Shown here: in pieces, positions 1-64,000 of the stretch
How the letters are laid out: every line of letters starts with the position of its first letter
Position numbering within the stretch: the first letter of the stretch is position 1
Assembly: GCA_039193195.1 (NCBI GenBank)
Contig: JBCCWS010000004.1
Location: 37,908 to 101,907 of the forward strand
DNA length: 64,000 bases
Origin: Pseudomonadota bacterium
Lineage (GTDB): Bacteria; Pseudomonadota; Gammaproteobacteria; Steroidobacterales; JBCBZW01
Direction: 5' to 3'
Position numbers and translations under genes: made by a program
The notes under the pieces: model-generated
The model's input: only the letters and a program-made list of their open reading frames with translations
Databases searched by the model: none
What the model was told of the DNA's origin: nothing

Positions 1-103
1 TACGTACCGCTATTGCATCAGCGCTTATGCGCATCCGTCGACCGTCACCGTAACCTGAGCCCCATGGTATCCTTGCGCCGCAGTTTTTTGGTTGGAGCCA
101 GTC

Positions 104-1267
104 ATGAATTTTGCACTCACCGACGAGCAGCGCATGATCCAGGACGCAGCGCGGGAGTTTGCTCAGAAGGAGATCGCGCCGGTCGCTGCTGCTCACGATC
201 AGAGCGGGGAGTTCCCGACGCAGACCATCCGCAAGGCCGGTGAACTTGGCTTCATGGGAGTCGAGGTGCCTGAGGCCTACGGTGGCGCCGGCCTCGATAC
301 GATCGGTTATGCCCTGATGATGGAAGAGGTATGCGCTGCGGATGCAGCCCACGGCACCATCATTTCGGTGAACAATTCGCTTTACTGCAACGGCATCCTC
401 CAGTACGGAACTGAAGAGCAGAAGCAACGCTTCGTCGTTCCGGTGGCGTCGGGTGAGGCGATCGGCGCCTACGCCTTGACGGAGTCCCAGTCGGGGTCGG
501 ACGCAAGCAACATGAACACGCGCGCGGAGCTCAGCGACGATGGCACTCATTACGTCATCAACGGCAAGAAGCAGTGGATTACCTCAGGCCCGGTGGCTCG
601 CTACGTGGTGCTGTTTGCAAAGACCGACGCTGATGCCGGTGCGCGCGGCATCACCGCTTTCGTAATCGACACACAGGAGCCCGGTTTCAGCCGGGGCAAG
701 ACCGAGCCGAAGCTCGGCATTCGGGCGTCCGCTACGTGTGAGATCGAACTCTCTGATTACCGTTGCCCCGTCGAGGGGCGCCTCGGTGAAGAAGGCGAAG
801 GGTTCAAGATCGCCATGTCCGTGCTCGACGCCGGTCGTGTCGGCATCGCCGCGCAGGCGCTCGGCATCGCCCGTGCAGCGTACGAAGCCTCGATCGAGTA
901 TGCGAAGGAACGGACCGCTTTCGGTGAGCGCATCGGCAGCTTCCAGATGACGCAGGCCAAGATCGCCGACATGAAGACGCGCCTCGATGCTGCTCGCCTG
1001 CTGGTGCTGCGTGCCGCGTGGGCCAAGATGGAGTCAGCGCGTACAGGCGCACGCTTCACCACCGAGGCCAGCACGGCGAAGCTGTTCGCCTCCGAGACGG
1101 CCATGTTTGTTGCTCACCATGCCGTGCAGATCCACGGCGGCATGGGCTACAGCAAAGAGATGCCCGTCGAGCGCTACTTCCGTGATGCCAAGATCACGGA
1201 GATCTACGAGGGCACGAGCGAGATCCAACGCTTGGTGATCGCGCGCCAAGAAACAGGGCTCCGATAG
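104..1267 (+). CDS. acyl-CoA dehydrogenase
   Basis: FAD-dependent acyl-CoA dehydrogenase of the short/medium-chain type, which introduces the alpha-beta double bond into an acyl-CoA and passes electrons to ETF. The order is that of the family: an N-terminal helical domain (MNFALTDEQRM), a central beta domain with YALTESQSGSD, and a C-terminal helical domain with QIHGGMGY and IYEGTSEIQ, which carries the expected catalytic Glu. The 387 residues are normal length. ATG at 104 fits the family N-terminus better than the in-frame TTG 12 bases earlier. The exact chain-length or branched substrate cannot be read from the sequence. The next gene begins 3 bases after the stop. Confidence 0.93.
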   Translation: MNFALTDEQRMIQDAAREFAQKEIAPVAAAHDQSGEFPTQTIRKAGELGFMGVEVPEAYGGAGLDTIGYALMMEEVCAADAAHGTIISVNNSLYCNGILQYGTEEQKQRFVVPVASGEAIGAYALTESQSGSDASNMNTRAELSDDGTHYVINGKKQWITSGPVARYVVLFAKTDADAGARGITAFVIDTQEPGFSRGKTEPKLGIRASATCEIELSDYRCPVEGRLGEEGEGFKIAMSVLDAGRVGIAAQALGIARAAYEASIEYAKERTAFGERIGSFQMTQAKIADMKTRLDAARLLVLRAAWAKMESARTGARFTTEASTAKLFASETAMFVAHHAVQIHGGMGYSKEMPVERYFRDAKITEIYEGTSEIQRLVIARQETGLR

Positions 1268-1270
1268 ACG

Positions 1271-1849
1271 TTGAGGTCAGCGCCGACCGCAGATCGATCG
1301 GTATCCAGCTGGGTGTTCGGCTACGGCTCCCTGCTCTGGCGGCCAGACTTCCCCTTCGATGAGCGCGCAGGCGGATGGATCACCGGGTGGGCTCGGCGCT
1401 TCTGGCAGGGCTCCACAGACCACCGTGGCAGACCGGGACGACCAGGTCGCGTCGTGACGCTGGTCCGCTCAGCGGAGCAGCGTTGCTGGGGCGTTGCCTA
1501 TCGCATCAATAGTCAGGTTCAGCACCAGGTGTTCGATCAGCTCGACTATCGAGAGAAGGGGGGCTACGAGCGCGAGGAGGTGCATGTGCACGTGGCTTCA
1601 CCCGACGGCTCGCCGTCGCGCCTACGCGCTGTGGCCTACCGTGCCAGTGCAGCGAATCCGTGCTTTCTTGGCGACGCACCCATAGCCCAGATCGCTCGTC
1701 AAATAGTGCAGGCAGAAGGGCCGAGCGGGACTAACCGAGACTACCTCTTCAGGTTGGCGAGCGCCCTGCGCGCGGCGAAGGAACAGGATAACCACGTGTT
1801 CGAGCTAGAACGAGCTGTTCGAGCACTCGAGGCCGATCAATACCAATAG
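1271..1849 (+). CDS. gamma-glutamylcyclotransferase (ChaC family)
   Basis: Probable glutathione-specific gamma-glutamylcyclotransferase, which cleaves glutathione to 5-oxoproline and Cys-Gly in the cytosol. The family signature VFGYGSLLW lies near residue 14, followed by the substrate-pocket region (RRFWQGSTDHRG) and the YREKGGYER segment, where the catalytic Glu of ChaC proteins is found. At 192 residues it has the usual length. The start is TTG at 1271, only 3 bases after the acyl-CoA dehydrogenase, so the two are probably co-transcribed. No link between the two functions is obvious. Confidence 0.88.
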   Translation: MRSAPTADRSVSSWVFGYGSLLWRPDFPFDERAGGWITGWARRFWQGSTDHRGRPGRPGRVVTLVRSAEQRCWGVAYRINSQVQHQVFDQLDYREKGGYEREEVHVHVASPDGSPSRLRAVAYRASAANPCFLGDAPIAQIARQIVQAEGPSGTNRDYLFRLASALRAAKEQDNHVFELERAVRALEADQYQ

Positions 1850-1911
1850 GTATCGGCCGGCCGAGCCGCCTGGTGTGGACGGCTCGACCGGTGCGAAGGC
1901 TTGGCTAAGTG

Positions 1912-2148
1912 CTAGGCCCTGAGCATTGCGTAGAGCTGATCCTTGTGCAGGAGTCGCATTCGTTTCAGCTCGGTGGTGTAGCGGTCTGAGTGCACGGTGC
2001 GGCGAAGGCCCGTTCGCACAACTTCCTTGTTGACCCGTTGGTAGTCGTCGTAGAGCTCAGCGAACTCGTTGCTCGACTCCCGCAGCGTAGCGATACGATC
2101 CCGATACTCCGGGAATTCCTCGGCCAGGTCGTGACTTTCTCCAATCAT
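1912..2148 (-). CDS. YdcH-like DUF465 small protein
   Basis: Small 78-residue, mainly helical and charged protein of the YdcH/DUF465 type (function unknown). It starts MIGESHDLAEEFPEY and ends with the typical KRMRLLHKDQLYAML segment. ATG at 2148 is chosen because a strong AGGAGG lies at 2154-2159 on the minus strand, 5 bases upstream. A longer in-frame extension to 2196 lacks such a site. It is transcribed away from ppk. The family assignment is by resemblance. Such proteins are thought to be short coiled coils. Confidence 0.8.
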   Translation of the reverse strand: MIGESHDLAEEFPEYRDRIATLRESSNEFAELYDDYQRVNKEVVRTGLRRTVHSDRYTTELKRMRLLHKDQLYAMLRA

Positions 2149-2314
2149 GCGCACCTCCTGAAGGGGCGGTGGGTGGACGGATAAGTCGAAGTTCACTCGA
2201 ATCTATCGTACCTGCCCCGGGCTGTCACGCACGTCTAATGACGAGACTGCCGCGGGTCCACGCGTCAGGTCGCAAGACGGCCCAGGCGTAGTAGACTGGT
2301 CGATTCCGGGCCTG

Positions 2315-4642
2315 ATGATGACGCTGCGGTTCGAACGCGCCGCGGTCTCGGCTTTGTCGTCCCGCCGCAAAGGGCCCGCGGGGGGCGCCCCAAATGAGGA
2401 GACTCCTGCTCTGAGTGCTGCCACCCGACATCCGCCCACCCGCTCTCGCGCCAAACCTGCTGCAGCCGCGATCGATTTAAACGATCCGGCCCTGTACCTA
2501 AATCGCGAGCTGACCTGGCTCGACTTCAACCTTCGGGTGCTCAACGAAGCCAGTGACTCGCGCACGCCGCTGCTCGAGCGGGTGAAATTCCTCGCCATCG
2601 TAAGCGGCAATCTAGACGAATTCTTCATGAAGCGTATCGGTGGTTTGCGCAACCTCGTGATGGCGGGCATCACCGATCGAAGCCCAGACGGGCGTACGCC
2701 GAGCGAACTGATCGAGGCCTGCCGCACTAAGATTACTGCGGTGCAGCGCCAACGCGAGGCGATCTTCGAGGAGGTTGTCGCGGACTTGGATGCAGCCGGC
2801 ATAGGAATCTGTCGTTGGCAAGATCTGTCGCCTGGAGCGCGGACCAAGCTGCGCGACCACTTTATTCGCAACGTCTATCCGCTGATCACGCCCTTGGGCA
2901 TGGATCCCGGTCACCCCTTTCCCTTCATCTCGAACTTGGCACTCAACCTGCTGGTCACGATGCACTATCCGGCGGAGCGCGAGCAGCGCATCGCGAGGGT
3001 CAAGGTGCCCGTGACTGACGATGTGGTGCCGCGCTTGCAGCGGGTGGAGCACAGCAACCGCTTCGTCCTCCTCGAAGACGTGATGGCCAACAACCTGGAT
3101 CTGCTCTTTCCCGGGATGCAGGTGGAGAGCTGCAGCCTGTTCCGCGTGACTCGCAACGCACGCCTGGACCTGCCGCAAGTCGACAGCGGTGACCTACTGG
3201 AGCTCATCGAAAGCGGCCTGGAGGAGCAGCCGTTCAAGCCCATCGTCCGACTGCAGGTGGATGCGCAGATGAGGCCGCAGCTGCGCAGGACCCTAATGAC
3301 CCGGCTTGGCCTGCAGCCGGAGGATGTTTACCCCGTGCGGGGGATGATCGCCATGCGCAGCCTGTTCGAGATCGCCGCGCTCGATATCTCATCACTGAAG
3401 CCCGCGCCACATCACCCGGTTGATCACCCGCGACTCGCGCATGACTCGCGCAACATGTTCCAGCTGATTCGCTCCGGCGGACCGATGCTCGTGCAACATC
3501 CCTACGAGTCCTTCACCTCGTCCGTGGAACGCTTCCTTCGTACCGCATCTCTGGACCCCGACGTCTTAGCTATCAAGATGACGTTGTACCGGACCTCCAA
3601 CGAGGGAAAGGTCATCCAGTATCTGGTGGACGCTGCGCGCAACCGCAAGCACGTCGCCGTGTTGGTCGAGTTGCAGGCCCGCTTTGATGAGGCGGCCAAC
3701 ATCCGTTGGGCCAAGCGCTTGGAGGAAGCAGGCGTCCACGTGACCTACGGGGTTTTGGGACTAAAGACCCACACGAAGTTGATTCACGTGGTGCGCCGTG
3801 ACCACGACGGTCTGCGCCGTTACATGCATATCGGCACCGGAAACTACCACTCGGGCACCGCGCGGTTGTACTCCGATATCGGCCTGTTCACCTGCGATGA
3901 AAGCATAGGCGCCGATGTTACAGAGCTTTTCAATTACCTGACGGGATATCCCACTCCGCGACGCTATGGGAAGGTATTGTGCGCCCCCGAAACCTTGAAG
4001 GCCGGGCTGATTTCACGCATCGAGCGCGAAATCGAGCGGCATAGCGACACTCATCCTGGGCGCATCCAATTTAAGTGCAACGCGCTCGAAGATGTCGATG
4101 TGGTGCGTGCCCTGTATCGCGCGTCGATGGCAGGCGTTACGATTGACCTCATCATTCGCGATACATGCCGGCTGCGGCCCGGGCTCGCTGGTGTAAGCGA
4201 GAACATCCGAGTGATCAGTATTGTTGGCCGCTTTCTTGAGCACGCCAGAGTTTTTTACTTCAACAACGGTGGTGATGAGGAATACTGGATAGGGTCGGCT
4301 GACATCATGCGTCGCAATCTAGAATCGCGGGTGGAGGTGATCGCCCCGATCGAAGATGCAGATTTGCGAGCACAGCTTCGCTTGATGCTCAACGTGCAGC
4401 TCGGTGATGCGAGAAGCGCTTGGGATATGAGGTCAGACGGCACGTACGTACAACGGCAACCGGCAACTCATCGAGAAAAGCAGGGAAGCCAGGAAACGCT
4501 GATCGCGATCGCCGCAAGACGCGCGTCCGCAGCGTTGAAGCGCAGGGAAAAAAGCCTGAACGACAGGCTGGCCAGACAGTTCAGTCGGCGCCTCGAGCGT
4601 CGCTCCGCCAGGGGGTTCCCAAGCGACGATGGATCGCGCTAG
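2315..4642 (+). CDS. ppk1: polyphosphate kinase 1
   Basis: PPK1 makes long-chain inorganic polyphosphate reversibly from ATP. The N domain begins at NRELTWLDFNLRVLNEA (about residue 63). The H domain follows, then the phospholipase-D-like C1 and C2 domains with KMTLYRTSNEGKV, the catalytic-histidine segment GLKTHTKLIHVV and GTGNYHSGTA, and later the second conserved histidine in GRFLEHARVFYF. The protein has 775 residues against about 690 in E. coli. The excess is a roughly 60-residue low-complexity N-terminus, so the true start may be downstream of 2315, and a basic C-terminal tail rich in Arg. The next gene encodes a CHAD protein, a polyphosphate-binding family, supporting a polyphosphate block. 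Confidence 0.95.
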   Translation: MMTLRFERAAVSALSSRRKGPAGGAPNEETPALSAATRHPPTRSRAKPAAAAIDLNDPALYLNRELTWLDFNLRVLNEASDSRTPLLERVKFLAIVSGNLDEFFMKRIGGLRNLVMAGITDRSPDGRTPSELIEACRTKITAVQRQREAIFEEVVADLDAAGIGICRWQDLSPGARTKLRDHFIRNVYPLITPLGMDPGHPFPFISNLALNLLVTMHYPAEREQRIARVKVPVTDDVVPRLQRVEHSNRFVLLEDVMANNLDLLFPGMQVESCSLFRVTRNARLDLPQVDSGDLLELIESGLEEQPFKPIVRLQVDAQMRPQLRRTLMTRLGLQPEDVYPVRGMIAMRSLFEIAALDISSLKPAPHHPVDHPRLAHDSRNMFQLIRSGGPMLVQHPYESFTSSVERFLRTASLDPDVLAIKMTLYRTSNEGKVIQYLVDAARNRKHVAVLVELQARFDEAANIRWAKRLEEAGVHVTYGVLGLKTHTKLIHVVRRDHDGLRRYMHIGTGNYHSGTARLYSDIGLFTCDESIGADVTELFNYLTGYPTPRRYGKVLCAPETLKAGLISRIEREIERHSDTHPGRIQFKCNALEDVDVVRALYRASMAGVTIDLIIRDTCRLRPGLAGVSENIRVISIVGRFLEHARVFYFNNGGDEEYWIGSADIMRRNLESRVEVIAPIEDADLRAQLRLMLNVQLGDARSAWDMRSDGTYVQRQPATHREKQGSQETLIAIAARRASAALKRREKSLNDRLARQFSRRLERRSARGFPSDDGSR

Positions 4643-4707
4643 CGGGAAGCGGCGGCACGGCGTCGAGCAAGCGGCGCCGGGGAGCTGAGCGGCTGCGGTT
4701 GCAGACG

Positions 4708-4729
4708 CCCCGCGCGTCTGGACGCGGGG
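4708..4729 (+). promoter_or_regulatory. GC-rich hairpin just before CHAD gene start
   Basis: Inverted repeat CCCCGCG / CGCGGGG (4708-4714 and 4723-4729) with an 8-base loop, ending 4 bases before the ATG at 4734. Its right arm contains the only purine-rich stretch that could serve as a ribosome binding site. It might therefore dampen translation of the CHAD gene or act as a processing stop after ppk1. There is no T-tract. Confidence 0.35.
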
Positions 4730-4733
4730 ATTA

Positions 4734-6290
4734 ATGAGACACGAATACGCGCTGCCCGAGGAATTCGCGGCGGCAGACATCGCCGACACGCTGTGTCAGC
4801 GCTTTGCGCTGCAGGATCTCGGCGCCCAGCGATGGGTGATCTGCTACTTCGATACCTTCGATTGGCGGCTCTTCAACCAGGGCTACGTGCTGGAGGAGCA
4901 TCGCAACGGCTCCTCCAATCACTTGCACTGGCGTTGTTTGGTGAACGGTGCACCAGAGCGGGTGCTGCCCAATGCGCGTATGCCGCACTTCGCTCACGAG
5001 CTTCCTGTCGGGGCGTTTCGCGATCGCCTGTCGGGGTTCACCGAGCCCCGCGCCCTGTTGCCGCAGGTGATCGTGCGCACGCAGGCACACACGCTGAACT
5101 TCGAGAACGAACACGGCAAGACGCTTGCTCAGCTGATCTTCGAGACGGGGAGTCTGGCAGACGGCAATCATTCCAAAGCCGCTCCGGTGGTCAGCCGGCG
5201 GCTGCGCTTGCTGCCCCTGCGAGGTTACGAGGAAAGCTGCAAGGCGCTGACCCGCGAGGTGAAGCGGCTTGGCTTGCAGCTCGCCGCACGGGATCTGATG
5301 GTCGATGCGCTGGCGTTCAGTGGCCGGCGACCGGCGAGCTACGTGGTCCGCCCGCGCGTGGTCCTCGAGCCGCAAGCGCGTACGGACGAGGGCGCACGAC
5401 AGCTGCTAGCCGCCTTCTTCGGGGTTATGCGGTGCAATTTGCCCGGCGTGCGGGCGCGTACGGACGCGGAGTTTCTTCACGACTTCCGCACTTCTGTGCG
5501 CCGCGCGCGTGCCTTGCTCGGTGAGCTCGACGGCGTGTTCCCTAAGCGTACGCTCGAGCGCTACCGCCGGGACCTAAAGTGGCTCGGGGACATTACCGGC
5601 GACGCGCGCGACCTCGACGTGTTGGTGCTATCCCTCGATGAGTATGCCGACATGCTCGAGGGGCCGGTGCGCGATGCCTTTGCGAGCCACTGTCGGGCCT
5701 TCGTCGCGCGCGAGCTGGAGCAAGCCTACGAACGACTCCACGAGCGCCTGGCATCCGTACGCTTCGAGCGCTTGGTGAGTTCCCTTCAGGACTTCGTTGC
5801 CTCGCCGGTGCCTCGGCGCACGCCCCTAGCGCACGCGATGCTACCCATCGAAGGCTTTGCACGAGAGCGCCTCCGACGCCGCCTTCGCAAGCTGCGCAAG
5901 GCGGCCGCCAACGCAGGAAGCGGGGAGGACGCGCAAGGGCTGCATGACGCGCGCATCATCGCCAAGCGTTGCCGCTACCTGCTCGATGCCTTCGCCACGC
6001 TCCTGCCGGGGCGCGAGGTGCGTGCGCTGCGCCGCCAGCTCAAACTGCTGCAGGATCAGCTTGGCACGCACCACGACTGCTACGTTCACGAGCAGCGGCT
6101 GAGCACACTGTCCGAGCGGATGCGCCTGCAAGACGCTCTGACCCCGGCCGTCGCGAGCGCGATCAGACAGCTGCGCGCCGGGCTGCAAGGCAAGCAGCGG
6201 AGCCTTGGGCGAGAGGCGGCCACGTTGCTCGGGGCCTTCGCTGGCAAGGAGATGCGAGCGCTCAGCAAGGCCCTGTTTGCCAACTTATGA
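4734..6290 (+). CDS. CYTH-like/CHAD domain protein
   Basis: Two-part 518-residue protein. Residues 1 to about 215 resemble a CYTH (triphosphate tunnel) domain but lack the catalytic ExExK motif at the N-terminus (MRHEYALPEEF), so this half is probably not an active triphosphatase. From about 225 to the end is a CHAD domain: an alpha-helical bundle with the two conserved histidine-basic helices HDFRTSVRRARALL and LHDARIIAKRCRYLL. CHAD domains are known to bind polyphosphate and, in studied cases, localise to polyphosphate granules. Its position directly after ppk1 fits a granule-associated role. The stop overlaps the start of the ParA-like gene (ATGA), implying coupled translation. Confidence 0.88.
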   Translation: MRHEYALPEEFAAADIADTLCQRFALQDLGAQRWVICYFDTFDWRLFNQGYVLEEHRNGSSNHLHWRCLVNGAPERVLPNARMPHFAHELPVGAFRDRLSGFTEPRALLPQVIVRTQAHTLNFENEHGKTLAQLIFETGSLADGNHSKAAPVVSRRLRLLPLRGYEESCKALTREVKRLGLQLAARDLMVDALAFSGRRPASYVVRPRVVLEPQARTDEGARQLLAAFFGVMRCNLPGVRARTDAEFLHDFRTSVRRARALLGELDGVFPKRTLERYRRDLKWLGDITGDARDLDVLVLSLDEYADMLEGPVRDAFASHCRAFVARELEQAYERLHERLASVRFERLVSSLQDFVASPVPRRTPLAHAMLPIEGFARERLRRRLRKLRKAAANAGSGEDAQGLHDARIIAKRCRYLLDAFATLLPGREVRALRRQLKLLQDQLGTHHDCYVHEQRLSTLSERMRLQDALTPAVASAIRQLRAGLQGKQRSLGREAATLLGAFAGKEMRALSKALFANL

Positions 6291-7039
6291 CGTCGATTAT
6301 CGGCAGTTTCGCGATCAAGGGTGGCGTGGGCAAGACGGCCACGGTGGTCAACTTGGCTTACCTGGCTGCTTGCGAAGGTGCACGGACGCTAGTTTGGGAT
6401 CTCGACCCCCAAGGCGCCGTCAGCTTTTACTACCGTATGCAGCCGGCAGCCGGTGGTGGGGTCAAGAGCTTGCTACGCGAGCGTGGCCGGCTCGCCCACG
6501 CCGTACGCAGCACCGACTACGCCAATCTCGACCTGATTCCAGCGGACCCTAAGCACCGCAAGCTCGAGCGCCTCGTGCATCAGATCAGCAAACCGCATCA
6601 GCTCCTTGCGGCCCGCCTGAAGACCCTGCGCCACGACTACGACTTTGTCTTTCTCGACTGCCCTGCCGGCTACACTCGCTTTACGCAAAGCGTGCTGCGC
6701 TGCCTAGACGCACTCATCATCCCCATCGTGCCGACAACCCTGTCCATGCGCACCTGGGAGCAGCTGCTGGCAGAACTTGATGGCAAGCGTTCCTCATCTA
6801 TGCAGCTGCTGCCCTTCTTCTCTATGTGCGACCGACGCAAGCAGATGCACCGAGAGATCATGGACAGCGAGCTTCCCGGGAAGGTAAGCCCGCTGACCCA
6901 CGGTGTGCCTTACGCCGTCGACGTGGAGCGAATGGGGGTCAAGCGTCAGCCAGTCGATCGCTTCGCGAGCACTAGTGATGCAGCCATGGCGTACCGCGGA
7001 ATGTGGGACGAGATCAAGCTGCGAATGGCGGCGCGCTAA
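6287..7039 (+). CDS. ParA/Soj-like ATPase
   Basis: 250-residue ParA-type ATPase. The deviant Walker A box is at residues 11-17 (KGGVGKT), Walker A' at LVWDLDPQG and the switch II/Walker B region at DFVFLDCPAG. Such ATPases position plasmids, chromosomes or large cytosolic assemblies on the nucleoid. The start is ATG at 6287, overlapping the CHAD stop by 4 bases. No ParB partner or centromere-like repeat is seen nearby, so it is an orphan ParA in a polyphosphate operon. That suggests (inference) a role in placing polyphosphate granules or the CHAD protein rather than DNA partition. It has no N-terminal HTH, so it is not a plasmid-type autorepressor. Confidence 0.9.
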   Translation: MTSIIGSFAIKGGVGKTATVVNLAYLAACEGARTLVWDLDPQGAVSFYYRMQPAAGGGVKSLLRERGRLAHAVRSTDYANLDLIPADPKHRKLERLVHQISKPHQLLAARLKTLRHDYDFVFLDCPAGYTRFTQSVLRCLDALIIPIVPTTLSMRTWEQLLAELDGKRSSSMQLLPFFSMCDRRKQMHREIMDSELPGKVSPLTHGVPYAVDVERMGVKRQPVDRFASTSDAAMAYRGMWDEIKLRMAAR

Positions 7040-7368
7040 CTCCGACGAGGCTTCCCATCGGCGCGCCCTGCGCCTTGGCGTGGCGCCACTTCTACCACCA
7101 GCACTTGTCAGTCAGAGTTGGCCACGACTACATGCGCAACGCATGATCCGAAAAAGTCGTCGCCTATTTGCAACGATTGCGCTAGAGTTCCGACAGTTCT
7201 AGAAGTCACGCGACGCATAAATAACAAGGCACCTGCCGCGCTTGGGACATCACCCTTTGTGGAGCTATCCCCCTGCCGCGAGTAGGCGCCAACACCGATC
7301 GCGAGCCAGTAGGCTGGGCTGGCTGGATCGTACTCCTCGCTCCCCGGCCGGACTAAAGGAGGGTCCGT
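7040..7368. other. intergenic region, no gene recognised
   Basis: About 330 bases between the ParA-like gene and the exported protein at 7369. I see no convincing ORF or RNA gene. It should contain the promoter of the next gene, but no clear -35/-10 pair stands out. The ribosome binding site AAGGAGGG at its right end (about 7357-7364) serves that gene. Confidence 0.6.
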
Positions 7369-8103
7369 ATGACCTCAAGTAACCTAGCTCGCGCACTACT
7401 GCTCGGCTCCGCCCTGGCGCTCGGTGCCCAAGTGGCCGTCGCCGACCATCACGACGACCCGGGTTTTAGCCGCGCCATTACCGTCTGGTGGGTGATATTC
7501 AACAACCCCGATGCCTGCACGGAAAATCCCGGCGCTGCCGAGCAGTGCGGCCCGACCGATATCTTTGGCGCGGCCTACGTAGAGTCCATCGAGAATGGCG
7601 CGCCTGATCCTGGGCTGATCGCCCCCAACGAGGCCGCACAGATCGCCGTGGTCTTCGCCACCGGTGGTACCACCACCAATCGAGGTGGAATTCGCTTGGT
7701 CGGGGCGATCTATCGCTCAGCGGCCGGCGGCGGCTTGGATCTTGGGAGCGGGACGCTGGTCGATCCCATGGGCTTCGGGCGGGGATACGAGAATCCCCAG
7801 GCAGAGGTGCACCTCGTGGTGCGGGATCACGGCAAGGCGCATCCCGTTCGCGGCGAGCTGCGACATCAGATTCTCAACTTCCTCGAGCCCTACTGCTCAG
7901 ATCCGAACCTCGACTACTACTCTGGCCCTAACTTGTGCCGCGATGCACAGTTCGCCCAGTTCGCACCGGCGGAGACCGGGGCCGACGCCATGTTCGAATT
8001 CCATGATCCGTCACACGCGGTGCACGGCGCGCGCGCCTACCTTGAGCGCAACGGCGACATGATGCAGTTCATCATTGAAACCCGCGTCACTCCCGCGCCG
8101 TAG
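7369..8103 (+). CDS. exported protein of unknown function
   Basis: 244 residues. The N-terminus is a clear Sec signal peptide (MTSSNLARALLLGSALALGA, cleavage expected after QVAVA, before DHHDD). The mature part is soluble and acidic, with four Cys (in DACTENP, EQCGP, PYCSDP and LCRDAQ) that could form two disulfides in the periplasm. I do not recognise a domain. The VWWVIFNNPDAC start of the mature chain and the Gly-rich middle look like a compact beta fold. A strong AAGGAGGG ribosome binding site precedes the ATG. It stands alone, followed by a terminator. Confidence 0.85.
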   Translation: MTSSNLARALLLGSALALGAQVAVADHHDDPGFSRAITVWWVIFNNPDACTENPGAAEQCGPTDIFGAAYVESIENGAPDPGLIAPNEAAQIAVVFATGGTTTNRGGIRLVGAIYRSAAGGGLDLGSGTLVDPMGFGRGYENPQAEVHLVVRDHGKAHPVRGELRHQILNFLEPYCSDPNLDYYSGPNLCRDAQFAQFAPAETGADAMFEFHDPSHAVHGARAYLERNGDMMQFIIETRVTPAP

Positions 8104-8114
8104 CGGGGGCGGTA

Positions 8115-8155
8115 GCGCAGGTGAGCTGAGGCTCGCCTGCGCCTCCTTCTCATTA
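8115..8155. terminator. hairpin terminator between convergent genes
   Basis: Twelve-base-pair stem (8115-8126 and 8131-8142, one G-T wobble) with a TGAG loop, followed by the pyrimidine run CTCCTTCTC. It lies between the stop of the exported protein and the convergent CYTH gene, so it may work in the forward direction or in both. Confidence 0.6.
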
Positions 8156-8191
8156 GCTATCAGCAGCGTTGGGTCGGCTATTGCAGTGAGA

Positions 8192-8683
8192 TCACCGTGC
8201 CGTGGCGGGCGGAGTGCCGTCCCAGTCGCGGTAGGGGCACCTGGCTAGGTAGACGTTGTAGTAGCGCTTATCCATGGAGACTTCCTGCCCAAGCCAGTCA
8301 GGTCTTGGGTGCGCTTGATCTGGCGAGGCGAGTTCGATCTCCGCGACGATCAAGCCAGCATTCGCCGCCTCGAACTCGTCGATCTCCCAGACGAACTGCC
8401 CGTCCGGGACGTAGTGACGGGTCTTTTCCACCGGATGGTCGGCGCAGAGAGGAAACAAGGCGAGCGCCTGTGCTAGGGGAATCGGAAACTCGAACTCCTG
8501 GCGCTCAATCGAGAGTGTGCTGCTCTTGATATTCAAGTTTGCCTGCTCGCCCTCCACGCGCACGCGCACCGATGCCCGGCCGGCCTCGCTGAGGTAGGCC
8601 TGGCGCATCGTCACGGAGCGACTCACCAGCGGTCGCCAACCCTCATGGCGTAGGAGGAACTTGCGCTCGATTTCCTGTCCCAA
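8192..8683 (-). CDS. CYTH-domain triphosphatase
   Basis: Short (163 residues) triphosphate-tunnel enzyme. The catalytic ExExK motif is intact at E4-x-E6-x-K8 (GQEIERKF), followed by the alternating basic and acidic strands (VRVRVEGEQ, LNIKSS, WEIDEFE, AEIEL) and the YYNVYLA end of the family. Enzymes of this size hydrolyse tripolyphosphate or other triphosphates. The precise substrate is not visible. The start is TTG at 8683. It lies 5 bases downstream of gpmA and is probably co-transcribed with it. With ppk1 and the CHAD protein it makes a third polyphosphate-related gene within 6.5 kb. Confidence 0.9.
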   Translation of the reverse strand: MGQEIERKFLLRHEGWRPLVSRSVTMRQAYLSEAGRASVRVRVEGEQANLNIKSSTLSIERQEFEFPIPLAQALALFPLCADHPVEKTRHYVPDGQFVWEIDEFEAANAGLIVAEIELASPDQAHPRPDWLGQEVSMDKRYYNVYLARCPYRDWDGTPPATAR

Positions 8684-8688
8684 GGTAC

Positions 8689-9441
8689 CTAGCCCTGTGC
8701 TTGGCCCTGAGCGGCAACGGCCGCAGCCGCAGCCTTGATCGTTTCTGGGTCACCGAGGTACGCGCGGGAAATTTCTCGAAGATCGTCGTCGAGCTCGTAG
8801 ACCAGCGGCACTCCGGTTGGGATGTTCAGGCCTGTAATCTCATCGTCGGAAATGCCGCTGAGCATTTTGACCAAGGCCCGAAGACTGTTGCCATGAGCGG
8901 CGATCAAGACCCGTTCACCCGACCGAACGCGTGGGGCGATCTCCGCTTCCCAGAAAGGTTGTACGCGCGCCAACGTGTCCTTGAGGGATTCCGTGCCAGG
9001 CAGTTGCCCTGGATCGACCGCAGCATAGCGTCGATCGTGGCGGGGGTGGCGCTCATCATCGCCTTCCATGTGGGGCGGCGGGATGTCGTAGCTGCGGCGC
9101 CAAACGTGTACTTGCTCGTCGCCGTGTTTGGCGGCGGTCTGCGCCTTGTTGAGCCCCTGAAGGGCGCCGTAATGGCGCTCGTTCAGCTCCCACTGGCGGT
9201 GGACAGGCAGCCATAGCAAGTCCAGTTCATCGAGGATGCTCCACAGGGTGCGAATGGCGCGTGTCAGCACGGATGTGTACGCGACATCGAATGTGAGGCC
9301 GGCGTCGCGGATGAGCGTTCCCGCAGCGATCGCCTCTGCGCGACCCTGCTCGGTGAGGTCGACATCCTTCCAACCGGTGAAGCGGTTCTCGAGGTTCCAG
9401 GTGCTCTGACCGTGGCGGACGAGGACGAGCGTGTGGGGCAT
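8689..9441 (-). CDS. gpmA: 2,3-bisphosphoglycerate-dependent phosphoglycerate mutase
   Basis: Cytosolic glycolytic and gluconeogenic enzyme interconverting 3- and 2-phosphoglycerate. It has the RHG catalytic motif ([20 protein letters not shown]) near the N-terminus and the second catalytic histidine in [16 protein letters not shown]. The 250 residues match the family. ATG at 9441 gives the expected N-terminus [12 protein letters not shown] longer in-frame start at 9480 is unlikely. It heads a two-gene minus-strand unit with the CYTH gene. Confidence 0.96.
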
Positions 9442-9567
9442 GACGCGAGCTCCGCTGTGATGAGGATGGCGCCAGAGCATACACCGCCGGTGCCCGCGCT
9501 GGCCCGGAGTGGGTATGATGCAGACACCGCAGCGGCGCCGCGCCGCGCAGCCAAGGACAGCTGATCG

Positions 9568-9813
9568 ATGGACGAGAGTCTCTGGAGCCTCTTCGATGCG
9601 TGGGAGCGCGTGCTCGAGCAGACCTACGCGTCGCAGCGCCTGCGAGCGCCTGGGCCGCGTCGCAGCGAACGTACCGGGCGCCCCCTGGCCGTGCCGACGT
9701 CGTTGATCACGCTAGAGTCTTTGATGGGCAACGTCAGCAGATCGGGGGTTGGTGGGGCTGCGCGACGTGCGGTCTTGGACGTGACGGCAACCGATGAGTG
9801 GGATCTCGACTGA
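9568..9813 (+). CDS. hypothetical small protein
   Basis: 81-residue open frame with codon use like its neighbours, beginning [18 protein letters not shown] and ending in EWDLD. An AAGGACAG ribosome-binding-like sequence lies about 10 bases before the ATG, and a TATGAT -10-like hexamer at 9514-9519. It is transcribed divergently from gpmA and precedes the hydrolase at 9871. I recognise no family. It may be a real small gene or the upstream part of the hydrolase transcript. Confidence 0.4.
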
Positions 9814-9870
9814 ACGCAACGCGGCGCCCCCAAGCCTCATCGTTCTGCGTCGGCTCGTGAAGAACTTCTT

Positions 9871-10878
9871 ATGCACCTTGCCCGCTTGCGGACGCGTCCT
9901 CGCGTCCGTGTTCCGCTGCAACGCTCGCTTGTGGTGTTCTGTGCGTGCCTCTTGTGCAGGGCGGTGCCCGCGGTGAGCGATCCCGGGCCGTCCGTCCCCT
10001 CCAAGCTTACGCAGCTGAGCCCCTGGCTAGCCGCCCGCGAGGCGGCGATCGGCGACGTGCGAGAGGCCGCGGACAAGCAGGTCGTCTGGTATGGCGGCAA
10101 AGTTGGGCGCCGACCGCTGGCCCTGCTCTATTTGCATGGTTTCTCAGCCACTCGCCAAGAGACCCGCCCCTTCGCGGATCTTGTGGCCGACGCCCTTGGC
10201 GCGAACCTGTTTTACACCAGGCTCAGCGGGCATGGCCGCACTGGCGATGCCATGGCGCAGGCCAGCGTTGAGGACTGGCTGAACGATGGGCGAGAGGCGC
10301 TTGCCATTGCCAACCAACTTGGCGAGGAAGTCGTCGTCGTCGCGTGTTCGACCGGCGCAACACTGGCTACGGCCTTGGCAATGGAGGATGAGCTCGACGT
10401 AGGCCCCGTCAAAGCGATGGTCTTCATCTCACCTAACTTCGGGGTGGCGAACCGTGGCGCTCGCGTGTTTCTTTGGCCACTCGGCGGGTTCATCGCTCGT
10501 ATCGTCGGCGGAGCGTACCGCGAGTTTTCGCCCGTGAATGAGGCCCACGCACGGTATTGGACTACCCGCTATCCTACCTCCGCGGTGGGGACGATGATGC
10601 GTTTGCTCCAGCGCGTGGAGCGTGGCTCGCCCGCCGCCTTGGACATGCCCGTTCTGACGTTTTACTCACCGAAGGATAAAGTGCTCGACGTGCCGGCGCT
10701 GCTGGCCATGCAGGAGCGCTTCGCAAACCCACGCAATCGCCTGCAGTCGGTAGAGGACGCGGCGGACAAAAGCCAACACGTGCTCGCTGGGGATGCCTTA
10801 TCGGCGCAGACGAGCGCACCGCTTGCAGAGCAGGCTATCCAGTTTCTGCTTTCCTTGGATCGCTCCAGGCCAGACTGA
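9871..10878 (+). CDS. exported alpha/beta hydrolase
   Basis: 335 residues. The N-terminus is basic, then hydrophobic (LVVFCACLLCRAVPAV), consistent with a signal peptide. The alpha/beta-hydrolase core follows: the oxyanion strand LLYLHGFSATR, the nucleophile elbow VACSTGATLA (serine in an A-C-S-T-G form of GxSxG), an acidic residue after a late strand (TFYSPKDKVLD) and the histidine in KSQHVLAGD. It is related to lysophospholipase, esterase or carboxylesterase types. The substrate is unknown. It probably acts in the periplasm. The next gene, an MFS transporter, starts 63 bases later on the same strand. Confidence 0.85.
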   Translation: MHLARLRTRPRVRVPLQRSLVVFCACLLCRAVPAVSDPGPSVPSKLTQLSPWLAAREAAIGDVREAADKQVVWYGGKVGRRPLALLYLHGFSATRQETRPFADLVADALGANLFYTRLSGHGRTGDAMAQASVEDWLNDGREALAIANQLGEEVVVVACSTGATLATALAMEDELDVGPVKAMVFISPNFGVANRGARVFLWPLGGFIARIVGGAYREFSPVNEAHARYWTTRYPTSAVGTMMRLLQRVERGSPAALDMPVLTFYSPKDKVLDVPALLAMQERFANPRNRLQSVEDAADKSQHVLAGDALSAQTSAPLAEQAIQFLLSLDRSRPD

Positions 10879-10941
10879 GGCTAACCTAACCGCTGCACTA
10901 GCTAGCGTCAATCTGGTATCGCACTGAAGGAGTTCAGGTTC

Positions 10942-12408
10942 TTGGATCGCAAGTGGGTTGTCTTCGTGGTGGTCGTGTTCGGCGTGTTCGTGTCTGTAGT
11001 GGACAGTAGCGCAACCGTTGTGGCCTTGCCGACGTTGGCGCAGCTATTTGCAACGGATCTACCCACCGTTCAGTGGGTAACTGTGGGCAACGGGTTGACG
11101 ATAGCCGCCCTGCTCGTGCCCATGGGGCGCCTCGGCGATCTGATCGGGCGTAAGCTGGTGTATCTCCTTGGGTTCGCCACCTTCGTTACGGGGTCTTTAG
11201 TCGCGGGCAGTACCAACTCCGTCGAGATGCTCATTGTGGCCCGAGTGATCACCGGGGTCGGGGCCGCGGCCGCTCAAGGCAATGCCATGGCCATCCTAGC
11301 GACCGCCTTCGAGAGCCACGAGCGGGGTCGCGTGCTCGGCTTGCAGATGGGCGTGGTAGGCGTAGGAGCGATCGTAGGGCCCGCCCTTGGCGGTTGGGTG
11401 ATCGGTACGCTCGGCTGGCGCCAGGTCTTCCTGAGCGTTGGCGTCGCAGGCATCGCGGTGCTGATCTGTGCCCAGCTTGTGCTAAAACGACGCAAGGTGC
11501 GCCCGGTGCAACAAGCCCTGCGCTTTGACTGGCTCGGCGCTGCCCTGTCTGCGGCATTCCTAGTCGCCTTGTTGGTCAGCCTGTCGAGTGGCGCGCGAGT
11601 CGGTTGGACCTCGCCGCGACTATGGGCTGGGTTGGCCGCGGGCCTGGTCCTGTTGGTCTTGTTCGTCTGGCGTGAGCGTGTGGCAGCGGAGCCGATGCTG
11701 GATCTGCGCCTATTCTCCGTTCCCATCGTTGCAATGGGGGTGCTCGGCACCTTGACCACCTTTATGGGACTGGCAGCTATGCGCTACCTAGTGCCTTTCC
11801 ACGTCCAGTCGGTGCTCGCGCTAGATGCCACCACCACCGGCCTGGTCTTGGTGCCGGCGGCCATCGTGACGGCTATCGCCTCGCCAGTCACTGGGCGCCT
11901 ATCGGATCGCCTCGGTGCGCGGCGTTTTGCGCACGCCGGCCTTGCCGTCTGCGTACTCGGGTTGATCGGACTGGGCCTAGTGGGCCCTACTTCATCGTTG
12001 GCCTTCGTGGTGGTGGCCATGATGGTCACGAGCTTCGGCGCTGCAGCCTTCCATGCGCCGAACACGAGTTCAGTGATAAACGCCGTCCCGAGGGAGCACT
12101 ACGGAGTCGTTTCCGGATTTACTAATCTAGCGCGCAATGCGGGCAACGTGGTGGGCATCGCACTGGCCACGGCCACCGTGAGCTTGGTGATGACCCGCGG
12201 AGGTTTCGCTCCAACGCTCGATCCGGCGGCGATGCCGGCAGCCGCGGCGGGCCAGGCTGCAGTGCTTGCGAGCTTCGATGGAGGCGCGCGTGCCGCCTTT
12301 TGGTTGCTGGCGGGGATCGCGGCCGCGGTGCTGCTCTGTTCGCTGCGGTTTGCTCGCGACCCCAAGCCAAATGATCAGGATGGCGAGGCGCCGGCTTTGA
12401 ACGCGTAG
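10942..12408 (+). CDS. MFS drug:H+ antiporter, DHA2 (EmrB/QacA) type
   Basis: 488-residue inner-membrane transporter with about 14 hydrophobic segments, typical of the DHA2 group of multidrug exporters. Recognisable family motifs are the first-helix VVDSSATVVALPTLA, the loop 2-3 motif GRLGDLIGRKLVYLLG, the motif C region VGVGAIVGPALGGW in helix 5, and SPVTGRLSDRLGARRF in the second half. The start is TTG at 10942, with AAGGAG about 10 bases upstream. DHA2 proteins exchange protons for drugs or dyes. The native substrate cannot be read. Confidence 0.92.
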   Translation: MDRKWVVFVVVVFGVFVSVVDSSATVVALPTLAQLFATDLPTVQWVTVGNGLTIAALLVPMGRLGDLIGRKLVYLLGFATFVTGSLVAGSTNSVEMLIVARVITGVGAAAAQGNAMAILATAFESHERGRVLGLQMGVVGVGAIVGPALGGWVIGTLGWRQVFLSVGVAGIAVLICAQLVLKRRKVRPVQQALRFDWLGAALSAAFLVALLVSLSSGARVGWTSPRLWAGLAAGLVLLVLFVWRERVAAEPMLDLRLFSVPIVAMGVLGTLTTFMGLAAMRYLVPFHVQSVLALDATTTGLVLVPAAIVTAIASPVTGRLSDRLGARRFAHAGLAVCVLGLIGLGLVGPTSSLAFVVVAMMVTSFGAAAFHAPNTSSVINAVPREHYGVVSGFTNLARNAGNVVGIALATATVSLVMTRGGFAPTLDPAAMPAAAAGQAAVLASFDGGARAAFWLLAGIAAAVLLCSLRFARDPKPNDQDGEAPALNA

Positions 12409-12426
12409 CTGCCCGTCGGACGCTGC

Positions 12427-12903
12427 TTACTTAGCCAGGGAGACGGGGCGCAGGCCGACGGCGACTGCGTCGGGAAGCTGGCAAATCGCCTTGGCATCGA
12501 GGAGCAGGGCGTAGACCTCGTGCAACCGGTCGGGAATGCGGAGTTGCCCATCGTTCGACTCGTACTTGCTCATCAAGAATCGGCGAGGTTCCAGCGGCAG
12601 GTTGTACAGATCGAGCATCACCATGTCCCATTCCGCGAAGTAGGCCGGACCCAGTGGCTCGTAGGTCAGCAGGGTGACGTTCTCGTGGCGTGGATCGTTG
12701 ATGATGTTGCCGTAAAGCTGGTTGATGGCACGGACAGGGCCCTCGAGCACCTGCAGGAACCTGTCGCCCGAGAGTAAGAGCATGCCGGTAATGTTCCGCG
12801 CGGCGTTTCTTTCCGCGCTCACCTGCGCGAGTGTCTCCAGGGCTGTCTCGGACAACATCTCGTCGATGCTGTTGCTGCGATAGATCAGTCTGCAACGCGA
12901 CAT
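12427..12903 (-). CDS. BLUF-domain blue-light sensor
   Basis: 158-residue protein consisting of a BLUF domain (FAD-binding blue-light sensor) with a short C-terminal helical tail and no fused output domain. The residues of the photocycle are present: Tyr8 (RLIYRS), Asn33 (AERNAARNITG) and Gln51 (FLQVLEGP). The DPRHENV segment and the Trp in YFAEWDMV are also there. The Tyr-Asn spacing is one residue longer than in the common forms. Short BLUF proteins signal by binding a partner, which I cannot identify. It is convergent with the MFS gene (18 bases between stops). Confidence 0.93.
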   Translation of the reverse strand: MSRCRLIYRSNSIDEMLSETALETLAQVSAERNAARNITGMLLLSGDRFLQVLEGPVRAINQLYGNIINDPRHENVTLLTYEPLGPAYFAEWDMVMLDLYNLPLEPRRFLMSKYESNDGQLRIPDRLHEVYALLLDAKAICQLPDAVAVGLRPVSLAK

Positions 12904-13056
12904 GCGGCTTAGCTGTGGGTCGGAATCTGGCGCTTAGACTACCGGAATCATGGGTGACGAGGTAGCGATCTGGGTACCCGTGCCGCGACGCTAGCCCACG
13001 CGCCCGAGCGCGGTACAATCGCCTCCACAGTGGTGCTAGACGCACGGGGGACAGCG

Positions 13057-13719
13057 GTGCCTGATGCAGAGTTCTGGTTGGCGCGCTGGCGCGAAGGCGC
13101 CATTGGATTTCACCAAGGTCACACCAACCAGACCCTGGAGCGCTTCGTTGACCGCCTAGGCCTCGATGAGCGTCCTGGCGCCGTGTTTTTGCCCTTGTGC
13201 GGGAAAGCCTACGATATGGATTGGCTAGCGGCGCGCGGCCATCCGGTGATCGGCATCGACCTGAGCGAGCTCGCCGCCCAGCAGTTCTTCGCGGAGTACG
13301 GACATGCCCCGAAGGTCACGCCGGAGGGCCCCAGGCTCACTCGCTACGCGGCTGGAAACGTCACCTTCTTCGTTGGCGATGTCTTCGCCCTCGAACAGTC
13401 GCATTTAGCCGACGTCACCGCCGTGTTCGATCGAGGGGCGCTAGTCGCCCTCGATGACGCCGAGCGCGCCCGCTACGTCGATCACCTGGCGCGGGTGCTA
13501 CCGAGCGCCTGCAATACGCTCCTGGTAGTGGTCGAGTACGATGAGCAGGCTATGCACGGACCTCCGTTTTCCGTACGTGAGGAGGAGGTTCAAGCCCTGT
13601 TTGAGGCAAGGCACGAGATCGACTTGCTAATGCGTCGGGAGGTGCTGGACGAGGAGCCGAAGTTTCGCGATCGAGGCCTCACGGCAATGGCTGAAACCGC
13701 ATACCTCCTGCGCAGCTAA
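13057..13719 (+). CDS. tpm: thiopurine S-methyltransferase family protein
   Basis: SAM-dependent methyltransferase of the TPMT family. In bacteria these enzymes methylate thiopurines and can also convert tellurite or selenite to volatile methylated forms. The family start AEFWLARWREGAIGFHQG is present, then the SAM motifs FLPLCGKAYDMDWLA and HPVIGIDLSELA, FFVGDVFAL and FDRGALVAL. GTG at 13057 (MPDAEFW...) is chosen over the upstream GTG at 13030 because it matches the family N-terminus and follows a GGGGGA ribosome site. It has 220 residues, normal for the family. It is followed closely by a second methyltransferase gene. Confidence 0.9.
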   Translation: MPDAEFWLARWREGAIGFHQGHTNQTLERFVDRLGLDERPGAVFLPLCGKAYDMDWLAARGHPVIGIDLSELAAQQFFAEYGHAPKVTPEGPRLTRYAAGNVTFFVGDVFALEQSHLADVTAVFDRGALVALDDAERARYVDHLARVLPSACNTLLVVVEYDEQAMHGPPFSVREEEVQALFEARHEIDLLMRREVLDEEPKFRDRGLTAMAETAYLLRS

Positions 13720-13760
13720 GTGAGTTACCGGCAGCCCGCAACCGGTGAGTGCTCGGACCC

Positions 13761-15131
13761 ATGAGCTCCCTGGAGGGTAAGTTGGCCTGCCCGATCAGCA
13801 ACCAGGCCCTCCAGCTCGTTGCGCAGGCCTGGTGTTCTGACGATGGTTCCGCGCAATACCCCGTGCGTGGGGGTCTGCCCTGCCTTTACGGTGCGCCCAC
13901 GGCCGCTCTTGGCGATTGGCGATTGCGATTTCATCGAGAGATTGCGATGGCAAAGCGGGAAGCGAGTGAACTGCGCAGGCACCTCGCCAGCGCAGGCAAG
14001 CGGGTGCTGGCGCCGAGCCGCGAGCGTATGGCCAAGGTAGCAGAAGCCCGCGCGCGCTACGCCCAGGAGGTTGGTGAGATCCTTGCACCGTTCGCAGAAG
14101 ACGCCTTGGATACGGCGCAGATCGACGCCGAACTCTCCACGCTGATCGCTCTGCGCACGCGACTACCACCGACGCAAGGCGTGTTGACTTACACCGCGAA
14201 CATATTTCGCGATTGGGCTTGGGGAGACGAGGAGAACCGCGCTTCGCTTGAGGCGGTGGTCGCGGCATTGCCAAATCGCACGACTGATCGGCTGGTACTC
14301 GGCAGTGGAGCCGGGCGCCTGAGCTACGATATTCACCAGTACCTCGCAGAAGGCACCACGCTGGCGCTCGACATCAACCCCTTCCTGGCTCGAATCGCGT
14401 ATGTGCTGAGCGCAGGCGGTGAGATTGCGCTGCACGAGTTTCCCCTGGCGCCCAAGGGCGTCGCCGACGTGGCGATCGCGCACCGACTTAAGGCACCGCA
14501 GCGCGCACGCGAGGGCCTGCACTTCCTGCTCGCAGATGTGCATCGCCCACCCCTCATCTGGGGCAGCATGGACCTGGTAGTGACCCCGTGGGTGGTCGAC
14601 ATCGTGGATGAAGATCTGGGGCAGCAGGCGCGCCGGATCAACCGCCTGCTAAAGCCTGAGGGACGCTGGATCTCCTTTGGATCACTGAGCTTCTCGGGCG
14701 CGGATTCGCCGGCGCGCTATTGCCTCGAGGAAGTGCTAGCGGTGGTGGAAGCCGCGGGTTTTACTCCGCCGCTCGTGACGGAACACGAGCTGCCGTACTT
14801 GCGTTCGCCGCACAGTCGCCACGCGCGGATGGAGCAGGTGCTGGTCCTGGCAGCCGACAAGACGCGAGACGCAGCGGCACCAGCCGCGCACGTTAGCCTG
14901 CCAGACTGGATCAGCGTGGGGGAGACGCCCGTGCCACTCAGCGAGTCGTTCAAACTGCAGGCAGCCTCCACGCGGATCCACGCATTTCTCATGTCCATGA
15001 TCGACGGTCAACGCTCGATCGCAGACATGGCCACGCTGATGGAGGCGCAGCAGTTGATGCCTAAAGCGGATGCGCAGCAGGCGATCAGAGGTTTCCTGAC
15101 TCGCATGTATGAAGAAAGTCGCCAGCGCTAG
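13761..15131 (+). CDS. class I SAM methyltransferase, possibly N2227-like
   Basis: About 456 residues in three parts. An N-terminal segment resembles a Trm112/zinc-ribbon-like domain (LACPISNQALQL, then YPVRGGLPCLYG) but with few Cys. A helical linker and a Rossmann methyltransferase core follow, with the SAM loop LVLGSGAGRLSYDIHQ, the acidic strand end LALDINPF and LLKPEGRWISFGSLSF. The C-terminal 60 residues look like a PqqD-type small domain (IDGQRSIADMATLM). The core resembles N2227/carnosine-N-methyltransferase proteins. This is a tentative call, and the substrate is unknown. The start could also be GTG at 13749. It lies 41 bases after tpm and is probably co-transcribed. Confidence 0.75.
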   Translation: MSSLEGKLACPISNQALQLVAQAWCSDDGSAQYPVRGGLPCLYGAPTAALGDWRLRFHREIAMAKREASELRRHLASAGKRVLAPSRERMAKVAEARARYAQEVGEILAPFAEDALDTAQIDAELSTLIALRTRLPPTQGVLTYTANIFRDWAWGDEENRASLEAVVAALPNRTTDRLVLGSGAGRLSYDIHQYLAEGTTLALDINPFLARIAYVLSAGGEIALHEFPLAPKGVADVAIAHRLKAPQRAREGLHFLLADVHRPPLIWGSMDLVVTPWVVDIVDEDLGQQARRINRLLKPEGRWISFGSLSFSGADSPARYCLEEVLAVVEAAGFTPPLVTEHELPYLRSPHSRHARMEQVLVLAADKTRDAAAPAAHVSLPDWISVGETPVPLSESFKLQAASTRIHAFLMSMIDGQRSIADMATLMEAQQLMPKADAQQAIRGFLTRMYEESRQR

Positions 15132-15152
15132 TGAGTCTGTTGGGGGCTGGGT

Positions 15153-16259
15153 TCAGTCGCCAGGCCGATCGAAGCTGACAGACTTGATGAGGGCGTACAG
15201 CGCTTGCCCTTCGCGCAGGGATAGCGCCTCCCTTGCAGCGCGCGTGATGCGTGAGCGCAGCTGCTGGTCGCCGAGCGCCAACAACACCTCGACGAAGGGA
15301 GAGTCTGGCCCCGCCTGTCGACAGCGGATGACTTCCGCTCGGAGCACGTTGCGGATGCTGATCGCCTGCGGCGGATCCAGCGCCAAGGATACGTCGCGCG
15401 CCAACACGCGAAGTCGCAGAGCCGTCCCGGGCTCGACCGGGGCGAGGGTAGGGATGACCAAGCGGTGCTGGGCGACCCTCACGCTCATAAGGCGATAGTG
15501 CTCGTCGTAGTTATCGGCCTCGCCGTGGAGCAGCACGCCTGCATCGTAGCGACCGGTGATAGCTTCGAGGTCCTCCCGCGCCAACACCTCACCGACCGGG
15601 CCCAGCAGGCGCAGGCGGCCCCCGTCGAGCACCAACACCCGGTCTGCCAATCGCGTCACTTCATCTAGTGCGTGGGTCACGTACAGAACGGGCAAGGAGA
15701 AGCGGGTCGACAATGCATCAAGGTAGGGCAATATCTCGCCCTTGCGACTAGCGTCCAGGGCGGACAGGGGCTCATCTAGGAGCAGGAGCTTCGGCCTCGC
15801 CAGCAGCGTCCGCGCGAGGGACACTCGCTGATGCTCACCGCCCGATAGGCCCTCTACGCGCCGGGCGAGCAGGGGGCCGAGGTCGAAGGCCTCGGTGACC
15901 TCCTCGAAGTAGGCCCGTTGGCGCAGGTGGCTCGCCACCTGGCGCCAGGCAAATCGCAGATTGCCACTGACATCGAGGTGGGGGAAGAGCCGGCCGTCCT
16001 GGAATGTCAGCCCAACCGGTCGTTGGTGGGCTGGGAGGTCGAGCCCACGGGCACTGTCCAGCAGGCATTGATCGGCGAGCATGATGCGCCCGGCCGCGCG
16101 ATCCAAACCTGCAATCGCGCGCAACAAGGTGCTCTTGCCGCTGCCGCTTGGGCCGAAGACGGCGGTGATGCCCCGCAGGGGGAGCCGCTCGGCGAGGACC
16201 AGCGAGAAGGTACCCCGATCGACTGTGATGTCGAGCTGCAGCCGCGAGTCATCGCGCAT
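15153..16259 (-). CDS. modC: molybdate ABC transporter ATP-binding protein
   Basis: 368-residue ATPase subunit for molybdate (or tungstate) uptake. Walker A is GPSGSGKSTLLRA, the ABC signature LSGGEHQRVSLARTLL and Walker B LLLLDEPLSALD. The C-terminal about 75 residues form the regulatory MOP/TOBE oxyanion-binding domain (SIRNVLRAEVIRCRQ through SVSF), which distinguishes ModC from other importers. Its start overlaps modB by 11 bases. The MOP domain of such ATPases can sense molybdate and inhibit uptake when levels are high. Confidence 0.95.
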   Translation of the reverse strand: MRDDSRLQLDITVDRGTFSLVLAERLPLRGITAVFGPSGSGKSTLLRAIAGLDRAAGRIMLADQCLLDSARGLDLPAHQRPVGLTFQDGRLFPHLDVSGNLRFAWRQVASHLRQRAYFEEVTEAFDLGPLLARRVEGLSGGEHQRVSLARTLLARPKLLLLDEPLSALDASRKGEILPYLDALSTRFSLPVLYVTHALDEVTRLADRVLVLDGGRLRLLGPVGEVLAREDLEAITGRYDAGVLLHGEADNYDEHYRLMSVRVAQHRLVIPTLAPVEPGTALRLRVLARDVSLALDPPQAISIRNVLRAEVIRCRQAGPDSPFVEVLLALGDQQLRSRITRAAREALSLREGQALYALIKSVSFDRPGD

Positions 16260-16932
16260 GGGGGCCTCGGGGGTACAGACGCCGGCTATTGCCGCCGTAG
16301 ACCAGCAACAGGACGAAAAACGAGAACAGCAGCAGCCCGAGGGACAGGACGTGCGCTTCGCCGTAACGCAGGGTCTCCACCTGTTCGTAGATCGCGATTG
16401 AGATCACCCGAGTCTCTCCGGGTATCGCACCGCCCACCATGAGCACTACGCCGAACTCGCCGACCGTGTGGGTGAATGCCAATACCCCAGCGGTCAGATA
16501 GCCGCGGCGCGCGAGCGGAAGGGCGAGGCGCGCAAACCGCTCCCTCGGCCCGGCGCCCAAGGTCGCTGCGGCTTCCAGAAGACGCCCGTCGACGCCTTCG
16601 AACGCTCGTTGCAAGGGTTGCACTGCGAAGGGCAAGGAGTAGACCACCGAGGCGACCACCAGGCCGGTGAAGGAAAAAGTCAGGGCATCGCCGGTTAGCT
16701 GCACCCACAGGCGGCCAAGCGGCGCGGTGGGGCTGAGCAGGGTAAGTAGGTAGAAACCTAGCACTGTGGGGGGGAGGACTAGGGGCAGTGCAGTGATGGC
16801 CTCGACGGTGGGCCGGAACGGTGACTGGGAGCGCGCCAACCACCAGGCCAGGGGAGTCGCCAGGGCGAGCAGGATGAGTGTGGTCACGCCCGCCAGGCGC
16901 GCCGTTAGCCACACGGGATCCAGATCGAGCAT
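16249..16932 (-). CDS. modB: molybdate ABC transporter permease
   Basis: 227-residue inner-membrane permease with five or six transmembrane segments and the EAA-type loop that contacts ModC (EGVDGRLLEAAATLGAGPRERF), followed by LALPLARRGYLTAGVLAFTH. The start MLDLDPVWLTARLAGV is typical of ModB. It lies upstream of and overlaps modC. No periplasmic binding protein gene (modA) is next to it. The upstream neighbour is divergent, so ModA must be encoded elsewhere. Confidence 0.95.
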   Translation of the reverse strand: MLDLDPVWLTARLAGVTTLILLALATPLAWWLARSQSPFRPTVEAITALPLVLPPTVLGFYLLTLLSPTAPLGRLWVQLTGDALTFSFTGLVVASVVYSLPFAVQPLQRAFEGVDGRLLEAAATLGAGPRERFARLALPLARRGYLTAGVLAFTHTVGEFGVVLMVGGAIPGETRVISIAIYEQVETLRYGEAHVLSLGLLLFSFFVLLLVYGGNSRRLYPRGPHAR

Positions 16933-17044
16933 CAGGCGTGTTTTTCGATCGACATTACGAGCAGTATAGCGTTCGGCTGGCTCCCTCGCTGCGGCCAGCG
17001 CGCTGATACACTGGTGAGCGAATGATTACTGCAGGGAAGGATGC

Positions 17045-18130
17045 ATGAGCGACAAGGTCTCGGATGGAACCTCCGGCACGGTGCAGCCGCCGCCGTTTGA
17101 AATCTCCGTATCTCGCCAGTTCTTGCCCTGGCTGGTCGAGGTGGGCGCCAGCCTTGCCTTCACCACCTATCAGGTAGGTAAGGTGTTTTGGATAGGAATC
17201 AAGCCGGATGGGCGCCTGGAGCTATTCAATCGGACCTTCAACCGCTCGATGGGGCTGTACTGCTCGTCGCAGACCCTGTACCTGAGCACTCTCTACCAGC
17301 TCTGGCGCTTCGAGAACGCGCTAGGGGCGCAGGAGCGCCACCAGGGCTACGATCGCATGTACGTACCGCAGACGGCGTGGACAACGGGCGATGTGGACAT
17401 CCACGACATCGCCCTCGACAGCACTGGACGCCCGATATTCGTCAGCACCCTGTTCAGCTGCCTCGCAACGACGAGCGAAACGCACAGCTTCGCGCCCCTG
17501 TGGAAACCGCCGTTCATCTCTCGCTTGGCGGCGGAGGATCGCTGCCATATGAACGGCCTGGCGATGGTCGATGGGAGCCCTGGCTTCGTGACAGCCGTGA
17601 GTCGCAGCGACGTGGCCGATGGCTGGCGTGAGCGCCGCGATACGGGTGGCGTGGTGCTGCACGTGGAGTCTGGTGAGGTCGTTCTGGACGGACTGTCGAT
17701 GCCACATTCGCCCCGCTGGCACGAGGGTAAGCTTTGGGTCCTGGATTCGGGGAACGGTCGTTTCGGTTGCGTCGACACGCAAGCGGGGCGCTTCGAGGAA
17801 GTCGCCTTTTGCCCAGGGTACGCGCGGGGCCTGGCGTTTGTCGGTTCGTATGCGGTGATCGGCCTGTCCCGTCCACGGGGCGAACGGGGCACCTTTGCCG
17901 GCCTGGCGCTGGATGAAGCCCTGGCCAAGCGCGACGTCGAGGCCCGTTGCGGCCTGATGGTCGTGGATTTGCGTACGGGCGATGCGCCTCACTGGTTACG
18001 GGTCAGTGGGGTGGTGGAGGAACTCTACGACGTAGGGGTATTGCCCGGGGCCATACGACCGATGGCGATAGGCCTGCAGTCCGACGAGATCAGGCGAGTG
18101 CTGAGCATGGCCCCCGGCGATGCGGGGTAA
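17045..18130 (+). CDS. TIGR03032-like protein
   Basis: 361-residue protein resembling the TIGR03032 family of uncharacterised proteins. Recognised segments include SRQFLPWLVEVGASLAFTTYQ, GRLELFNRTFNRSMGLYC and the late MPHSPRWHEGKLWVLDSGNG. The repeated strand-turn patterns (HDIALDSTGRPIFVSTLFSC, HMNGLAMVDGSPGFV, ARGLAFVGSYAVIGL) suggest a beta-propeller. There is no signal peptide, so it is presumably cytosolic. The function is unknown. It is divergent from modBC and has no operon partner. Confidence 0.8.
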   Translation: MSDKVSDGTSGTVQPPPFEISVSRQFLPWLVEVGASLAFTTYQVGKVFWIGIKPDGRLELFNRTFNRSMGLYCSSQTLYLSTLYQLWRFENALGAQERHQGYDRMYVPQTAWTTGDVDIHDIALDSTGRPIFVSTLFSCLATTSETHSFAPLWKPPFISRLAAEDRCHMNGLAMVDGSPGFVTAVSRSDVADGWRERRDTGGVVLHVESGEVVLDGLSMPHSPRWHEGKLWVLDSGNGRFGCVDTQAGRFEEVAFCPGYARGLAFVGSYAVIGLSRPRGERGTFAGLALDEALAKRDVEARCGLMVVDLRTGDAPHWLRVSGVVEELYDVGVLPGAIRPMAIGLQSDEIRRVLSMAPGDAG

Positions 18131-18148
18131 GCTAAGCGAATAGTCGCA

Positions 18149-18520
18149 TTAGGAAAAGGCAGGGGCGATCGAGATCGCCTGGGCGAGCGTCTCCAGCAGC
18201 ACCGTTGCGTCAAACGGCTTACTCAGCAGCGCAAAGGCGCCGCTCCGCTCAGCGCGAGACTGTAGGCTGGGATCGCGGTTGGCGGTCGCCAGCACCACAG
18301 GGAGCCCCAGTCGCTCACGCAGACGCGTGGTGAGTTCGAAGCCGTTTCCACCCGGTAGGCCGACGTCGACGATGGCGGCATCGGGGCGCTCAGCGAGGGC
18401 CTTGGCGAGGGCTTCGTCCACGTGGGTCGCCGTGACCACCGCGTAGCCGGCGTGTTCCAGGCGGATGGTAAATGCCTTGCTGAGGTGCTTGCTGTCTTCA
18501 ACCAGCAGGATACGGGTCAT
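18149..18520 (-). CDS. CheY-like response regulator, single domain
   Basis: 123-residue receiver domain without an output domain. The acidic pocket is at E8-D9 (LLVEDS), the phospho-acceptor is Asp52 (AIVDVGLPGGNG), the switch Thr is in VVLATANRD and the conserved Lys is in LLSKPFD. Such stand-alone receivers act through protein partners. No histidine kinase gene lies nearby, so it is an orphan. A perfect CRP-type palindrome lies 107 bases upstream of its ATG. It is convergent with the TIGR03032-type gene. Confidence 0.93.
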   Translation of the reverse strand: MTRILLVEDSKHLSKAFTIRLEHAGYAVVTATHVDEALAKALAERPDAAIVDVGLPGGNGFELTTRLRERLGLPVVLATANRDPSLQSRAERSGAFALLSKPFDATVLLETLAQAISIAPAFS

Positions 18521-18626
18521 GTCGCCTCTACCTCCACAGCGCCTCGCACACGGCCACGATGTAGGCCAACAGCCTGCGGCGCAGCGCTCACGATGTCCAA
18601 GACACGGGGAGCCATCGGTAGATCCC

Positions 18627-18642
18627 TGTGACGATCATCACA
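18627..18642. promoter_or_regulatory. CRP/Vfr-type operator
   Basis: TGTGA-CGATCA-TCACA matches the CRP/Vfr consensus TGTGA-N6-TCACA perfectly. It sits in the 283-base divergent region between the response regulator (start 18520) and the exported protein (start 18804), so it could control either or both. This is a pattern match only. No -35/-10 pair could be placed with confidence. Confidence 0.55.
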
Positions 18643-18803
18643 AGAGGGCGTCAACGACCTGACAATAGTGCGTGGAAGGGGGCAGTACCTGGGTCTCGGC
18701 GAAGCTCATGTGCGTCATTGGCGCGTCATAAGCGCGCGTTTATCCGGTAAACAACGCTGCAGCTGCTGCGTTATGGACCGAGATCAGACTAGAATGGTAG
18801 CCC

Positions 18804-20054
18804 GTGAAGTACTCGTCGACATCTCCGGCTCGAATCGACGGCCCAATCGCCAATGTGGCTCTAGAGACTGTAGTCAGGAAGCGACATACAGGGCGAGCGC
18901 AGTGGACGCGGTGGTTACTCCTCGTCATCGCCGGACTCCACGCTGCCAACGGGAGCGCGGCCGAGCAACCTCGCCTGGTCGCGCCGGAGAGCCGCGGAGC
19001 CGCATCCTTCTTCGTGCTTACGGTCGGTGAGCCCTACATCGATCTGCCCGAGCGTGGTAGCGGCGCCTTCGATCCGCAGCTCGTAACCCTAGGCGGGCTA
19101 TGGGCACGCTATGGCGCCCGTGAGTGGTACGTTCGCTTGGATCCCCAGGCCTGCGACCTCGCGGGCCTACAAGCCGGTCTGGCGCGGGATGTTTCTCGCC
19201 GGGACGCCTTCGCCGCCATCTTGGGCTGGCCTCGCGATGAGGTGCCGGCGCGCTTGGCCGCCCTGCGAGGGGGTTATCTTCAATCGCACCTAGACGTCAT
19301 CAACCACGGCTTTAGCAATGGTGAGACATTTGGGAGTCCGAGAAGACTCGCGGGGGGCACGGCGGTGCTGATTGACAACCGTGGGATTCCCATCGTGCGC
19401 TGCGCCTGCGGCAACCCGCTGCTCTCCTTGCGGCCGCAGGATGAGCCGCCGCTGCCGGCGCAGTTGGCGGAAGCCGGTCAACTGGCCGAGGCGCCGAAGC
19501 TCGGACAGATCGATGAGACCCCCCTGGCTCAGCCGAAGACCGAGGACGGCGGCGATGCGCCGGTGGATGAGCCGCCGAACGCTGCGCCCGAAGAGCCAAC
19601 GTTGGTGGAGGAGGGCGATCCCGCTGATGATGTCGATGCAGCCGAGGTGCTCGAGGAGATCCTAAGCGAGGACGAGCCCGATCCGATCCAGGTAGCTCAG
19701 GAGCGGCCACCGCAACCCGACAGTCCCATCCATGATCTTCGCGCCCCGCCGGTCCCGACGGGTGGAATGATCGGTGAGTTCTCAGAGGAGCTGTTGCCCC
19801 TGCCGCTTAGCGTGATCGTGGTGTCCCTCCTACCCATCGCCGAGGAACTGGGTGACGATACGGCGAATGATGAGGCGGACGAGATGGACGGGGGCCTTGG
19901 CTCCGGTGGTGGCGGAATGCCGCCGGAGGATGAGGTGATGCTGCCGCCGCCGAGCGTGCCTGCGCCCGCGGCGGGTTGGCTGTTCGCCGGTGCCCTGGCG
20001 TGGCTCGGCTGGTCCCGCTTGCGCGGCCGACCCGAGGCGATGGCCGCCGCCTAG
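18804..20054 (+). CDS. exported protein with PEP-CTERM-like tail
   Basis: 416 residues. After a basic stretch, a signal-peptide-like core (WLLLVIAGLHAANGSAA) sits at about residues 34-50, so the real start may be inside the GTG at 18804. The first domain (to about 215) ends in RCACGNPLLSL, which resembles a DUF6777-type exported domain (tentative). The middle is a long acidic, Pro-rich linker. The C-terminus is VPAPAAGWLFAGALAW followed by WSRLRGR: a VPxPA motif, one transmembrane helix and an Arg cluster, the layout of PEP/VPLPA-CTERM sorting signals. No exosortase gene is in the window. Function is unknown. It is probably exported and surface-anchored. Confidence 0.72.
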   Translation: MKYSSTSPARIDGPIANVALETVVRKRHTGRAQWTRWLLLVIAGLHAANGSAAEQPRLVAPESRGAASFFVLTVGEPYIDLPERGSGAFDPQLVTLGGLWARYGAREWYVRLDPQACDLAGLQAGLARDVSRRDAFAAILGWPRDEVPARLAALRGGYLQSHLDVINHGFSNGETFGSPRRLAGGTAVLIDNRGIPIVRCACGNPLLSLRPQDEPPLPAQLAEAGQLAEAPKLGQIDETPLAQPKTEDGGDAPVDEPPNAAPEEPTLVEEGDPADDVDAAEVLEEILSEDEPDPIQVAQERPPQPDSPIHDLRAPPVPTGGMIGEFSEELLPLPLSVIVVSLLPIAEELGDDTANDEADEMDGGLGSGGGGMPPEDEVMLPPPSVPAPAAGWLFAGALAWLGWSRLRGRPEAMAAA

Positions 20055-20066
20055 GCGCCCGCGCTG

Positions 20067-22007
20067 CTAGGGCTGCTCTACCGGCGCCGCTAGCACGTTA
20101 CTCAGAATAGAGTCTGCTCCCTGCACTCCTCGCCGGACTACGCCCTGAGCGAATAGCTCCGTTAGCTGTGGATTCGCGCCCACAGTGATCTCGAGTACCG
20201 CAACGCCGGCAGCGTTCGCAACAGCGTTACCGCGGTAGCTTGCCCCACGCAACTCCAGACACGCGCCGCCAAAGACGGGAAAGCACGGCCCATCTCCCAC
20301 CCCCTGCACCGAGGTGAAGAAATGCGCGCGCTGGCCCGGCGCGATGCCACTCAATCGTAGTTCCCCCGTCTGCGCGGCTACCATCGGCGAGGCGCTCAGG
20401 GGCGGGAGTACCTCGATGACCAGCCGCCGGTTTGTGGGAATGCCACGCAGACTCGTAAGAAAGCCATCGGGCCCGATCGCGGTCACCTGCTGAGCGAGTG
20501 CATGCGTACCCAGGCCGAAATGAGCCATCAGCTCATGGCCGCCGAGGTAGCTAGCGCCACCGGCGATCATGCGCTGCAGCGTTTCGCCGTTCGCCGAGAG
20601 GCGTATCTCGTACCCCTGACCATTGGGGGCGACGTCAGGGTGGGCCTTCGTATCGACGATCACCTCGAGCCAGTTCGTGTCCTCACCTGTCAGGTCATTA
20701 CGGAACAGGCGCAGGGCGCCGCCGTGAGTGGAGATCACCAGGTCCATGTCCCCATCGCGGTCGTAGTCCAACAGGCCGAGGCTGCGCCCTTCTTCCGTGT
20801 GGTCGAGGCCGATCGCCTGGCCCATCTCCGTGAAGGTGAGGTCACCGTTGTTGCGGAAGAGATAGGTCGGCTCGTTGCGCCAGTCCTCCCCGTGCACGGG
20901 GTCCACGTGCGGCCAGCCGTTGGTCATGACGATGTCTTCCCAACCGTCGTGATCGAGGTCCAGAGGCGCCGTACCCCAGCCGAAGCCGCCGTCGTTCACG
21001 CCGCCGCTCTCGGGCAGCTCCGTGAACTGGTGGTTGCCCTCGCCAAGGTAGAGGCGATTCCCCGGTGGGCCCAAAAACTGCATCGAAGGGTATGCGGCGG
21101 TCACGAACCAGTCGTAATGGCCGTTGCGATCGAAATCAGCGATCGTCGCGCCCATACCGTGCCACACCTTGTTCCCGCCGAAGATGTCGATCTGGGAAAA
21201 GGTGCCGTCCCCGTCGTTGGCGTAGTACTGGGTGCCACCACCGTCGTTGGCGATCATAAGCTCTGGATAACGATCGCCGTTCATGTCTGCAAAGATCGCA
21301 CCGAACGCGCCAGTTCGGTTTCGATTGCTGTGTACGACGCCCGCTGCCTCGGTAACGTCCGTGAAGGTGCCGTCACCGTTGTTGCGGTAGAGGCGCGAGC
21401 GAGGGAGCTGCTGGTCCGCGTCGAACCACCACCCGGATACCCAGAGGTCGAGATCCCCGTCGAGATCGTAGTCTCCAAAGGCCGGACCGAAGCCATCAGG
21501 TTGATCACCGAGGGCACTGACACCCGCCAGGTCCGCCACCTCTTCGAAGCTCGTACCTGTGTTGCGGTAAAGGCGGTGTACGCCGGGAGTGGGTACGTCG
21601 CCGGCGTCGCCGTGGCTGGTGACAAAGAGGTCGACGTCGCCATCCCTATCGTAGTCGCCGGCGGCGGCGCCGTTGCCGCGGTAGAGTTCGGAAAGGCCCC
21701 ACTCAGCGGCGCGATCAGTGAACGTACCATCCCCGTTGTTGAGGTACAGCACATCCGCTGTGCCGCCACCGCCGACCGCGAAGATGTCCGGCCATCCATC
21801 GCCGTTGAAGTCAGCTACGGTGGCCCCGCCGTGCATTTCCCCACCCACCGCGATGTCCGCCAAGGGGGAGTGGACGAAGTCAATGCCAGCGGTGTCCGTC
21901 TGTTCCGTGAACGAGGGTTCCGCGCCGTAGGCCGACATCACTCCACTGAGTAATCCCGATAGGGCGAGCGCAACGTAGGCAGTTGCGGAAGAAGCGAAGT
22001 GGCGCAT
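20067..22007 (-). CDS. exported FG-GAP/ASPIC-UnbV (CRTAC1-like) protein
   Basis: About 646 residues with a Sec signal (hydrophobic core AYVALALSGLLSGVMSAYG). Residues from about 35 to 410 hold FG-GAP/VCBS beta-propeller repeats with calcium-binding D-x-[DN]-x-D-G loops, for example ADFNGDGWPDIF, GDYDRDGDVDLF, GDYDLDGDLDLW and LDYDRDGDMDLV. An ASPIC/UnbV domain follows (GQGYEIRLSANGETL ... SYLGGHELMAHFGLG). A C-terminal extension of about 110 residues contains a Cys pair (PCFPVFGGACLEL). It is probably a calcium-stabilised periplasmic or secreted adhesin-like protein. ATG at 22007 is preferred over 22016 because GAGG then has good spacing. Confidence 0.88.
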   Translation of the reverse strand: MRHFASSATAYVALALSGLLSGVMSAYGAEPSFTEQTDTAGIDFVHSPLADIAVGGEMHGGATVADFNGDGWPDIFAVGGGGTADVLYLNNGDGTFTDRAAEWGLSELYRGNGAAAGDYDRDGDVDLFVTSHGDAGDVPTPGVHRLYRNTGTSFEEVADLAGVSALGDQPDGFGPAFGDYDLDGDLDLWVSGWWFDADQQLPRSRLYRNNGDGTFTDVTEAAGVVHSNRNRTGAFGAIFADMNGDRYPELMIANDGGGTQYYANDGDGTFSQIDIFGGNKVWHGMGATIADFDRNGHYDWFVTAAYPSMQFLGPPGNRLYLGEGNHQFTELPESGGVNDGGFGWGTAPLDLDHDGWEDIVMTNGWPHVDPVHGEDWRNEPTYLFRNNGDLTFTEMGQAIGLDHTEEGRSLGLLDYDRDGDMDLVISTHGGALRLFRNDLTGEDTNWLEVIVDTKAHPDVAPNGQGYEIRLSANGETLQRMIAGGASYLGGHELMAHFGLGTHALAQQVTAIGPDGFLTSLRGIPTNRRLVIEVLPPLSASPMVAAQTGELRLSGIAPGQRAHFFTSVQGVGDGPCFPVFGGACLELRGASYRGNAVANAAGVAVLEITVGANPQLTELFAQGVVRRGVQGADSILSNVLAAPVEQP

Positions 22008-22190
22008 CACAGTCATACCTCAAGCGTCCTTGCACGGTAGGTTCTGGCGAGTTGTTGTCGTTATCCCGGCGCACGAAGCGCTCGACCGCGCATTGCCTTA
22101 CGCGCACTGCCGATCGTAGCACAGTGCTCGGAAGCTTCGGGTTGCGATGGCTAGCAAACGTTTGCGTTAGTAGCTGCGCCGCAGCAAGAT

Positions 22191-22499
22191 CTAATTCGGT
22201 TGTCCGTCTGGGCACCCTGTTGCGCGCTCCAGGGCATCCGCGGCGACCGCCGCCCAGGGCGTGGAGATGCCGAGCTCGCGTAGCCACGTGCGCACGTTCT
22301 TTTGGTGCCAGAGCAGGCGTCGGCCGACGCGAACGTAGTGCACGCCGCTGGTGAGGCCATTGCTCGCCGATCGGCCGCGCCAAAGTTGCTCGCGGGTCAA
22401 GCCTGAGCGCGCGACCAGCTGCTCTGTGGTGAGAAACCGTCGGTCGGGATCCGCCGGGCGCGGCAGGGAGTGTCGGCGACGATGACGCTTGCGAGCCAT
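22191..22499 (-). CDS. excisionase/AlpA-like HTH protein
   Basis: 102-residue basic protein from ATG 22499 (MARKRHRRRHS...). The core FLTTEQLVARSGLTREQLW is followed by a wing-like turn and GVHYVRVGRRLLWHQKNVRTWL, the layout of MerR/excisionase-type winged helix domains: a helix-turn-helix, a strand pair ending in Trp, then a helix. It may be a transcription factor or the remnant of a mobile-element excisionase. No integrase is nearby. The upstream extension to 22592 has no better start. The ribosome binding site is weak. Confidence 0.65.
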   Translation of the reverse strand: MARKRHRRRHSLPRPADPDRRFLTTEQLVARSGLTREQLWRGRSASNGLTSGVHYVRVGRRLLWHQKNVRTWLRELGISTPWAAVAADALERATGCPDGQPN

Positions 22500-22603
22500 G
22501 GAGGGATTGTCGCAGCTTGTGTCGGCGCACGCCTGCGGCTGGAGTCGCATCGTTATTGTGCCTACAGTGAGCGGTTCCACCCGCACAACCATGGAGAACA
22601 GCT

Positions 22604-23383
22604 TTGCGAACTCCCCTAACCCGCGCTGGCGGCGCCATCGGTCTGACCGCCCTGTGTTTGGCGATCACCTTGCAGAGCGCGCAGGCCGGATGGCTGGATC
22701 GTCTGAAGGGCGTCTTCAAGGACGATGCAGAGGCCAGCGAGTCCGCCCAGGGCGGGGTCGCCGCGCTGGGCACGGATCAGATCGCCAGCGCCTTGCGCGA
22801 GGCGCTTCGGGTCGGGGCAGGAAACGTGGTGGGGCAGCTTGGCGCCGAGGATGGGTTCAACCTCGACCCGACGATTCACATACCGTTGCCCGACCAGTTA
22901 GACCAGGCGCGCACATTCCTCGCGAGGGTCGGTCTAGAAGGCTCGCTGACCGATCTGGAGGCTCAGTTGAATCGAGCTGCGGAGGTGGCCACCTCGAACG
23001 CAGGCGAGCTGTTCGTGAACGCCATCTCCCAGATGACCCTGGAGGACGTAAGGGACATCCTGCAGGGCCCGGACGACGCGGCGACGAGATACTTCCGTAG
23101 CACGATGGGCGTGGAGCTTTCCGAACGCATGACTCCGGTGGTGTCTGAGAGCCTCGATCAGGTGGGCGCCGCGCGACTCTATGAGCAGACCGTCGGGCGC
23201 TACAACTCCCTGCCGTTAGTGCCACCGATCGAGTCCGATCTCACCTCACATGTGGTAAACCTCGGGATCGACGGGATCTTCCATTACCTCGCCGAGGAGG
23301 AGGCCGCGATTCGCGCGGACCCGGCGGCGCGCACGAGCGATCTCCTGCGCACGGTCTTCTCCGCGGCCGCGGGCGGCAACTAG
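22604..23383 (+). CDS. DUF4197 exported protein
   Basis: 259 residues with a signal peptide (TALCLAITLQSAQA, cleaved before GWLDRL) followed by the DUF4197 domain over nearly the whole mature chain. Recognised segments are QIASALREALRVGAGNVV, IHIPLPDQLDQARTFL, FVNAISQMTLEDVRDIL and ATRYFRSTM. It is a periplasmic helical protein of unknown function, common in Gammaproteobacteria. The start is TTG at 22604 with GGAG just upstream. It is convergent with the lipocalin gene, the two ends overlapping by 4 bases. Confidence 0.88.
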   Translation: MRTPLTRAGGAIGLTALCLAITLQSAQAGWLDRLKGVFKDDAEASESAQGGVAALGTDQIASALREALRVGAGNVVGQLGAEDGFNLDPTIHIPLPDQLDQARTFLARVGLEGSLTDLEAQLNRAAEVATSNAGELFVNAISQMTLEDVRDILQGPDDAATRYFRSTMGVELSERMTPVVSESLDQVGAARLYEQTVGRYNSLPLVPPIESDLTSHVVNLGIDGIFHYLAEEEAAIRADPAARTSDLLRTVFSAAAGGN

Positions 23384-23976
23384 CGGGCCCCGACCGAGGT
23401 GAGTGCTGGTGGCTCGTTCTGCTGCACCCAGATTAGGGCATCCACCGCGAAATCCAACTCGCGCGCCTTCGCCACTAGGGCTTCCTTCACCAACTCCGGC
23501 AGGTTGGGCTCGCGCGCCAGAATCCAAAGATAGTCGCGATTGGGGCCACACACCATGGCGTAGGCGTATTCATCGCGATCGAGCGCAATGACGTTGTAGC
23601 CGCCGAAGAACGGGCCGAAGAATGAGACCTTTATCTCAGCGACGTCCCGCTCACCGACGAACAAGGCTCGCCCCTCCACCGATTGCCACTCCTGCTTGTT
23701 CGTCGAGTAGCCGCTGTTGAGAACGCCGACACTGCCGTCGTCGCGGAGCGAGTACTCAGCACGCACGTGGGTGAGGCCGCGTTCGAAGCGATGGTCTAAG
23801 CGCGCGATCTCGTACCAGCGCCCGAGGTAGCGTTCGAGCTCGAAGTCGCCGACGGCTTCCACCCCCTCTGGGACGCCGACGCAGCCCGCTAGCAAGCCGA
23901 AGCAAACGGCCATTACGGCGAGGGGAGTGCCCCCCCTCGCTAGGCGCGCGACGCGTGAACTCTCGACAATACCCAT
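23380..23976 (-). CDS. blc: outer-membrane lipoprotein lipocalin (Blc-like)
   Basis: 198-residue bacterial lipocalin. A lipoprotein signal (AVMAVCFGLLAGC, lipobox LAGC) is followed by the first lipocalin motif with its GxW (FELERYLGRWYEIARLDHRFERG), the second motif around the SVGVLNSGY and EGRALFVG strands, and the third near NVIALDRDEYAYAMVCGP, ending with WILAREPNLP. Blc-type proteins bind fatty acids or lysophospholipids at the inner face of the outer membrane. Length and order are normal. It is a single gene. Confidence 0.93.
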   Translation of the reverse strand: MGIVESSRVARLARGGTPLAVMAVCFGLLAGCVGVPEGVEAVGDFELERYLGRWYEIARLDHRFERGLTHVRAEYSLRDDGSVGVLNSGYSTNKQEWQSVEGRALFVGERDVAEIKVSFFGPFFGGYNVIALDRDEYAYAMVCGPNRDYLWILAREPNLPELVKEALVAKARELDFAVDALIWVQQNEPPALTSVGAR

Positions 23977-24828
23977 CGATGCTCTCCATTACTGTGAGAC
24001 GAAGGGGATGGGTTCAACACCCCCGATCGAATCCTCACATTGTACTCGGCAGTCGGTCACCACCATCAACAGTGACCAGTACCGGCGCGGCGGTTTCGGT
24101 GGCGACGCGCCCCACGGGGCAGTGTTTCCCTAAGCAGCAATCTTTCGCGTTAGGCCCCCGCAATGTATCGCGCGCCTACCCCGTCTGAACCTAGGAGCTT
24201 AATGCGCGGGGGATCCGGGTCGAGTGACTCATATTGCGCGCGGGTTTCGTGCTCCTTGAGCGTGCTCGCACCGGGGAGATCCACGAGCTCAAGCGCGATC
24301 TGACCAAACCTGACCGAGGCGGATACGCAACGGACGCGCTGGAGCCGCTGCCCGGCAGCGTGTCCGATCAGGAAGGGCTGGAGCGAACTCCCTGCGTGCA
24401 CATACTGCACTTCGCAGCCTCCCTCATCCGCCGCTTGACTTAGCACCCAAGCTAGTAGCCGCGCTGGGTACGAGCGTCGGGAAGCCCCTTGGGACCGAGT
24501 ACCGAAAGGGTGGCGTTAAGCGCATGTAGCCACAAGCGGCGCGTGAAGAATCCCAACGTGAGCACCGCTTGGGCGAGCAGCTCGACGAACCCTCGAGCGG
24601 AGCGGCCACCGCTGCAGCGTCGATCGCATGCGCGTGATGCGCGGGCTAGATCCGTACGCCCACCTCGGCCATACGGTGCCTGCTGGGGCCGTGCACTTGC
24701 GGATGCAGTAGTCGGCGCCTGGGGAGACCCTTGGATATCATTGGTACCCCGTGGCGGGCGAGTTCCTCATCGAAGACCGGATCGCACGTATGGCAAGCTA
24801 AGTGACTCCCCCGAGGTGGAGAATCGCC
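23977..24828. other. long gene-poor stretch
   Basis: About 850 bases between the lipocalin start and the PPOX gene without a convincing conserved gene. It holds one minus-strand frame with coding-like third-position bias (24150-24446, listed separately). It also holds a plus-strand frame (24637-24801) that is open except for one TAG at 24709, ending EFLIEDRIARMAS. This looks like decayed coding sequence rather than a regulatory region. Confidence 0.5.
24150..24446 (-). CDS. hypothetical protein, weak evidence
   Basis: 98-codon open frame whose third codon positions are mostly G or C, as in neighbouring genes, with segments such as FGQIALELVDLPGASTLKEH. No start has a clear ribosome binding site, and I recognise no family. 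It could be a small gene or the 3' remnant of a larger lost one. Confidence 0.28.
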   Translation of the reverse strand: MLSQAADEGGCEVQYVHAGSSLQPFLIGHAAGQRLQRVRCVSASVRFGQIALELVDLPGASTLKEHETRAQYESLDPDPPRIKLLGSDGVGARYIAGA

Positions 24829-25377
24829 ATGGCTGACCAGTATCCCGCGCTGCTCGATAGGCACGTCGAGTTCATGCAGCAGCAACACCTGTTCTTCGTG
24901 GCCACCGCTGCGGCGGAGGGGTACGTCAACATCTCGCCAAAGGGCATGGACACCCTGCGTGTGGTGGACACGCAGAAGGTCATCTGGCTGAACCTAACGG
25001 GCAGTGGCAATGAGACAGCGGCACATGTGCTGGAGAATGACCGCATGACTCTTATGTTCTGCTCTTTCGACAGGCAGCCACTGATCCTGCGGCTCTACGG
25101 CAACGCCAAGGTGATTCATGCCGATGATCCTGCATGGTCGGCTAACATCGGGCGGTTCCCCTCGTACACGGGGGCAAGACAGTTGTTCGAGATCACGCTC
25201 TCGTTGGTACAGACCTCTTGCGGCTACGCCGTTCCGTACTTTGAGGCCAGGGGCGAGCGCCCTACGCTGGCCAAGTGGGCGGACAACAAGGGACGCGCCG
25301 GCATCGAGGACTACTGGCAGGCCAAGAACACCACGAGTCTCAATGGTAAGCCGACCGGGATGGACTCCGGCGAGTAG
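24829..25377 (+). CDS. pyridoxamine 5'-phosphate oxidase family protein
   Basis: 182-residue flavin-binding split-barrel protein of the PPOX family. Recognised segments are FFVATAAAEGYVNISPKGMD near the N-terminus, VIWLNLTGSGNETAAHVLEN and MTLMFCSFDRQPLILRLYG. The C-terminal part (QTSCGYAVPYFEARGERPTL) matches the subgroup often annotated as pyridoxamine 5'-phosphate oxidase family. It probably binds FMN, F420 or a related cofactor. The reaction is unknown. ATG at 24829 is chosen with GGTGGAG about 8 bases upstream. It is the last ordinary gene before the peptide cluster. Confidence 0.87.
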   Translation: MADQYPALLDRHVEFMQQQHLFFVATAAAEGYVNISPKGMDTLRVVDTQKVIWLNLTGSGNETAAHVLENDRMTLMFCSFDRQPLILRLYGNAKVIHADDPAWSANIGRFPSYTGARQLFEITLSLVQTSCGYAVPYFEARGERPTLAKWADNKGRAGIEDYWQAKNTTSLNGKPTGMDSGE

Positions 25378-25618
25378 CTTCGCTCAAGCGGGCAGCTAGA
25401 CACCTCAAATGGGGGGCTGCGCTGGAGCATGGGGCACCTACCCACACGGGAATCTGACCACGGCCCTGCCGACCGGGACGCCGACCGGTCGTCGCAACGT
25501 TGCTAGTTGGATCAATTCTTCGTTGACACTCATCCCCTAGGTGCGTCCTGGACGCTCCTCCGCAGGGGGCGAGGATGGCCACCCCAGCGATTTGGCTTGA
25601 CTTAGGGAGAATCGCCTA

Positions 25619-25675
25619 ATGAATTCGATTGTTCACGAATACACTGCTTTAGTTTGCCCAGACTGGGAGCGGTGA
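25619..25675 (+). CDS. possible 18-residue micro-ORF
   Basis: ATG preceded by AGGGAG 9 bases upstream, encoding MNSIVHEYTALVCPDWER. Its stop overlaps the start of the next micro-ORF (TGATG). It could be a leader peptide for the RiPP operon or chance. Only the ribosome site and the coupling argue for it. Confidence 0.22.
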   Translation: MNSIVHEYTALVCPDWER

Positions 25676-25722
25676 TGGCCAATGCACACGGCGACTCGCG
25701 AATTGGTTTACTGTATTGTTGA
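25675..25722 (+). CDS. possible 15-residue micro-ORF ending in Cys
   Basis: Coupled by TGATG to the preceding micro-ORF, with GGGAG close upstream. It encodes MANAHGDSRIGLLYC. Like the main precursor at 25836 it ends in Tyr-Cys, which is suggestive but may be coincidence. Confidence 0.22.
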   Translation: MANAHGDSRIGLLYC

Positions 25723-25835
25723 AAAAACGACGACTTTCCGAACAAGCTCGTTTCATTCCGCGTGCATTTCGTGCTAATTGTTACGATGCCGTTTTACATA
25801 AGACGGAACTCAATGTCATCAATAGGGAGCGATCG

Positions 25836-26024
25836 ATGAGCAAACTCAACCCGAAGAAGTCCGGTGAGCTGTTCGCATTCAAGCTAGCGACGAAGCGAGC
25901 GCAGACCCAGTCCAAGCGCGCTCAGTGGCAGACCCGTGACGGCGTTTCCGCAGCAGGTTGCACCGTCAACCTTCGCGGCCACGTCCTCTGCCCATCCTGG
26001 GGCGACGGTGGTAACTACTGCTAG
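25836..26024 (+). CDS. RiPP precursor peptide
   Basis: 62-residue peptide starting at ATG 25836, with AGGGAG 6 bases upstream. The N-terminal about 34 residues are basic and helix-forming (KKSGELFAFKLATKRAQ), a plausible leader. ELFAFKL recalls the hydrophobic-aromatic recognition helix (PFFARFL) of graspetide leaders. The C-terminal part, from about residue 35, is Gly-rich and has Cys at 42, 52 and 62, exactly ten apart, with the last residue being Cys (GGNYC). Thr43, Ser54 and Asp57 are the only obvious partners for ester or amide crosslinks. A longer reading from TTG 25716 exists but has no ribosome site. The call rests on size, layout and the five-gene maturation/export operon that follows. 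Confidence 0.75.
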   Translation: MSKLNPKKSGELFAFKLATKRAQTQSKRAQWQTRDGVSAAGCTVNLRGHVLCPSWGDGGNYC

Positions 26025-26045
26025 GGCTCGTGCCTAGCTAGGGGA

Positions 26046-26091
26046 TGAGCTGGGCATGCCGAGCGCCCTGCGATTAGGCATGCCCAGCTCA
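26046..26091 (+). terminator. perfect hairpin between precursor and maturation genes
   Basis: Fifteen-base-pair perfect inverted repeat (26046-26060 and 26077-26091, arms TGAGCTGGGCATGCC and its complement) with a 16-base loop, 21 bases after the precursor stop and 54 bases before the ATP-grasp gene. There is no T-tract, so it is more likely an attenuator or an mRNA-stabilising or processing element that leaves the precursor in excess over its enzymes, as is common in peptide operons. Confidence 0.7.
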
Positions 26092-26144
26092 CTAGTCGAC
26101 GTCGCGATGCCCTACGCAAGGGGCGGGGGCCGGGGCAGCACAGC

Positions 26145-27140
26145 TTGAGCAAACGTATCCTCATCGTCACCCACTCCGGCGATCTCCACGCCGACCTCGT
26201 CGAACAGCGAATCGCTGAAGCGTCAGCGCCTGCCTTTCGCCTCAACCTCGACACCTTTCCCCGCGACTACGACATCGAGCTCACATTCTCCGAGGGCCGC
26301 TGGCGTGGCCAGCTGCGGGCCGACGGCCAGGAAGCGCTGTCGGTCGACGAGGTGGGGTCGGTGTGGTTGCGTAAGCGAGGGGATTTCGCTTTCGCAGGAG
26401 AGTCGCTGGGCACCCAGGAGCACAGGTACGCTGTGGGCGAAGTCGAACACATCTTGATGGGGCTGCTCCACGGGCTCGACTGCTTCTGGATGAGTCATCC
26501 GCGCGCTTTGCGCGCTGCTGGCTGGAAGGGGGAGCAAATGCTCCGCGCTGCGAGCATGGGCTTTAGGGTGCCGCCATCGCTCGTGACGAACCGGCCGGCG
26601 AGCGTGCGCCAGTTCCATCAGTCTCAGCGTGGGGGCATCGTGTTCAAGTCCATGTCATCACCGCTGCTGGCAGCCGAACGGGTGAGTCACGGGGACCGTG
26701 TCGTCGACGGTATCCCCACAACACCTGTGCGGGAAGACGATTTGGACTTGGCCGGGGCTGTCGTGGTCATGCCGTCATTTTTTCAACAACACGTGCGCAA
26801 GACGCACGAGCTTAGGGTGACCGTCATTGGCAACGAGGTGTTCGCGGCCAAGATTCACTCCCAAGACGATCCGCGTACGGCGGTGGATGTGCGCAACTAC
26901 GCCGCAGAAATCCGTTACGAGGCCGCCGATTTACCTAGCGACCTCCTAGAGCGGTGCCGGGCCTTTGTGCACAGCTACGATCTCACCTACGGTGCGATCG
27001 ATATCATTGTGGACCAGAACGGGGACTACGTGTTCCTGGAGAACAATCCGGGTGGTCAGTACCTCTACGTGGAGCAGCTGGTCCCGCAGCTGCGAATGAC
27101 CGAGGCAGTGGCGACTTGTCTTCTGAGGGGAGCCAGGTGA
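26145..27140 (+). CDS. ATP-grasp RiPP maturase (MvdC/MvdD-like)
   Basis: 331-residue ATP-grasp ligase. The N-terminal domain (KRILIVTHSGDLHADLVEQR, NLDTFPRDYDIELTF, SVWLRKRGDF) has the layout of peptide-modifying enzymes of the microviridin/graspetide type, where this region binds the leader. The C-terminal half carries the ATP-grasp core with metal ligands Asp286 (GAIDII), Glu299 and Asn301 (YVFLENNPGGQYLYVE). Such enzymes activate side-chain carboxylates as acyl phosphates to form ester or amide bonds within the precursor. The start is TTG at 26145. The stop overlaps the next gene's GTG by 4 bases. RimK or glutathione-synthetase-like activity is less likely given the neighbours. Confidence 0.85.
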   Translation: MSKRILIVTHSGDLHADLVEQRIAEASAPAFRLNLDTFPRDYDIELTFSEGRWRGQLRADGQEALSVDEVGSVWLRKRGDFAFAGESLGTQEHRYAVGEVEHILMGLLHGLDCFWMSHPRALRAAGWKGEQMLRAASMGFRVPPSLVTNRPASVRQFHQSQRGGIVFKSMSSPLLAAERVSHGDRVVDGIPTTPVREDDLDLAGAVVVMPSFFQQHVRKTHELRVTVIGNEVFAAKIHSQDDPRTAVDVRNYAAEIRYEAADLPSDLLERCRAFVHSYDLTYGAIDIIVDQNGDYVFLENNPGGQYLYVEQLVPQLRMTEAVATCLLRGAR

Positions 27141-28006
27141 ACGTAGCGCGGAGCTTCCCCGAGCTCGGCGAGCTCGAAGCACGCCTTGAGCATCCTGTCC
27201 TGCTACTCGGCGCGGTTAACTTGGAAATGGACCTGGTCGCCGAGCTCTTCGAACTCGTGCAGACGCTCGAGGGCGGTGATCGGTTGGGGGTGCTCATCTA
27301 CTGTCGCGGCGGTGTCGTCAACGCCGCGCGTCGAGTTGCTCTGCTGCTGCGCGAACGCTTCGAATCGATCACCTTCATCGCGCCGCACTACTGTGCGTCA
27401 GCGGGCACGCTGACGGCCCTGAGCGGCGACCACATCATTGCAAGTCCCGCGTCGATCTTCTCGCCGATCGACCCCCTACTGTCCGGCACCGGGGAGGACG
27501 GTGGCCCGGCGGCGGTCTCCAGTCAGGATGTGCGGTTGTTTAGGGAGATGGCGCAGGTGTGGTTCCACCTGAGCGAGGACGAGCTGCGCGCCCATGCACT
27601 GACCACGATGGCCGAGGCGATGTTTCCGACCACCCTCACGGCCTTTTACCGCACCACTCTGGAGGTCAAGACCATCGCCCACGAGCTGCTGGCACAGCAG
27701 CAACGTGAGCGCTCCGCCGACGAGCGGGACGAGATCGTCGACCGGTTACTATTTCATTACCACTCTCACAACTACGCTATCACCGCGCAGGAACTAACGG
27801 GCCTCGGCCTGTCCGTTTCCCTAGAGGAATCCACCGCACCCGTAAGCTGGGCGCTTGCACGCAAGCTGGGCGCGAGTCTCGGTGCGGGGGCACGCAAAAG
27901 TGAAGATGAGGGCTGGATGGACACCGTAATCGCTACACGCGATCGCGTTCGCTGGCGTCGTGTAGGCCATCCGGGCTTGGGCTTCACCTGGGAGGGAGGT
28001 CGATGA
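27137..28006 (+). CDS. ClpP-fold serine protease, SDH family
   Basis: 289-residue protein of the ClpP/crotonase fold resembling the SDH (serine dehydrogenase) proteinase family. The probable nucleophile is Ser88 in HYCASAGTLTALSGDHI, followed by the family-typical ASPASIFSPIDPLL. The oxyanion loop lies around YCRGGVVNAARR, and the long helical C-terminal half is characteristic. It has no signal peptide, so it is cytosolic. GTG at 27137 overlaps the ATP-grasp stop, with GAGGGG upstream. In this context it may remove the leader peptide (inference). The exporter in this operon lacks a peptidase domain, so a separate protease would be needed. Confidence 0.82.
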   Translation: MNVARSFPELGELEARLEHPVLLLGAVNLEMDLVAELFELVQTLEGGDRLGVLIYCRGGVVNAARRVALLLRERFESITFIAPHYCASAGTLTALSGDHIIASPASIFSPIDPLLSGTGEDGGPAAVSSQDVRLFREMAQVWFHLSEDELRAHALTTMAEAMFPTTLTAFYRTTLEVKTIAHELLAQQQRERSADERDEIVDRLLFHYHSHNYAITAQELTGLGLSVSLEESTAPVSWALARKLGASLGAGARKSEDEGWMDTVIATRDRVRWRRVGHPGLGFTWEGGR

Positions 28007-28548
28007 CCACCGCGTACTATCTGGCCGAGATTGCTCGCCTGTTCGTGGCCATCACGCTCGTGGTCGCGGTGGTCGCTAAGTGCACCTCGATGAAGTCCTT
28101 CACGCTCAGCCTCACTGATCAGTTTCGCGTGCCGGACGCCGCGGGGCCCACAGTGGCGTGGGGCGTTATCGTCGTCGAAGCGGTAGTGGCTAGTGCAATG
28201 CTCACCACGGTTGAAGAGGTGGTGGACTGGGGTGCACGCGCGGCGTTGCTGTTGTTCGCTGTATTCGGCGTGTTGATCGCCGCGGTATTGGCGCGACGCC
28301 AGCCGGTCTACTGCTACTGTTTCGGTGAGGCGACGCAGCCGCTTGGCAGGGCCGACCTGGTTCGAAACCTTAGTCTGGTTGGGGCCTGTGTACTGGCCAT
28401 ACGCCAGGGCGCAGGTGAGGCTTCGCTAGCATTCGGCACCTGGTCGGCACTGGCGGCGGCCGCGCTGATCACCTTCCTGATGAGCGCTCACCTCGCCAAC
28501 GTAGCCCACCTGCTTGCGCCGCCCGCGGAGGGGTCCTCCCTTGGCTGA
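28003..28548 (+). CDS. MauE/DoxX-like membrane protein
   Basis: 181-residue inner-membrane protein with four or five hydrophobic segments and the hallmark Cys motif of MauE-like proteins, here CYCFG (Cys104, Cys106), plus Cys27 in AKCTSMKSF. MauE in methylamine dehydrogenase maturation works together with the thioredoxin-like MauD, apparently in disulfide formation. The same pairing is seen here with the next gene. ATGA overlap with the protease and an 8-base overlap with the thioredoxin gene show tight coupling. It probably channels electrons to or from the thioredoxin-like partner. Confidence 0.82.
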   Translation: MTTAYYLAEIARLFVAITLVVAVVAKCTSMKSFTLSLTDQFRVPDAAGPTVAWGVIVVEAVVASAMLTTVEEVVDWGARAALLLFAVFGVLIAAVLARRQPVYCYCFGEATQPLGRADLVRNLSLVGACVLAIRQGAGEASLAFGTWSALAAAALITFLMSAHLANVAHLLAPPAEGSSLG

Positions 28549-29104
28549 TACGCTGACGACAGCGCTGCTGATCGTACTCATTCCCGCGGTGGCGCTGAAT
28601 CTGTGGCTGACGCTGAGACTGTCCGCTCGCCTTCGTCAGACACTGGCGCGCGAGGCGCCACTGACGTGCACTATCGACGCGCCCGTTCCTGCGTTCTCGG
28701 GTAGCCTATTAGAAGGTGGCACAGCCGTCGACGCCTCGACCCTAGCGGGGCAAGCGAACGTGTTGGTGTTCCTGTCATCCGCCTGCGGCGACTGCCGAAG
28801 CAAGCTGCCTGTTCTCGAGGATCTACTCGAACCCATGAGCGAACACGGCGTTCGCCTGTGGCTGATCTCACAGGAGCCACCCGCGCGCCTGCGCAAGTTC
28901 ATCCAGCGGCCCGTGCTGCGCGAGTGCCTCGTGCGCGTGGACCGGCGGGGCTACCAGCGCCTGAACCCACGGTACGCGGCGCCGTTCTATTTGTTCGTCG
29001 ACGACAGCCAAGTGGTCCGCGCGGGGAACTTCATCGGCGACGAAAACTGGCGAGCATTCGTGGAGCAGATACGAACGTCGCCATCGATTCGGGAGGCCAG
29101 CTAA
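28541..29104 (+). CDS. membrane-anchored thioredoxin-like protein (MauD/TlpA type)
   Basis: 187 residues. One N-terminal membrane helix (TTALLIVLIPAVALNLWLTL) is followed by a thioredoxin/TlpA-like domain in the periplasm with active site Cys82-Gly-Asp-Cys85 (SSACGDCRSKLP) and the cis-Pro region in AAPFYLFVDD. TTG at 28541 is chosen because GGAGGGG precedes it. With the MauE-like protein it forms a two-part thiol redox module, presumably acting on the Cys residues of the exported peptide. Its stop overlaps the start of the ABC exporter (TAATG). Confidence 0.85.
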   Translation: MADTLTTALLIVLIPAVALNLWLTLRLSARLRQTLAREAPLTCTIDAPVPAFSGSLLEGGTAVDASTLAGQANVLVFLSSACGDCRSKLPVLEDLLEPMSEHGVRLWLISQEPPARLRKFIQRPVLRECLVRVDRRGYQRLNPRYAAPFYLFVDDSQVVRAGNFIGDENWRAFVEQIRTSPSIREAS

Positions 29105-30915
29105 TGGTGATGTCGGCGGCGCGCTTACGTCGACAGACTCTGGGCCTCAGTCGCCTGGGACTGCTGGACGAGTTTCGTTGGCCGCTGCTTGGCGGACTTG
29201 CGCTGTTGGTGATCGCATCGGGCGCACAGCTCGCCTATCCGCTAGTGTTCTCGTGGTTCATCGATCAGGTCATCGTCCACCAAGAGCTTGCATGGCTGGG
29301 CTCCGCACTGCTCCTCGGGGCCCTGGCGCTAGCGGTGCAAACGGCGGCGGCGAGCGGGCAGTACTACCTGTTCGCGTCTACCGGATCGAGGATTGTCGCA
29401 ACGCTCCGCAAGCGCCTCTACGCCGCGATGCTACGTCGCGAGATCGCCTTCTTCGACCGAGAGAGCGTTGGCGATCTTACCAATCGCCTCGCCTCCGACG
29501 TGGAGAAGATCCAGTCGACGCTTACGGTCGAGACGGCTCTGTTCGTGCAGACCGCGCTGATGGCAGTGGGCAGCATCACCATGCTGTTAATCCTATCGCC
29601 TCAACTGACTGGGTTAATCATGTTGATCGCGCCAGCGGTAATTCTGTCCGCCCGCTGGATTGGCTCACAGATCAAATCGCACTCCGTGGCGCGCCAGGAC
29701 CGCCTGGCGGCCTGTGCGCAACAAGCGCAGGAGACCCTCTCTAACGTGCGCGTTGTGCACGCCTTTGCGCAACAGGCGAACGAAACTTCTAGGTACGCTG
29801 CCGCGACCGAGATGGCACTCGAGCACTCTCTCGCCTGCAATCGCATGTTCGCGGGCGTGCAGGGGGTCAATGCCCTCGTCCAGGGCGGCGCCTTGCTGAT
29901 CACCCTGTGGTTGGGGGGGCGCATGGTAGCCACTGGCACCATCAGCGTGGGGGATCTCGCCGGCTTCGTCTTGTACGCGAACATGGCGGCCGGCGCGATC
30001 GGCACGCTGAGCACACTGTGGGGTCAATGGATGCAGTCGGTGGGCGCGACCGAGCGCGCGTTTGAGTTGCTACGCGAGGCCCAGGAAGGCGAGGGGAGTG
30101 GATGTGAGAGGGGCCACGCGCGGTCGCTGCGAGCGGCGTCGAGCGGTGGGATCGAGTTTGCGTCCGTCTCCTTCGCTTACCCCACTCGCCCCAAGCATCG
30201 CGCGTTGGCTGACGTGACCCTGTCCGTCGCCCCAGGAGAGAAGGTGGCGTTGATTGGGCCGTCGGGATCGGGCAAGAGCACCGTGGTCAACCTATTGCTC
30301 GGCTTCTATCCCCCGAGCGAAGGGCGCTTGTGTGTCGGCGACATGGAGGTGCGGGACATGGATCTCGCCGCCCTGCGCGCTCGCATTGCGGTGGTGGAGC
30401 AGGAGCCTGTGTTGTTCACCGGTACCATCCGGGAGAACATCACCTACGGTTGCGAGGCGCAGGCGATCGACGAGGAGCGGTTCTTGGCAGCGGCAATCGA
30501 CGCCAACGTGCACAGCTTCGTCTGCGAGCTCCCCGATGGCTATGCAACCCAGGTGGGGCATCGTGGTCTGCAGCTGTCGGGCGGCCAAAAGCAACGCGTC
30601 GCCATCGCTCGAGCATTGCTCACAGACCCTAGCATTCTGATCCTAGACGAGGCGACCAGCGCCCTGGACTCGCAGAGCGAAGGGAAGGTGCAGGCGGCAT
30701 TGGAGCGGCTCATGATCGGGAGGACCACCATCGTGATTGCGCACCGCCTCTCCACAGTGGCACACGTCGATCGCCTCGTGGTAATGGAAGAGGGGCGAAT
30801 CGCGCAGGTGGGAACGCACGAGCAGCTGCTGGCGCAGGGGTCGGGCTTGTACGCACAGCTACTGAGTCGGCAGCGGCTGGCCGATGTTGAGGTGTCGCCG
30901 AGTCGTTGTGCTTGA
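29104..30915 (+). CDS. ABC exporter, fused membrane and ATPase domains
   Basis: 603-residue type IV (ABCB/MsbA-like) exporter half-transporter working as a homodimer. Six transmembrane helices occupy about residues 25-310, with the coupling sequence REIAFFDRESVGDLTNRLASDV. The nucleotide-binding domain has Walker A GPSGSGKSTVVNLL, the signature LSGGQKQRVAIARALL, Walker B ILILDEATSALDSQ and the H-loop VIAHRLSTV. There is no N-terminal C39 peptidase domain, so it does not cleave a leader itself. ATG at 29104 overlaps the thioredoxin stop. It is the last gene of the RiPP operon and probably exports the mature peptide. Confidence 0.92.
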   Translation: MVMSAARLRRQTLGLSRLGLLDEFRWPLLGGLALLVIASGAQLAYPLVFSWFIDQVIVHQELAWLGSALLLGALALAVQTAAASGQYYLFASTGSRIVATLRKRLYAAMLRREIAFFDRESVGDLTNRLASDVEKIQSTLTVETALFVQTALMAVGSITMLLILSPQLTGLIMLIAPAVILSARWIGSQIKSHSVARQDRLAACAQQAQETLSNVRVVHAFAQQANETSRYAAATEMALEHSLACNRMFAGVQGVNALVQGGALLITLWLGGRMVATGTISVGDLAGFVLYANMAAGAIGTLSTLWGQWMQSVGATERAFELLREAQEGEGSGCERGHARSLRAASSGGIEFASVSFAYPTRPKHRALADVTLSVAPGEKVALIGPSGSGKSTVVNLLLGFYPPSEGRLCVGDMEVRDMDLAALRARIAVVEQEPVLFTGTIRENITYGCEAQAIDEERFLAAAIDANVHSFVCELPDGYATQVGHRGLQLSGGQKQRVAIARALLTDPSILILDEATSALDSQSEGKVQAALERLMIGRTTIVIAHRLSTVAHVDRLVVMEEGRIAQVGTHEQLLAQGSGLYAQLLSRQRLADVEVSPSRCA

Positions 30916-30989
30916 ACGCGCACAGCGCGCGGTGGATGGGCAGGCTAGAAACGAGGAGGGCCGTCCTGGAGCGGCCTGGTTCGCAAAGA

Positions 30990-31352
30990 TGGTGGAGGCG
31001 GCGGGAATCGAACCCGCGTCCGCAAGCCCTCTGCCCCGAGCTCTACATGCTTATCTCACCTTTTGATCTCGCGAGCAGCTACCCGATGAGCAGGGAAAAC
31101 CACTAGCCAGTCCAGTAGGGGTTTAACGCGTTTCGCCCTGAACAAACGTTGGCGCGATCCTGTGAAAAATGACTCTCGATTCCACCGCGCACAGGCACGC
31201 GAGGGGCGAAAGGCAATCTACTGTTTTTTAGGCAGCGAGTGCGTAGTTGTCGTCGTTGGCAACTAATCGATTTGCAGCGTATTTATCGAGGCACTCTGCA
31301 CCTCGGCATGCACCCGGAGTTTCGCGACCCACGTCGAAGCCAGGTCGCCCCC
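30990..31352 (-). ncRNA. ssrA: transfer-messenger RNA (tmRNA)
   Basis: 363-nucleotide one-piece tmRNA that rescues stalled ribosomes. The 5' end GGGGGCG (31352-31346) pairs with CGCCTCC near the 3' end to give a 7-bp acceptor stem with one G-U, ending in ACCA with the encoded CCA at 30992-30990. The T-arm reads GGTTCGATTCC. The tag reading frame runs from 31260 to 31231 with stop TAA at 31230-31228 and encodes ANDDNYALAA, a typical gammaproteobacterial tag. Its partner smpB lies upstream on the same strand. Confidence 0.97.
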
Positions 31353-31362
31353 AGTGCCTGCT

Positions 31363-31390
31363 AGCTTAGGGCGCTGCGCACACATTTCAA
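31363..31390 (-). promoter_or_regulatory. putative ssrA promoter
   Basis: On the minus strand TTGAAA (31390-31385), a 16-base spacer and TAAGCT (31368-31363) lie 10 bases before the mature 5' end of tmRNA at 31352. The position fits transcription starting at the mature end. The -10 match is only partial. Confidence 0.45.
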
Positions 31391-31524
31391 GCGTTCGGCC
31401 ACGAGATTGGAGGAGTAGTGGGGTCGGATTGGAGACACCGCAGGGGGTCGCCCACTGCCCGCCGGATCAACGCCAGGACCGGCTTGGCATGAGAAGCATC
31501 TGAGATTAAGCTCTTAAGCTATTG

Positions 31525-32010
31525 TTATCTAGAGATTTTTAGGCGCTCCTTGTCCCGCTGCCAATCTCGGTCCTTTTCCGCTGCTCGCTTGTCGTGTTTC
31601 TTCTTGCCGATCGCAAGCCCAAGTTCCAGCTTTACTTTTCCGTTGTTCCAGTGAAGCTGAAGGGGAACCAGCGTGTATCCCTTGCGCTCAACAGAGCCGA
31701 TTAGGGAGTTGAGTTCCTGTCTGTGCATCAACAGCTTACGCGATCTTCCTGGATCTGGTATCACGTGGCTCGAGGCGGACAGCAGCGGTGAAATGCGTGC
31801 TCCGAACAACCACGCCTCGCCATCCTTGAGCAGCACGTAGCTCTCGGTGATCTGCGCACGCCCCTCGCGGAGGCTCTTCACCTCCCAACCCAGAAGCGAC
31901 AGGCCCGCCTCAAAGCGGCGCTCCACGTGGTAGTCATGGGTGGCGCGCTTGTTGCGCGCAATGACCCGGGACGGCGCCTTCGCGCCCCCTTTGTTTTTCT
32001 TTCCAGCCAT
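31525..32010 (-). CDS. smpB: SsrA-binding protein
   Basis: 161-residue SmpB, the tmRNA partner that delivers it to stalled ribosomes. Conserved beta-barrel segments are present ([79 protein letters not shown]), as is the basic C-terminal tail ([20 protein letters not shown]) that enters the mRNA channel. It is placed just upstream of ssrA on the same strand. Its 5' end is divergent from the sodium symporter gene. Confidence 0.97.
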
Positions 32011-32115
32011 GGCGGAAGTATACGCCGGGCAGCCAGTTGTTACTCCGCAGCAAAAGGCGCAGAATCCGCCGTCACCTGGCTGCGGCCGACACCCACGACA
32101 CTGCCGTCAGGCGTC

Positions 32116-33495
32116 ATGTCTGCAAATTCCCGCACCTCCCTTCAAGGGCTCTGGTCTTCGCGCACCGCCTTCGTGCTTGCGGTCTCCGGGTCGGCAGTCG
32201 GTCTCGGCAACCTCTGGAAGTTTCCATACATTGCCGGCGAGTACGGCGGCGGCGCCTTCGTTTTCTTTTATCTGCTCTGCGTGTTCGCCATCGGCCTGCC
32301 AATGATGGTGTCCGAGGTGATGCTGGGCCGTCGCGGGCGACGCAACCCTATCGCCACCATGCGCTTGCTTGGGGAAGAGGAGGCGAGCAACCACTGGTGG
32401 CGCCTTGTGGGTCTTGCGGGTGTGATCTCCGGGTTCGTGATTCTCTCTTTCTACTCGGTGGTGGCAGGGTGGTCGCTTGAGTACGTCGTGCAAACGGCGC
32501 GCGGGAGCTTCACGGACAGTGAGCCGCAGGTGGTGGCCGCCAGCTTCCAGGCACTTACCGGCGATTGGCCGCGCCTGATCCTTTGGCACACGGTGTTCAT
32601 GGGGATCACGATCTTGATCGTGGCCAATGGCGTCCGCGATGGCCTGGAGCGGGCGGTACGAATCCTCATGCCGCTGCTGCTGCTCTTGCTCTTCATTCTG
32701 GTTAGCTTCGCTGCCAGCACCGGAGAGCTCGGTGAGGCGATTCGCTTTCTGTTCAAGCCCGACTTCAAGCAGTTCAGCGCCGAAGGTGCCCTGGTGGCCT
32801 TGGGGCATGCCTTCTTCACATTGAGCCTCGGCATGGGCGCGGTGATGGCCTACGGCGCCTACCTGCCTAAGGACGCGTCGATTACCGCCACTTCCGTCGC
32901 CGTTGTGATGGTAGATACGCTCGTTGCGCTACTGGCTACCCTGGTGGTGTTTCCTCTGGTATTCGCCTTTGGCTTAGACCCAGCGGCGGGACCTGGGCTC
33001 GTGTTCGAGACCCTACCTCTCGCCTTCGGTCGCATGGAGCTGGGGGCCATGTTTGGCGCCTTCTTCTTCGTGGTGCTGACGACGGCGGCGCTCACCTCGG
33101 CCATCGGCCTGCTAGAGCCGGCAGTGGCGTGGCTTACGGAGACCACGCGCGTACCGCGCGCGTGGGCAACGATCGGCCTAGGCGCGGTGGTCTGGTCACT
33201 CGGCCTGCTGACAATCTTCTCCTTCAACATGCTGGCGGAGGTGCGCTTTTGGCAGGGCACGCTTTACAACAATCTCGAGCACGTAACCGTCAACATTCTG
33301 CTGCCCCTGGTGGGTTTGGCGATCACCTGGTTCGCGAGCTGGGTAATGTGCGGGAACTCCAGCGCCGAGGAGTTGGATGACGACGTCTCGCCTATTGCCT
33401 ACTCGATTTGGCGTTTCCTCGCGCGCTTCGTGGCGCCGGCGGGCGTAGCGATCGTGTTTCTCAACGCGGTCACAACGCCGGGCATCACCACCTGA
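32116..33495 (+). CDS. sodium-dependent symporter, NSS (LeuT-like) family
   Basis: 459-residue inner-membrane sodium symporter of the neurotransmitter:sodium symporter family, likely for an amino acid. ATG at 32116 gives the family start SRTAFVLAVSGSAVGLGNLW, with the TM1 sodium/substrate site, followed by KFPYIAGEYGGGAFVFFYLL and the unwound TM6 region HAFFTLSLGMGAVMAYGAYL. About 12 transmembrane segments are present. The substrate cannot be deduced. It sits between smpB and rnfH, where ratA is usually found. Confidence 0.93.
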   Translation: MSANSRTSLQGLWSSRTAFVLAVSGSAVGLGNLWKFPYIAGEYGGGAFVFFYLLCVFAIGLPMMVSEVMLGRRGRRNPIATMRLLGEEEASNHWWRLVGLAGVISGFVILSFYSVVAGWSLEYVVQTARGSFTDSEPQVVAASFQALTGDWPRLILWHTVFMGITILIVANGVRDGLERAVRILMPLLLLLLFILVSFAASTGELGEAIRFLFKPDFKQFSAEGALVALGHAFFTLSLGMGAVMAYGAYLPKDASITATSVAVVMVDTLVALLATLVVFPLVFAFGLDPAAGPGLVFETLPLAFGRMELGAMFGAFFFVVLTTAALTSAIGLLEPAVAWLTETTRVPRAWATIGLGAVVWSLGLLTIFSFNMLAEVRFWQGTLYNNLEHVTVNILLPLVGLAITWFASWVMCGNSSAEELDDDVSPIAYSIWRFLARFVAPAGVAIVFLNAVTTPGITT

Positions 33496-33507
33496 GCGTG
33501 GGTCGCA

Positions 33508-33840
33508 ATGAGCGAGCAGGAAGAGAAGTTGATCGCCGTGGAGGTCGTATTCGCGCTGCCGGACGTGCAGCACCGCGTCGCGCTCAAACTGCCGAAAGGG
33601 AGTACTGCGCAGGAGGCGGTGGCACGCTCTGGGCTGAAGCAGGCCTTACCCGAGCACGCGATCGAGCGTGCTCCCCTGGGTGTCTACGGGCATCAGATCG
33701 ACGGGGCGATGGTGTTGGCCGACGGCGACCGAGTGGAGATCTACCGCCCTCTGGAGGTGGACCCGAAGAGCAATCGACGACGGCGCGTGGCCTCCGGAGA
33801 GACAATGTCGGGCGGCCAGGTGCGCAAGCCGCGGCGCTGA
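33508..33840 (+). CDS. rnfH: RnfH family ubiquitin-like protein
   Basis: 110-residue small beta-grasp protein (RnfH/RatB family). The core VEVVFALPDVQHRVALKL, the GVYGHQIDGAMVLADGDRVEIYRPLEVDPK segment in two parts, and the basic tail match the family. The role is poorly known. The family is named from rnf operons and, in E. coli, is paired with ratA. It starts 12 bases after the symporter stop and is convergent with bamE. Confidence 0.88.
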   Translation: MSEQEEKLIAVEVVFALPDVQHRVALKLPKGSTAQEAVARSGLKQALPEHAIERAPLGVYGHQIDGAMVLADGDRVEIYRPLEVDPKSNRRRRVASGETMSGGQVRKPRR

Positions 33841-33849
33841 CACGACAGA

Positions 33850-34212
33850 TCAGCCCTTGGGGTCGGTGAAGCGCTCGACGTTGCTCACACGATCGTCCTC
33901 GAAGTAGACCACGAAGTGGCCTTGCTCAACGCGTCGGCGGCGTCCGCTGATGACGTAATACAAATAGTCCCAACGCTCGGCGTGGAAGGGGTCTTCGATC
34001 ATCGGCGTGCCCAGCAGGAATTGCACCTGTTTGCGCGACATCTGCATTTCCACCTGGTTGATCAGCTCCTCATCCAGGAAGTTGCCCTGCTGGATGGTGA
34101 TGCGGTAGGCGCAACCCTGCAGCAGGAGCAGCGCTAGTGCCGCGCCGAAGGCGATTGCCGCGGGGCGAGACCGGTGCTCGCTTCGCGGAAAGTGGGACAG
34201 TCGGTCGTTCAT
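33850..34212 (-). CDS. bamE: outer-membrane assembly lipoprotein BamE
   Basis: 120-residue BamE (SmpA/OmlA), the small lipoprotein of the BAM complex that inserts beta-barrel proteins into the outer membrane. The lipoprotein signal ends ALLLLQGC, followed by AYRITIQQGNFLDEELINQV, MSRKQVQFLLGTPMIEDPF and RWDYLYYV, all family hallmarks. ATG at 34212 is chosen over the longer in-frame start at 34308. It lies downstream of recN on the same strand. No fur gene is found in the 270 bases between them. Confidence 0.93.
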   Translation of the reverse strand: MNDRLSHFPRSEHRSRPAAIAFGAALALLLLQGCAYRITIQQGNFLDEELINQVEMQMSRKQVQFLLGTPMIEDPFHAERWDYLYYVISGRRRRVEQGHFVVYFEDDRVSNVERFTDPKG

Positions 34213-34481
34213 AGGCGCACGAATATACAGGACCTCGGTCTGCGCTGGGACCCTGCCGGACGGGCTTCGTTCCACGGGCGCCGGCGGCGGGTGGTGAGCT
34301 GCCGCCATCGCGCAACGGCCGAGGAGAGACGCGGAGACGCGGGCACTGATTTGCGCAGGACGTCACCTCCCCCTTGTACCAGGCTGGGCGTTTTGGGTGC
34401 CGGGTCCCCCCGGTCGGAGACGCGTGGGCCGCCAGCTCGGGCCGACGACGCCAACCTACCCGAGCACACTACGTGCGCGAG

Positions 34482-36164
34482 CTAGATGCCCTCCTGCGCC
34501 TGCTCGCGCATCTCCCGCGCGTGGGCTCGCGTCGTTGCCGTAATCTCCACGCCACCTAACATCCTAGCTAGCTCATTGATAGCATCGTCGTGCTCTAAGG
34601 CCTCGAGGCGGGTGTTCGTGTGCCCCGACTTCACCTGCTTGGTCACGCGAAGGTGGTGATGTGCCTGACTGGCCACCTGCGGCAAATGGGTAACGCATAG
34701 AACCTGGTGCGATGCGCCAAGTTGACGCAGGCAACGGCCAACGATCTCAGCCACGCCCCCGCCAACCCCCGTATCGACTTCATCGAAGACGAGGCAGGGC
34801 ACCACTGAGCTCTCGGCGGCGAGCACTTCGAGGGCGAGCGCGATGCGCGAGAGCTCGCCCCCGGAGGCGACTTTGTCCAAAGGGCCGGGCGGCTGACCGG
34901 GGTTAGTGCTGATCCCGAAAGTGACATCGTCCAGACCATGGCTAGTGGGCGTGCCGTCTTCCTGGTGGTGCACCCCGATTTGAAACGTAGCGTTGCCTAA
35001 GCCGAGCGACCGGATGATCCCTTGCGCCGTCTGCTGCACTTTCCGGCTAGCCTTGCGCCTCGCCTCGTGGAGCGTACGTGCCGCCTTGCGATAGGCTCGG
35101 TCGGCGCCGCCGAGGCGTTCCTCGGCGTCGCGCAGCGTACCTTCCATGTCCTGGCTGGCGGCGAGCCGCGTGCTCAGGCGGTCCAGTACTTCCCCCAGCT
35201 CACTGCTGCGTGCGCGATGCTTGCGCGCGATGTCATCGATGGAGCCCAAGCGCTGCTCGACGGCTGCTAGGCGCTCCGGGTCAGCGTCGATGTCAGTAAG
35301 GTAGCGCTCGAGTGAGCCGATAGCTTCCGTTAGCTGGATCTGCGCCTCGTCGAGTACTTGAGCGATATCGCCGAGGCGCGGATCGACGCTCGCACCGGCC
35401 TTCAGCTCGCGGCTGGCCTTGGCGAGAGCTTCGTTGGCCCCCGAGGGCTCAGCACTGAGCGCGGCGAGTGCAAGCTCGGCGTTCTGGATGACCTCGCCAG
35501 CCGAGCCGAGCACGCGCAACTCGGCCTCAAGGCTCTCGACCTCCCCGTCCTGGACGGCGAGGGCTTCGAGCTCTTGCACCTGATGGTGCAGCAACTCGAG
35601 ATCGGCTTGACTGAGCGTCTCCTGCTGGGCCAGCAGGTCATCGAGTGCAGCGCGGGCCTGGCGCCAGCGTTCCCAGCGAGTGCGCAGCTGGGCCGCGGGC
35701 GTGCTTAGCTTGCCGAGCATGTCTAGGGCGCGCCGCTGAGTGGCGCGCTGGAGCAGCCCCTGATTAGCCTGTTGCCCGTGGATGTTGAGGAGCTGCTCGC
35801 AGAAGCTGCCGAGGGTCGCGGCAGGAACTCGGCTTGCCCCAAGGTAGGCCTGCGAGCGTCCAGTGGCCGTGATCACACGGCGCGCCACGCACTCACCGTC
35901 CTCCGCGGCGATGTCGTGATGCTCAAGCCAGGCGGCGACTGCCGACTGCGCCGCGATCGCAAAGCTGGCGGTGATCTCGGCGCGCTCAGCGCCGTGGCGG
36001 ATCATCCCTGCATCGGCGCGTCCGCCGGCGATCAGCCCCAGTGCGTCGACCAGGATCGACTTGCCAGCGCCGGTCTCACCGGTCATCACCGTGAGGCCAG
36101 GGCCGAGCTCGAGGTGGAGCTCGTCGATGATCGCGAAGTGGCGAATGTGCAGCTCTACGAGCAC
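34482..36164 (-). CDS. recN: DNA repair protein RecN
   Basis: 560-residue SMC-like ATPase acting in recombinational repair of double-strand breaks. From GTG 36164: ELHIRHFAIIDELHLELGPG, Walker A GETGAGKSILVDALGL, a central coiled coil with a QQANQGLL hinge-proximal motif, the signature region KVASGGELSRIALALEVL, and Walker B VPCLVFDEVDTGVGGG. The length agrees with E. coli RecN (553). The open frame extends upstream into nadK, but the family start is clear. It is 14 bases after nadK. Confidence 0.95.
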   Translation of the reverse strand: MLVELHIRHFAIIDELHLELGPGLTVMTGETGAGKSILVDALGLIAGGRADAGMIRHGAERAEITASFAIAAQSAVAAWLEHHDIAAEDGECVARRVITATGRSQAYLGASRVPAATLGSFCEQLLNIHGQQANQGLLQRATQRRALDMLGKLSTPAAQLRTRWERWRQARAALDDLLAQQETLSQADLELLHHQVQELEALAVQDGEVESLEAELRVLGSAGEVIQNAELALAALSAEPSGANEALAKASRELKAGASVDPRLGDIAQVLDEAQIQLTEAIGSLERYLTDIDADPERLAAVEQRLGSIDDIARKHRARSSELGEVLDRLSTRLAASQDMEGTLRDAEERLGGADRAYRKAARTLHEARRKASRKVQQTAQGIIRSLGLGNATFQIGVHHQEDGTPTSHGLDDVTFGISTNPGQPPGPLDKVASGGELSRIALALEVLAAESSVVPCLVFDEVDTGVGGGVAEIVGRCLRQLGASHQVLCVTHLPQVASQAHHHLRVTKQVKSGHTNTRLEALEHDDAINELARMLGGVEITATTRAHAREMREQAQEGI

Positions 36165-36178
36165 GGTCGGTCTCGCTG

Positions 36179-37066
36179 CTAGACGTCGCCGGGGCGTGCG
36201 TGGCGGCCACGGCCCCAGCGCAGTTTCTGGCGCAGCATCTGATAGTAGTCGTGACGTGGGGGATGGATGAGGGTGACGCGTTGTTCCGCCGCGCCGATGC
36301 GCAGAGACTCGCCCGGCCCCAGGCGGCCGAGTAGGTGGCCGTCGGCGGTGACCTGCGCATCGCCCTCGCGCCGGTGCCCGAGGCGTAGCTCCACGGTTTG
36401 GCCGCTCGGGATCACGATCGGTCGGTCGCTGAGCGTGTGGGGACAAACCGGCACGAGCACCATGGCATCTAGCTGCGGCGCCAAGATTGGGCCTCCGCAC
36501 GACAGCGCGTACGCCGTAGACCCTGTGGGCGAGGCGACGATCAAGCCGTCGCCCCCGTGCGTGTTGACGAAGCCGCCGTCAATCCAGGTCTCGAACTCGA
36601 GCATGCGGCCGACGTCGACCTTTTGCAGAACTACATCGTTGAGCGCAATGCCAGCCGGGTTCGCACTGCCGGGCAGGTAGGCGTTGAGCATGAGTCGCGT
36701 GACCACCGTGTAGCGCCCCGCTAGCACGTCGTTCACGCCTTCCACCATCTCTTCGGGACCGAGGTCGGCGAGAAATCCAAGGCGGCCCCGATTGACGCCG
36801 AGGATGGGCACGTTGTGACGGGCTACCAGCGGGGCGGCATAGAGCATGGTGCCGTCGCCGCCAATAGCGATTGCGAGGTCCGCCTCGGCGACCGTGCGTT
36901 CGGCGTTTCCACTCGCCAAGGCGCCGATGTGGTGGGCGACGGCATCTTCAGCGCGAACCGTGACGCCACGCCCCCGCAGATGCCGGGCAAGGGCCTCCAT
37001 TGGGGCGCCGACGCGTTCGTCCTCGTAGCGACCGAGCAGCGCTATTTGATTGAAACGGTTGACCAT
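36179..37066 (-). CDS. nadK: NAD kinase
   Basis: 295-residue NAD kinase making NADP+ from NAD+ and ATP or polyphosphate in the cytosol. It starts at ATG 37066 (MVNRFNQIALLGRYEDERV). The catalytic GGDGTMLYAAPLVARH, NRGRLGFLADLGPEEM, the substrate-binding ALNDVVLQKVDVGRMLEFE and SPTGSTAYALSCGGPI are all present. It heads a nadK-recN-bamE minus-strand unit, divergent from hrcA. This neighbourhood is conserved in Gammaproteobacteria. Confidence 0.96.
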   Translation of the reverse strand: MVNRFNQIALLGRYEDERVGAPMEALARHLRGRGVTVRAEDAVAHHIGALASGNAERTVAEADLAIAIGGDGTMLYAAPLVARHNVPILGVNRGRLGFLADLGPEEMVEGVNDVLAGRYTVVTRLMLNAYLPGSANPAGIALNDVVLQKVDVGRMLEFETWIDGGFVNTHGGDGLIVASPTGSTAYALSCGGPILAPQLDAMVLVPVCPHTLSDRPIVIPSGQTVELRLGHRREGDAQVTADGHLLGRLGPGESLRIGAAEQRVTLIHPPRHDYYQMLRQKLRWGRGRHARPGDV

Positions 37067-37179
37067 AACCACCGGGAATCGTCGAGAGGCGCAGTCTAGG
37101 CGCAACGCGGCACCAACACCACCGCTCAACGGGGCTGTGCGGGCAACCCCGGGCACCATGACTTATGCTCAGCAGTTGC

Positions 37180-37208
37180 TTGACGCGCTGCATGGACGCG
37201 AATAACGT
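37180..37208 (+). promoter_or_regulatory. putative sigma-70 promoter of hrcA
   Basis: TTGACG (37180-37185), 17 bases, TAACGT (37203-37208), about 85 bases before hrcA. No CIRCE inverted repeat (the HrcA operator) is seen in this region. Confidence 0.4.
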
Positions 37209-37293
37209 CCCAGCGACTCGCGCGGCAGCGGCGTTAGTGTCCCCCAGGGACCCGGGGCGAACGAGGCGGCAGGCCTGAGCAGCACGGAGCAAC

Positions 37294-38358
37294 ATGAGCG
37301 ACCCTAACGATAACCCCGAACTGAGTGAGCGTGCTCGCCGGCTGTTGAAGACGCTGGTCGAGTCGCACATTCGTGAAGGGCAGCCAGTCGGCTCGCGCAC
37401 CCTGTCACGCAACTCCGACCTGTCCTTGAGTGCCGCCACCGTCCGCAACGTCATGGTCGATCTCGAGGAGATGGGCTATGTAGATTCGCCTCACACCTCC
37501 GCCGGCCGTGTGCCCACGGCCAAGGCCTACCGATTGTTCGTGGACACGCTGGTCACCGTGAGTCCGCCTGACCAGCTAGAGCTCGATCGCCTTCAGCGCG
37601 CTCTGGATCCGGATCTCGCCTCCCGTGACCAACTCGCCGACTCCGCATCGAGCCTGCTGTCGGACATCACCCACCTGGCGGGTATCGTGTCTCTGCCGGT
37701 CACGCGCCACGCATCCCTCCGCCAGATCGAGTTCCTGCCGCTCTCGGGCAGTCGCATCCTCGCGATCCTCGTGATCAACTCCAAGGAGGTGCAGAACCGG
37801 ATCCTCCAGCTCGATCGCGAGTACTCCGAGTCGGAGCTGCGTCGCGCCGCCAACTACCTCAATGAGCAGTTTGCTGGCAAGGACCTCATGCAGGTGCGCC
37901 AAGCGCTGATCGAGGAGCTCCAGACGGCGCGTGATTCCATGAATGCGGCCATGCTCGATGCCATCCAGATTGCCCATCGCGCTTTGGACGGCGGTGAACA
38001 GGCAAGCACCGGCGGCGACTACGTGCTCGCTGGCCAGACCAATCTGATGGGCTTTCAGGAGCTGTCCAGCACGGAGCGCCTGCGCGAGCTCTTCGAGGCC
38101 TTCACCCGCAAGCAGGACGTGCTTCACCTGCTCGATCAGAGCCTCACGGCCGACGGCGTTCAAATCTTCATCGGCCAGGAATCGGGCCACAATTTCCTAG
38201 ACGGCTGTAGCGTGGTAAGCGCGCCGTACACGCTCGACGGTGAAGTCGTTGGGGTGCTCGGTGTCATCGGTCCCACCCGCATGGCCTACCAGCGAGTCAT
38301 CCCCATCGTGGATATCACGGCACGATTGTTCGGCGCCGCCTTGAAATCCGGCGGCTGA
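37294..38358 (+). CDS. hrcA: heat-inducible transcription repressor HrcA
   Basis: 354-residue repressor of chaperone genes. The N-terminal winged helix (LSERARRLLKTLVESHIREG, QPVGSRTLSRNSDLSLSAAT, VRNVMVDLEEMGYVDSPHTS, AGRVPTAKAYR) is followed by the GAF-like dimerisation domain ending LDGEVVGVLGVIGPTRMAY. Length and order are normal. It precedes grpE by 89 bases in the same orientation. HrcA normally binds CIRCE near groE or dnaK. I found no CIRCE copy in this window, so its targets here, such as groESL, are probably elsewhere. Confidence 0.95.
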   Translation: MSDPNDNPELSERARRLLKTLVESHIREGQPVGSRTLSRNSDLSLSAATVRNVMVDLEEMGYVDSPHTSAGRVPTAKAYRLFVDTLVTVSPPDQLELDRLQRALDPDLASRDQLADSASSLLSDITHLAGIVSLPVTRHASLRQIEFLPLSGSRILAILVINSKEVQNRILQLDREYSESELRRAANYLNEQFAGKDLMQVRQALIEELQTARDSMNAAMLDAIQIAHRALDGGEQASTGGDYVLAGQTNLMGFQELSSTERLRELFEAFTRKQDVLHLLDQSLTADGVQIFIGQESGHNFLDGCSVVSAPYTLDGEVVGVLGVIGPTRMAYQRVIPIVDITARLFGAALKSGG

Positions 38359-38447
38359 ATCTCCACCTCGCCCTGCACCGGCCGCTCGACGGGTCTTGAA
38401 GGGATCCGAGGGACGGGCAGGCTTGCGTCGAATTTTTGGAGTGAGGG

Positions 38448-39068
38448 ATGACGAACGAGTCCACCCCGGGCGGAGCGACGCCCGATTCTGTCGAGGCGGC
38501 AGGGACCGCGGAAGGCACCGCCGCCGCCGGCGCTCCCGCGCCGGGCAGCGCCGACGAGCGTGAGGTGCTGCGCCAGGAACGTGACAGCGCACGCCAGGAG
38601 GCTCAGCAAAATCACGACAAGTTCTTACGCGAGGCCGCCGAGCTGCAAAACCTGCGCAAGCGCGCCGTAGAGCGCGAGGAGAAGGCGCGCAAGTTCGCGG
38701 TCGATCGCTTCGCGGGTGACATGCTGAACGTAAAGGACAGCCGGGAGATGGGCCTAGCCGCCGCGGCATCCGAACCCACCGTTGAGTCTCTCCAGGAAGG
38801 CATGGAAGCGACGCTGCGCCAGCTCGAGCAGGCCTTCGAGAAAGCCAGCCTCACGGTGATCGATCCAGCGGATGCGCCCTTCGATCCTCGCCAGCACGAA
38901 GCCATGGCCATGCAGGAAGTGCCCGATCTCACCGAAGAGAAGGTCATAGCGGTCATCCAGAAGGGCTACCTGCTACACGACCGGGTGCTGCGGCCCGCTC
39001 GTGTGATGGTGGGCAAGCCGGCCCCGGCACCGACCAACGACGCACCCACCCCCGACGACGAGGGCTGA
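38448..39068 (+). CDS. grpE: nucleotide exchange factor GrpE
   Basis: 206-residue co-chaperone that releases ADP from DnaK. A long acidic, Ala/Gly-rich N-terminus is followed by the coiled-coil dimer helix (RQERDSARQEAQQNHDKFLR, EAAELQNLRKRAVEREEKAR) and the C-terminal beta-wing (FDPRQHEAMAMQEVPD, KGYLLHDRVLRPARVMVGK). The segment after the coil reads DMLNVKDSREMGLAA instead of the common LLPVLDNLERAL, a variant form. Ribosome site GGAGTGAGGG. It lies between hrcA and dnaK, as expected. Confidence 0.95.
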   Translation: MTNESTPGGATPDSVEAAGTAEGTAAAGAPAPGSADEREVLRQERDSARQEAQQNHDKFLREAAELQNLRKRAVEREEKARKFAVDRFAGDMLNVKDSREMGLAAAASEPTVESLQEGMEATLRQLEQAFEKASLTVIDPADAPFDPRQHEAMAMQEVPDLTEEKVIAVIQKGYLLHDRVLRPARVMVGKPAPAPTNDAPTPDDEG

Positions 39069-39076
39069 CCGCGCGG

Positions 39077-39105
39077 CTTGAAGCCGCCGCTAACGCCCTC
39101 ATCTA
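39077..39105 (+). promoter_or_regulatory. sigma-32-like heat-shock promoter of dnaK
   Basis: CTTGAA (39077-39082), a 14-base spacer and CCTCATCTA (39097-39105), close to the sigma-32 consensus CTTGAA/CCCCATNTA, about 45 bases before the dnaK start. It would drive dnaK-dnaJ on heat shock. Confidence 0.6.
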
Positions 39106-39150
39106 ATTGCTAGTTTTGAACCAAATCGCATAGAGCGGAGCGACTTACAC

Positions 39151-41082
39151 ATGGGCAAGATCATCGGTATTGACCTTGGTACCACCAACTCCTGCGTCGC
39201 CGTCATGGAAGGCGGCCAGGCCAAGGTCATCGAAAATAGCGAGGGCGATCGCACGACGCCTTCCATCGTCGCTTTCAAGGACGACGAGGTGCTGGTCGGC
39301 CAGCTGGCAAAGCGCCAGGCCATCACCAACCCTGAGAACACCCTGTTCGCCATCAAGCGCCTGATCGGTCGTCGCTTCGAAGACGACGTGGTGCAGAAGG
39401 ACATCGACCTGGTGCCCTACAAGATCGTCAAGGCGGACAACGGCGACGCCTGGGTCGAGGCCCAGGGCAAGAAGATGGCAGCGCCCGAGGTCTCGGCGCG
39501 CGTGCTCATGAAGATGAAGCAGACGGCCGAGGACTACCTGGGTGAGACGATCACCGAGGCGGTCGTGACCGTGCCCGCTTACTTCAACGACTCCCAGCGC
39601 CAGGCCACCAAGGACGCGGGCAAGATCGCCGGCCTGGAAATCAAGCGCATCATCAACGAGCCCACCGCAGCGGCCCTTGCCTACGGCATGGACAAAAAGC
39701 GCGGTGACTCGAAGATCGCGGTGTACGATCTCGGCGGCGGCACCTTCGATGTGTCCATCATCGAGATCGCCGAAGTAGACGGCGAGCACCAGTTCGAAGT
39801 ACTGGCCACCAACGGTGACACCTTCCTCGGCGGTGAAGACTTCGACAAGCGCATCATCGATTACCTAGCGGACAGCTTCCACAGCGACCAGGGCATCGAC
39901 ATCCGCAAGGATCCCCTGGCCATGCAGCGCCTGAAGGACGCGGCAGAGCAGGCCAAGATCGCCCTGTCCTCCTCGCAGCAGACGGAGGTCAACCTGCCGT
40001 ACATCACCGCTGATGCCTCCGGACCGAAGCACCTCAACATCAAGCTGAGTCGTGCCAAGCTGGAGTCTTTGGTGGACGATCTGATCACGCGCACGATGGC
40101 GCCGTGCAAGATCGCCCTGAAGGACGCCGGTCTCGGCGTGAAGGACGTGGACGCGGTCATCCTGGTCGGCGGTCAGACCCGCATGCCTAAGGTGCAGGAC
40201 GCGGTGCAGGACTTCTTCGGCCGTGAGCCGCGCAAGGACGTGAACCCCGACGAGGCTGTGGCCGTCGGTGCCGCGATCCAGGCGGGCGTGCTCGCCGGCG
40301 ACGTGAAGGACGTGCTGCTCCTCGATGTGACGCCGCTGTCGCTCGGCATCGAGACGCAGGGTCGCATCATGACCAAGCTGATCGAGAAGAACACGACGAT
40401 CCCGACCAAGGCCCAGCAGGTGTTCTCCACCGCCGATGACAACCAGACGGCCGTGACCATTCACGTCTTGCAGGGTGAGCGCGAGCGCGCGGACGACAAC
40501 AAGTCCCTCGGCAAGTTCGACCTGTCGGATATTCCGCCGGCTCCACGCGGCATTCCTCAGATCGAGGTGAGCTTCGACCTGGACGCCAACGGTATCCTCA
40601 ACGTGTCGGCCAAGGACAAGGCGACGGGCAAGGAACAGAACATCGTCATCAAAGCATCCAGCGGTCTGTCCGATGAAGAGATCGAGCAGATGGTGAAGGA
40701 CGCTGAGCTGCACGCTGACGAAGACCGCAAGTTCCGTGAGCTCGTCGACGCCCGCAACCAGGCCGAGACGATGGTCAACGGCGTCGAGAAGGCCATAAAG
40801 GAACTCGGTGACGACAAGGTCAGCGAGGAGGAGAAGGGCAAGATCGACGGGGCGATCGCCGAGCTCAAGACCGCTATCGAAGGCGATGACAAGGACGCCA
40901 TCGAGGAGAAGACTCAGGCGCTGGCGGCGGCGTCCGGCGACATCGCGCAGCGTGCCTACGCCGCTACCGAGGGTGACGGTGAGGCGGCGGCCGAAGAGAC
41001 TGCCGAGGGCGGCGCCAAGGCCGACGCGGAAGATGTGGTCGACGCGGAGTTCGAAGAGCTCAAGACGGAAGAGCGCAAGTAG
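39151..41082 (+). CDS. dnaK: chaperone protein DnaK (Hsp70)
   Basis: 643-residue Hsp70. The start [20 protein letters not shown], the ATPase motifs [31 protein letters not shown] and [13 protein letters not shown], the linker [16 protein letters not shown] and the substrate domain are all intact. The C-terminal lid ends in an acidic tail [19 protein letters not shown] containing the EEVD-like DAEFEE motif of bacterial DnaK. It works with GrpE upstream and DnaJ downstream. Confidence 0.99.
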
Positions 41083-41116
41083 GCCGATTAAGCGGTAAGG
41101 CGGGGCGACTAACTAG

Positions 41117-42265
41117 ATGGCAGCAGATCTCTACCAAACGCTCGGTGTCTCGCGCACCGCCACCGCGGACGAGATCCGCAAGGCCTTCAAGCGCCTCGCG
41201 ATGAAGCATCATCCGGATCGCAATCCGGATGATGCAGAGGCTGAGAACCGCTTCAAAGAGGTCAAACAGGCTTACGACGTGCTTAGCGATGCCGAGAAGC
41301 GGGCAGCTTACGACCGCTTCGGTGATGCTGCCCTTAACGGGGGCATGGGCGGCCCCGGTGGTGGCGGCGGCGGCGGCTTCGAGGATCTCAACGACGTGTT
41401 CAACGAGATCTTCGGTGACGTATTCGGCGGCGGTGCCCGTCGCGGCGGAGGCGGGCGAAGGTCGCGTGTCATGCGCGGTGCGGACATCGCCTACGACCTC
41501 GAGCTCGAGCTGGAAGAGGCCGCTTTCGGCACCACCGTAGAGATTGAGGTGCCAACGACAGAGCAGTGCCCGACCTGCGACGGGGCAGGGGCAGAGCCAG
41601 GCAGCGAGCTGGAGACCTGCGACTATTGCGGCGGACGCGGCACAGTGCGCGTTCAGCAAGGGTTCTTCTCGCTGCAGCAGCCTTGCCCGCGCTGCGGTGG
41701 CCGCGGCGTGCGCATTACCGATCCCTGTCGGACCTGTGACGGCACCGGCCGCGTCGAACATGTGCGTAGACTCTCCGTCAAGGTGCCTGCGGGAGTCGAT
41801 GACGGCGATCGAATTCGCTTGTCGGGCGAAGGCGAGACTGGGCGCAATGGCGGCCCGCCGGGCGATCTCTACGTCGAGGTCCGCACCAAGGAGCACCCCT
41901 TGTTCACTCGCGATGGGCGCGACCTTCATTGCGAGATTCCCGTGTCCTACGCGACGGCCGTGCTCGGTGGGCAGGTGGAAGCGCCCACACTGTCTGGGCC
42001 CGTTTCGCTGAAGGTACCAGTGGGAACGCAGGCAGGACGCGTCTTTCGCATGAGTGGAAAGGGCGTACGTCCAGTGCGCGGAGGCGGTACAGGAGACCTC
42101 TACTGCCGCGTCACCGTAGAGACCCCCGTCAACCTTACGGGCCATCAGAAGGATCTACTACGCAAGTTCGATGAGTCCCTGCAGGAGGATACGGGGCGCC
42201 ATAGCCCCCGATCTCGCGGCTGGCTCGACGGCGTGAAAGAATTCTTCGATGACCTCCGGTCCTGA
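41117..42265 (+). CDS. dnaJ: chaperone protein DnaJ
   Basis: 382-residue Hsp40 co-chaperone. The J domain has the HPD motif ([10 protein letters not shown]). A Gly/Phe-rich stretch follows ([17 protein letters not shown]). The zinc-binding domain has four CxxCxGxG repeats ([32 protein letters not shown]). The C-terminal substrate-binding beta domains end the protein. It starts 34 bases after dnaK and overlaps dapB by 17 bases. Confidence 0.98.
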
Positions 42266-43091
42266 TCTGAGCGAACCTACGTCTGCACCAGTACGTATCG
42301 CGCTGTTCGGCGCGTCTGGTCGGATGGGAGCGGCGGTGGCGCGAGCTATCGCCGCCCAGCACCCCAGGGTCCAACTCGCGGGCGCCTGCGTTTCGCGTGA
42401 GAGCGTAGCCCTCGGAAAGTCCTTAGGCGAATTGTTTGCACTCCCCGCGGAGACGGGCGGCGCAGTAGCGACGGTGAACAAACCTGCTGATGCGATTGCC
42501 CATGCCGATGTCGCCATCGATTTCAGCCTGCCCGCAGCCACCCCCGCCTACGCAACCGCCTGCGCCCGCGCGGGCTGTGCGTTGGTGAGCGGTGTGACGG
42601 GTCTTGACGCTGCCGCCACGGCCGCGCTCGACGAGGCCGCACAGCGCGTTGCCATCCTTCACGGCAGGAATATGAGCCTCGGGGTCAACTTGCTAGCTTT
42701 GGCGCTGCGCACCGTCGCCACCCACCTATCCGCTGCGGACTACGACGCGGAGATCCACGAGTGGCACCACCGCAGCAAGCGCGACGCCCCCTCAGGGACA
42801 GCGTGGATGCTCGCGGAGGAGATCGCTGCCGCGCGCGGCGACCCCCTAGACGTGCCGAAAGCAGATCGTGCCGGACAGCGCAGGGCGGGCACGATCGGGA
42901 TGGCGGTGAGCCGGGGTGGCGACGTCGCCGGTGAGCACACGGTGACCTTCGCCGGCGACGGCGAGCGCTTGGAGTTGACTCACCGCGCCGGCGGCCGCGA
43001 CGGCTTTGCGCGCGGTGCCGTTCTCGCGGCGCGCTGGCTGGTCGGACGGCCACCAGGTCGCTACCAGATGAGCGACGTGCTCAGCCTCTAG
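42249..43091 (+). CDS. dapB: 4-hydroxy-tetrahydrodipicolinate reductase
   Basis: 280-residue DapB, the second committed step of lysine and diaminopimelate synthesis. The N-terminal Rossmann fold ([18 protein letters not shown]), [20 protein letters not shown], and the catalytic substrate-binding segment [20 protein letters not shown] are present, ending [14 protein letters not shown] at 42249 overlaps dnaJ, implying coupled translation. It is followed by the carAB leader region. Confidence 0.97.
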
Positions 43092-43164
43092 TTCGGCCGG
43101 CGTCCAGGCAGCCTTGTAACGCTCTTCTCTGGCGCCATCGGCGGTGCTGCCGTATCATCCACTC

Positions 43165-43194
43165 CTCAGGATGTCGCCGCGCGACGTACCTGAG
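43165..43194 (+). promoter_or_regulatory. first hairpin of the carA leader
   Basis: RNA-type hairpin with left arm CTCAGGATGTCG, loop CCGCG and right arm CGACGTACCTGAG: 12 pairs with one bulged A and one G-U. It lies 10 bases before a second hairpin and 126 bases before carA. With that element it looks like a tandem-hairpin attenuator. Confidence 0.5.
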
Positions 43195-43203
43195 CGAATC
43201 AGT

Positions 43204-43237
43204 GCGGGAGGGCTCCATCCGGGGTCCTCCCGCTTTC
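43204..43237 (+). terminator. second hairpin of the carA leader, terminator-like
   Basis: Stem GCGGGAGG/CCTCCCGC (43204-43211, 43226-43233) with a 14-base loop, followed by TTTCGT. The short T run makes it a weak intrinsic terminator between dapB and carA. It could end dapB transcripts or regulate carAB by attenuation. Confidence 0.55.
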
Positions 43238-43320
43238 GTATGCCCGGCTAGTTGACAGGCCGATGCGAAACGCGAGAGCGCGCCGGTGCCGCCCATCCCC
43301 TTCCACGGAGGAGACGTGTT

Positions 43321-44469
43321 TTGAATCAGCTTGCAACGCTGGCTTTGGCAGATGGCACGGTGTTTTGCGGCCGCCTAGGCGGTGTGCCTGGCGAGGCTGT
43401 TGGCGAGGTGGTGTTCAACACCGCTTGCACGGGCTACCAGGAGATCCTGAGCGATCCTTCCTATGCGCGCCAGCTGGTCACGCTGACTCAGCCGCATATC
43501 GGCAACACGGGGGCGACTCCCGAGGATATGGAGAGCGGCCACGTGCAGGCTGCCGGCCTGATCGTACGTGACCTGCCCAGGCGCCATTCCAATTGGCGCG
43601 CGACGAGTTCCCTGCAGGAGTTCTTGCGCGAGCAACAAGTCACGGCTATCAGCGACGTTGATACGCGCGCACTTACTCGGCATATCCGAGAGCATGGGGC
43701 CCAGGCGGGGTGCATCGTCGACGGTGTGGGCAGCGCGGCCACGGCGCGCGCGCTAGCCTCGGCCCGCGAGTTCGCCGGGCTGTCCGGGATGGACCTGGCC
43801 AAGGTCGTGAGTACGCGGGAACCGTACTCCTGGACCGAGGGCGCCTGGCGCCATTCGCAGGACGAGCAGGTGGCCGAACCCACTCGCCGCCACCGCGTCG
43901 TGGCTTTCGACTTTGGCGTCAAGCGCAACATCCTGCGGCTCCTCCACGACGCGGGGTGCGAAGTGACCGTCGTGCCGGCGCAATCCTCCGCTCAGGAGAT
44001 CTTCGATCTGCAGCCCCAGGGGATCTTCCTCTCTAACGGCCCCGGCGACCCGGAACCCTGCGACTACGCCATACGCACCATTCGCGAGGTCTTGGCACGC
44101 GGCCTACCCACCTTCGGCATCTGCCTTGGTCACCAGCTGCTCGGCCTTGCCGCTGGCGCGCGCACGCGAAAGATGAAGTTCGGCCATCACGGGGCGAACC
44201 ACCCCGTGCTAGAAACCGCTAGCGGCCGCGTGTACATCACCAGCCAGAACCACGGCTTCGTTGTCGATGAGGAGAGCCTGCCAGCGAACGTTCGCGTTAG
44301 CCACCGATCCCTCTTCGATCAGTCGCTGCAGGGCATCGAGTTCGTCGATGTGCCTGCCTTCGGTTTTCAAGGACATCCGGAGGCGAGTCCGGGGCCGCAT
44401 GACATACGGCCTCTTTTTGAGCGTTTCGCCAAGGCCATGGAGGAGGGCACCGATGCCGCGTCGCACTGA
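43321..44469 (+). CDS. carA: carbamoyl-phosphate synthase small subunit
   Basis: 382-residue glutaminase subunit supplying ammonia to CarB. The N-terminal domain begins [18 protein letters not shown], then the class I glutamine amidotransferase domain with the nucleophile Cys in [15 protein letters not shown] and His-Glu in [18 protein letters not shown] at 43321 is chosen: it gives the same length as E. coli CarA and follows GGAGGAG. It overlaps carB by 17 bases. Confidence 0.97.
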
Positions 44470-47400
44470 TATCGAGAGCATCCTGATCATCGGCGCTGGT
44501 CCGATCGTCATCGGGCAGGCCTGCGAGTTCGACTACTCTGGCACGCAGGCGTGCCGCGCCCTGCGCGAAGAGGGTTATCGGGTCATCTTGGTCAATTCCA
44601 ATCCGGCGACGATCATGACGGACCCGGAGACCGCCGACGCGGTGTACATCGAGCCTCTGCACTGGACCGCCATTGCGCGCGTGATCGCCAAGGAGCAGCC
44701 GGACGCGTTGCTGCCCACTATGGGCGGGCAGACCGCACTTAACTGCGCCTTGGATTTGGCGCGCGAGGGGGTGCTCGAACGCTACGGAGTGGAGATGATC
44801 GCCGCCTCCTCCGAGGCCATCGATATGGCCGAGGATCGGGATTTGTTCCGCCGGGCGATGGCGGAGATAGGACTCGAGTCGCCTCACTCGCACATGGCCC
44901 ACAACCTGGAGCAAGCGCTCGAGGCGCAGGCCAACATAGGCTACCCGACGGTGATACGTCCCTGCTTCACGCTCGGGGGCAGCGGTGGCGGCGTGGCCTT
45001 CAATCGCGAGGAGTTTGTCGAGATCGTCGAGCGCGGCTTGGATCTGTCACCGACCACGGAGGTACTGATCGAGGAGTCGGTGCTCGGCTGGAAAGAGTAC
45101 GAGATGGAGGTCGTGCGCGATCGCAACGACAACTGCATCATTGTTTGCGCCATCGAGAACCTCGACCCAATGGGCGTGCACACGGGCGACTCGATCACCA
45201 TCGCCCCTGCGCAAACGCTCACGGACAAGGAGTACCAACGCATGCGCGACGCATCGCTGGCGGTGCTGCGCAAGGTCGGCGTGGAGACTGGCGGCTCGAA
45301 TGTCCAGTTCGCCTTAAACCCCGCGGATGGGCGCATGTTCGTGATCGAGATGAACCCTCGGGTTTCGCGTTCTTCAGCCTTGGCGTCAAAGGCCACGGGG
45401 TTTCCGATCGCGCGGGTAGCAGCGAAGCTCGCGGTGGGCTACACGCTCGACGAGCTACGCAATGAGATCACCGGCGATGCGATTCCCGCGTCCTTCGAAC
45501 CGACGATCGACTACGTCGTGACCAAGGTGCCGCGCTTCGCCTTTGAGAAGTTCCCCGGGGCCAACCCCAGCCTGACCACCCAGATGAAGTCCGTGGGCGA
45601 AGTCATGGCGATCGGGCGCACCTTTAAAGAGTCTGTGCAAAAGGCCCTTCGCGGATTGGAGACGGGAGCGGCTGGCTTCGACGACATGATCGACGGCGGC
45701 GAGGTGGACGAAGACGCCCTGCGAAGGATTCGCTACGAGTTGCGTATCGCGCGCCCCGAGCGCTTGTGGTTTGTCGCCGAGGCATTGCGGGTGGGCATCA
45801 GCTTCGATGAGGTGCAGGCCCTGAGCCAGATAGACCCGTGGTTCTTGGCCCAGCTGGAGGAGCTGATCGACGACGAGCGCTTCGTACGCAGCCAGTCCCT
45901 AGACAGCTTGGATGCTGCGGCGATTCGCGCCCTGAAGCGCGACGGATTCTCCGACGCCCGCCTTGCGCGTTTGCTAGGCACTGACGAGGACGCGGTGCGT
46001 GTCCGGCGCAACGCACTAGGGGTGCATCCCGTGTACAAGCGGGTCGACAGCTGCGCCGCGGAGTTCGCCTCACCGACGGCCTACCTGTACTCGTCCTACG
46101 AGCAGGAGTGTGAGGCGGCGCCAACAGACAGGCGCAAGATCATGATCCTCGGAGGCGGCCCGAACCGCATCGGTCAGGGAATCGAGTTCGATTACTGCTG
46201 CGTGCACGCGGCGATGGCTCTGCGCGAGGATGGCTACGAGACCATCATGGTCAACTGCAACCCCGAGACCGTGTCCACGGACTTCGACACATCGGACCGC
46301 CTCTACTTCGAGCCCCTAACCCTCGAAGACGTGCTCGAGATCGTTCGCGTAGAGCAGCCCAAGGGAGTGGTCGTGCAGTACGGCGGGCAGACGCCGCTGA
46401 AGCTGGCGCGCGCGCTGGAGCGAGCCGGGGTACCGATCATCGGTACCTCGCCGGACGCCATCGACCGGGCCGAGGATCGCGACCGCTTCCAGCAGGTCAT
46501 CGAAGAGCTCGGCCTGCGGCAACCGCGCAACAAGACCGCGAGAACCGTGGAAGAGGCCCTAGCAGCTGCCTCACAGGTGGGCTACCCCTTGGTGGTGCGG
46601 CCGTCTTACGTGCTGGGCGGTCGCGCGATGGAGATCGTCTTCAGTAACGAGGAGCTCGCTGAGTACATGCAGTGGGCCGTGCGCGTCTCGAACGACAGCC
46701 CCGTACTGCTCGATAGTTTCCTCGACATGGCAGTCGAGGTGGACGTGGACGCGGTATACGACGGCGAGGATGTGCTTATCGGCGGCATCATGGAGCACAT
46801 CGAGCAGGCAGGTGTGCACTCGGGAGACTCTGGTTGCTCCTTGCCATCGGCGACGCTCAGTGACGCCGTATGCGAGCAACTGGAGGAGCAGGTGACCATG
46901 CTCGCGAATGCTCTCAACGTGCGCGGATTGATGAACACCCAGTTTGCAATACAGGGCGAAGACATCTACGTGCTCGAGGTCAATCCTCGTGCATCGCGCA
47001 CCGTACCGTTCGTCTCCAAGGCGATCGGCAAGCCCCTGGCGAAGGTCGCCGTGCGAGTGATGGCAGGGCAGTCCCTGAAGGCGCAAGGGGTACCCCTACG
47101 CTACGCGCCGCGGCACTATTCGGTGAAGGAGTCCGTGTTCCCCTTCGCCAAGTTCCCCGGGGCGGACCCGATCCTTGGCCCGGAGATGAAGTCGACGGGC
47201 GAGGTAATGGGCACAGGTGGATCCTTCGGAGAGGCCTACGCGAAGGCACAGCTCGCCTCCGGGGTTGTCGTACCCCGGGGCGGGGCGGCGTTGCTCAGCG
47301 TGCGCAACCGGGACAAGCCCGCCGCCATTGCCTTGGCGCGCCTGCTGCTCGAGCGCGGCTTTGAACTGGTGGCGACGGCCGGCACTGCCAAGGCGCTCGG

Positions 47401-47680
47401 CGAGGCAGGGTTGCCATGCCAACGAATCAATAAGGTAATGGAAGGCCGTCCGCACATTGTGGACGCGATCAAGAACGGTGACATCAGCTTGATCGTCAAC
47501 ACAACCGAGGGCAAGCAGGCCATTCGTGAGTCGCAGTCGATCCGCCGCGAAGCGGTCTTGCGCAAGGTCACCTACTACACAACGTTGTCCGCAGCGCGCG
47601 CGACCTGCTTGGCGATCGATCACCTCGACGACGCAGCGGTCAACCGCCTTCAGGATCTGCACCGGGAGATGGTGAAATGA
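44453..47680 (+). CDS. carB: carbamoyl-phosphate synthase large subunit
   Basis: 1075-residue synthase making carbamoyl phosphate for arginine and pyrimidines. Two homologous ATP-grasp halves are seen: [20 protein letters not shown] and [19 protein letters not shown] in the first, [20 protein letters not shown] and [19 protein letters not shown] in the second. The oligomerisation region lies between them, and a C-terminal allosteric MGS domain follows ([20 protein letters not shown]). ATG at 44453 lies inside the end of carA. Confidence 0.98.
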
Positions 47681-48156
47681 CCAAGAAGGTTCCCCTGACG
47701 GCGCGTGGCGCCGAGCTGCTGCGCGAGGAGTTGCGCAAGCTCAAGTACGAGGATCGGCCGCGGGTGATCGAGGCGATCGCCGAAGCCCGCGAGCACGGCG
47801 ACCTGAAGGAGAACGCCGAGTATCACGCGGCTCGCGAACAACAGAGCTTTATGGAAGGGCGCATCGCCGAGATCGAAAGCACCCTGTCCCTCGCGGACAT
47901 CATCGATGTCACTAAGATGACCAACAACGGCCGCGTGGTGTTCGGTGCGACGGTGCACCTGTACGACCCAGACGAAGATGAGAAACGCGTCTATCGCATC
48001 GTCGGAGAGGACGAGGCGGACGTAAAGCAGGGTCTGATCTCGGTGAGTTCTCCTATCGCTCGCGCCCTCATCGGCAAGAATCAGGACGACGAGGTCGAGG
48101 TGCAGGCGCCGGGGGGCGTTCGGGTCTTCGAGATCGAGCGCGTCGAGTACCTCTAA
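47677..48156 (+). CDS. greA: transcription elongation factor GreA
   Basis: 159-residue cleavage factor that rescues backtracked RNA polymerase. The N-terminal coiled-coil hairpin starts [20 protein letters not shown], with the acidic tip in [20 protein letters not shown]. The C-terminal FKBP-like domain ends [18 protein letters not shown] then [16 protein letters not shown]. It overlaps the carB stop by 4 bases (ATGA). Confidence 0.97.
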
Positions 48157-48241
48157 AGTACGCGGCGCTATTCGTGTTGTCTGAATCCACCGTTGGGTGG
48201 CGGTCGAAGATCCAGGCAAGGCAATAGCTGAGGGTTTGCTA

Positions 48242-48871
48242 GTGGCCAACGGCGTGAGGCGAGGGCGCGGCACCTGGCTGCAGGAGCAGCTGTCGGACCC
48301 CTACGTCAAGCGAGCACACCGAGAGGGCGCGCGTTCCCGCGCCCTCTACAAACTCTCTGAACTGCTCAACAACCAGCGCCTCATTCGCCCGGGCATGAAC
48401 GTAGTGGACTTGGGCGCTGCACCTGGCGGTTGGAGCCAGCACGTCGCCAAGTTGCTCGATGGCGACGGTCGGGTGGTGGCAGTGGACCTCCTCGAAATGC
48501 CGACGATCGCCGGGGTTCACTTCCTGCAAGGGGATTTTCGTGAGCAAGACGTACTCGACGCAGTCCTTGAAGCCCTCGGCGGCGCGCCAGCGAACCTTGT
48601 AATGAGCGACATGGCACCCAATCTCAGCGGACAGCGGGCAGTTGATCAACCGCGGGCTATGTACTTGGCGGAGTTGGCGCTCGATTTTGCGCAGCGGACC
48701 CTGGCCCCAGGGGGCGCCCTGATCGTAAAACTGTTCCAGGGCGAAGGGTTCGACGAGTATCTGCGAACCGTGCGCCAGCAGTTTGCTGCTGTGAAGAATC
48801 GAAAGCCCGCCGCGTCGCGATCTCGCAGCCGAGAGATGTACCTCGTGGCGCGCGATTTCAAGGGCGCGTGA
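48242..48871 (+). CDS. rlmE: 23S rRNA Um2552 2'-O-methyltransferase RlmE
   Basis: 209-residue RlmE (FtsJ/RrmJ), which methylates U2552 of 23S rRNA in the 50S subunit. TWLQEQLSDPYVKRAHREGA, SRALYKLSELL, SAM loop VVDLGAAPGGWSQHVAKLL, SDMAPNLSGQRAVDQPRA and IVKLFQGEGFDEYL carry the catalytic Lys-Asp-Lys-Glu set. GTG at 48242 is chosen over 48197 because it gives the E. coli length and follows GAGGG. It precedes ftsH, the conserved ftsJ-ftsH order. Confidence 0.95.
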   Translation: MANGVRRGRGTWLQEQLSDPYVKRAHREGARSRALYKLSELLNNQRLIRPGMNVVDLGAAPGGWSQHVAKLLDGDGRVVAVDLLEMPTIAGVHFLQGDFREQDVLDAVLEALGGAPANLVMSDMAPNLSGQRAVDQPRAMYLAELALDFAQRTLAPGGALIVKLFQGEGFDEYLRTVRQQFAAVKNRKPAASRSRSREMYLVARDFKGA

Positions 48872-48975
48872 GGGCGGCCGCGGTAGGTGCTTCGCTGGTG
48901 AAGAACCTGAGCGTGTAGTACTGTCTAAACAGCCAGATAGGCGATTTTGCGGGCATATCCCCGACGGAGTTTCGT

Positions 48976-50913
<1,938 letters not shown>

Positions 50914-50941
50914 CCCCAGCGCGCAGCGACCGCGCGAGGTC

Positions 50942-50982
50942 AGCCGCCAGTGCCCTTTCGGGCGCTGGCGGCTTTCTTATTT
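50942..50982 (+). terminator. rho-independent terminator after ftsH
   Basis: Fourteen-base-pair stem (50942-50955, 50960-50973, one G-U) with a TTTC tetraloop, directly followed by TTTCTTATTT. It is the clearest intrinsic terminator in the window and separates ftsH from glmM. Confidence 0.88.
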
Positions 50983-51067
50983 GGAGGACGCTAAATCACC
51001 TACCCTAGGCCAGCGATTGTGACCGTATGCCGGGGCACGGGGGTGAACTCCGCTATGATTCGCGATT

Positions 51068-52402
51068 ATGGGAAAATACTTCGGCACTGATGGAATAAGA
51101 GGGCGCGTCGGCCAGGCGCCGATGACGGTGGACTTCGCCGTACGCTTGGCGGGCGCAGCAGGACGTGTGCTAACGCCCGGCGGCGGCAGCGTGGTGGTGG
51201 GTAAGGACCCGCGCCTGTCCGGCTACATGTTCGAGTCCGCGCTGGAGGCGGGTTTTGTCGCCGCGGGTGTCGACGTCAAGTTGCTGCAGGTGATGCCGAC
51301 GCCCGGTATCGCTTTTCTAACTAAAGCACTCGGCGCCGACTTCGGTGTGGTGATCAGCGCTTCCCACAACGCCTACATCGACAATGGCATCAAGTTCTTC
51401 GACCACCGGGGCAGCAAGCTATCGGACCACACGGAGGCGGCCATCGAGCGTGCCCTGGAAGAGCCGGTCACCACCAACGACCCAACGTCCCTGGGCCGGG
51501 CGGAGCGCCGCTACGACGCGGTCGACCGCTACCACGCATTTTGCCGCCAATCCGTGGGTGAGGCGGACTTCAGCGGCCTGAACCTCGTCGTCGACTGCGC
51601 CAATGGCGCTACCTACAAGGTCGCGCCGCGCGTGTTTTCCGACCTCGGTGCAGACGTCATGACCATTGGCTGCTCGCCCAACGGCCGCAATATTAACGAG
51701 GGCTGCGGTTCAACGGCTCCGGACAGACTGCGCACTACGGTCACCGCCGTCGGCGCCGATCTCGGTGTCGCCTTCGATGGCGACGGCGACCGCGTACTCC
51801 TAGTGGGCCCGGACGGCAGCTTGATCGATGGCGATGACATGGTGTACCTGCTCGCCCTCGACCGGCAGCGACGAGGGGAACTCAACGGACCGGTGGTCGG
51901 TACGCTGATGAGCAACCTCGGTCTCGAACTCGCGTTGCGGGAGCACGGTATTGCCTTCGAGCGCACCAAGGTAGGCGATCGCCACGTGCTGACTCGCCTG
52001 CACGAGGTGCGTGGAACAATCGGAGGTGAGGGTTCCGGCCACGTGCTCTGCCTCGATCGCACCACAACAGGCGACGGCATCATTACCGCGCTCCAAGTGG
52101 TCGCCGCCCTGCGAAACAGCGGCGGTGATCTGAAGGCGCAGCTGTCCGGCTTCTACAAGTTCCCGCAGCACCTCGTCAACGTGCGGGTCGAGCAGCCTTT
52201 CGACTTCGCGGCGAACTCGACCGTCAGTGCCGGCGTTGCGCAGGCGGAACAGCGCCTCGGGTCGCGCGGCCGCGTGCTGTTGCGCGCCTCCGGCACCGAG
52301 CCCCTGATTCGGGTCATGGTCGAAGGCGAGGACGAAGGCTTAGTCAGCGCATTGGCCGCGGAGCTCGCGAGAGCCGTGCAGAGCGCCGCGAGCGCCAGCT
52401 AA
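51068..52402 (+). CDS. glmM: phosphoglucosamine mutase
   Basis: 444-residue cytosolic enzyme converting glucosamine-6-phosphate to glucosamine-1-phosphate for peptidoglycan and LPS. The start MGKYFGTDGIRGRVGQAPMT, the phosphoserine loop VVISASHNAYIDNGIKFF, the metal loop VAFDGDGDRVLLV, the sugar loop GEGSGHVLCLDRTTTGDGI and LLRASGTEPLIRVMVEG are all present. A TATGAT hexamer at 51054-51059 lies only 8 bases before the ATG, so the main transcript may be nearly leaderless. No ribosome site is obvious. Confidence 0.97.
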   Translation: MGKYFGTDGIRGRVGQAPMTVDFAVRLAGAAGRVLTPGGGSVVVGKDPRLSGYMFESALEAGFVAAGVDVKLLQVMPTPGIAFLTKALGADFGVVISASHNAYIDNGIKFFDHRGSKLSDHTEAAIERALEEPVTTNDPTSLGRAERRYDAVDRYHAFCRQSVGEADFSGLNLVVDCANGATYKVAPRVFSDLGADVMTIGCSPNGRNINEGCGSTAPDRLRTTVTAVGADLGVAFDGDGDRVLLVGPDGSLIDGDDMVYLLALDRQRRGELNGPVVGTLMSNLGLELALREHGIAFERTKVGDRHVLTRLHEVRGTIGGEGSGHVLCLDRTTTGDGIITALQVVAALRNSGGDLKAQLSGFYKFPQHLVNVRVEQPFDFAANSTVSAGVAQAEQRLGSRGRVLLRASGTEPLIRVMVEGEDEGLVSALAAELARAVQSAASAS

Positions 52403-52419
52403 GGGCACGCTGCAGGGCA

Positions 52420-52448
52420 TTGCGTTCCGGCGCGGTCCGGGCTACGAT
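52420..52448 (+). promoter_or_regulatory. putative sigma-70 promoter of tpiA
   Basis: TTGCGT (52420-52425), exactly 17 bases, TACGAT (52443-52448), 26 bases before the tpiA start. Confidence 0.45.
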
Positions 52449-52473
52449 CGCGCGCTTTCATCGAGCAGCGTCC

Positions 52474-53238
52474 GTGTCCAAACCCGCTTTCCTCGTCGTT
52501 GGTAACTGGAAGATGCATGGCACCCGTAAGGGCGCTATCCGTTTGATTTCAGAGATACTTGCGGCTCGGCAGGAGACATCGGACGGGTGCCAGCTGGCGG
52601 TGTGTCCGCCGGCCGTATACATCGATGCGGTTGCGCAACAGACGGCTGGTCGCAGCGTGGCGGTAGGTGCGCAGGATGTGGCGGTACCGGCGGCCGGTGC
52701 GCACACCGGCGACATCTCGGCGCCGATGCTCGCGGACCTGGGTTGCCGTTACTGCATCGTTGGTCACTCGGAGCGGCGCGCAGATCACGCTGAGAGCAGT
52801 GAGCAGGTGGCCGCGAAGTTTGCCTCTGCGCGCGAACACGGGCTGGTGCCTATTCTGTGTGTCGGGGAGACCGAGGGGCAGAGAGCGAGCGGCGCGACGG
52901 AGCGCGTCATCGCCGAGCAGATCGACGCGGTGCTCGCAGCAGAGACGGTGAGAGGATTTGAGGGCGCGGTTGTTGCCTACGAGCCCGTGTGGGCTATCGG
53001 TACTGGCCAGAGCGCCACGCCGGAGCAGGCACAGACCGTGCACAAGGCGATTCGAGCACTGATCGGTAAACACGATGCCGCCATCGCATCGAACCTACCG
53101 ATCCTATACGGCGGCAGCTTGAAGCCCGCGAACGCGGCGGAGCTGTTTGCCATGCAAGACATCAACGGCGGACTCATCGGCGGCGCGTCGCTGTCGGCCA
53201 CGGACTTCCTGGCGATATGCGACGCGGCCGGCAGCTGA
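52474..53238 (+). CDS. tpiA: triose-phosphate isomerase
   Basis: 254-residue TIM-barrel enzyme interconverting dihydroxyacetone phosphate and glyceraldehyde 3-phosphate. It has FLVVGNWKMHGTRKG with Asn and Lys, the catalytic His in CRYCIVGHSERRADH, and the catalytic Glu with loop 6 in VAYEPVWAIGTGQSATPEQA. The end matches the family (NGGLIGGASLSATDFLAI). GTG at 52474 gives the normal length. The upstream frame to 52420 overlaps the promoter. Confidence 0.96.
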   Translation: MSKPAFLVVGNWKMHGTRKGAIRLISEILAARQETSDGCQLAVCPPAVYIDAVAQQTAGRSVAVGAQDVAVPAAGAHTGDISAPMLADLGCRYCIVGHSERRADHAESSEQVAAKFASAREHGLVPILCVGETEGQRASGATERVIAEQIDAVLAAETVRGFEGAVVAYEPVWAIGTGQSATPEQAQTVHKAIRALIGKHDAAIASNLPILYGGSLKPANAAELFAMQDINGGLIGGASLSATDFLAICDAAGS

Positions 53239-53266
53239 GTAACGCCGACAAGATAGGTTAGAGAAC

Positions 53267-53647
53267 ATGATTCAGAAGCTACTGCTCGTCGCGCACGTGC
53301 TGATCGCCCTCGGCATCATCGCCTTTGTGCTCATCCAGCGCGGCAAGGGCGCGGAGGCCGGCGCTGCCTTCGGCAGCGGCGCGTCGGGCACGGTGTTCGG
53401 GTCACGCGGATCGGCCTCGTTCTTGACGCGGACTACCTCGGTGCTCGCGACCGCGTTCTTCGCGACAAGCCTCGCCTTGGCCTTCTTCGCCAATCAGCCG
53501 ATTCGCCCCGGAGCGGGGAGCGTGATCGGTGCGGAAGAGGTCGGCGCGGGTTCCATCATGGAGCCGGACGTCCCAGCCGCCGTGCAGGAGGACGAACTCC
53601 CGGACGCCCCAGAAGGTACGTCGCAAGAGGAGGACGGCTCGCGCTGA
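53267..53647 (+). CDS. secG: preprotein translocase subunit SecG
   Basis: 126-residue inner-membrane SecG of the SecYEG channel. Two hydrophobic helices (KLLLVAHVLIALGIIAFVLI and TTSVLATAFFATSLALAFFA) are separated by the conserved cytosolic loop QRGKGAEAGAAFGSGASGTVFGSRG in two parts. An acidic C-terminal tail follows. The order tpiA-secG-tRNA-Leu-nuo is conserved in Gammaproteobacteria. Confidence 0.96.
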   Translation: MIQKLLLVAHVLIALGIIAFVLIQRGKGAEAGAAFGSGASGTVFGSRGSASFLTRTTSVLATAFFATSLALAFFANQPIRPGAGSVIGAEEVGAGSIMEPDVPAAVQEDELPDAPEGTSQEEDGSR

Positions 53648-53659
53648 CGCGCATGCCTG

Positions 53660-53678
53660 GGCGCCCGCTGCGGGCGCC
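53660..53678 (+). terminator. hairpin between secG and tRNA-Leu
   Basis: GGCGCCCG / CGGGCGCC with a CTG loop (8-bp stem), 12 bases before the tRNA. There is no T-tract, so it may be a processing or pausing element rather than a full terminator. Confidence 0.4.
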
Positions 53679-53690
53679 ATGATCAGCTTT

Positions 53691-53775
53691 GCGGATGTGG
53701 TGGAATTGGTAGACACGCTGTCTTGAGGGGGCAGTGGCGCGAGCCGTGCCGGTTCGAGTCCGGCCATCCGCACCA
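53691..53775 (+). tRNA. leuU: tRNA-Leu (anticodon GAG)
   Basis: 85-nucleotide class II tRNA. Acceptor stem GCGGATG/CATCCGC, discriminator A, encoded CCA at 53773-53775. D-arm GTGGAATTGGTAGACAC, anticodon stem CTGTC/GGCAG around loop TTGAGGG giving anticodon GAG, a long variable arm and T-loop GGTTCGAGTCC. It reads CUC/CUU codons. Same place as leuU in E. coli. Confidence 0.97.
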
Positions 53776-53782
53776 TCTTCTC

Positions 53783-53807
53783 GGCGGCCCCTCTTCGCGG
53801 GGCCGCC
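53783..53807 (+). terminator. hairpin after tRNA-Leu
   Basis: GGCGGCCCC / GGGGCCGCC (53783-53791, 53799-53807) with a TCTTCGC loop, 7 bases after the tRNA CCA. Stable, but with no T run. It probably protects or ends the secG-tRNA transcript. Confidence 0.5.
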
Positions 53808-53853
53808 ATCGGTTGCGCAGACGCACACAACCATCGTCTTGAAGGCCCTTCGC

Positions 53854-53862
53854 TGCTATTAT
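53854..53862 (+). promoter_or_regulatory. extended -10 promoter of the nuo operon
   Basis: TGCTATTAT matches the extended -10 form TGnTATAAT with one change, 34 bases before nuoA. No good -35 hexamer lies at 17 bases, which extended -10 promoters tolerate. Confidence 0.42.
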
Positions 53863-53896
53863 TCCCGCCCGTCAAAGTTTGTGGATGGGGCAAGCG

Positions 53897-54253
53897 ATGG
53901 TAGCCGGGTATCTCCCGATTCTTATCTTCCTGATGGTGGCCCTCGGCATGGGTATCGCCATGATCAGCATGGGCTTTCTGTTTGGTCATGGACGCAAGGA
54001 CGGGGAGAAACTCTCAGCGTACGAGTGCGGCTTTGAGCCGTTCGAAGATTCGCGAAACCGCTTCGACGTGCGCTACTACCTGGTCGCCATCCTCTTTATC
54101 ATTTTTGACCTTGAGATCGCCTTTCTTTTCCCATGGGCGGTGTCCCTGGATAGCATCGGCGGTTTCGGCCTTGTGTCCATGGCCGTCTTCCTTTTCATTC
54201 TCGTTGTGGGTTTCATCTACGAGTGGCGAAAAGGGGCACTGGAATGGGATTGA
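53897..54253 (+). CDS. nuoA: NADH-quinone oxidoreductase subunit A
   Basis: 118-residue membrane subunit with three transmembrane helices, first gene of the complex I operon. [20 protein letters not shown], with the conserved Cys of the quinone-cavity loop, and [20 protein letters not shown] are diagnostic. ATG at 53897 is preferred to the TTG/ATG choices at 53879 and 53885, which precede a less typical start. nuoB begins inside its 3' end. Confidence 0.95.
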
Positions 54254-54765
54254 ATGCGCCGGACGCCGTCCCGGCAGAGGAGGGCGCGCTCGCTCCTATC
54301 GCCCAAGGCAAAGGGTGGGCTACGACCTCCATCGACACGCTCTTCAATTGGGCTCGTACGGGTTCGATGTGGCCGATGACCTTTGGCCTCGCCTGCTGCG
54401 CGGTTGAGATGATGCACGCTGGAGCAGCGCGCTACGATCTCGACCGCTTTGGTGTGGTGTTCCGCCCCAGTCCGCGTCAGTCGGACGTGATGATCGTTGC
54501 GGGTACGTTGGTGAATAAGATGGCACCGGCGCTGCGCAAGGTTTACGACCAGATGCCGGAGCCTCGTTGGGTGATCTCCATGGGCTCGTGCGCTAACGGC
54601 GGTGGCTATTACCACTACTCCTACGCCGTCGTTCGGGGCTGCGACCGCATCGTGCCCGTGGATGTCTATGTACCCGGCTGTCCGCCTACGGCCGAGGCCT
54701 TGGTCTACGGCATCATTCAGCTGCAGAAGAAGATCCGCCGCACGCACACCATCGCGCGGCAGTAG
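54244..54765 (+). CDS. nuoB: NADH-quinone oxidoreductase subunit B
   Basis: 173-residue peripheral subunit holding the terminal [4Fe-4S] cluster N2. Its Cys ligands lie in [19 protein letters not shown] (two adjacent Cys), [16 protein letters not shown] and [15 protein letters not shown]. It passes electrons to ubiquinone. ATG at 54244 overlaps nuoA by 10 bases. Confidence 0.97.
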
Positions 54766-54771
54766 GAGCTC

Positions 54772-55497
54772 ATGAGCGAGACACTAGAAACGGTCGCTGG
54801 CAAGCTGACCGAGCGCTTTGGCGAACGCGTTCGCCAGGTGCTTTCGGAGGTGGGAGAGCTAACCATCGAAGTGGCCTCAGGCGATTGGCGCGAGGTTTCT
54901 ACGGCCCTTCGCGACGAGTGTGGCTTCGAGATGCTCATGGATCTGTGTGGAGTTGACTATCTCGACTATGGGGTAGATGAGTGGAAGGGGCAGCGCGCGA
55001 CGGGGTCCGGTTTCAGTCGTGGCGTGAATCGTGGTGTCTCTCAGGCGAGGGTATCGGCAGACCGTAAGCGCTTCGCGGTAGTGATTCACCTTCAGTCGAT
55101 CGCACACAACTTGCGTATGCGCGTGCGCACCTATTGCGACCAGGACGAAGCACCGCTGATGGATTCACTGGTCGAGGTGTGGTCGAGCGCTGACTGGTAT
55201 GAGCGAGAGGCCTTCGACCTGTTCGGTATCCTCTTCGACGGACACCCAGACCTGCGCCGCCTACTCACGGACTACGGCTTCATCGGCCACCCGTTCCGCA
55301 AAGACTTTCCTCTCAGCGGGCACGTTCAGGTGCGCTATGACCCTGCCGTCGGGCGCGTCACGTACGAGCCCGTCGACGTGGAACCACGTACCCTCGTGCC
55401 CAAGGTCATCCGCGATGACCATCGCTACGAGGACGCGCTTCAGGAGGTCGGTTCCTTCCGTGACGCGCCGCCTACGACTACCGAGGAGAAGACCTAA
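54772..55497 (+). CDS. nuoC: NADH-quinone oxidoreductase subunit C
   Basis: 241-residue peripheral subunit (30 kDa type) at the junction of the hydrophilic arm. MLMDLCGVDYLDYG, WYEREAFDLFGILFDGHPDL and RRLLTDYGFIGHPFRKDFPL are the family signature. It is separate from nuoD, unlike the fused nuoCD of E. coli. It starts 6 bases after nuoB. Confidence 0.97.
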   Translation: MSETLETVAGKLTERFGERVRQVLSEVGELTIEVASGDWREVSTALRDECGFEMLMDLCGVDYLDYGVDEWKGQRATGSGFSRGVNRGVSQARVSADRKRFAVVIHLQSIAHNLRMRVRTYCDQDEAPLMDSLVEVWSSADWYEREAFDLFGILFDGHPDLRRLLTDYGFIGHPFRKDFPLSGHVQVRYDPAVGRVTYEPVDVEPRTLVPKVIRDDHRYEDALQEVGSFRDAPPTTTEEKT

Positions 55498-55500
55498 GTC

Positions 55501-56751
55501 ATGGCGGAGATTCAGAACCTCACGATGAACTTCGGTCCCCAGCATCCAGCTGCCCACGGGGTGTTGCGCCTGGTGTTGGAGATGGACGGCGAAGTGGTGC
55601 AGCAGGCAGACCCTCACGTCGGACTCCTCCATCGCGGCACGGAGAAGCTCGCCGAGAGCAAGCCTTTCAACCAGAGCATCGGCTACATGGACCGCCTTGA
55701 CTACGTGTCCATGATGGCCAACGAACACGGCTATGTGCTGGCCATCGAGAAACTACTGGGCGTCGAGGCGCCCATTCGCGCCCAGTACATCCGAGTGATG
55801 TTCGATGAAATCACCCGCATCCTTAACCACCTGATGTGGCTGGGGGCGCACGGACTCGACATTGGCGCCATGTCAATGTTCCTGTACTGCTTCCGCGAGC
55901 GCGAAGACCTGATGGACTGCTACGAGGCCGTCTCCGGTACACGCATGCACGCTACGTACTATCGGCCCGGCGGGGTTTACCGCGATCTCCCGCACACGAT
56001 GCCCGAATACCGTGCGAGCGAGTACCGCAGTCAGGCCGAAATCGACAGGCTGAACAAAAACCGCGGCTCTCTACTCGACTTCATCGAGGACTTCACCGAG
56101 CGCTTTCCTGGCTGCGTGGACGACTACGAAACGCTGCTCACGGATAACCGCATCTGGAAGCAGCGCACCGTGAACATCGGAGTGGTGACGCCCGAACGAG
56201 CCATGCAGCTGGGGTTTTCCGGTCCGATGCTGCGGGGCTCGGGGGTCGAGTGGGACCTGCGCAAGAAGCAGCCCTATGAGGTCTACGACCGCGTCGACTT
56301 CGATATCCCCGTCGGCGTCAACGGCGACTGCTACGACCGCTACCTGGTACGCATGGAGGAATTGCGCCAGTCGAACCGCATCATCAAGCAGTGCGTGGAA
56401 TGGCTACGCGCCAACCCAGGCCCCGTCATGCTCGACGATCACAAGATCTCCCCGCCCAAACGCAGTGAGATGAAGGGCGACATGGAGAGTCTGATCCACC
56501 ACTTCAAGCTGTACACGGAAGGCTACTGCGTACCGGAGGGAGAGGCCTACGCGGCCGTGGAGCATCCCAAAGGGGAGTTCGGCGTGTACATCGTCTCGGA
56601 TGGCGCGAACAAGCCCTATCGGGTAAAGGTACGCGCCGCCGGCTTCGCGCACATTGCGGCCATGAGCGAGATGGTCACGGGCCACATGCTCTCGGATGTG
56701 GTAGCGGTGATCGGCACCCAAGACATCGTATTCGGGGAGATCGACCGATGA
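55501..56751 (+). CDS. nuoD: NADH-quinone oxidoreductase subunit D
   Basis: 416-residue 49-kDa-type subunit forming the quinone pocket with Nuo[58 protein letters not shown] and the C-terminal [33 protein letters not shown] match the family throughout. It starts 3 bases after nuoC and overlaps nuoE by 4. Confidence 0.98.
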
Positions 56752-57254
56752 GCGCGGAACCGCGGTTGGGCGAGGGCGAACTGTCGGCTCACACGCGCGA
56801 GGAAATCGACCACTGGCTGGGCCGCTTTCCGACCGAGCGCAACCGTTCGGCGATTCTCGGGGGCCTGCGGGCGGCTCAGCACCAGAACGACGGCTTCTTA
56901 ACCACTGCACTGATGGACGCGGTTGCCGACTATATCGGCGTGCCACCGGTTCAGGTGTACGAAGTTGCGGCGTTCTATTCCATGTTCGAGACCAAGCCCG
57001 TAGGCCGGATCTCGATCTCCGTGTGCAACAACGTCTCGTGCATGCTGCGCGGCAGCGACGAGATCACCGCCCACCTCGAACGCAAGCTGGGCATCAAACG
57101 CGGTGAGAGCACAGCTGACGGCAAGTTCTACCTAAAGCCGGAAGAGGAATGTCTGGCCGCCTGTACCGGCGCGCCGATGATGATGGTAGACCACGTCTAC
57201 CACGAGTACCTCACGCCGGAGAAGGTGGATCAGATTCTGGATACGATCGAATGA
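56748..57254 (+). CDS. nuoE: NADH-quinone oxidoreductase subunit E
   Basis: 168-residue thioredoxin-fold subunit with the [2Fe-2S] cluster N1a. The Cys ligands fall in [15 protein letters not shown] and [20 protein letters not shown]. An N-terminal helical part ([20 protein letters not shown]) is present. It pairs with NuoF in the NADH module. ATGA overlaps join it to nuoD and nuoF. Confidence 0.97.
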
Positions 57255-58552
57255 CGACAGAGAACACTAACCTCGTGGCCTTCGCCTCGCTAGGGGTCGA
57301 TGAACCGTGGACGCTTGAGCGCTACCGGGAGATCGGCGGTTACCAGGCGTGGGAGAAGATCTTGCGGGAGCAGATTCCGCCGGAAGAGGTCATCGAGATC
57401 GTCAAAGCCTCCGGCTTACGCGGTCGCGGCGGTGCCGGCTTCCCGACGGGGCTTAAGTGGAGCTTTATGCCACGAAATGCCCCTGGCCAAAAGTATGTGG
57501 TCTGCAACTCGGACGAGAGCGAGCCGGGAACGTGCCACGATCGCGACATTCTGCGGTACAACCCGCATGCACTCGTGGAAGGCATGGCTATCGCCGGTTA
57601 CGCCATGGGCGCGACGGTCGGCTACAACTACATTCGCGGTGAGTTCATCGCCGAGCCCGTGCCGCGCTTTGAAGCAGCGGTGAAGGAAGCCTATGGAGCG
57701 GGCATGCTCGGCGAGGACGTTCAGGGCAGCGGCGTCGACTTCGATCTCCACACCTACGTGGGCGCCGGGGCCTACATCTGCGGTGAGGAGACTGGGCTGC
57801 TCGAGTCGTTGGAAGGGAAACCCGGCCGACCTCGCTTCAAGCCACCGTTCCCGGCCAACTTCGGCCTCTACGGCCGACCGACCACGGTCAACAACACCTA
57901 CACGCTCTCATCGGTGCCGTCGATCATCCGCAAGGGTGCGGAGTGGTTCGCCAACCTCGGACCGAAAGGGGCGGGTGGGACCGCCATCTATTCCGTGTCC
58001 GGCCACGTCGAGAAGCCCGGTAACTACGAGCTGCCCATGGGCACCCCCTTCGCCGAGCTGTTGGAGCGCTGTGGGGGCGTGCTTGGCGGGCGCAAGCTCA
58101 AGGCCGTAATTCCTGGGGGATCATCGGTGCCGGTGGTTCCGGGCGACACGATGATCGCCGTGAACCTCGACTACGACTCGCTGAAGAACGCCGGTTCCGC
58201 GCTGGGCACCGGTGCAATCATGGTGATGGACGACACCACCTGCATGGTCCGCGTGCTCGAACGCATCTCGCGCTTCTACTACGCGGAGAGCTGCGGGCAG
58301 TGCACGCCATGTCGTGAGGGCACGGGCTGGATGTACCGCGTGATCAAACGCATTCGCGCAGGGAAGGGTAAGCAGGAAGATCTGGACATGCTCGTCGATG
58401 TGGCCAACAAAATTGAGGGTCACACGATCTGCGCCCTCGGGGATGCGGCAGCCTGGCCTGTGCAGAGTTTCATGAAGCACTACCGCCACGAGTTCCAGCA
58501 CTACATCGATCACGGCCGACCGTTGGTGGTAGACACCAGCGTCGCTGCCTGA
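57251..58552 (+). CDS. nuoF: NADH-quinone oxidoreductase subunit F
   Basis: 433-residue NADH- and FMN-binding subunit. The NADH site [20 protein letters not shown], the FMN region [20 protein letters not shown] and the N3 [4Fe-4S] Cys in [20 protein letters not shown] are intact. ATG at 57251 overlaps the nuoE stop. A longer frame from 57149 lies within nuoE and is not used. Confidence 0.98.
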
Positions 58553-58560
58553 GGCATGAG

Positions 58561-60750
58561 ATGAGCGACGATCCGAACACCGTGCACCTGGAGGTTGACG
58601 GGGTCCCCGTCGAGGGACGTAAGGGCCAGATGATCATCGAGGTCACCGATGCCCACCAGACCTACGTGCCTCGCTTTTGCTACCACCACAAGCTGTCCAT
58701 CGCGGCGAACTGTCGCATGTGCCTCGTGGAAGTCGAAAAGGCACCGAAGCCGCTGCCCGCCTGCGCGACGCCGATCGGCGAGGGGATGAAGATCTGGACC
58801 CGCTCGCCCCGCGCCATCGCTGCCCAGAAGGCGACGATGGAGTTCCTGCTGATCAACCATCCGCTTGATTGCCCGATCTGCGATCAAGGCGGCGAGTGCG
58901 AACTGCAGGATTTGGCGATGGGGTTCGGTCGCGGGATCTCCCGCTACACCGAAGCGAAGCGCTCGGTGGACGACGAGAATCTCGGTCCGCTGGTGTCCAC
59001 CGACATGACCCGCTGCATCCACTGCACGCGCTGCGTGCGCTTCGGTCAGGAAGTGGCCGGCGTGCCCACCCTCGGAGCGATGGGGCGCGGCGAGAACATG
59101 GAGATCAGCACCTTCGTCGAGAAGACCATCGACCACGAGCTTTCGGCCAACATCATCGACTTGTGCCCAGTCGGTGCGCTAAACAATAAACCGTTTCGCT
59201 ATCGCGCACGGTCCTGGGAGATGACCCAGCACGCACTCGTCTCACCGCACGACTGCCTAGGCAGCAACCTCTGGGGGCACGTGCACCGAGGCGAGCTGCT
59301 GCGCGTGGTGCCGCGTGAGAACGAGGCGATCAACGAGACTTGGATCGCGGACCGTGACCGCTTCAGCTGCGATGCCGTGTATCACGAGGATCGCGTGAAG
59401 CAGCCGCGCATTCGCCGCGACGGGGAATGGGTCGAGACCGACTGGAGCACCGCGCTCGAGTTCGCCGTTGAACGCCTGCGCGCGGTCACGGCGGATGGGG
59501 GCGAGGCCCTTGGCGCCTTGGCGGCGCCGTCGTCCACACTCGAAGAGCTGTATCTCCTGCAGGCTCTTAGTCGCGCGCTCGGCAGCAACAATATCGATCA
59601 TCGCCTGCGGCAGGGGGACGTTCGCGACGATGCGCAAGGCGTGCAGGTGCCGGGCATCGGCATGAGTTTGTACGAGCTAGAACAGCTCGATGCGGTACTG
59701 GTGATCGGGAGCAACGTGCGCCGAGAGGTGCCGATCTTGGCACACCGCCTGCGCAAGATGGCCCTGGCCGGGCGGGCCGTCTCCTTCATGAACCCTGGCC
59801 GATACCCGTTCACTCACCCGATCGCCGCCTACCTGGACTGCGAGGACGCTACGGGCCTAGTCCCAGCCCTGGCGCGCGCCGTGAGCGCCGCCGCCACCGC
59901 CACCGAGGTAGGCATTCCAGCGCCACTCGTGGAGGTGTGCAATCAGCACGGCGCCGCGGACGACGGCGCACGAGCCCTTGTCGAGCAGCTGCTAGGTGGC
60001 GAACAACGGGCGGTGCTCGTGGGCGCCCTGGTGCAACGGCACGCGGATGGTGCGCTCCTGCGCGCTCTGGCGCGCGCTCTGGCGCGCATCACCGGTGCCC
60101 GCTACGGCGAGCTGACGGAGGGTGCTAACAGCGCCGGCGCCTACCTCGCGGGGGCAATCCCCCACGGGCTGATTGGCGCGTCACCGGCGCCGACACCGGG
60201 CCTTGGGGCCCAGGCGATGCTGGCGAACTCGCGCGCGGCGTACTTGCTTGTGAACGTTGAGCCCAGCAACGACTGCTTCGAAGGCGAGCAAGCGCGAGCG
60301 GCCTTTGCGAAGGCGCAGTGCGTGGTCGCCCTAAGCGCGTTCCGCAGCGCGGAGCTGGACGACGTGGCGGACGTGATCCTGCCCGTAGGCACCTTCGCCG
60401 AGACCGACGGCACCTACGTCAACGCGAGCGGCGACTGGCAGTCTGTCGCGGCCGCAGCGCGCAGCCTGGGCGAGTCACGCCCCGCGTGGAAGGTGCTGCG
60501 GGTGCTCGGCACGATGCTAGACCTGGAAGGCTTCGATTACACGAAGTGCTCGCAGATCACGGATCAGGTGCGCGCAGCAGTCGAGTCGCGAAGCGAATCC
60601 GCTGTAGAATCCGCGTCGCTCGGCGAGTTCGCCGTTCGCGGCGGCGGCAGCAGCGACTGGCCGATGTACACGATCGACCCCCTTGTACGCCGGGCTGCAC
60701 CCCTGCAGTCGACCGCGGAGGGCGGCCACAAGGACCCGGTCGCGATCTGA
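58561..60750 (+). CDS. nuoG: NADH-quinone oxidoreductase subunit G
   Basis: 729-residue 75-kDa-type iron-sulfur subunit. The N-terminal ferredoxin-like domain has CRMCLVEVEKAPKPLPAC, a His-Cys [4Fe-4S] motif HPLDCPICDQGGECELQD, CIHCTRCVRF and later LCPVGAL. A molybdopterin-oxidoreductase-like domain without the cofactor follows and reaches the C-terminus. The C-terminal third is shorter and more variable than in E. coli NuoG (about 910 residues), as in many non-enteric forms. It starts 8 bases after nuoF. Confidence 0.97.
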   Translation: MSDDPNTVHLEVDGVPVEGRKGQMIIEVTDAHQTYVPRFCYHHKLSIAANCRMCLVEVEKAPKPLPACATPIGEGMKIWTRSPRAIAAQKATMEFLLINHPLDCPICDQGGECELQDLAMGFGRGISRYTEAKRSVDDENLGPLVSTDMTRCIHCTRCVRFGQEVAGVPTLGAMGRGENMEISTFVEKTIDHELSANIIDLCPVGALNNKPFRYRARSWEMTQHALVSPHDCLGSNLWGHVHRGELLRVVPRENEAINETWIADRDRFSCDAVYHEDRVKQPRIRRDGEWVETDWSTALEFAVERLRAVTADGGEALGALAAPSSTLEELYLLQALSRALGSNNIDHRLRQGDVRDDAQGVQVPGIGMSLYELEQLDAVLVIGSNVRREVPILAHRLRKMALAGRAVSFMNPGRYPFTHPIAAYLDCEDATGLVPALARAVSAAATATEVGIPAPLVEVCNQHGAADDGARALVEQLLGGEQRAVLVGALVQRHADGALLRALARALARITGARYGELTEGANSAGAYLAGAIPHGLIGASPAPTPGLGAQAMLANSRAAYLLVNVEPSNDCFEGEQARAAFAKAQCVVALSAFRSAELDDVADVILPVGTFAETDGTYVNASGDWQSVAAAARSLGESRPAWKVLRVLGTMLDLEGFDYTKCSQITDQVRAAVESRSESAVESASLGEFAVRGGGSSDWPMYTIDPLVRRAAPLQSTAEGGHKDPVAI

Positions 60751-60831
60751 GCTTGCGGTCGATACCCAGCGCAAAGCGCTGCATGGGCACCATGCGCGCC
60801 TGAACAGTCAACGAGAACGCGAAGAGCCAAG

Positions 60832-61863
60832 ATGCCGCTACCGCCTGCACTACTCGACGTCGTCCTGATCCTTGTGAAGATCGGCGTCATTCTCGTGCCG
60901 CTCATCCTGTCGGTGGCCTACCTCACCTATGCGGAGCGCAAGGTTATCGGGCACATGCAAGCGCGCCTGGGACCGACGCGGGTGGGTTTCCGAGGTCTCT
61001 TGCAGCCCTTCGCAGACGTCTTCAAGCTACTGCTGAAGGAAATCGTCGTACCGTCGAACGCCAACCGCTTTCTCTTCGTCTCCGCGCCGATCTTGTCCCT
61101 GACGCCTGCCTTCGCTGCCTGGGCCGTAATGCCCTTAGCGCCGGGCTTCACCTTGGCGAACGTCGATGCTGGGCTGCTCTACGTGCTCGCCCTGACGTCC
61201 CTCGGCGTGTACGGGGTTATCTTGGCGGGCTGGGCTGCGAACTCGAAGTATGCCTTTCTTGGGGCCATGCGCTCGGCGGCGCAGATCGTAGCCTACGAGA
61301 TCGCAATGGGGTTCGCGCTCGTCGGCGTACTCATGGTGGGCGGGAGCCTCAACCTCGGTGACATCGTACACGCGCAGGCGGGGAGCATCTTTCACTGGTT
61401 TTGGTTACCGCTGCTGCCACTGTTCGTCATCTACTTCATCTCAGGCGTGGCGGAGACCAACCGTGCACCGTTCGATGTAGCGGAGGGCGAGTCGGAGATC
61501 GTGGCCGGCTTCCACGTCGAGTACTCGGGCATGGCCTTCGCCATTTTCTTCCTCGCCGAGTACGCGAACATGATCCTGATCTCGGCGCTTGCCGCGGCCA
61601 TGTTTCTCGGCGGTTGGCTGTCACCTTTCGAAGGCGTGCCGTTTCTTGGCGGCACGCTCCTAGCGGCGCCGGGCTTTCACTGGATGGGCCTGAAGACCGC
61701 CGTATTCCTCTTTCTGTTCCTTTGGTTTCGCGCCACGTTCCCGCGCTATCGCTACGACCAAATCATGCGATTGGGCTGGAAGGTGTTCATTCCCGTCACG
61801 ATCGTTTGGCTGACCGTCGAAGGCATCGCCGTGTACTTCGACGTGCCGCCATGGTTCGACTGA
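60832..61863 (+). CDS. nuoH: NADH-quinone oxidoreductase subunit H
   Basis: 343-residue membrane subunit with eight or so helices that closes the quinone chamber. [40 protein letters not shown] and [20 protein letters not shown] are diagnostic. The gap to nuoG is 81 bases, the largest in the operon. Confidence 0.98.
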
Positions 61864-61903
61864 TGAGTGAGGGTGGGCCGATGACTTCGCTAGGAGATCG
61901 CTG

Positions 61904-62389
61904 ATGGGCCTGGGCACCGTCTCCAAGACCTTTTTCCTAACCGAGCTGCTCAAGGGCATGTCGGTGACGTTCCGCCAGTTCACGAGCAAGGGCGTGACGC
62001 TGCACTACCCGGAAGAGAAGACGCCGCAGTCGCCCCGCTTCCGTGGGCTGCACGCCCAGCGTCGCTATCCAAACGGGGAGGAGCGGTGCATCGCGTGCAA
62101 GCTGTGTGAGGCCGTATGCCCCGCACTCGCCATTACCATCGAGTCAGATATGCGCGATGACGGTACCCGCCGGACGACGCGCTATGACATCGACCTGTTC
62201 AAGTGCATTTACTGCGGCTTCTGCGAGGAGGCGTGCCCGGTTGATGCAATCGTCGAGACTCGCATCCACGAGTACCACATGGAGGCACGCGGCGAGAACA
62301 TCATGACCAAGGACAAGTTGCTCGCCGTCGGCGATCGCTACGAGGACATGATCAACGCCGACAAAGCGGCTGACGCGGCTTACCGCTAG
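61904..62389 (+). CDS. nuoI: NADH-quinone oxidoreductase subunit I
   Basis: 161-residue ferredoxin-like subunit with clusters N6a and N6b. Two CxxCxxCxxxCP motifs, [12 protein letters not shown] and [12 protein letters not shown], are followed by [11 protein letters not shown]. An N-terminal amphipathic helix ([17 protein letters not shown]) binds the membrane arm. Ribosome site AGGAG. It starts 40 bases after nuoH. Confidence 0.98.
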
Positions 62390-62406
62390 GCTCACGAGGA
62401 CCTCAC

Positions 62407-63009
62407 GTGTTCCAGACCATCCTGTTCTATCTCTTCGCGGCTGGTGTGCTCGCCTCCGCCGTCGGCGTGATCAGCTCGCGCAACCCGGTGCATTCGGCGT
62501 TGTTGCTAGTGCTGACCTTCGTGCAGTCGTCGGTGTTGTGGCTGCTTGCGGATGCGGAGTTTCTGGCGATCGTCCTAGTGCTCGTCTACGTCGGTGCGGT
62601 GATGGTGCTGTTTCTGTTCGTCGTGATGATGCTCGATGTCAACGTCGAGAAGGTGCGCAAGGAGGCCGTGCGTTACGGTCCGATCGGAGTCTTGACCGGG
62701 TTGATCGTGGTCGCTGAGCTCGGCTACGTCGTCTGGGCCAACCGCACAGGCACCCTCCGGCAATTCGCCGCAGCGCCACGGGATGCGGGCACCAGCAACA
62801 CGCAGGAGCTCGGCGCCGTGCTGTATACCGAGCACTTCTATCCTTTCGAGATTGCAGCGGTCATCCTACTGGTCGCGATCATCGCGGCGATCGTACTGAC
62901 GATGCGCAAGCGACCAGGACTGAAGCAGCAGGACATAGGCAAGCAGGTCTCAGCACGACGTGAAGATCGCGTACGGCTGGTGAGCATGCCGGCAGAGACC
63001 AAGCGATGA
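62407..63009 (+). CDS. nuoJ: NADH-quinone oxidoreductase subunit J
   Basis: 200-residue membrane subunit with five helices. [40 protein letters not shown] and the C-terminal [20 protein letters not shown] match NuoJ. The start is GTG at 62407. The basic tail ends inside the nuoK start (ATGA). Confidence 0.96.
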
Positions 63010-63311
63010 ATATGCTGCCCGAATACCTCGTATTGGGTGGACTGCTCTTCAGCCTTGCGGTCGCGGGGATCTTTCTCAATCGTCGCAACGTGATCCTGTT
63101 ACTCATGTGCGTAGAGCTGCTGTTGCTAGCAGTGAATTACAATTTTGTGGCCTTCTCGCGCTACCTCGGCGATGAGCAAGGCCAGGTCTTCGTGTTCTTC
63201 ATTCTGACGGTCGCAGCGGCGGAGGCGGCGATCGGGCTAGCAATCTTGGTGGTGCTCTTCCGTACACGCAAGTCGATCAACGTCAGCGAACTGACCACGA
63301 TGAAAGGCTAG
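63006..63311 (+). CDS. nuoK: NADH-quinone oxidoreductase subunit K
   Basis: 101-residue three-helix antiporter-related subunit. [40 protein letters not shown] with the conserved membrane Glu, and [19 protein letters not shown] are typical. It overlaps nuoJ by 4 bases. Confidence 0.97.
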
Positions 63312-63317
63312 GGCACG

Positions 63318-64000
63318 ATGCAGGGAACGTACCTCACAATCGCCTTGGCGCCCCTCGCCGGCGCACTCATTGCCGGTCTCGGTGGCAAGCAGATCGGTCG
63401 TCAGGGCGCACACGTGATCACCATCGCGGGCGTGGCGATCTCCTTCGTATTGTCGCTCGTGGTGCTGCGCCAGGCGCTGGGAGGCGAAGTCTTTGATGGG
63501 CCGGTCTACACGTGGATGGCCAGCGACGGTATTCGCTTTGACGTTGGCTTCCTAATCGATCGACTCACGGCCACGATGATGTGTGTGGTGACCTTCGTGT
63601 CGCTCATGGTGCACGTCTACACCATCGGCTATATGAAGGAAGACCCAAGCTATCAGCGCTTCTTCAGCTACATCAGCCTGTTCACCTTCGCCATGTTGAT
63701 GTTGGTCATGGCCAACAACTTCATGCAACTGTTTTTCGGCTGGGAGGCAGTGGGCGTTGCGTCTTATCTGCTCATAGGGTTTTGGTTCAAGAAGCCGACG
63801 GCGATCCACGCCAATCTTAAGGCGTTCCTCGTCAACCGCGTGGGCGACTTTGGGTTTCTGCTCGGGATCGCGGCCGTGGTGCACGTATTCGGCAGCGTCG
63901 ATTACGCAACCGTGTTCGATGCAGCGCCGGCGGCCGCCGAGCTGCGCTTCGGCGGGGGCAGCGGCCCGCTCGCAATGACCGTCATCTGCCTGTTGCTCTT
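63318..64000 (+). CDS. nuoL: NADH-quinone oxidoreductase subunit L (cut by window end)
   Basis: First 227 codons of the proton-pumping NuoL, a Mrp-antiporter-like membrane subunit. The start MQGTYLTIALAPLAGALIAG, the signature SYISLFTFAMLMLVMANNFM, QLFFGWEAVGVASYLLIGFW and KAFLVNRVGDFGFLLGI, with the key Glu and Lys, are present. The reading frame is open to the window end. nuoM and nuoN are expected beyond. Confidence 0.95.
   Translation, partial: MQGTYLTIALAPLAGALIAGLGGKQIGRQGAHVITIAGVAISFVLSLVVLRQALGGEVFDGPVYTWMASDGIRFDVGFLIDRLTATMMCVVTFVSLMVHVYTIGYMKEDPSYQRFFSYISLFTFAMLMLVMANNFMQLFFGWEAVGVASYLLIGFWFKKPTAIHANLKAFLVNRVGDFGFLLGIAAVVHVFGSVDYATVFDAAPAAAELRFGGGSGPLAMTVICLLL

What the first reader, a model, noticed from the sequence alone, without database searches (positions are those of the whole stretch)
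25836..30915. Apparently undescribed RiPP locus combining ATP-grasp ligase, ClpP-fold SDH protease and MauE/MauD-like redox pair
Seen: a 62-residue Cys-containing peptide gene followed by five overlapping genes (ATP-grasp with graspetide-like layout, SDH-type serine protease with SASAG-like nucleophile, MauE-like CYCFG membrane protein, CGDC thioredoxin-like protein, ABC exporter without peptidase domain). Known: MvdC/MvdD enzymes crosslink precursor peptides, MauE and MauD cooperate in disulfide maturation, and ABC exporters export peptides. Inference: a graspetide-like product whose cysteines are oxidised or crosslinked and whose leader is cut by the SDH protease. I know of no described family with exactly this gene set.
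Basis: partly seen in the sequence, partly recalled or inferred. Interest (0 to 1): 0.9.

Follow-up and report, generated by a model that had tools for sequence, protein, structure and literature searches.

The report
Cysteine-bracketed graspetide operon with ClpP-like protease
A bacterial operon encodes a small peptide ending in a stretch bracketed by two invariant cysteines, together with an ATP-grasp enzyme of the peptide-crosslinking kind, a ClpP-like protease, a redox pair and an exporter; the peptide is predicted to be tied into one ring by an ester bond and likely into a second, outer ring by a disulfide, a combination for which we found no characterised bacterial example.

Summary
In detail: precursor (25836-26024), MvdD/graspetide-type ATP-grasp, SDH (ClpP-fold) protease, MauE, CxxC thioredoxin-like protein and an ABC exporter without a C39 domain, co-directional, the last five overlapping. 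The small ORF is not chance: homologues sit just upstream of the ATP-grasp in 29 of 29 examinable loci. All 123 precursors examined (of 317 found) end ...G-C-[S/T]-x(n)-D-x4-C-COOH behind an invariant FAF motif. Ser/Thr2 and Asp(-6) are the only donor/acceptor positions kept in every core; in one close relative they are the only ones present. I predict a graspetide with an ester (Thr43-Asp57 here) nested inside a disulfide joining the first and last core residues (Cys42-Cys62), leader removal after Ala-Gly by the SDH protease, and export by the ABC transporter. This chemistry is inferred, not shown. SDH neighbours the ATP-grasp in 29 of 30 loci; the MauE/thioredoxin pair is in 25 of 28, and the three lean loci lie in genomes holding a full cluster elsewhere. 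Novelty is moderate: a 2026 survey mentions a 'serine proteinase' in over half of graspetide group 9, probably this lineage (unverified). My searches of the open-access library found no paper on the redox pair, this core or a product.

The parts
25836..26024 (+). precursor peptide gene, 62 aa
   Evidence: homologues upstream of the ATP-grasp in 29 of 29 examinable loci; 317 homologues in the protein database
25836..25958 (+). leader: FAFKLA motif (residues 13-18) and W..R[DE]GV.xAG box (residues 31-41)
   Evidence: FAF 123/123, W(-11) 121/123, R(-8) 122/123, G(-1) 123/123; cleavage after AG inferred
25959..26021 (+). predicted core CTVNLRGHVLCPSWGDGGNYC (residues 42-62); predicted ester Thr43-Asp57, predicted disulfide Cys42-Cys62
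   Evidence: C, S/T2, D(-6) and C-terminal C in 123/123 precursors; bonds inferred
26043..26093 (+). stem-loop between precursor and ATP-grasp (15-bp main stem 26046-26060/26077-26091), possible attenuator or mRNA stabiliser
   Evidence: MFE -36.8 kcal/mol, z -6.2 for 26040-26100; intergenic z <= -2 in 16 of 27 loci; no U-run, not reported by the terminator scan
26145..27140 (+). ATP-grasp ligase of graspetide (MvdD) type, 331 aa, TTG start
27137..28006 (+). SDH-type ClpP-fold serine protease, 289 aa; Cys86, Ser88, Asp112, His211 invariant
28003..28548 (+). MauE-like membrane protein with CxCFG (Cys104, Cys106)
   Evidence: PF07291; CxCFG in 23/23 homologues
28541..29104 (+). thioredoxin-like protein, CGDC (Cys82, Cys85), predicted membrane anchor
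   Evidence: PF00578; CxxC in 22/22 homologues, one N-terminal hydrophobic segment
29104..30915 (+). ABC exporter, 603 aa, no C39 peptidase domain
   Evidence: ABC_membrane and ABC_tran; no C39 in 10 of 10 homologues scanned, of 25 found

Best explanation
This is a graspetide-type RiPP operon whose precursor ends in a predicted core bracketed by two invariant cysteines; its ATP-grasp enzyme is predicted to join the side chains of Thr43 and Asp57 by an ester, and its MauE/thioredoxin pair likely closes an outer Cys42-Cys62 disulfide. Proposed order: the ATP-grasp ligase binds the FAFKLA leader motif and makes one ester between core Ser/Thr2 and Asp(-6) (inferred); the SDH ClpP-fold protease recognises the W..R[DE]GV.xAG box and cuts after Ala-Gly, freeing an N-terminal Cys (inferred); the ABC exporter moves the peptide out (inferred); the membrane-anchored CxxC protein, recycled by MauE's CxC, oxidises the two terminal cysteines outside the cytoplasm (inferred). 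The mature product would be two nested rings, disulfide outside and ester inside. A hairpin between precursor and enzymes likely keeps precursor mRNA in excess (inferred). Shown: gene content, homology, conservation, and a predicted fold for the protease. Not shown: any bond, cleavage site, activity or product.
Against: No chemistry was observed. The ATP-grasp misses the curated cut-off of every NCBIfam graspetide model listed (TIGR04187 238.6 of 350, MvdD 197.9 of 475, MvdC 166.2 of 425). Other donors/acceptors are common in cores (D3 in 89, S/T5 in 70, D9 in 60, T(-11) in 45 of 123), so some subfamilies may carry other or extra rings. The window core has a third Cys (Cys52), so another disulfide is possible. 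Three loci lack the redox pair locally and one lacks SDH. A protease beside a graspetide may instead be self-resistance, as PMC13097080 suggests, and known graspetide leader proteases are of other families (C39; M1-family NosP, encoded far from its cluster; PMC13039773). The 123 precursors are the top of 317 and were found through shared words, which favours conserved motifs; the 30 loci include close relatives and are not independent.
Confidence: 0.55

Rival explanations
1. Graspetide as above, but SDH is an immunity factor and another protease removes the leader; the redox pair only keeps the cysteines reduced or repairs mispaired ones.
For: PMC13097080 suggests self-resistance for such neighbours; locus L003 has precursors and ATP-grasp without SDH; NosP, a microviridin leader protease, is encoded far from its cluster.
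Against: SDH sits directly after the ATP-grasp in 29 of 30 loci and the exporters scanned have no peptidase domain, leaving a gap that SDH would fill; L003's genome has a full cluster elsewhere.
Confidence: 0.2
2. The ATP-grasp uses the cysteines themselves (thioester of Cys with Asp57), so the product is a thiolactone and the redox pair protects thiols.
For: Both cysteines are as invariant as Ser/Thr2 and Asp (123 of 123).
Against: Position 2 is always Ser or Thr (99 T, 24 S), an exchange expected of a hydroxyl donor; a dedicated CxC/CxxC pair fits a disulfide better.
Confidence: 0.08
3. Graspetide with several esters or amides per core in most subfamilies (D3, S/T5, D9, T(-11) also used); the universal pair is only one ring, and Cys52 joins a different disulfide in the window's own lineage.
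For: D3 in 89, S/T5 in 70, D9 in 60 and T(-11) in 45 of 123 cores; Cys at core position 11 in the window and its two closest relatives.
Against: None of these is universal, and the window core has no D/E besides Asp57, so within the core it can make only one side-chain ester or amide.
Confidence: 0.12
4. A secreted lipoprotein or small structural Cys protein, the VAGC being a lipobox.
For: V or L at -3 in 107 of 123, then A-G-C in 121 of 123.
Against: No hydrophobic stretch in the window's precursor (maximum 19-residue hydropathy 0.66); acidic or basic residues at -7 and -8 in nearly all; -3 is T, A or S in 14 of 123; no reason for an ATP-grasp peptide ligase next door.
Confidence: 0.02

Closest known systems
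Graspetides (microviridin MdnB/MdnC, chryseoviridin CdnC, plesiocin)
   Same: MvdD-type pre-ATP-grasp plus ATP-grasp ligase beside a leader-core precursor; conserved Ser/Thr before conserved Asp; aromatic leader motif
   Different: core bracketed by two invariant Cys, MauE/CxxC pair, SDH protease, exporter without C39; ATP-grasp below the NCBIfam cut-offs
Graspetide group 9 (Carter 2026, PMC13097080; groups after Ramesh 2021)
   Same: over half of its examples are said to contain a serine proteinase; NCBI names several of these SDH proteins 'SDH family Clp fold serine proteinase'
   Different: group 9 precursors and accessions could not be read, so identity is likely but unverified; the main text has no thioredoxin, cysteine, disulfide or MauE
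decRiPPter mauE/mauD candidate families in Streptomyces (PMC7794033)
   Same: MauE, in one family also MauD, beside a Cys-containing putative precursor
   Different: precursors there have at least 8 Cys; the passages seen claim no graspetide ligase for those families
MauE/MauD of methylamine dehydrogenase maturation
   Same: MauE domain and a CxxC thioredoxin-like partner; disulfide role speculated
   Different: no methylamine dehydrogenase gene was noticed beside it (not searched for); the substrate is predicted to be a peptide
Graspetide leader proteases: C39 exporter domain and NosP (PMC13039773)
   Same: predicted same step, leader removal from a graspetide precursor
   Different: NosP is an M1-family metalloprotease encoded 0.8 Mb from its cluster, C39 is an exporter domain; SDH is a ClpP-fold serine protease inside the operon
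Stryphnines, ester-containing sponge knottins (PMC13418204)
   Same: Ser-Glu side-chain ester together with disulfides in one peptide
   Different: sponge-encoded, no ATP-grasp found there, knottin fold

Membership tests
Graspetide (RiPP class) | MvdD/MvdC-type ATP-grasp ligase | tested here: met
   PF21068 65 bits vs 27; CdnC E 5.7e-41, AMdnB E 8.5e-30
Graspetide (RiPP class) | linked leader-core precursor with conserved Ser/Thr/Lys and Asp/Glu | tested here: met
   29 of 29 examinable loci; S/T2 and D(-6) 123 of 123
Graspetide (RiPP class) | enzymatic side-chain ester or amide (-18 Da each) | not testable with these tools
   needs expression and mass spectrometry
NCBIfam TIGR04187 / MvdD TIGR04184 / MvdC TIGR04185 | score above curated cut-off | tested here: not met
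   238.6/350, 197.9/475, 166.2/425
Graspetide group 9 (Ramesh/Carter) | ATP-grasp and precursor fall in that group | not tested
   Ramesh 2021 not held, supplements not available; only the sentence on a serine proteinase seen
SDH-type ClpP-like protease | PF01972 domain and ClpP-like fold with Ser nucleophile | tested here: met
   50.9 bits vs 31.3; model pLDDT 85.8, nearest 1510-N and ClpP; Ser88 120/120; activity untested
NCBIfam NF047768 Clp_like_SDH equivalog | score above 250 bits | tested here: not met
   61.3 bits: a divergent subfamily
MauE | PF07291 | tested here: met
   76.4 bits vs 27
MauD | membrane-anchored thioredoxin-like CxxC protein paired with MauE | tested here: inconclusive
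   AhpC-TSA domain, CxxC, N-terminal hydrophobic segment; no MauD model among the hits, and whether the library holds one was not checked
Peptidase-containing ABC exporter (PCAT) | N-terminal C39 peptidase | tested here: not met
   no C39 domain in the window or in 10 of 10 homologues scanned
Bacterial lipoprotein | hydrophobic signal before lipobox Cys | tested here: not met
   no hydrophobic segment in the window's precursor

The most novel reading that the evidence does not exclude
A distinct graspetide architecture: an omega-ester ring nested inside a disulfide that joins the first and last residues of the core, built by an ATP-grasp ligase, freed by a dedicated ClpP-fold (SDH) leader protease that takes the place of the C39 peptidase, and oxidised by a dedicated MauE/MauD-like pair - graspetide chemistry coupled to its own disulfide machinery.
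Probability: 0.4. Interest if true: 0.72.

Novelty: new variant of a known kind. Interest (0 to 1): 0.57.

Why it matters
If right, it adds doubly locked (ester plus disulfide) peptides to graspetides, adds a third kind of graspetide leader protease, of the ClpP fold, to the C39 exporter domain and the M1-family NosP (PMC13039773), and shows a MauE-type redox pair recruited to natural-product maturation. The prediction is sharp: one exact mass and two named bonds, in clusters that also occur in genera with named strains (Rugamonas, Duganella, Massilia, Rheinheimera).

Tried and rejected
Lipoprotein reading rejected (no hydrophobic signal). Chance ORF rejected. Metabolite ligase rejected. Metal-binding peptide considered; no other Cys and no His is kept in all cores, so not pursued. 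The promoter scan found no sigma-70-like site in 25500-26150 and no terminator-like site at the hairpin. Prevalence: of 398 genomes sampled from the phylum only the window's own has a precursor at E<=1e-3; of 59 relatives, the own genome included, 2 have the ATP-grasp at E<=1e-40; the family is rare and patchy. Sequence search of SDH against solved structures gave only E 0.8 or worse. The stem-loop is not universal: z <= -2 in 16 of 27 intergenic stretches; not in L001, L003, L006, L012, L015, L016, L018, L019, L023, L025, L028. MauE, the thioredoxin-like protein, the ATP-grasp and the ABC exporter were not modelled.

'graspetide' with 'thioredoxin': 0 papers. 'graspetide' with 'disulfide': 11 papers, 9 listed; I saw passages of only two of the nine (PMC13418204; PMC13352647). 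Seen: PMC8939145 abstract, section 7 and passages; PMC13097080 first part of section 6, section 7 and passages; PMC10885120, PMC9576775, PMC7794033, PMC13418204, PMC13352647, PMC13039773 passages only; Ramesh 2021 and Choi & Link 2023 not held, nothing read; Lee 2020 seen only as a reference.
Full report
WHAT IS THERE. Six co-directional genes lie just before the tmRNA gene (30990-31352, minus strand): a 62-aa precursor (25836-26024), an ATP-grasp ligase (26145-27140, TTG start), an SDH protease (27137-28006), a MauE-like protein (28003-28548), a thioredoxin-like protein (28541-29104) and an ABC exporter (29104-30915); the last five overlap each other. Domain calls: MvdD pre-ATP-grasp, SDH_protease, MauE, AhpC-TSA, and ABC_membrane plus ABC_tran, all above Pfam cut-offs; the precursor matches nothing in Pfam or NCBIfam.

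THE SMALL ORF IS A GENE FAMILY. A pattern scan of genome contigs with the ATP-grasp gave 26 loci. Iterative profile search of their ORFs found 43 precursors, the window's included, in 25 loci plus the window; 12 of the 25 loci have two or three copies. With the window, its congener G001 (L028/L040) and two further clusters (L038, L039) I examined 30 loci. One (L004) starts inside the ATP-grasp; the other 29 of 29 carry one to three precursors upstream of it. Several loci are close relatives (for example L019, L022 and L025), so these are not 30 independent cases. In G001 the last 33 residues differ by one (Y/F) while the leader spacer varies; dN/dS is 0.14 for the precursor and 0.10-0.22 for the other five genes.

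CORE PATTERN. A profile of 26 of the 43 precursors found 317 database proteins, the best 120 listed; with the 3 this gives 123 proteins (P0001-P0123, P0001 being the window's own), 117 distinct cores. All 123 carry FAF and end GC[S/T]-x(n)-D-x4-C. Position by position, only Ser/Thr2 (99 T, 24 S) is always a donor and only Asp(-6) always an acceptor; the ring they would close spans 12 to 26 residues. Frequent but not universal: D3 (89), S/T5 (70), D9 (60), T(-11) (45) of 123. P0003, 68% identical to the window's precursor, has Thr2 and Asp16 as its only S/T/K and D/E in the core. The window's core has no acidic residue other than Asp57. The leader has two conserved modules, FAFKLA and W..R[DE]GV.xAG (W 121, R 122, G(-1) 123 of 123), joined by a variable spacer; I read the first as the ligase docking site and the second as the protease site (inference).

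INTERCISTRONIC HAIRPIN. Between precursor and ATP-grasp the window can fold a 15-bp stem (z -6.2 for 26040-26100). Over 27 loci the whole intergenic stretch has z <= -2 in 16; by eye at least nine (L008, L009, L010, L014, L015, L017, L020, L024, L026) show a stem followed by a U-run like an intrinsic terminator. The window's stem has no U-run. A likely role is an excess of precursor mRNA over enzyme mRNA (inference).

MODEL. The ligase binds the leader and makes one ester, Ser/Thr2 to Asp(-6); SDH cuts after Ala-Gly; the ABC protein exports; the membrane redox pair closes Cys1 to Cys(last). Every step is inferred from gene content, conservation and family knowledge. The redox direction (oxidation rather than reduction) rests on the published speculation for MauE (seen in PMC7794033) and on the paired invariant cysteines.

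COMPARISON AND NOVELTY. As a class this is a graspetide. [quoted passage not shown] NCBI names several of these SDH proteins 'SDH family Clp fold serine proteinase', so group 9 is probably this lineage, but its precursors could not be read. Table 1 of PMC8939145 lists 18 gene families commonly linked to graspetide ligases, with no SDH protease, MauE or thioredoxin named among them. PMC7794033 reported mauE/mauD homologues in other putative RiPP clusters. Known graspetide leader proteases are the C39 exporter domain and the M1-family NosP (PMC13039773). No held paper contains both 'graspetide' and 'thioredoxin', nor the leader string FAFKLA. I therefore call it a new variant of a known kind, with the chemistry untested.

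Noticed in passing
30990-31352 (-): tmRNA gene (tag ANDDNYALAA) about 75 bases downstream of the ABC gene, with an smpB-like ORF (named from recall) at 31525-32010; the congener L040 also has its tmRNA just after the cluster (7512-7874).
   Followed up: partly
25989-25991 (precursor codon 52): Third cysteine (Cys52, core position 11), shared with the two closest precursors P0002 and P0003; 6 of 123 cores have a third Cys.
   Followed up: partly
L038 6432-12619; L018; L021: In these clusters the exporter lies upstream on the opposite strand; genome G456 has six precursors in two loci.
   Followed up: partly
L011, L039: Lean clusters (precursor, ATP-grasp, SDH, ABC, no redox pair) in Duganella and Rugamonas genomes that also carry a full cluster.
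   Followed up: yes
27392-27394 (SDH codon 86): A cysteine two residues before the nucleophile-type Ser88 is invariant in 120 of 120 listed homologues; its role is unknown.
   Followed up: no
20067-22016 (-): Large ORF with repeated FG-GAP/ASPIC-like stretches (named from recall, not scanned).
   Followed up: no
23380-23976 (-): Lipocalin-like ORF (named from recall, not scanned).
   Followed up: no
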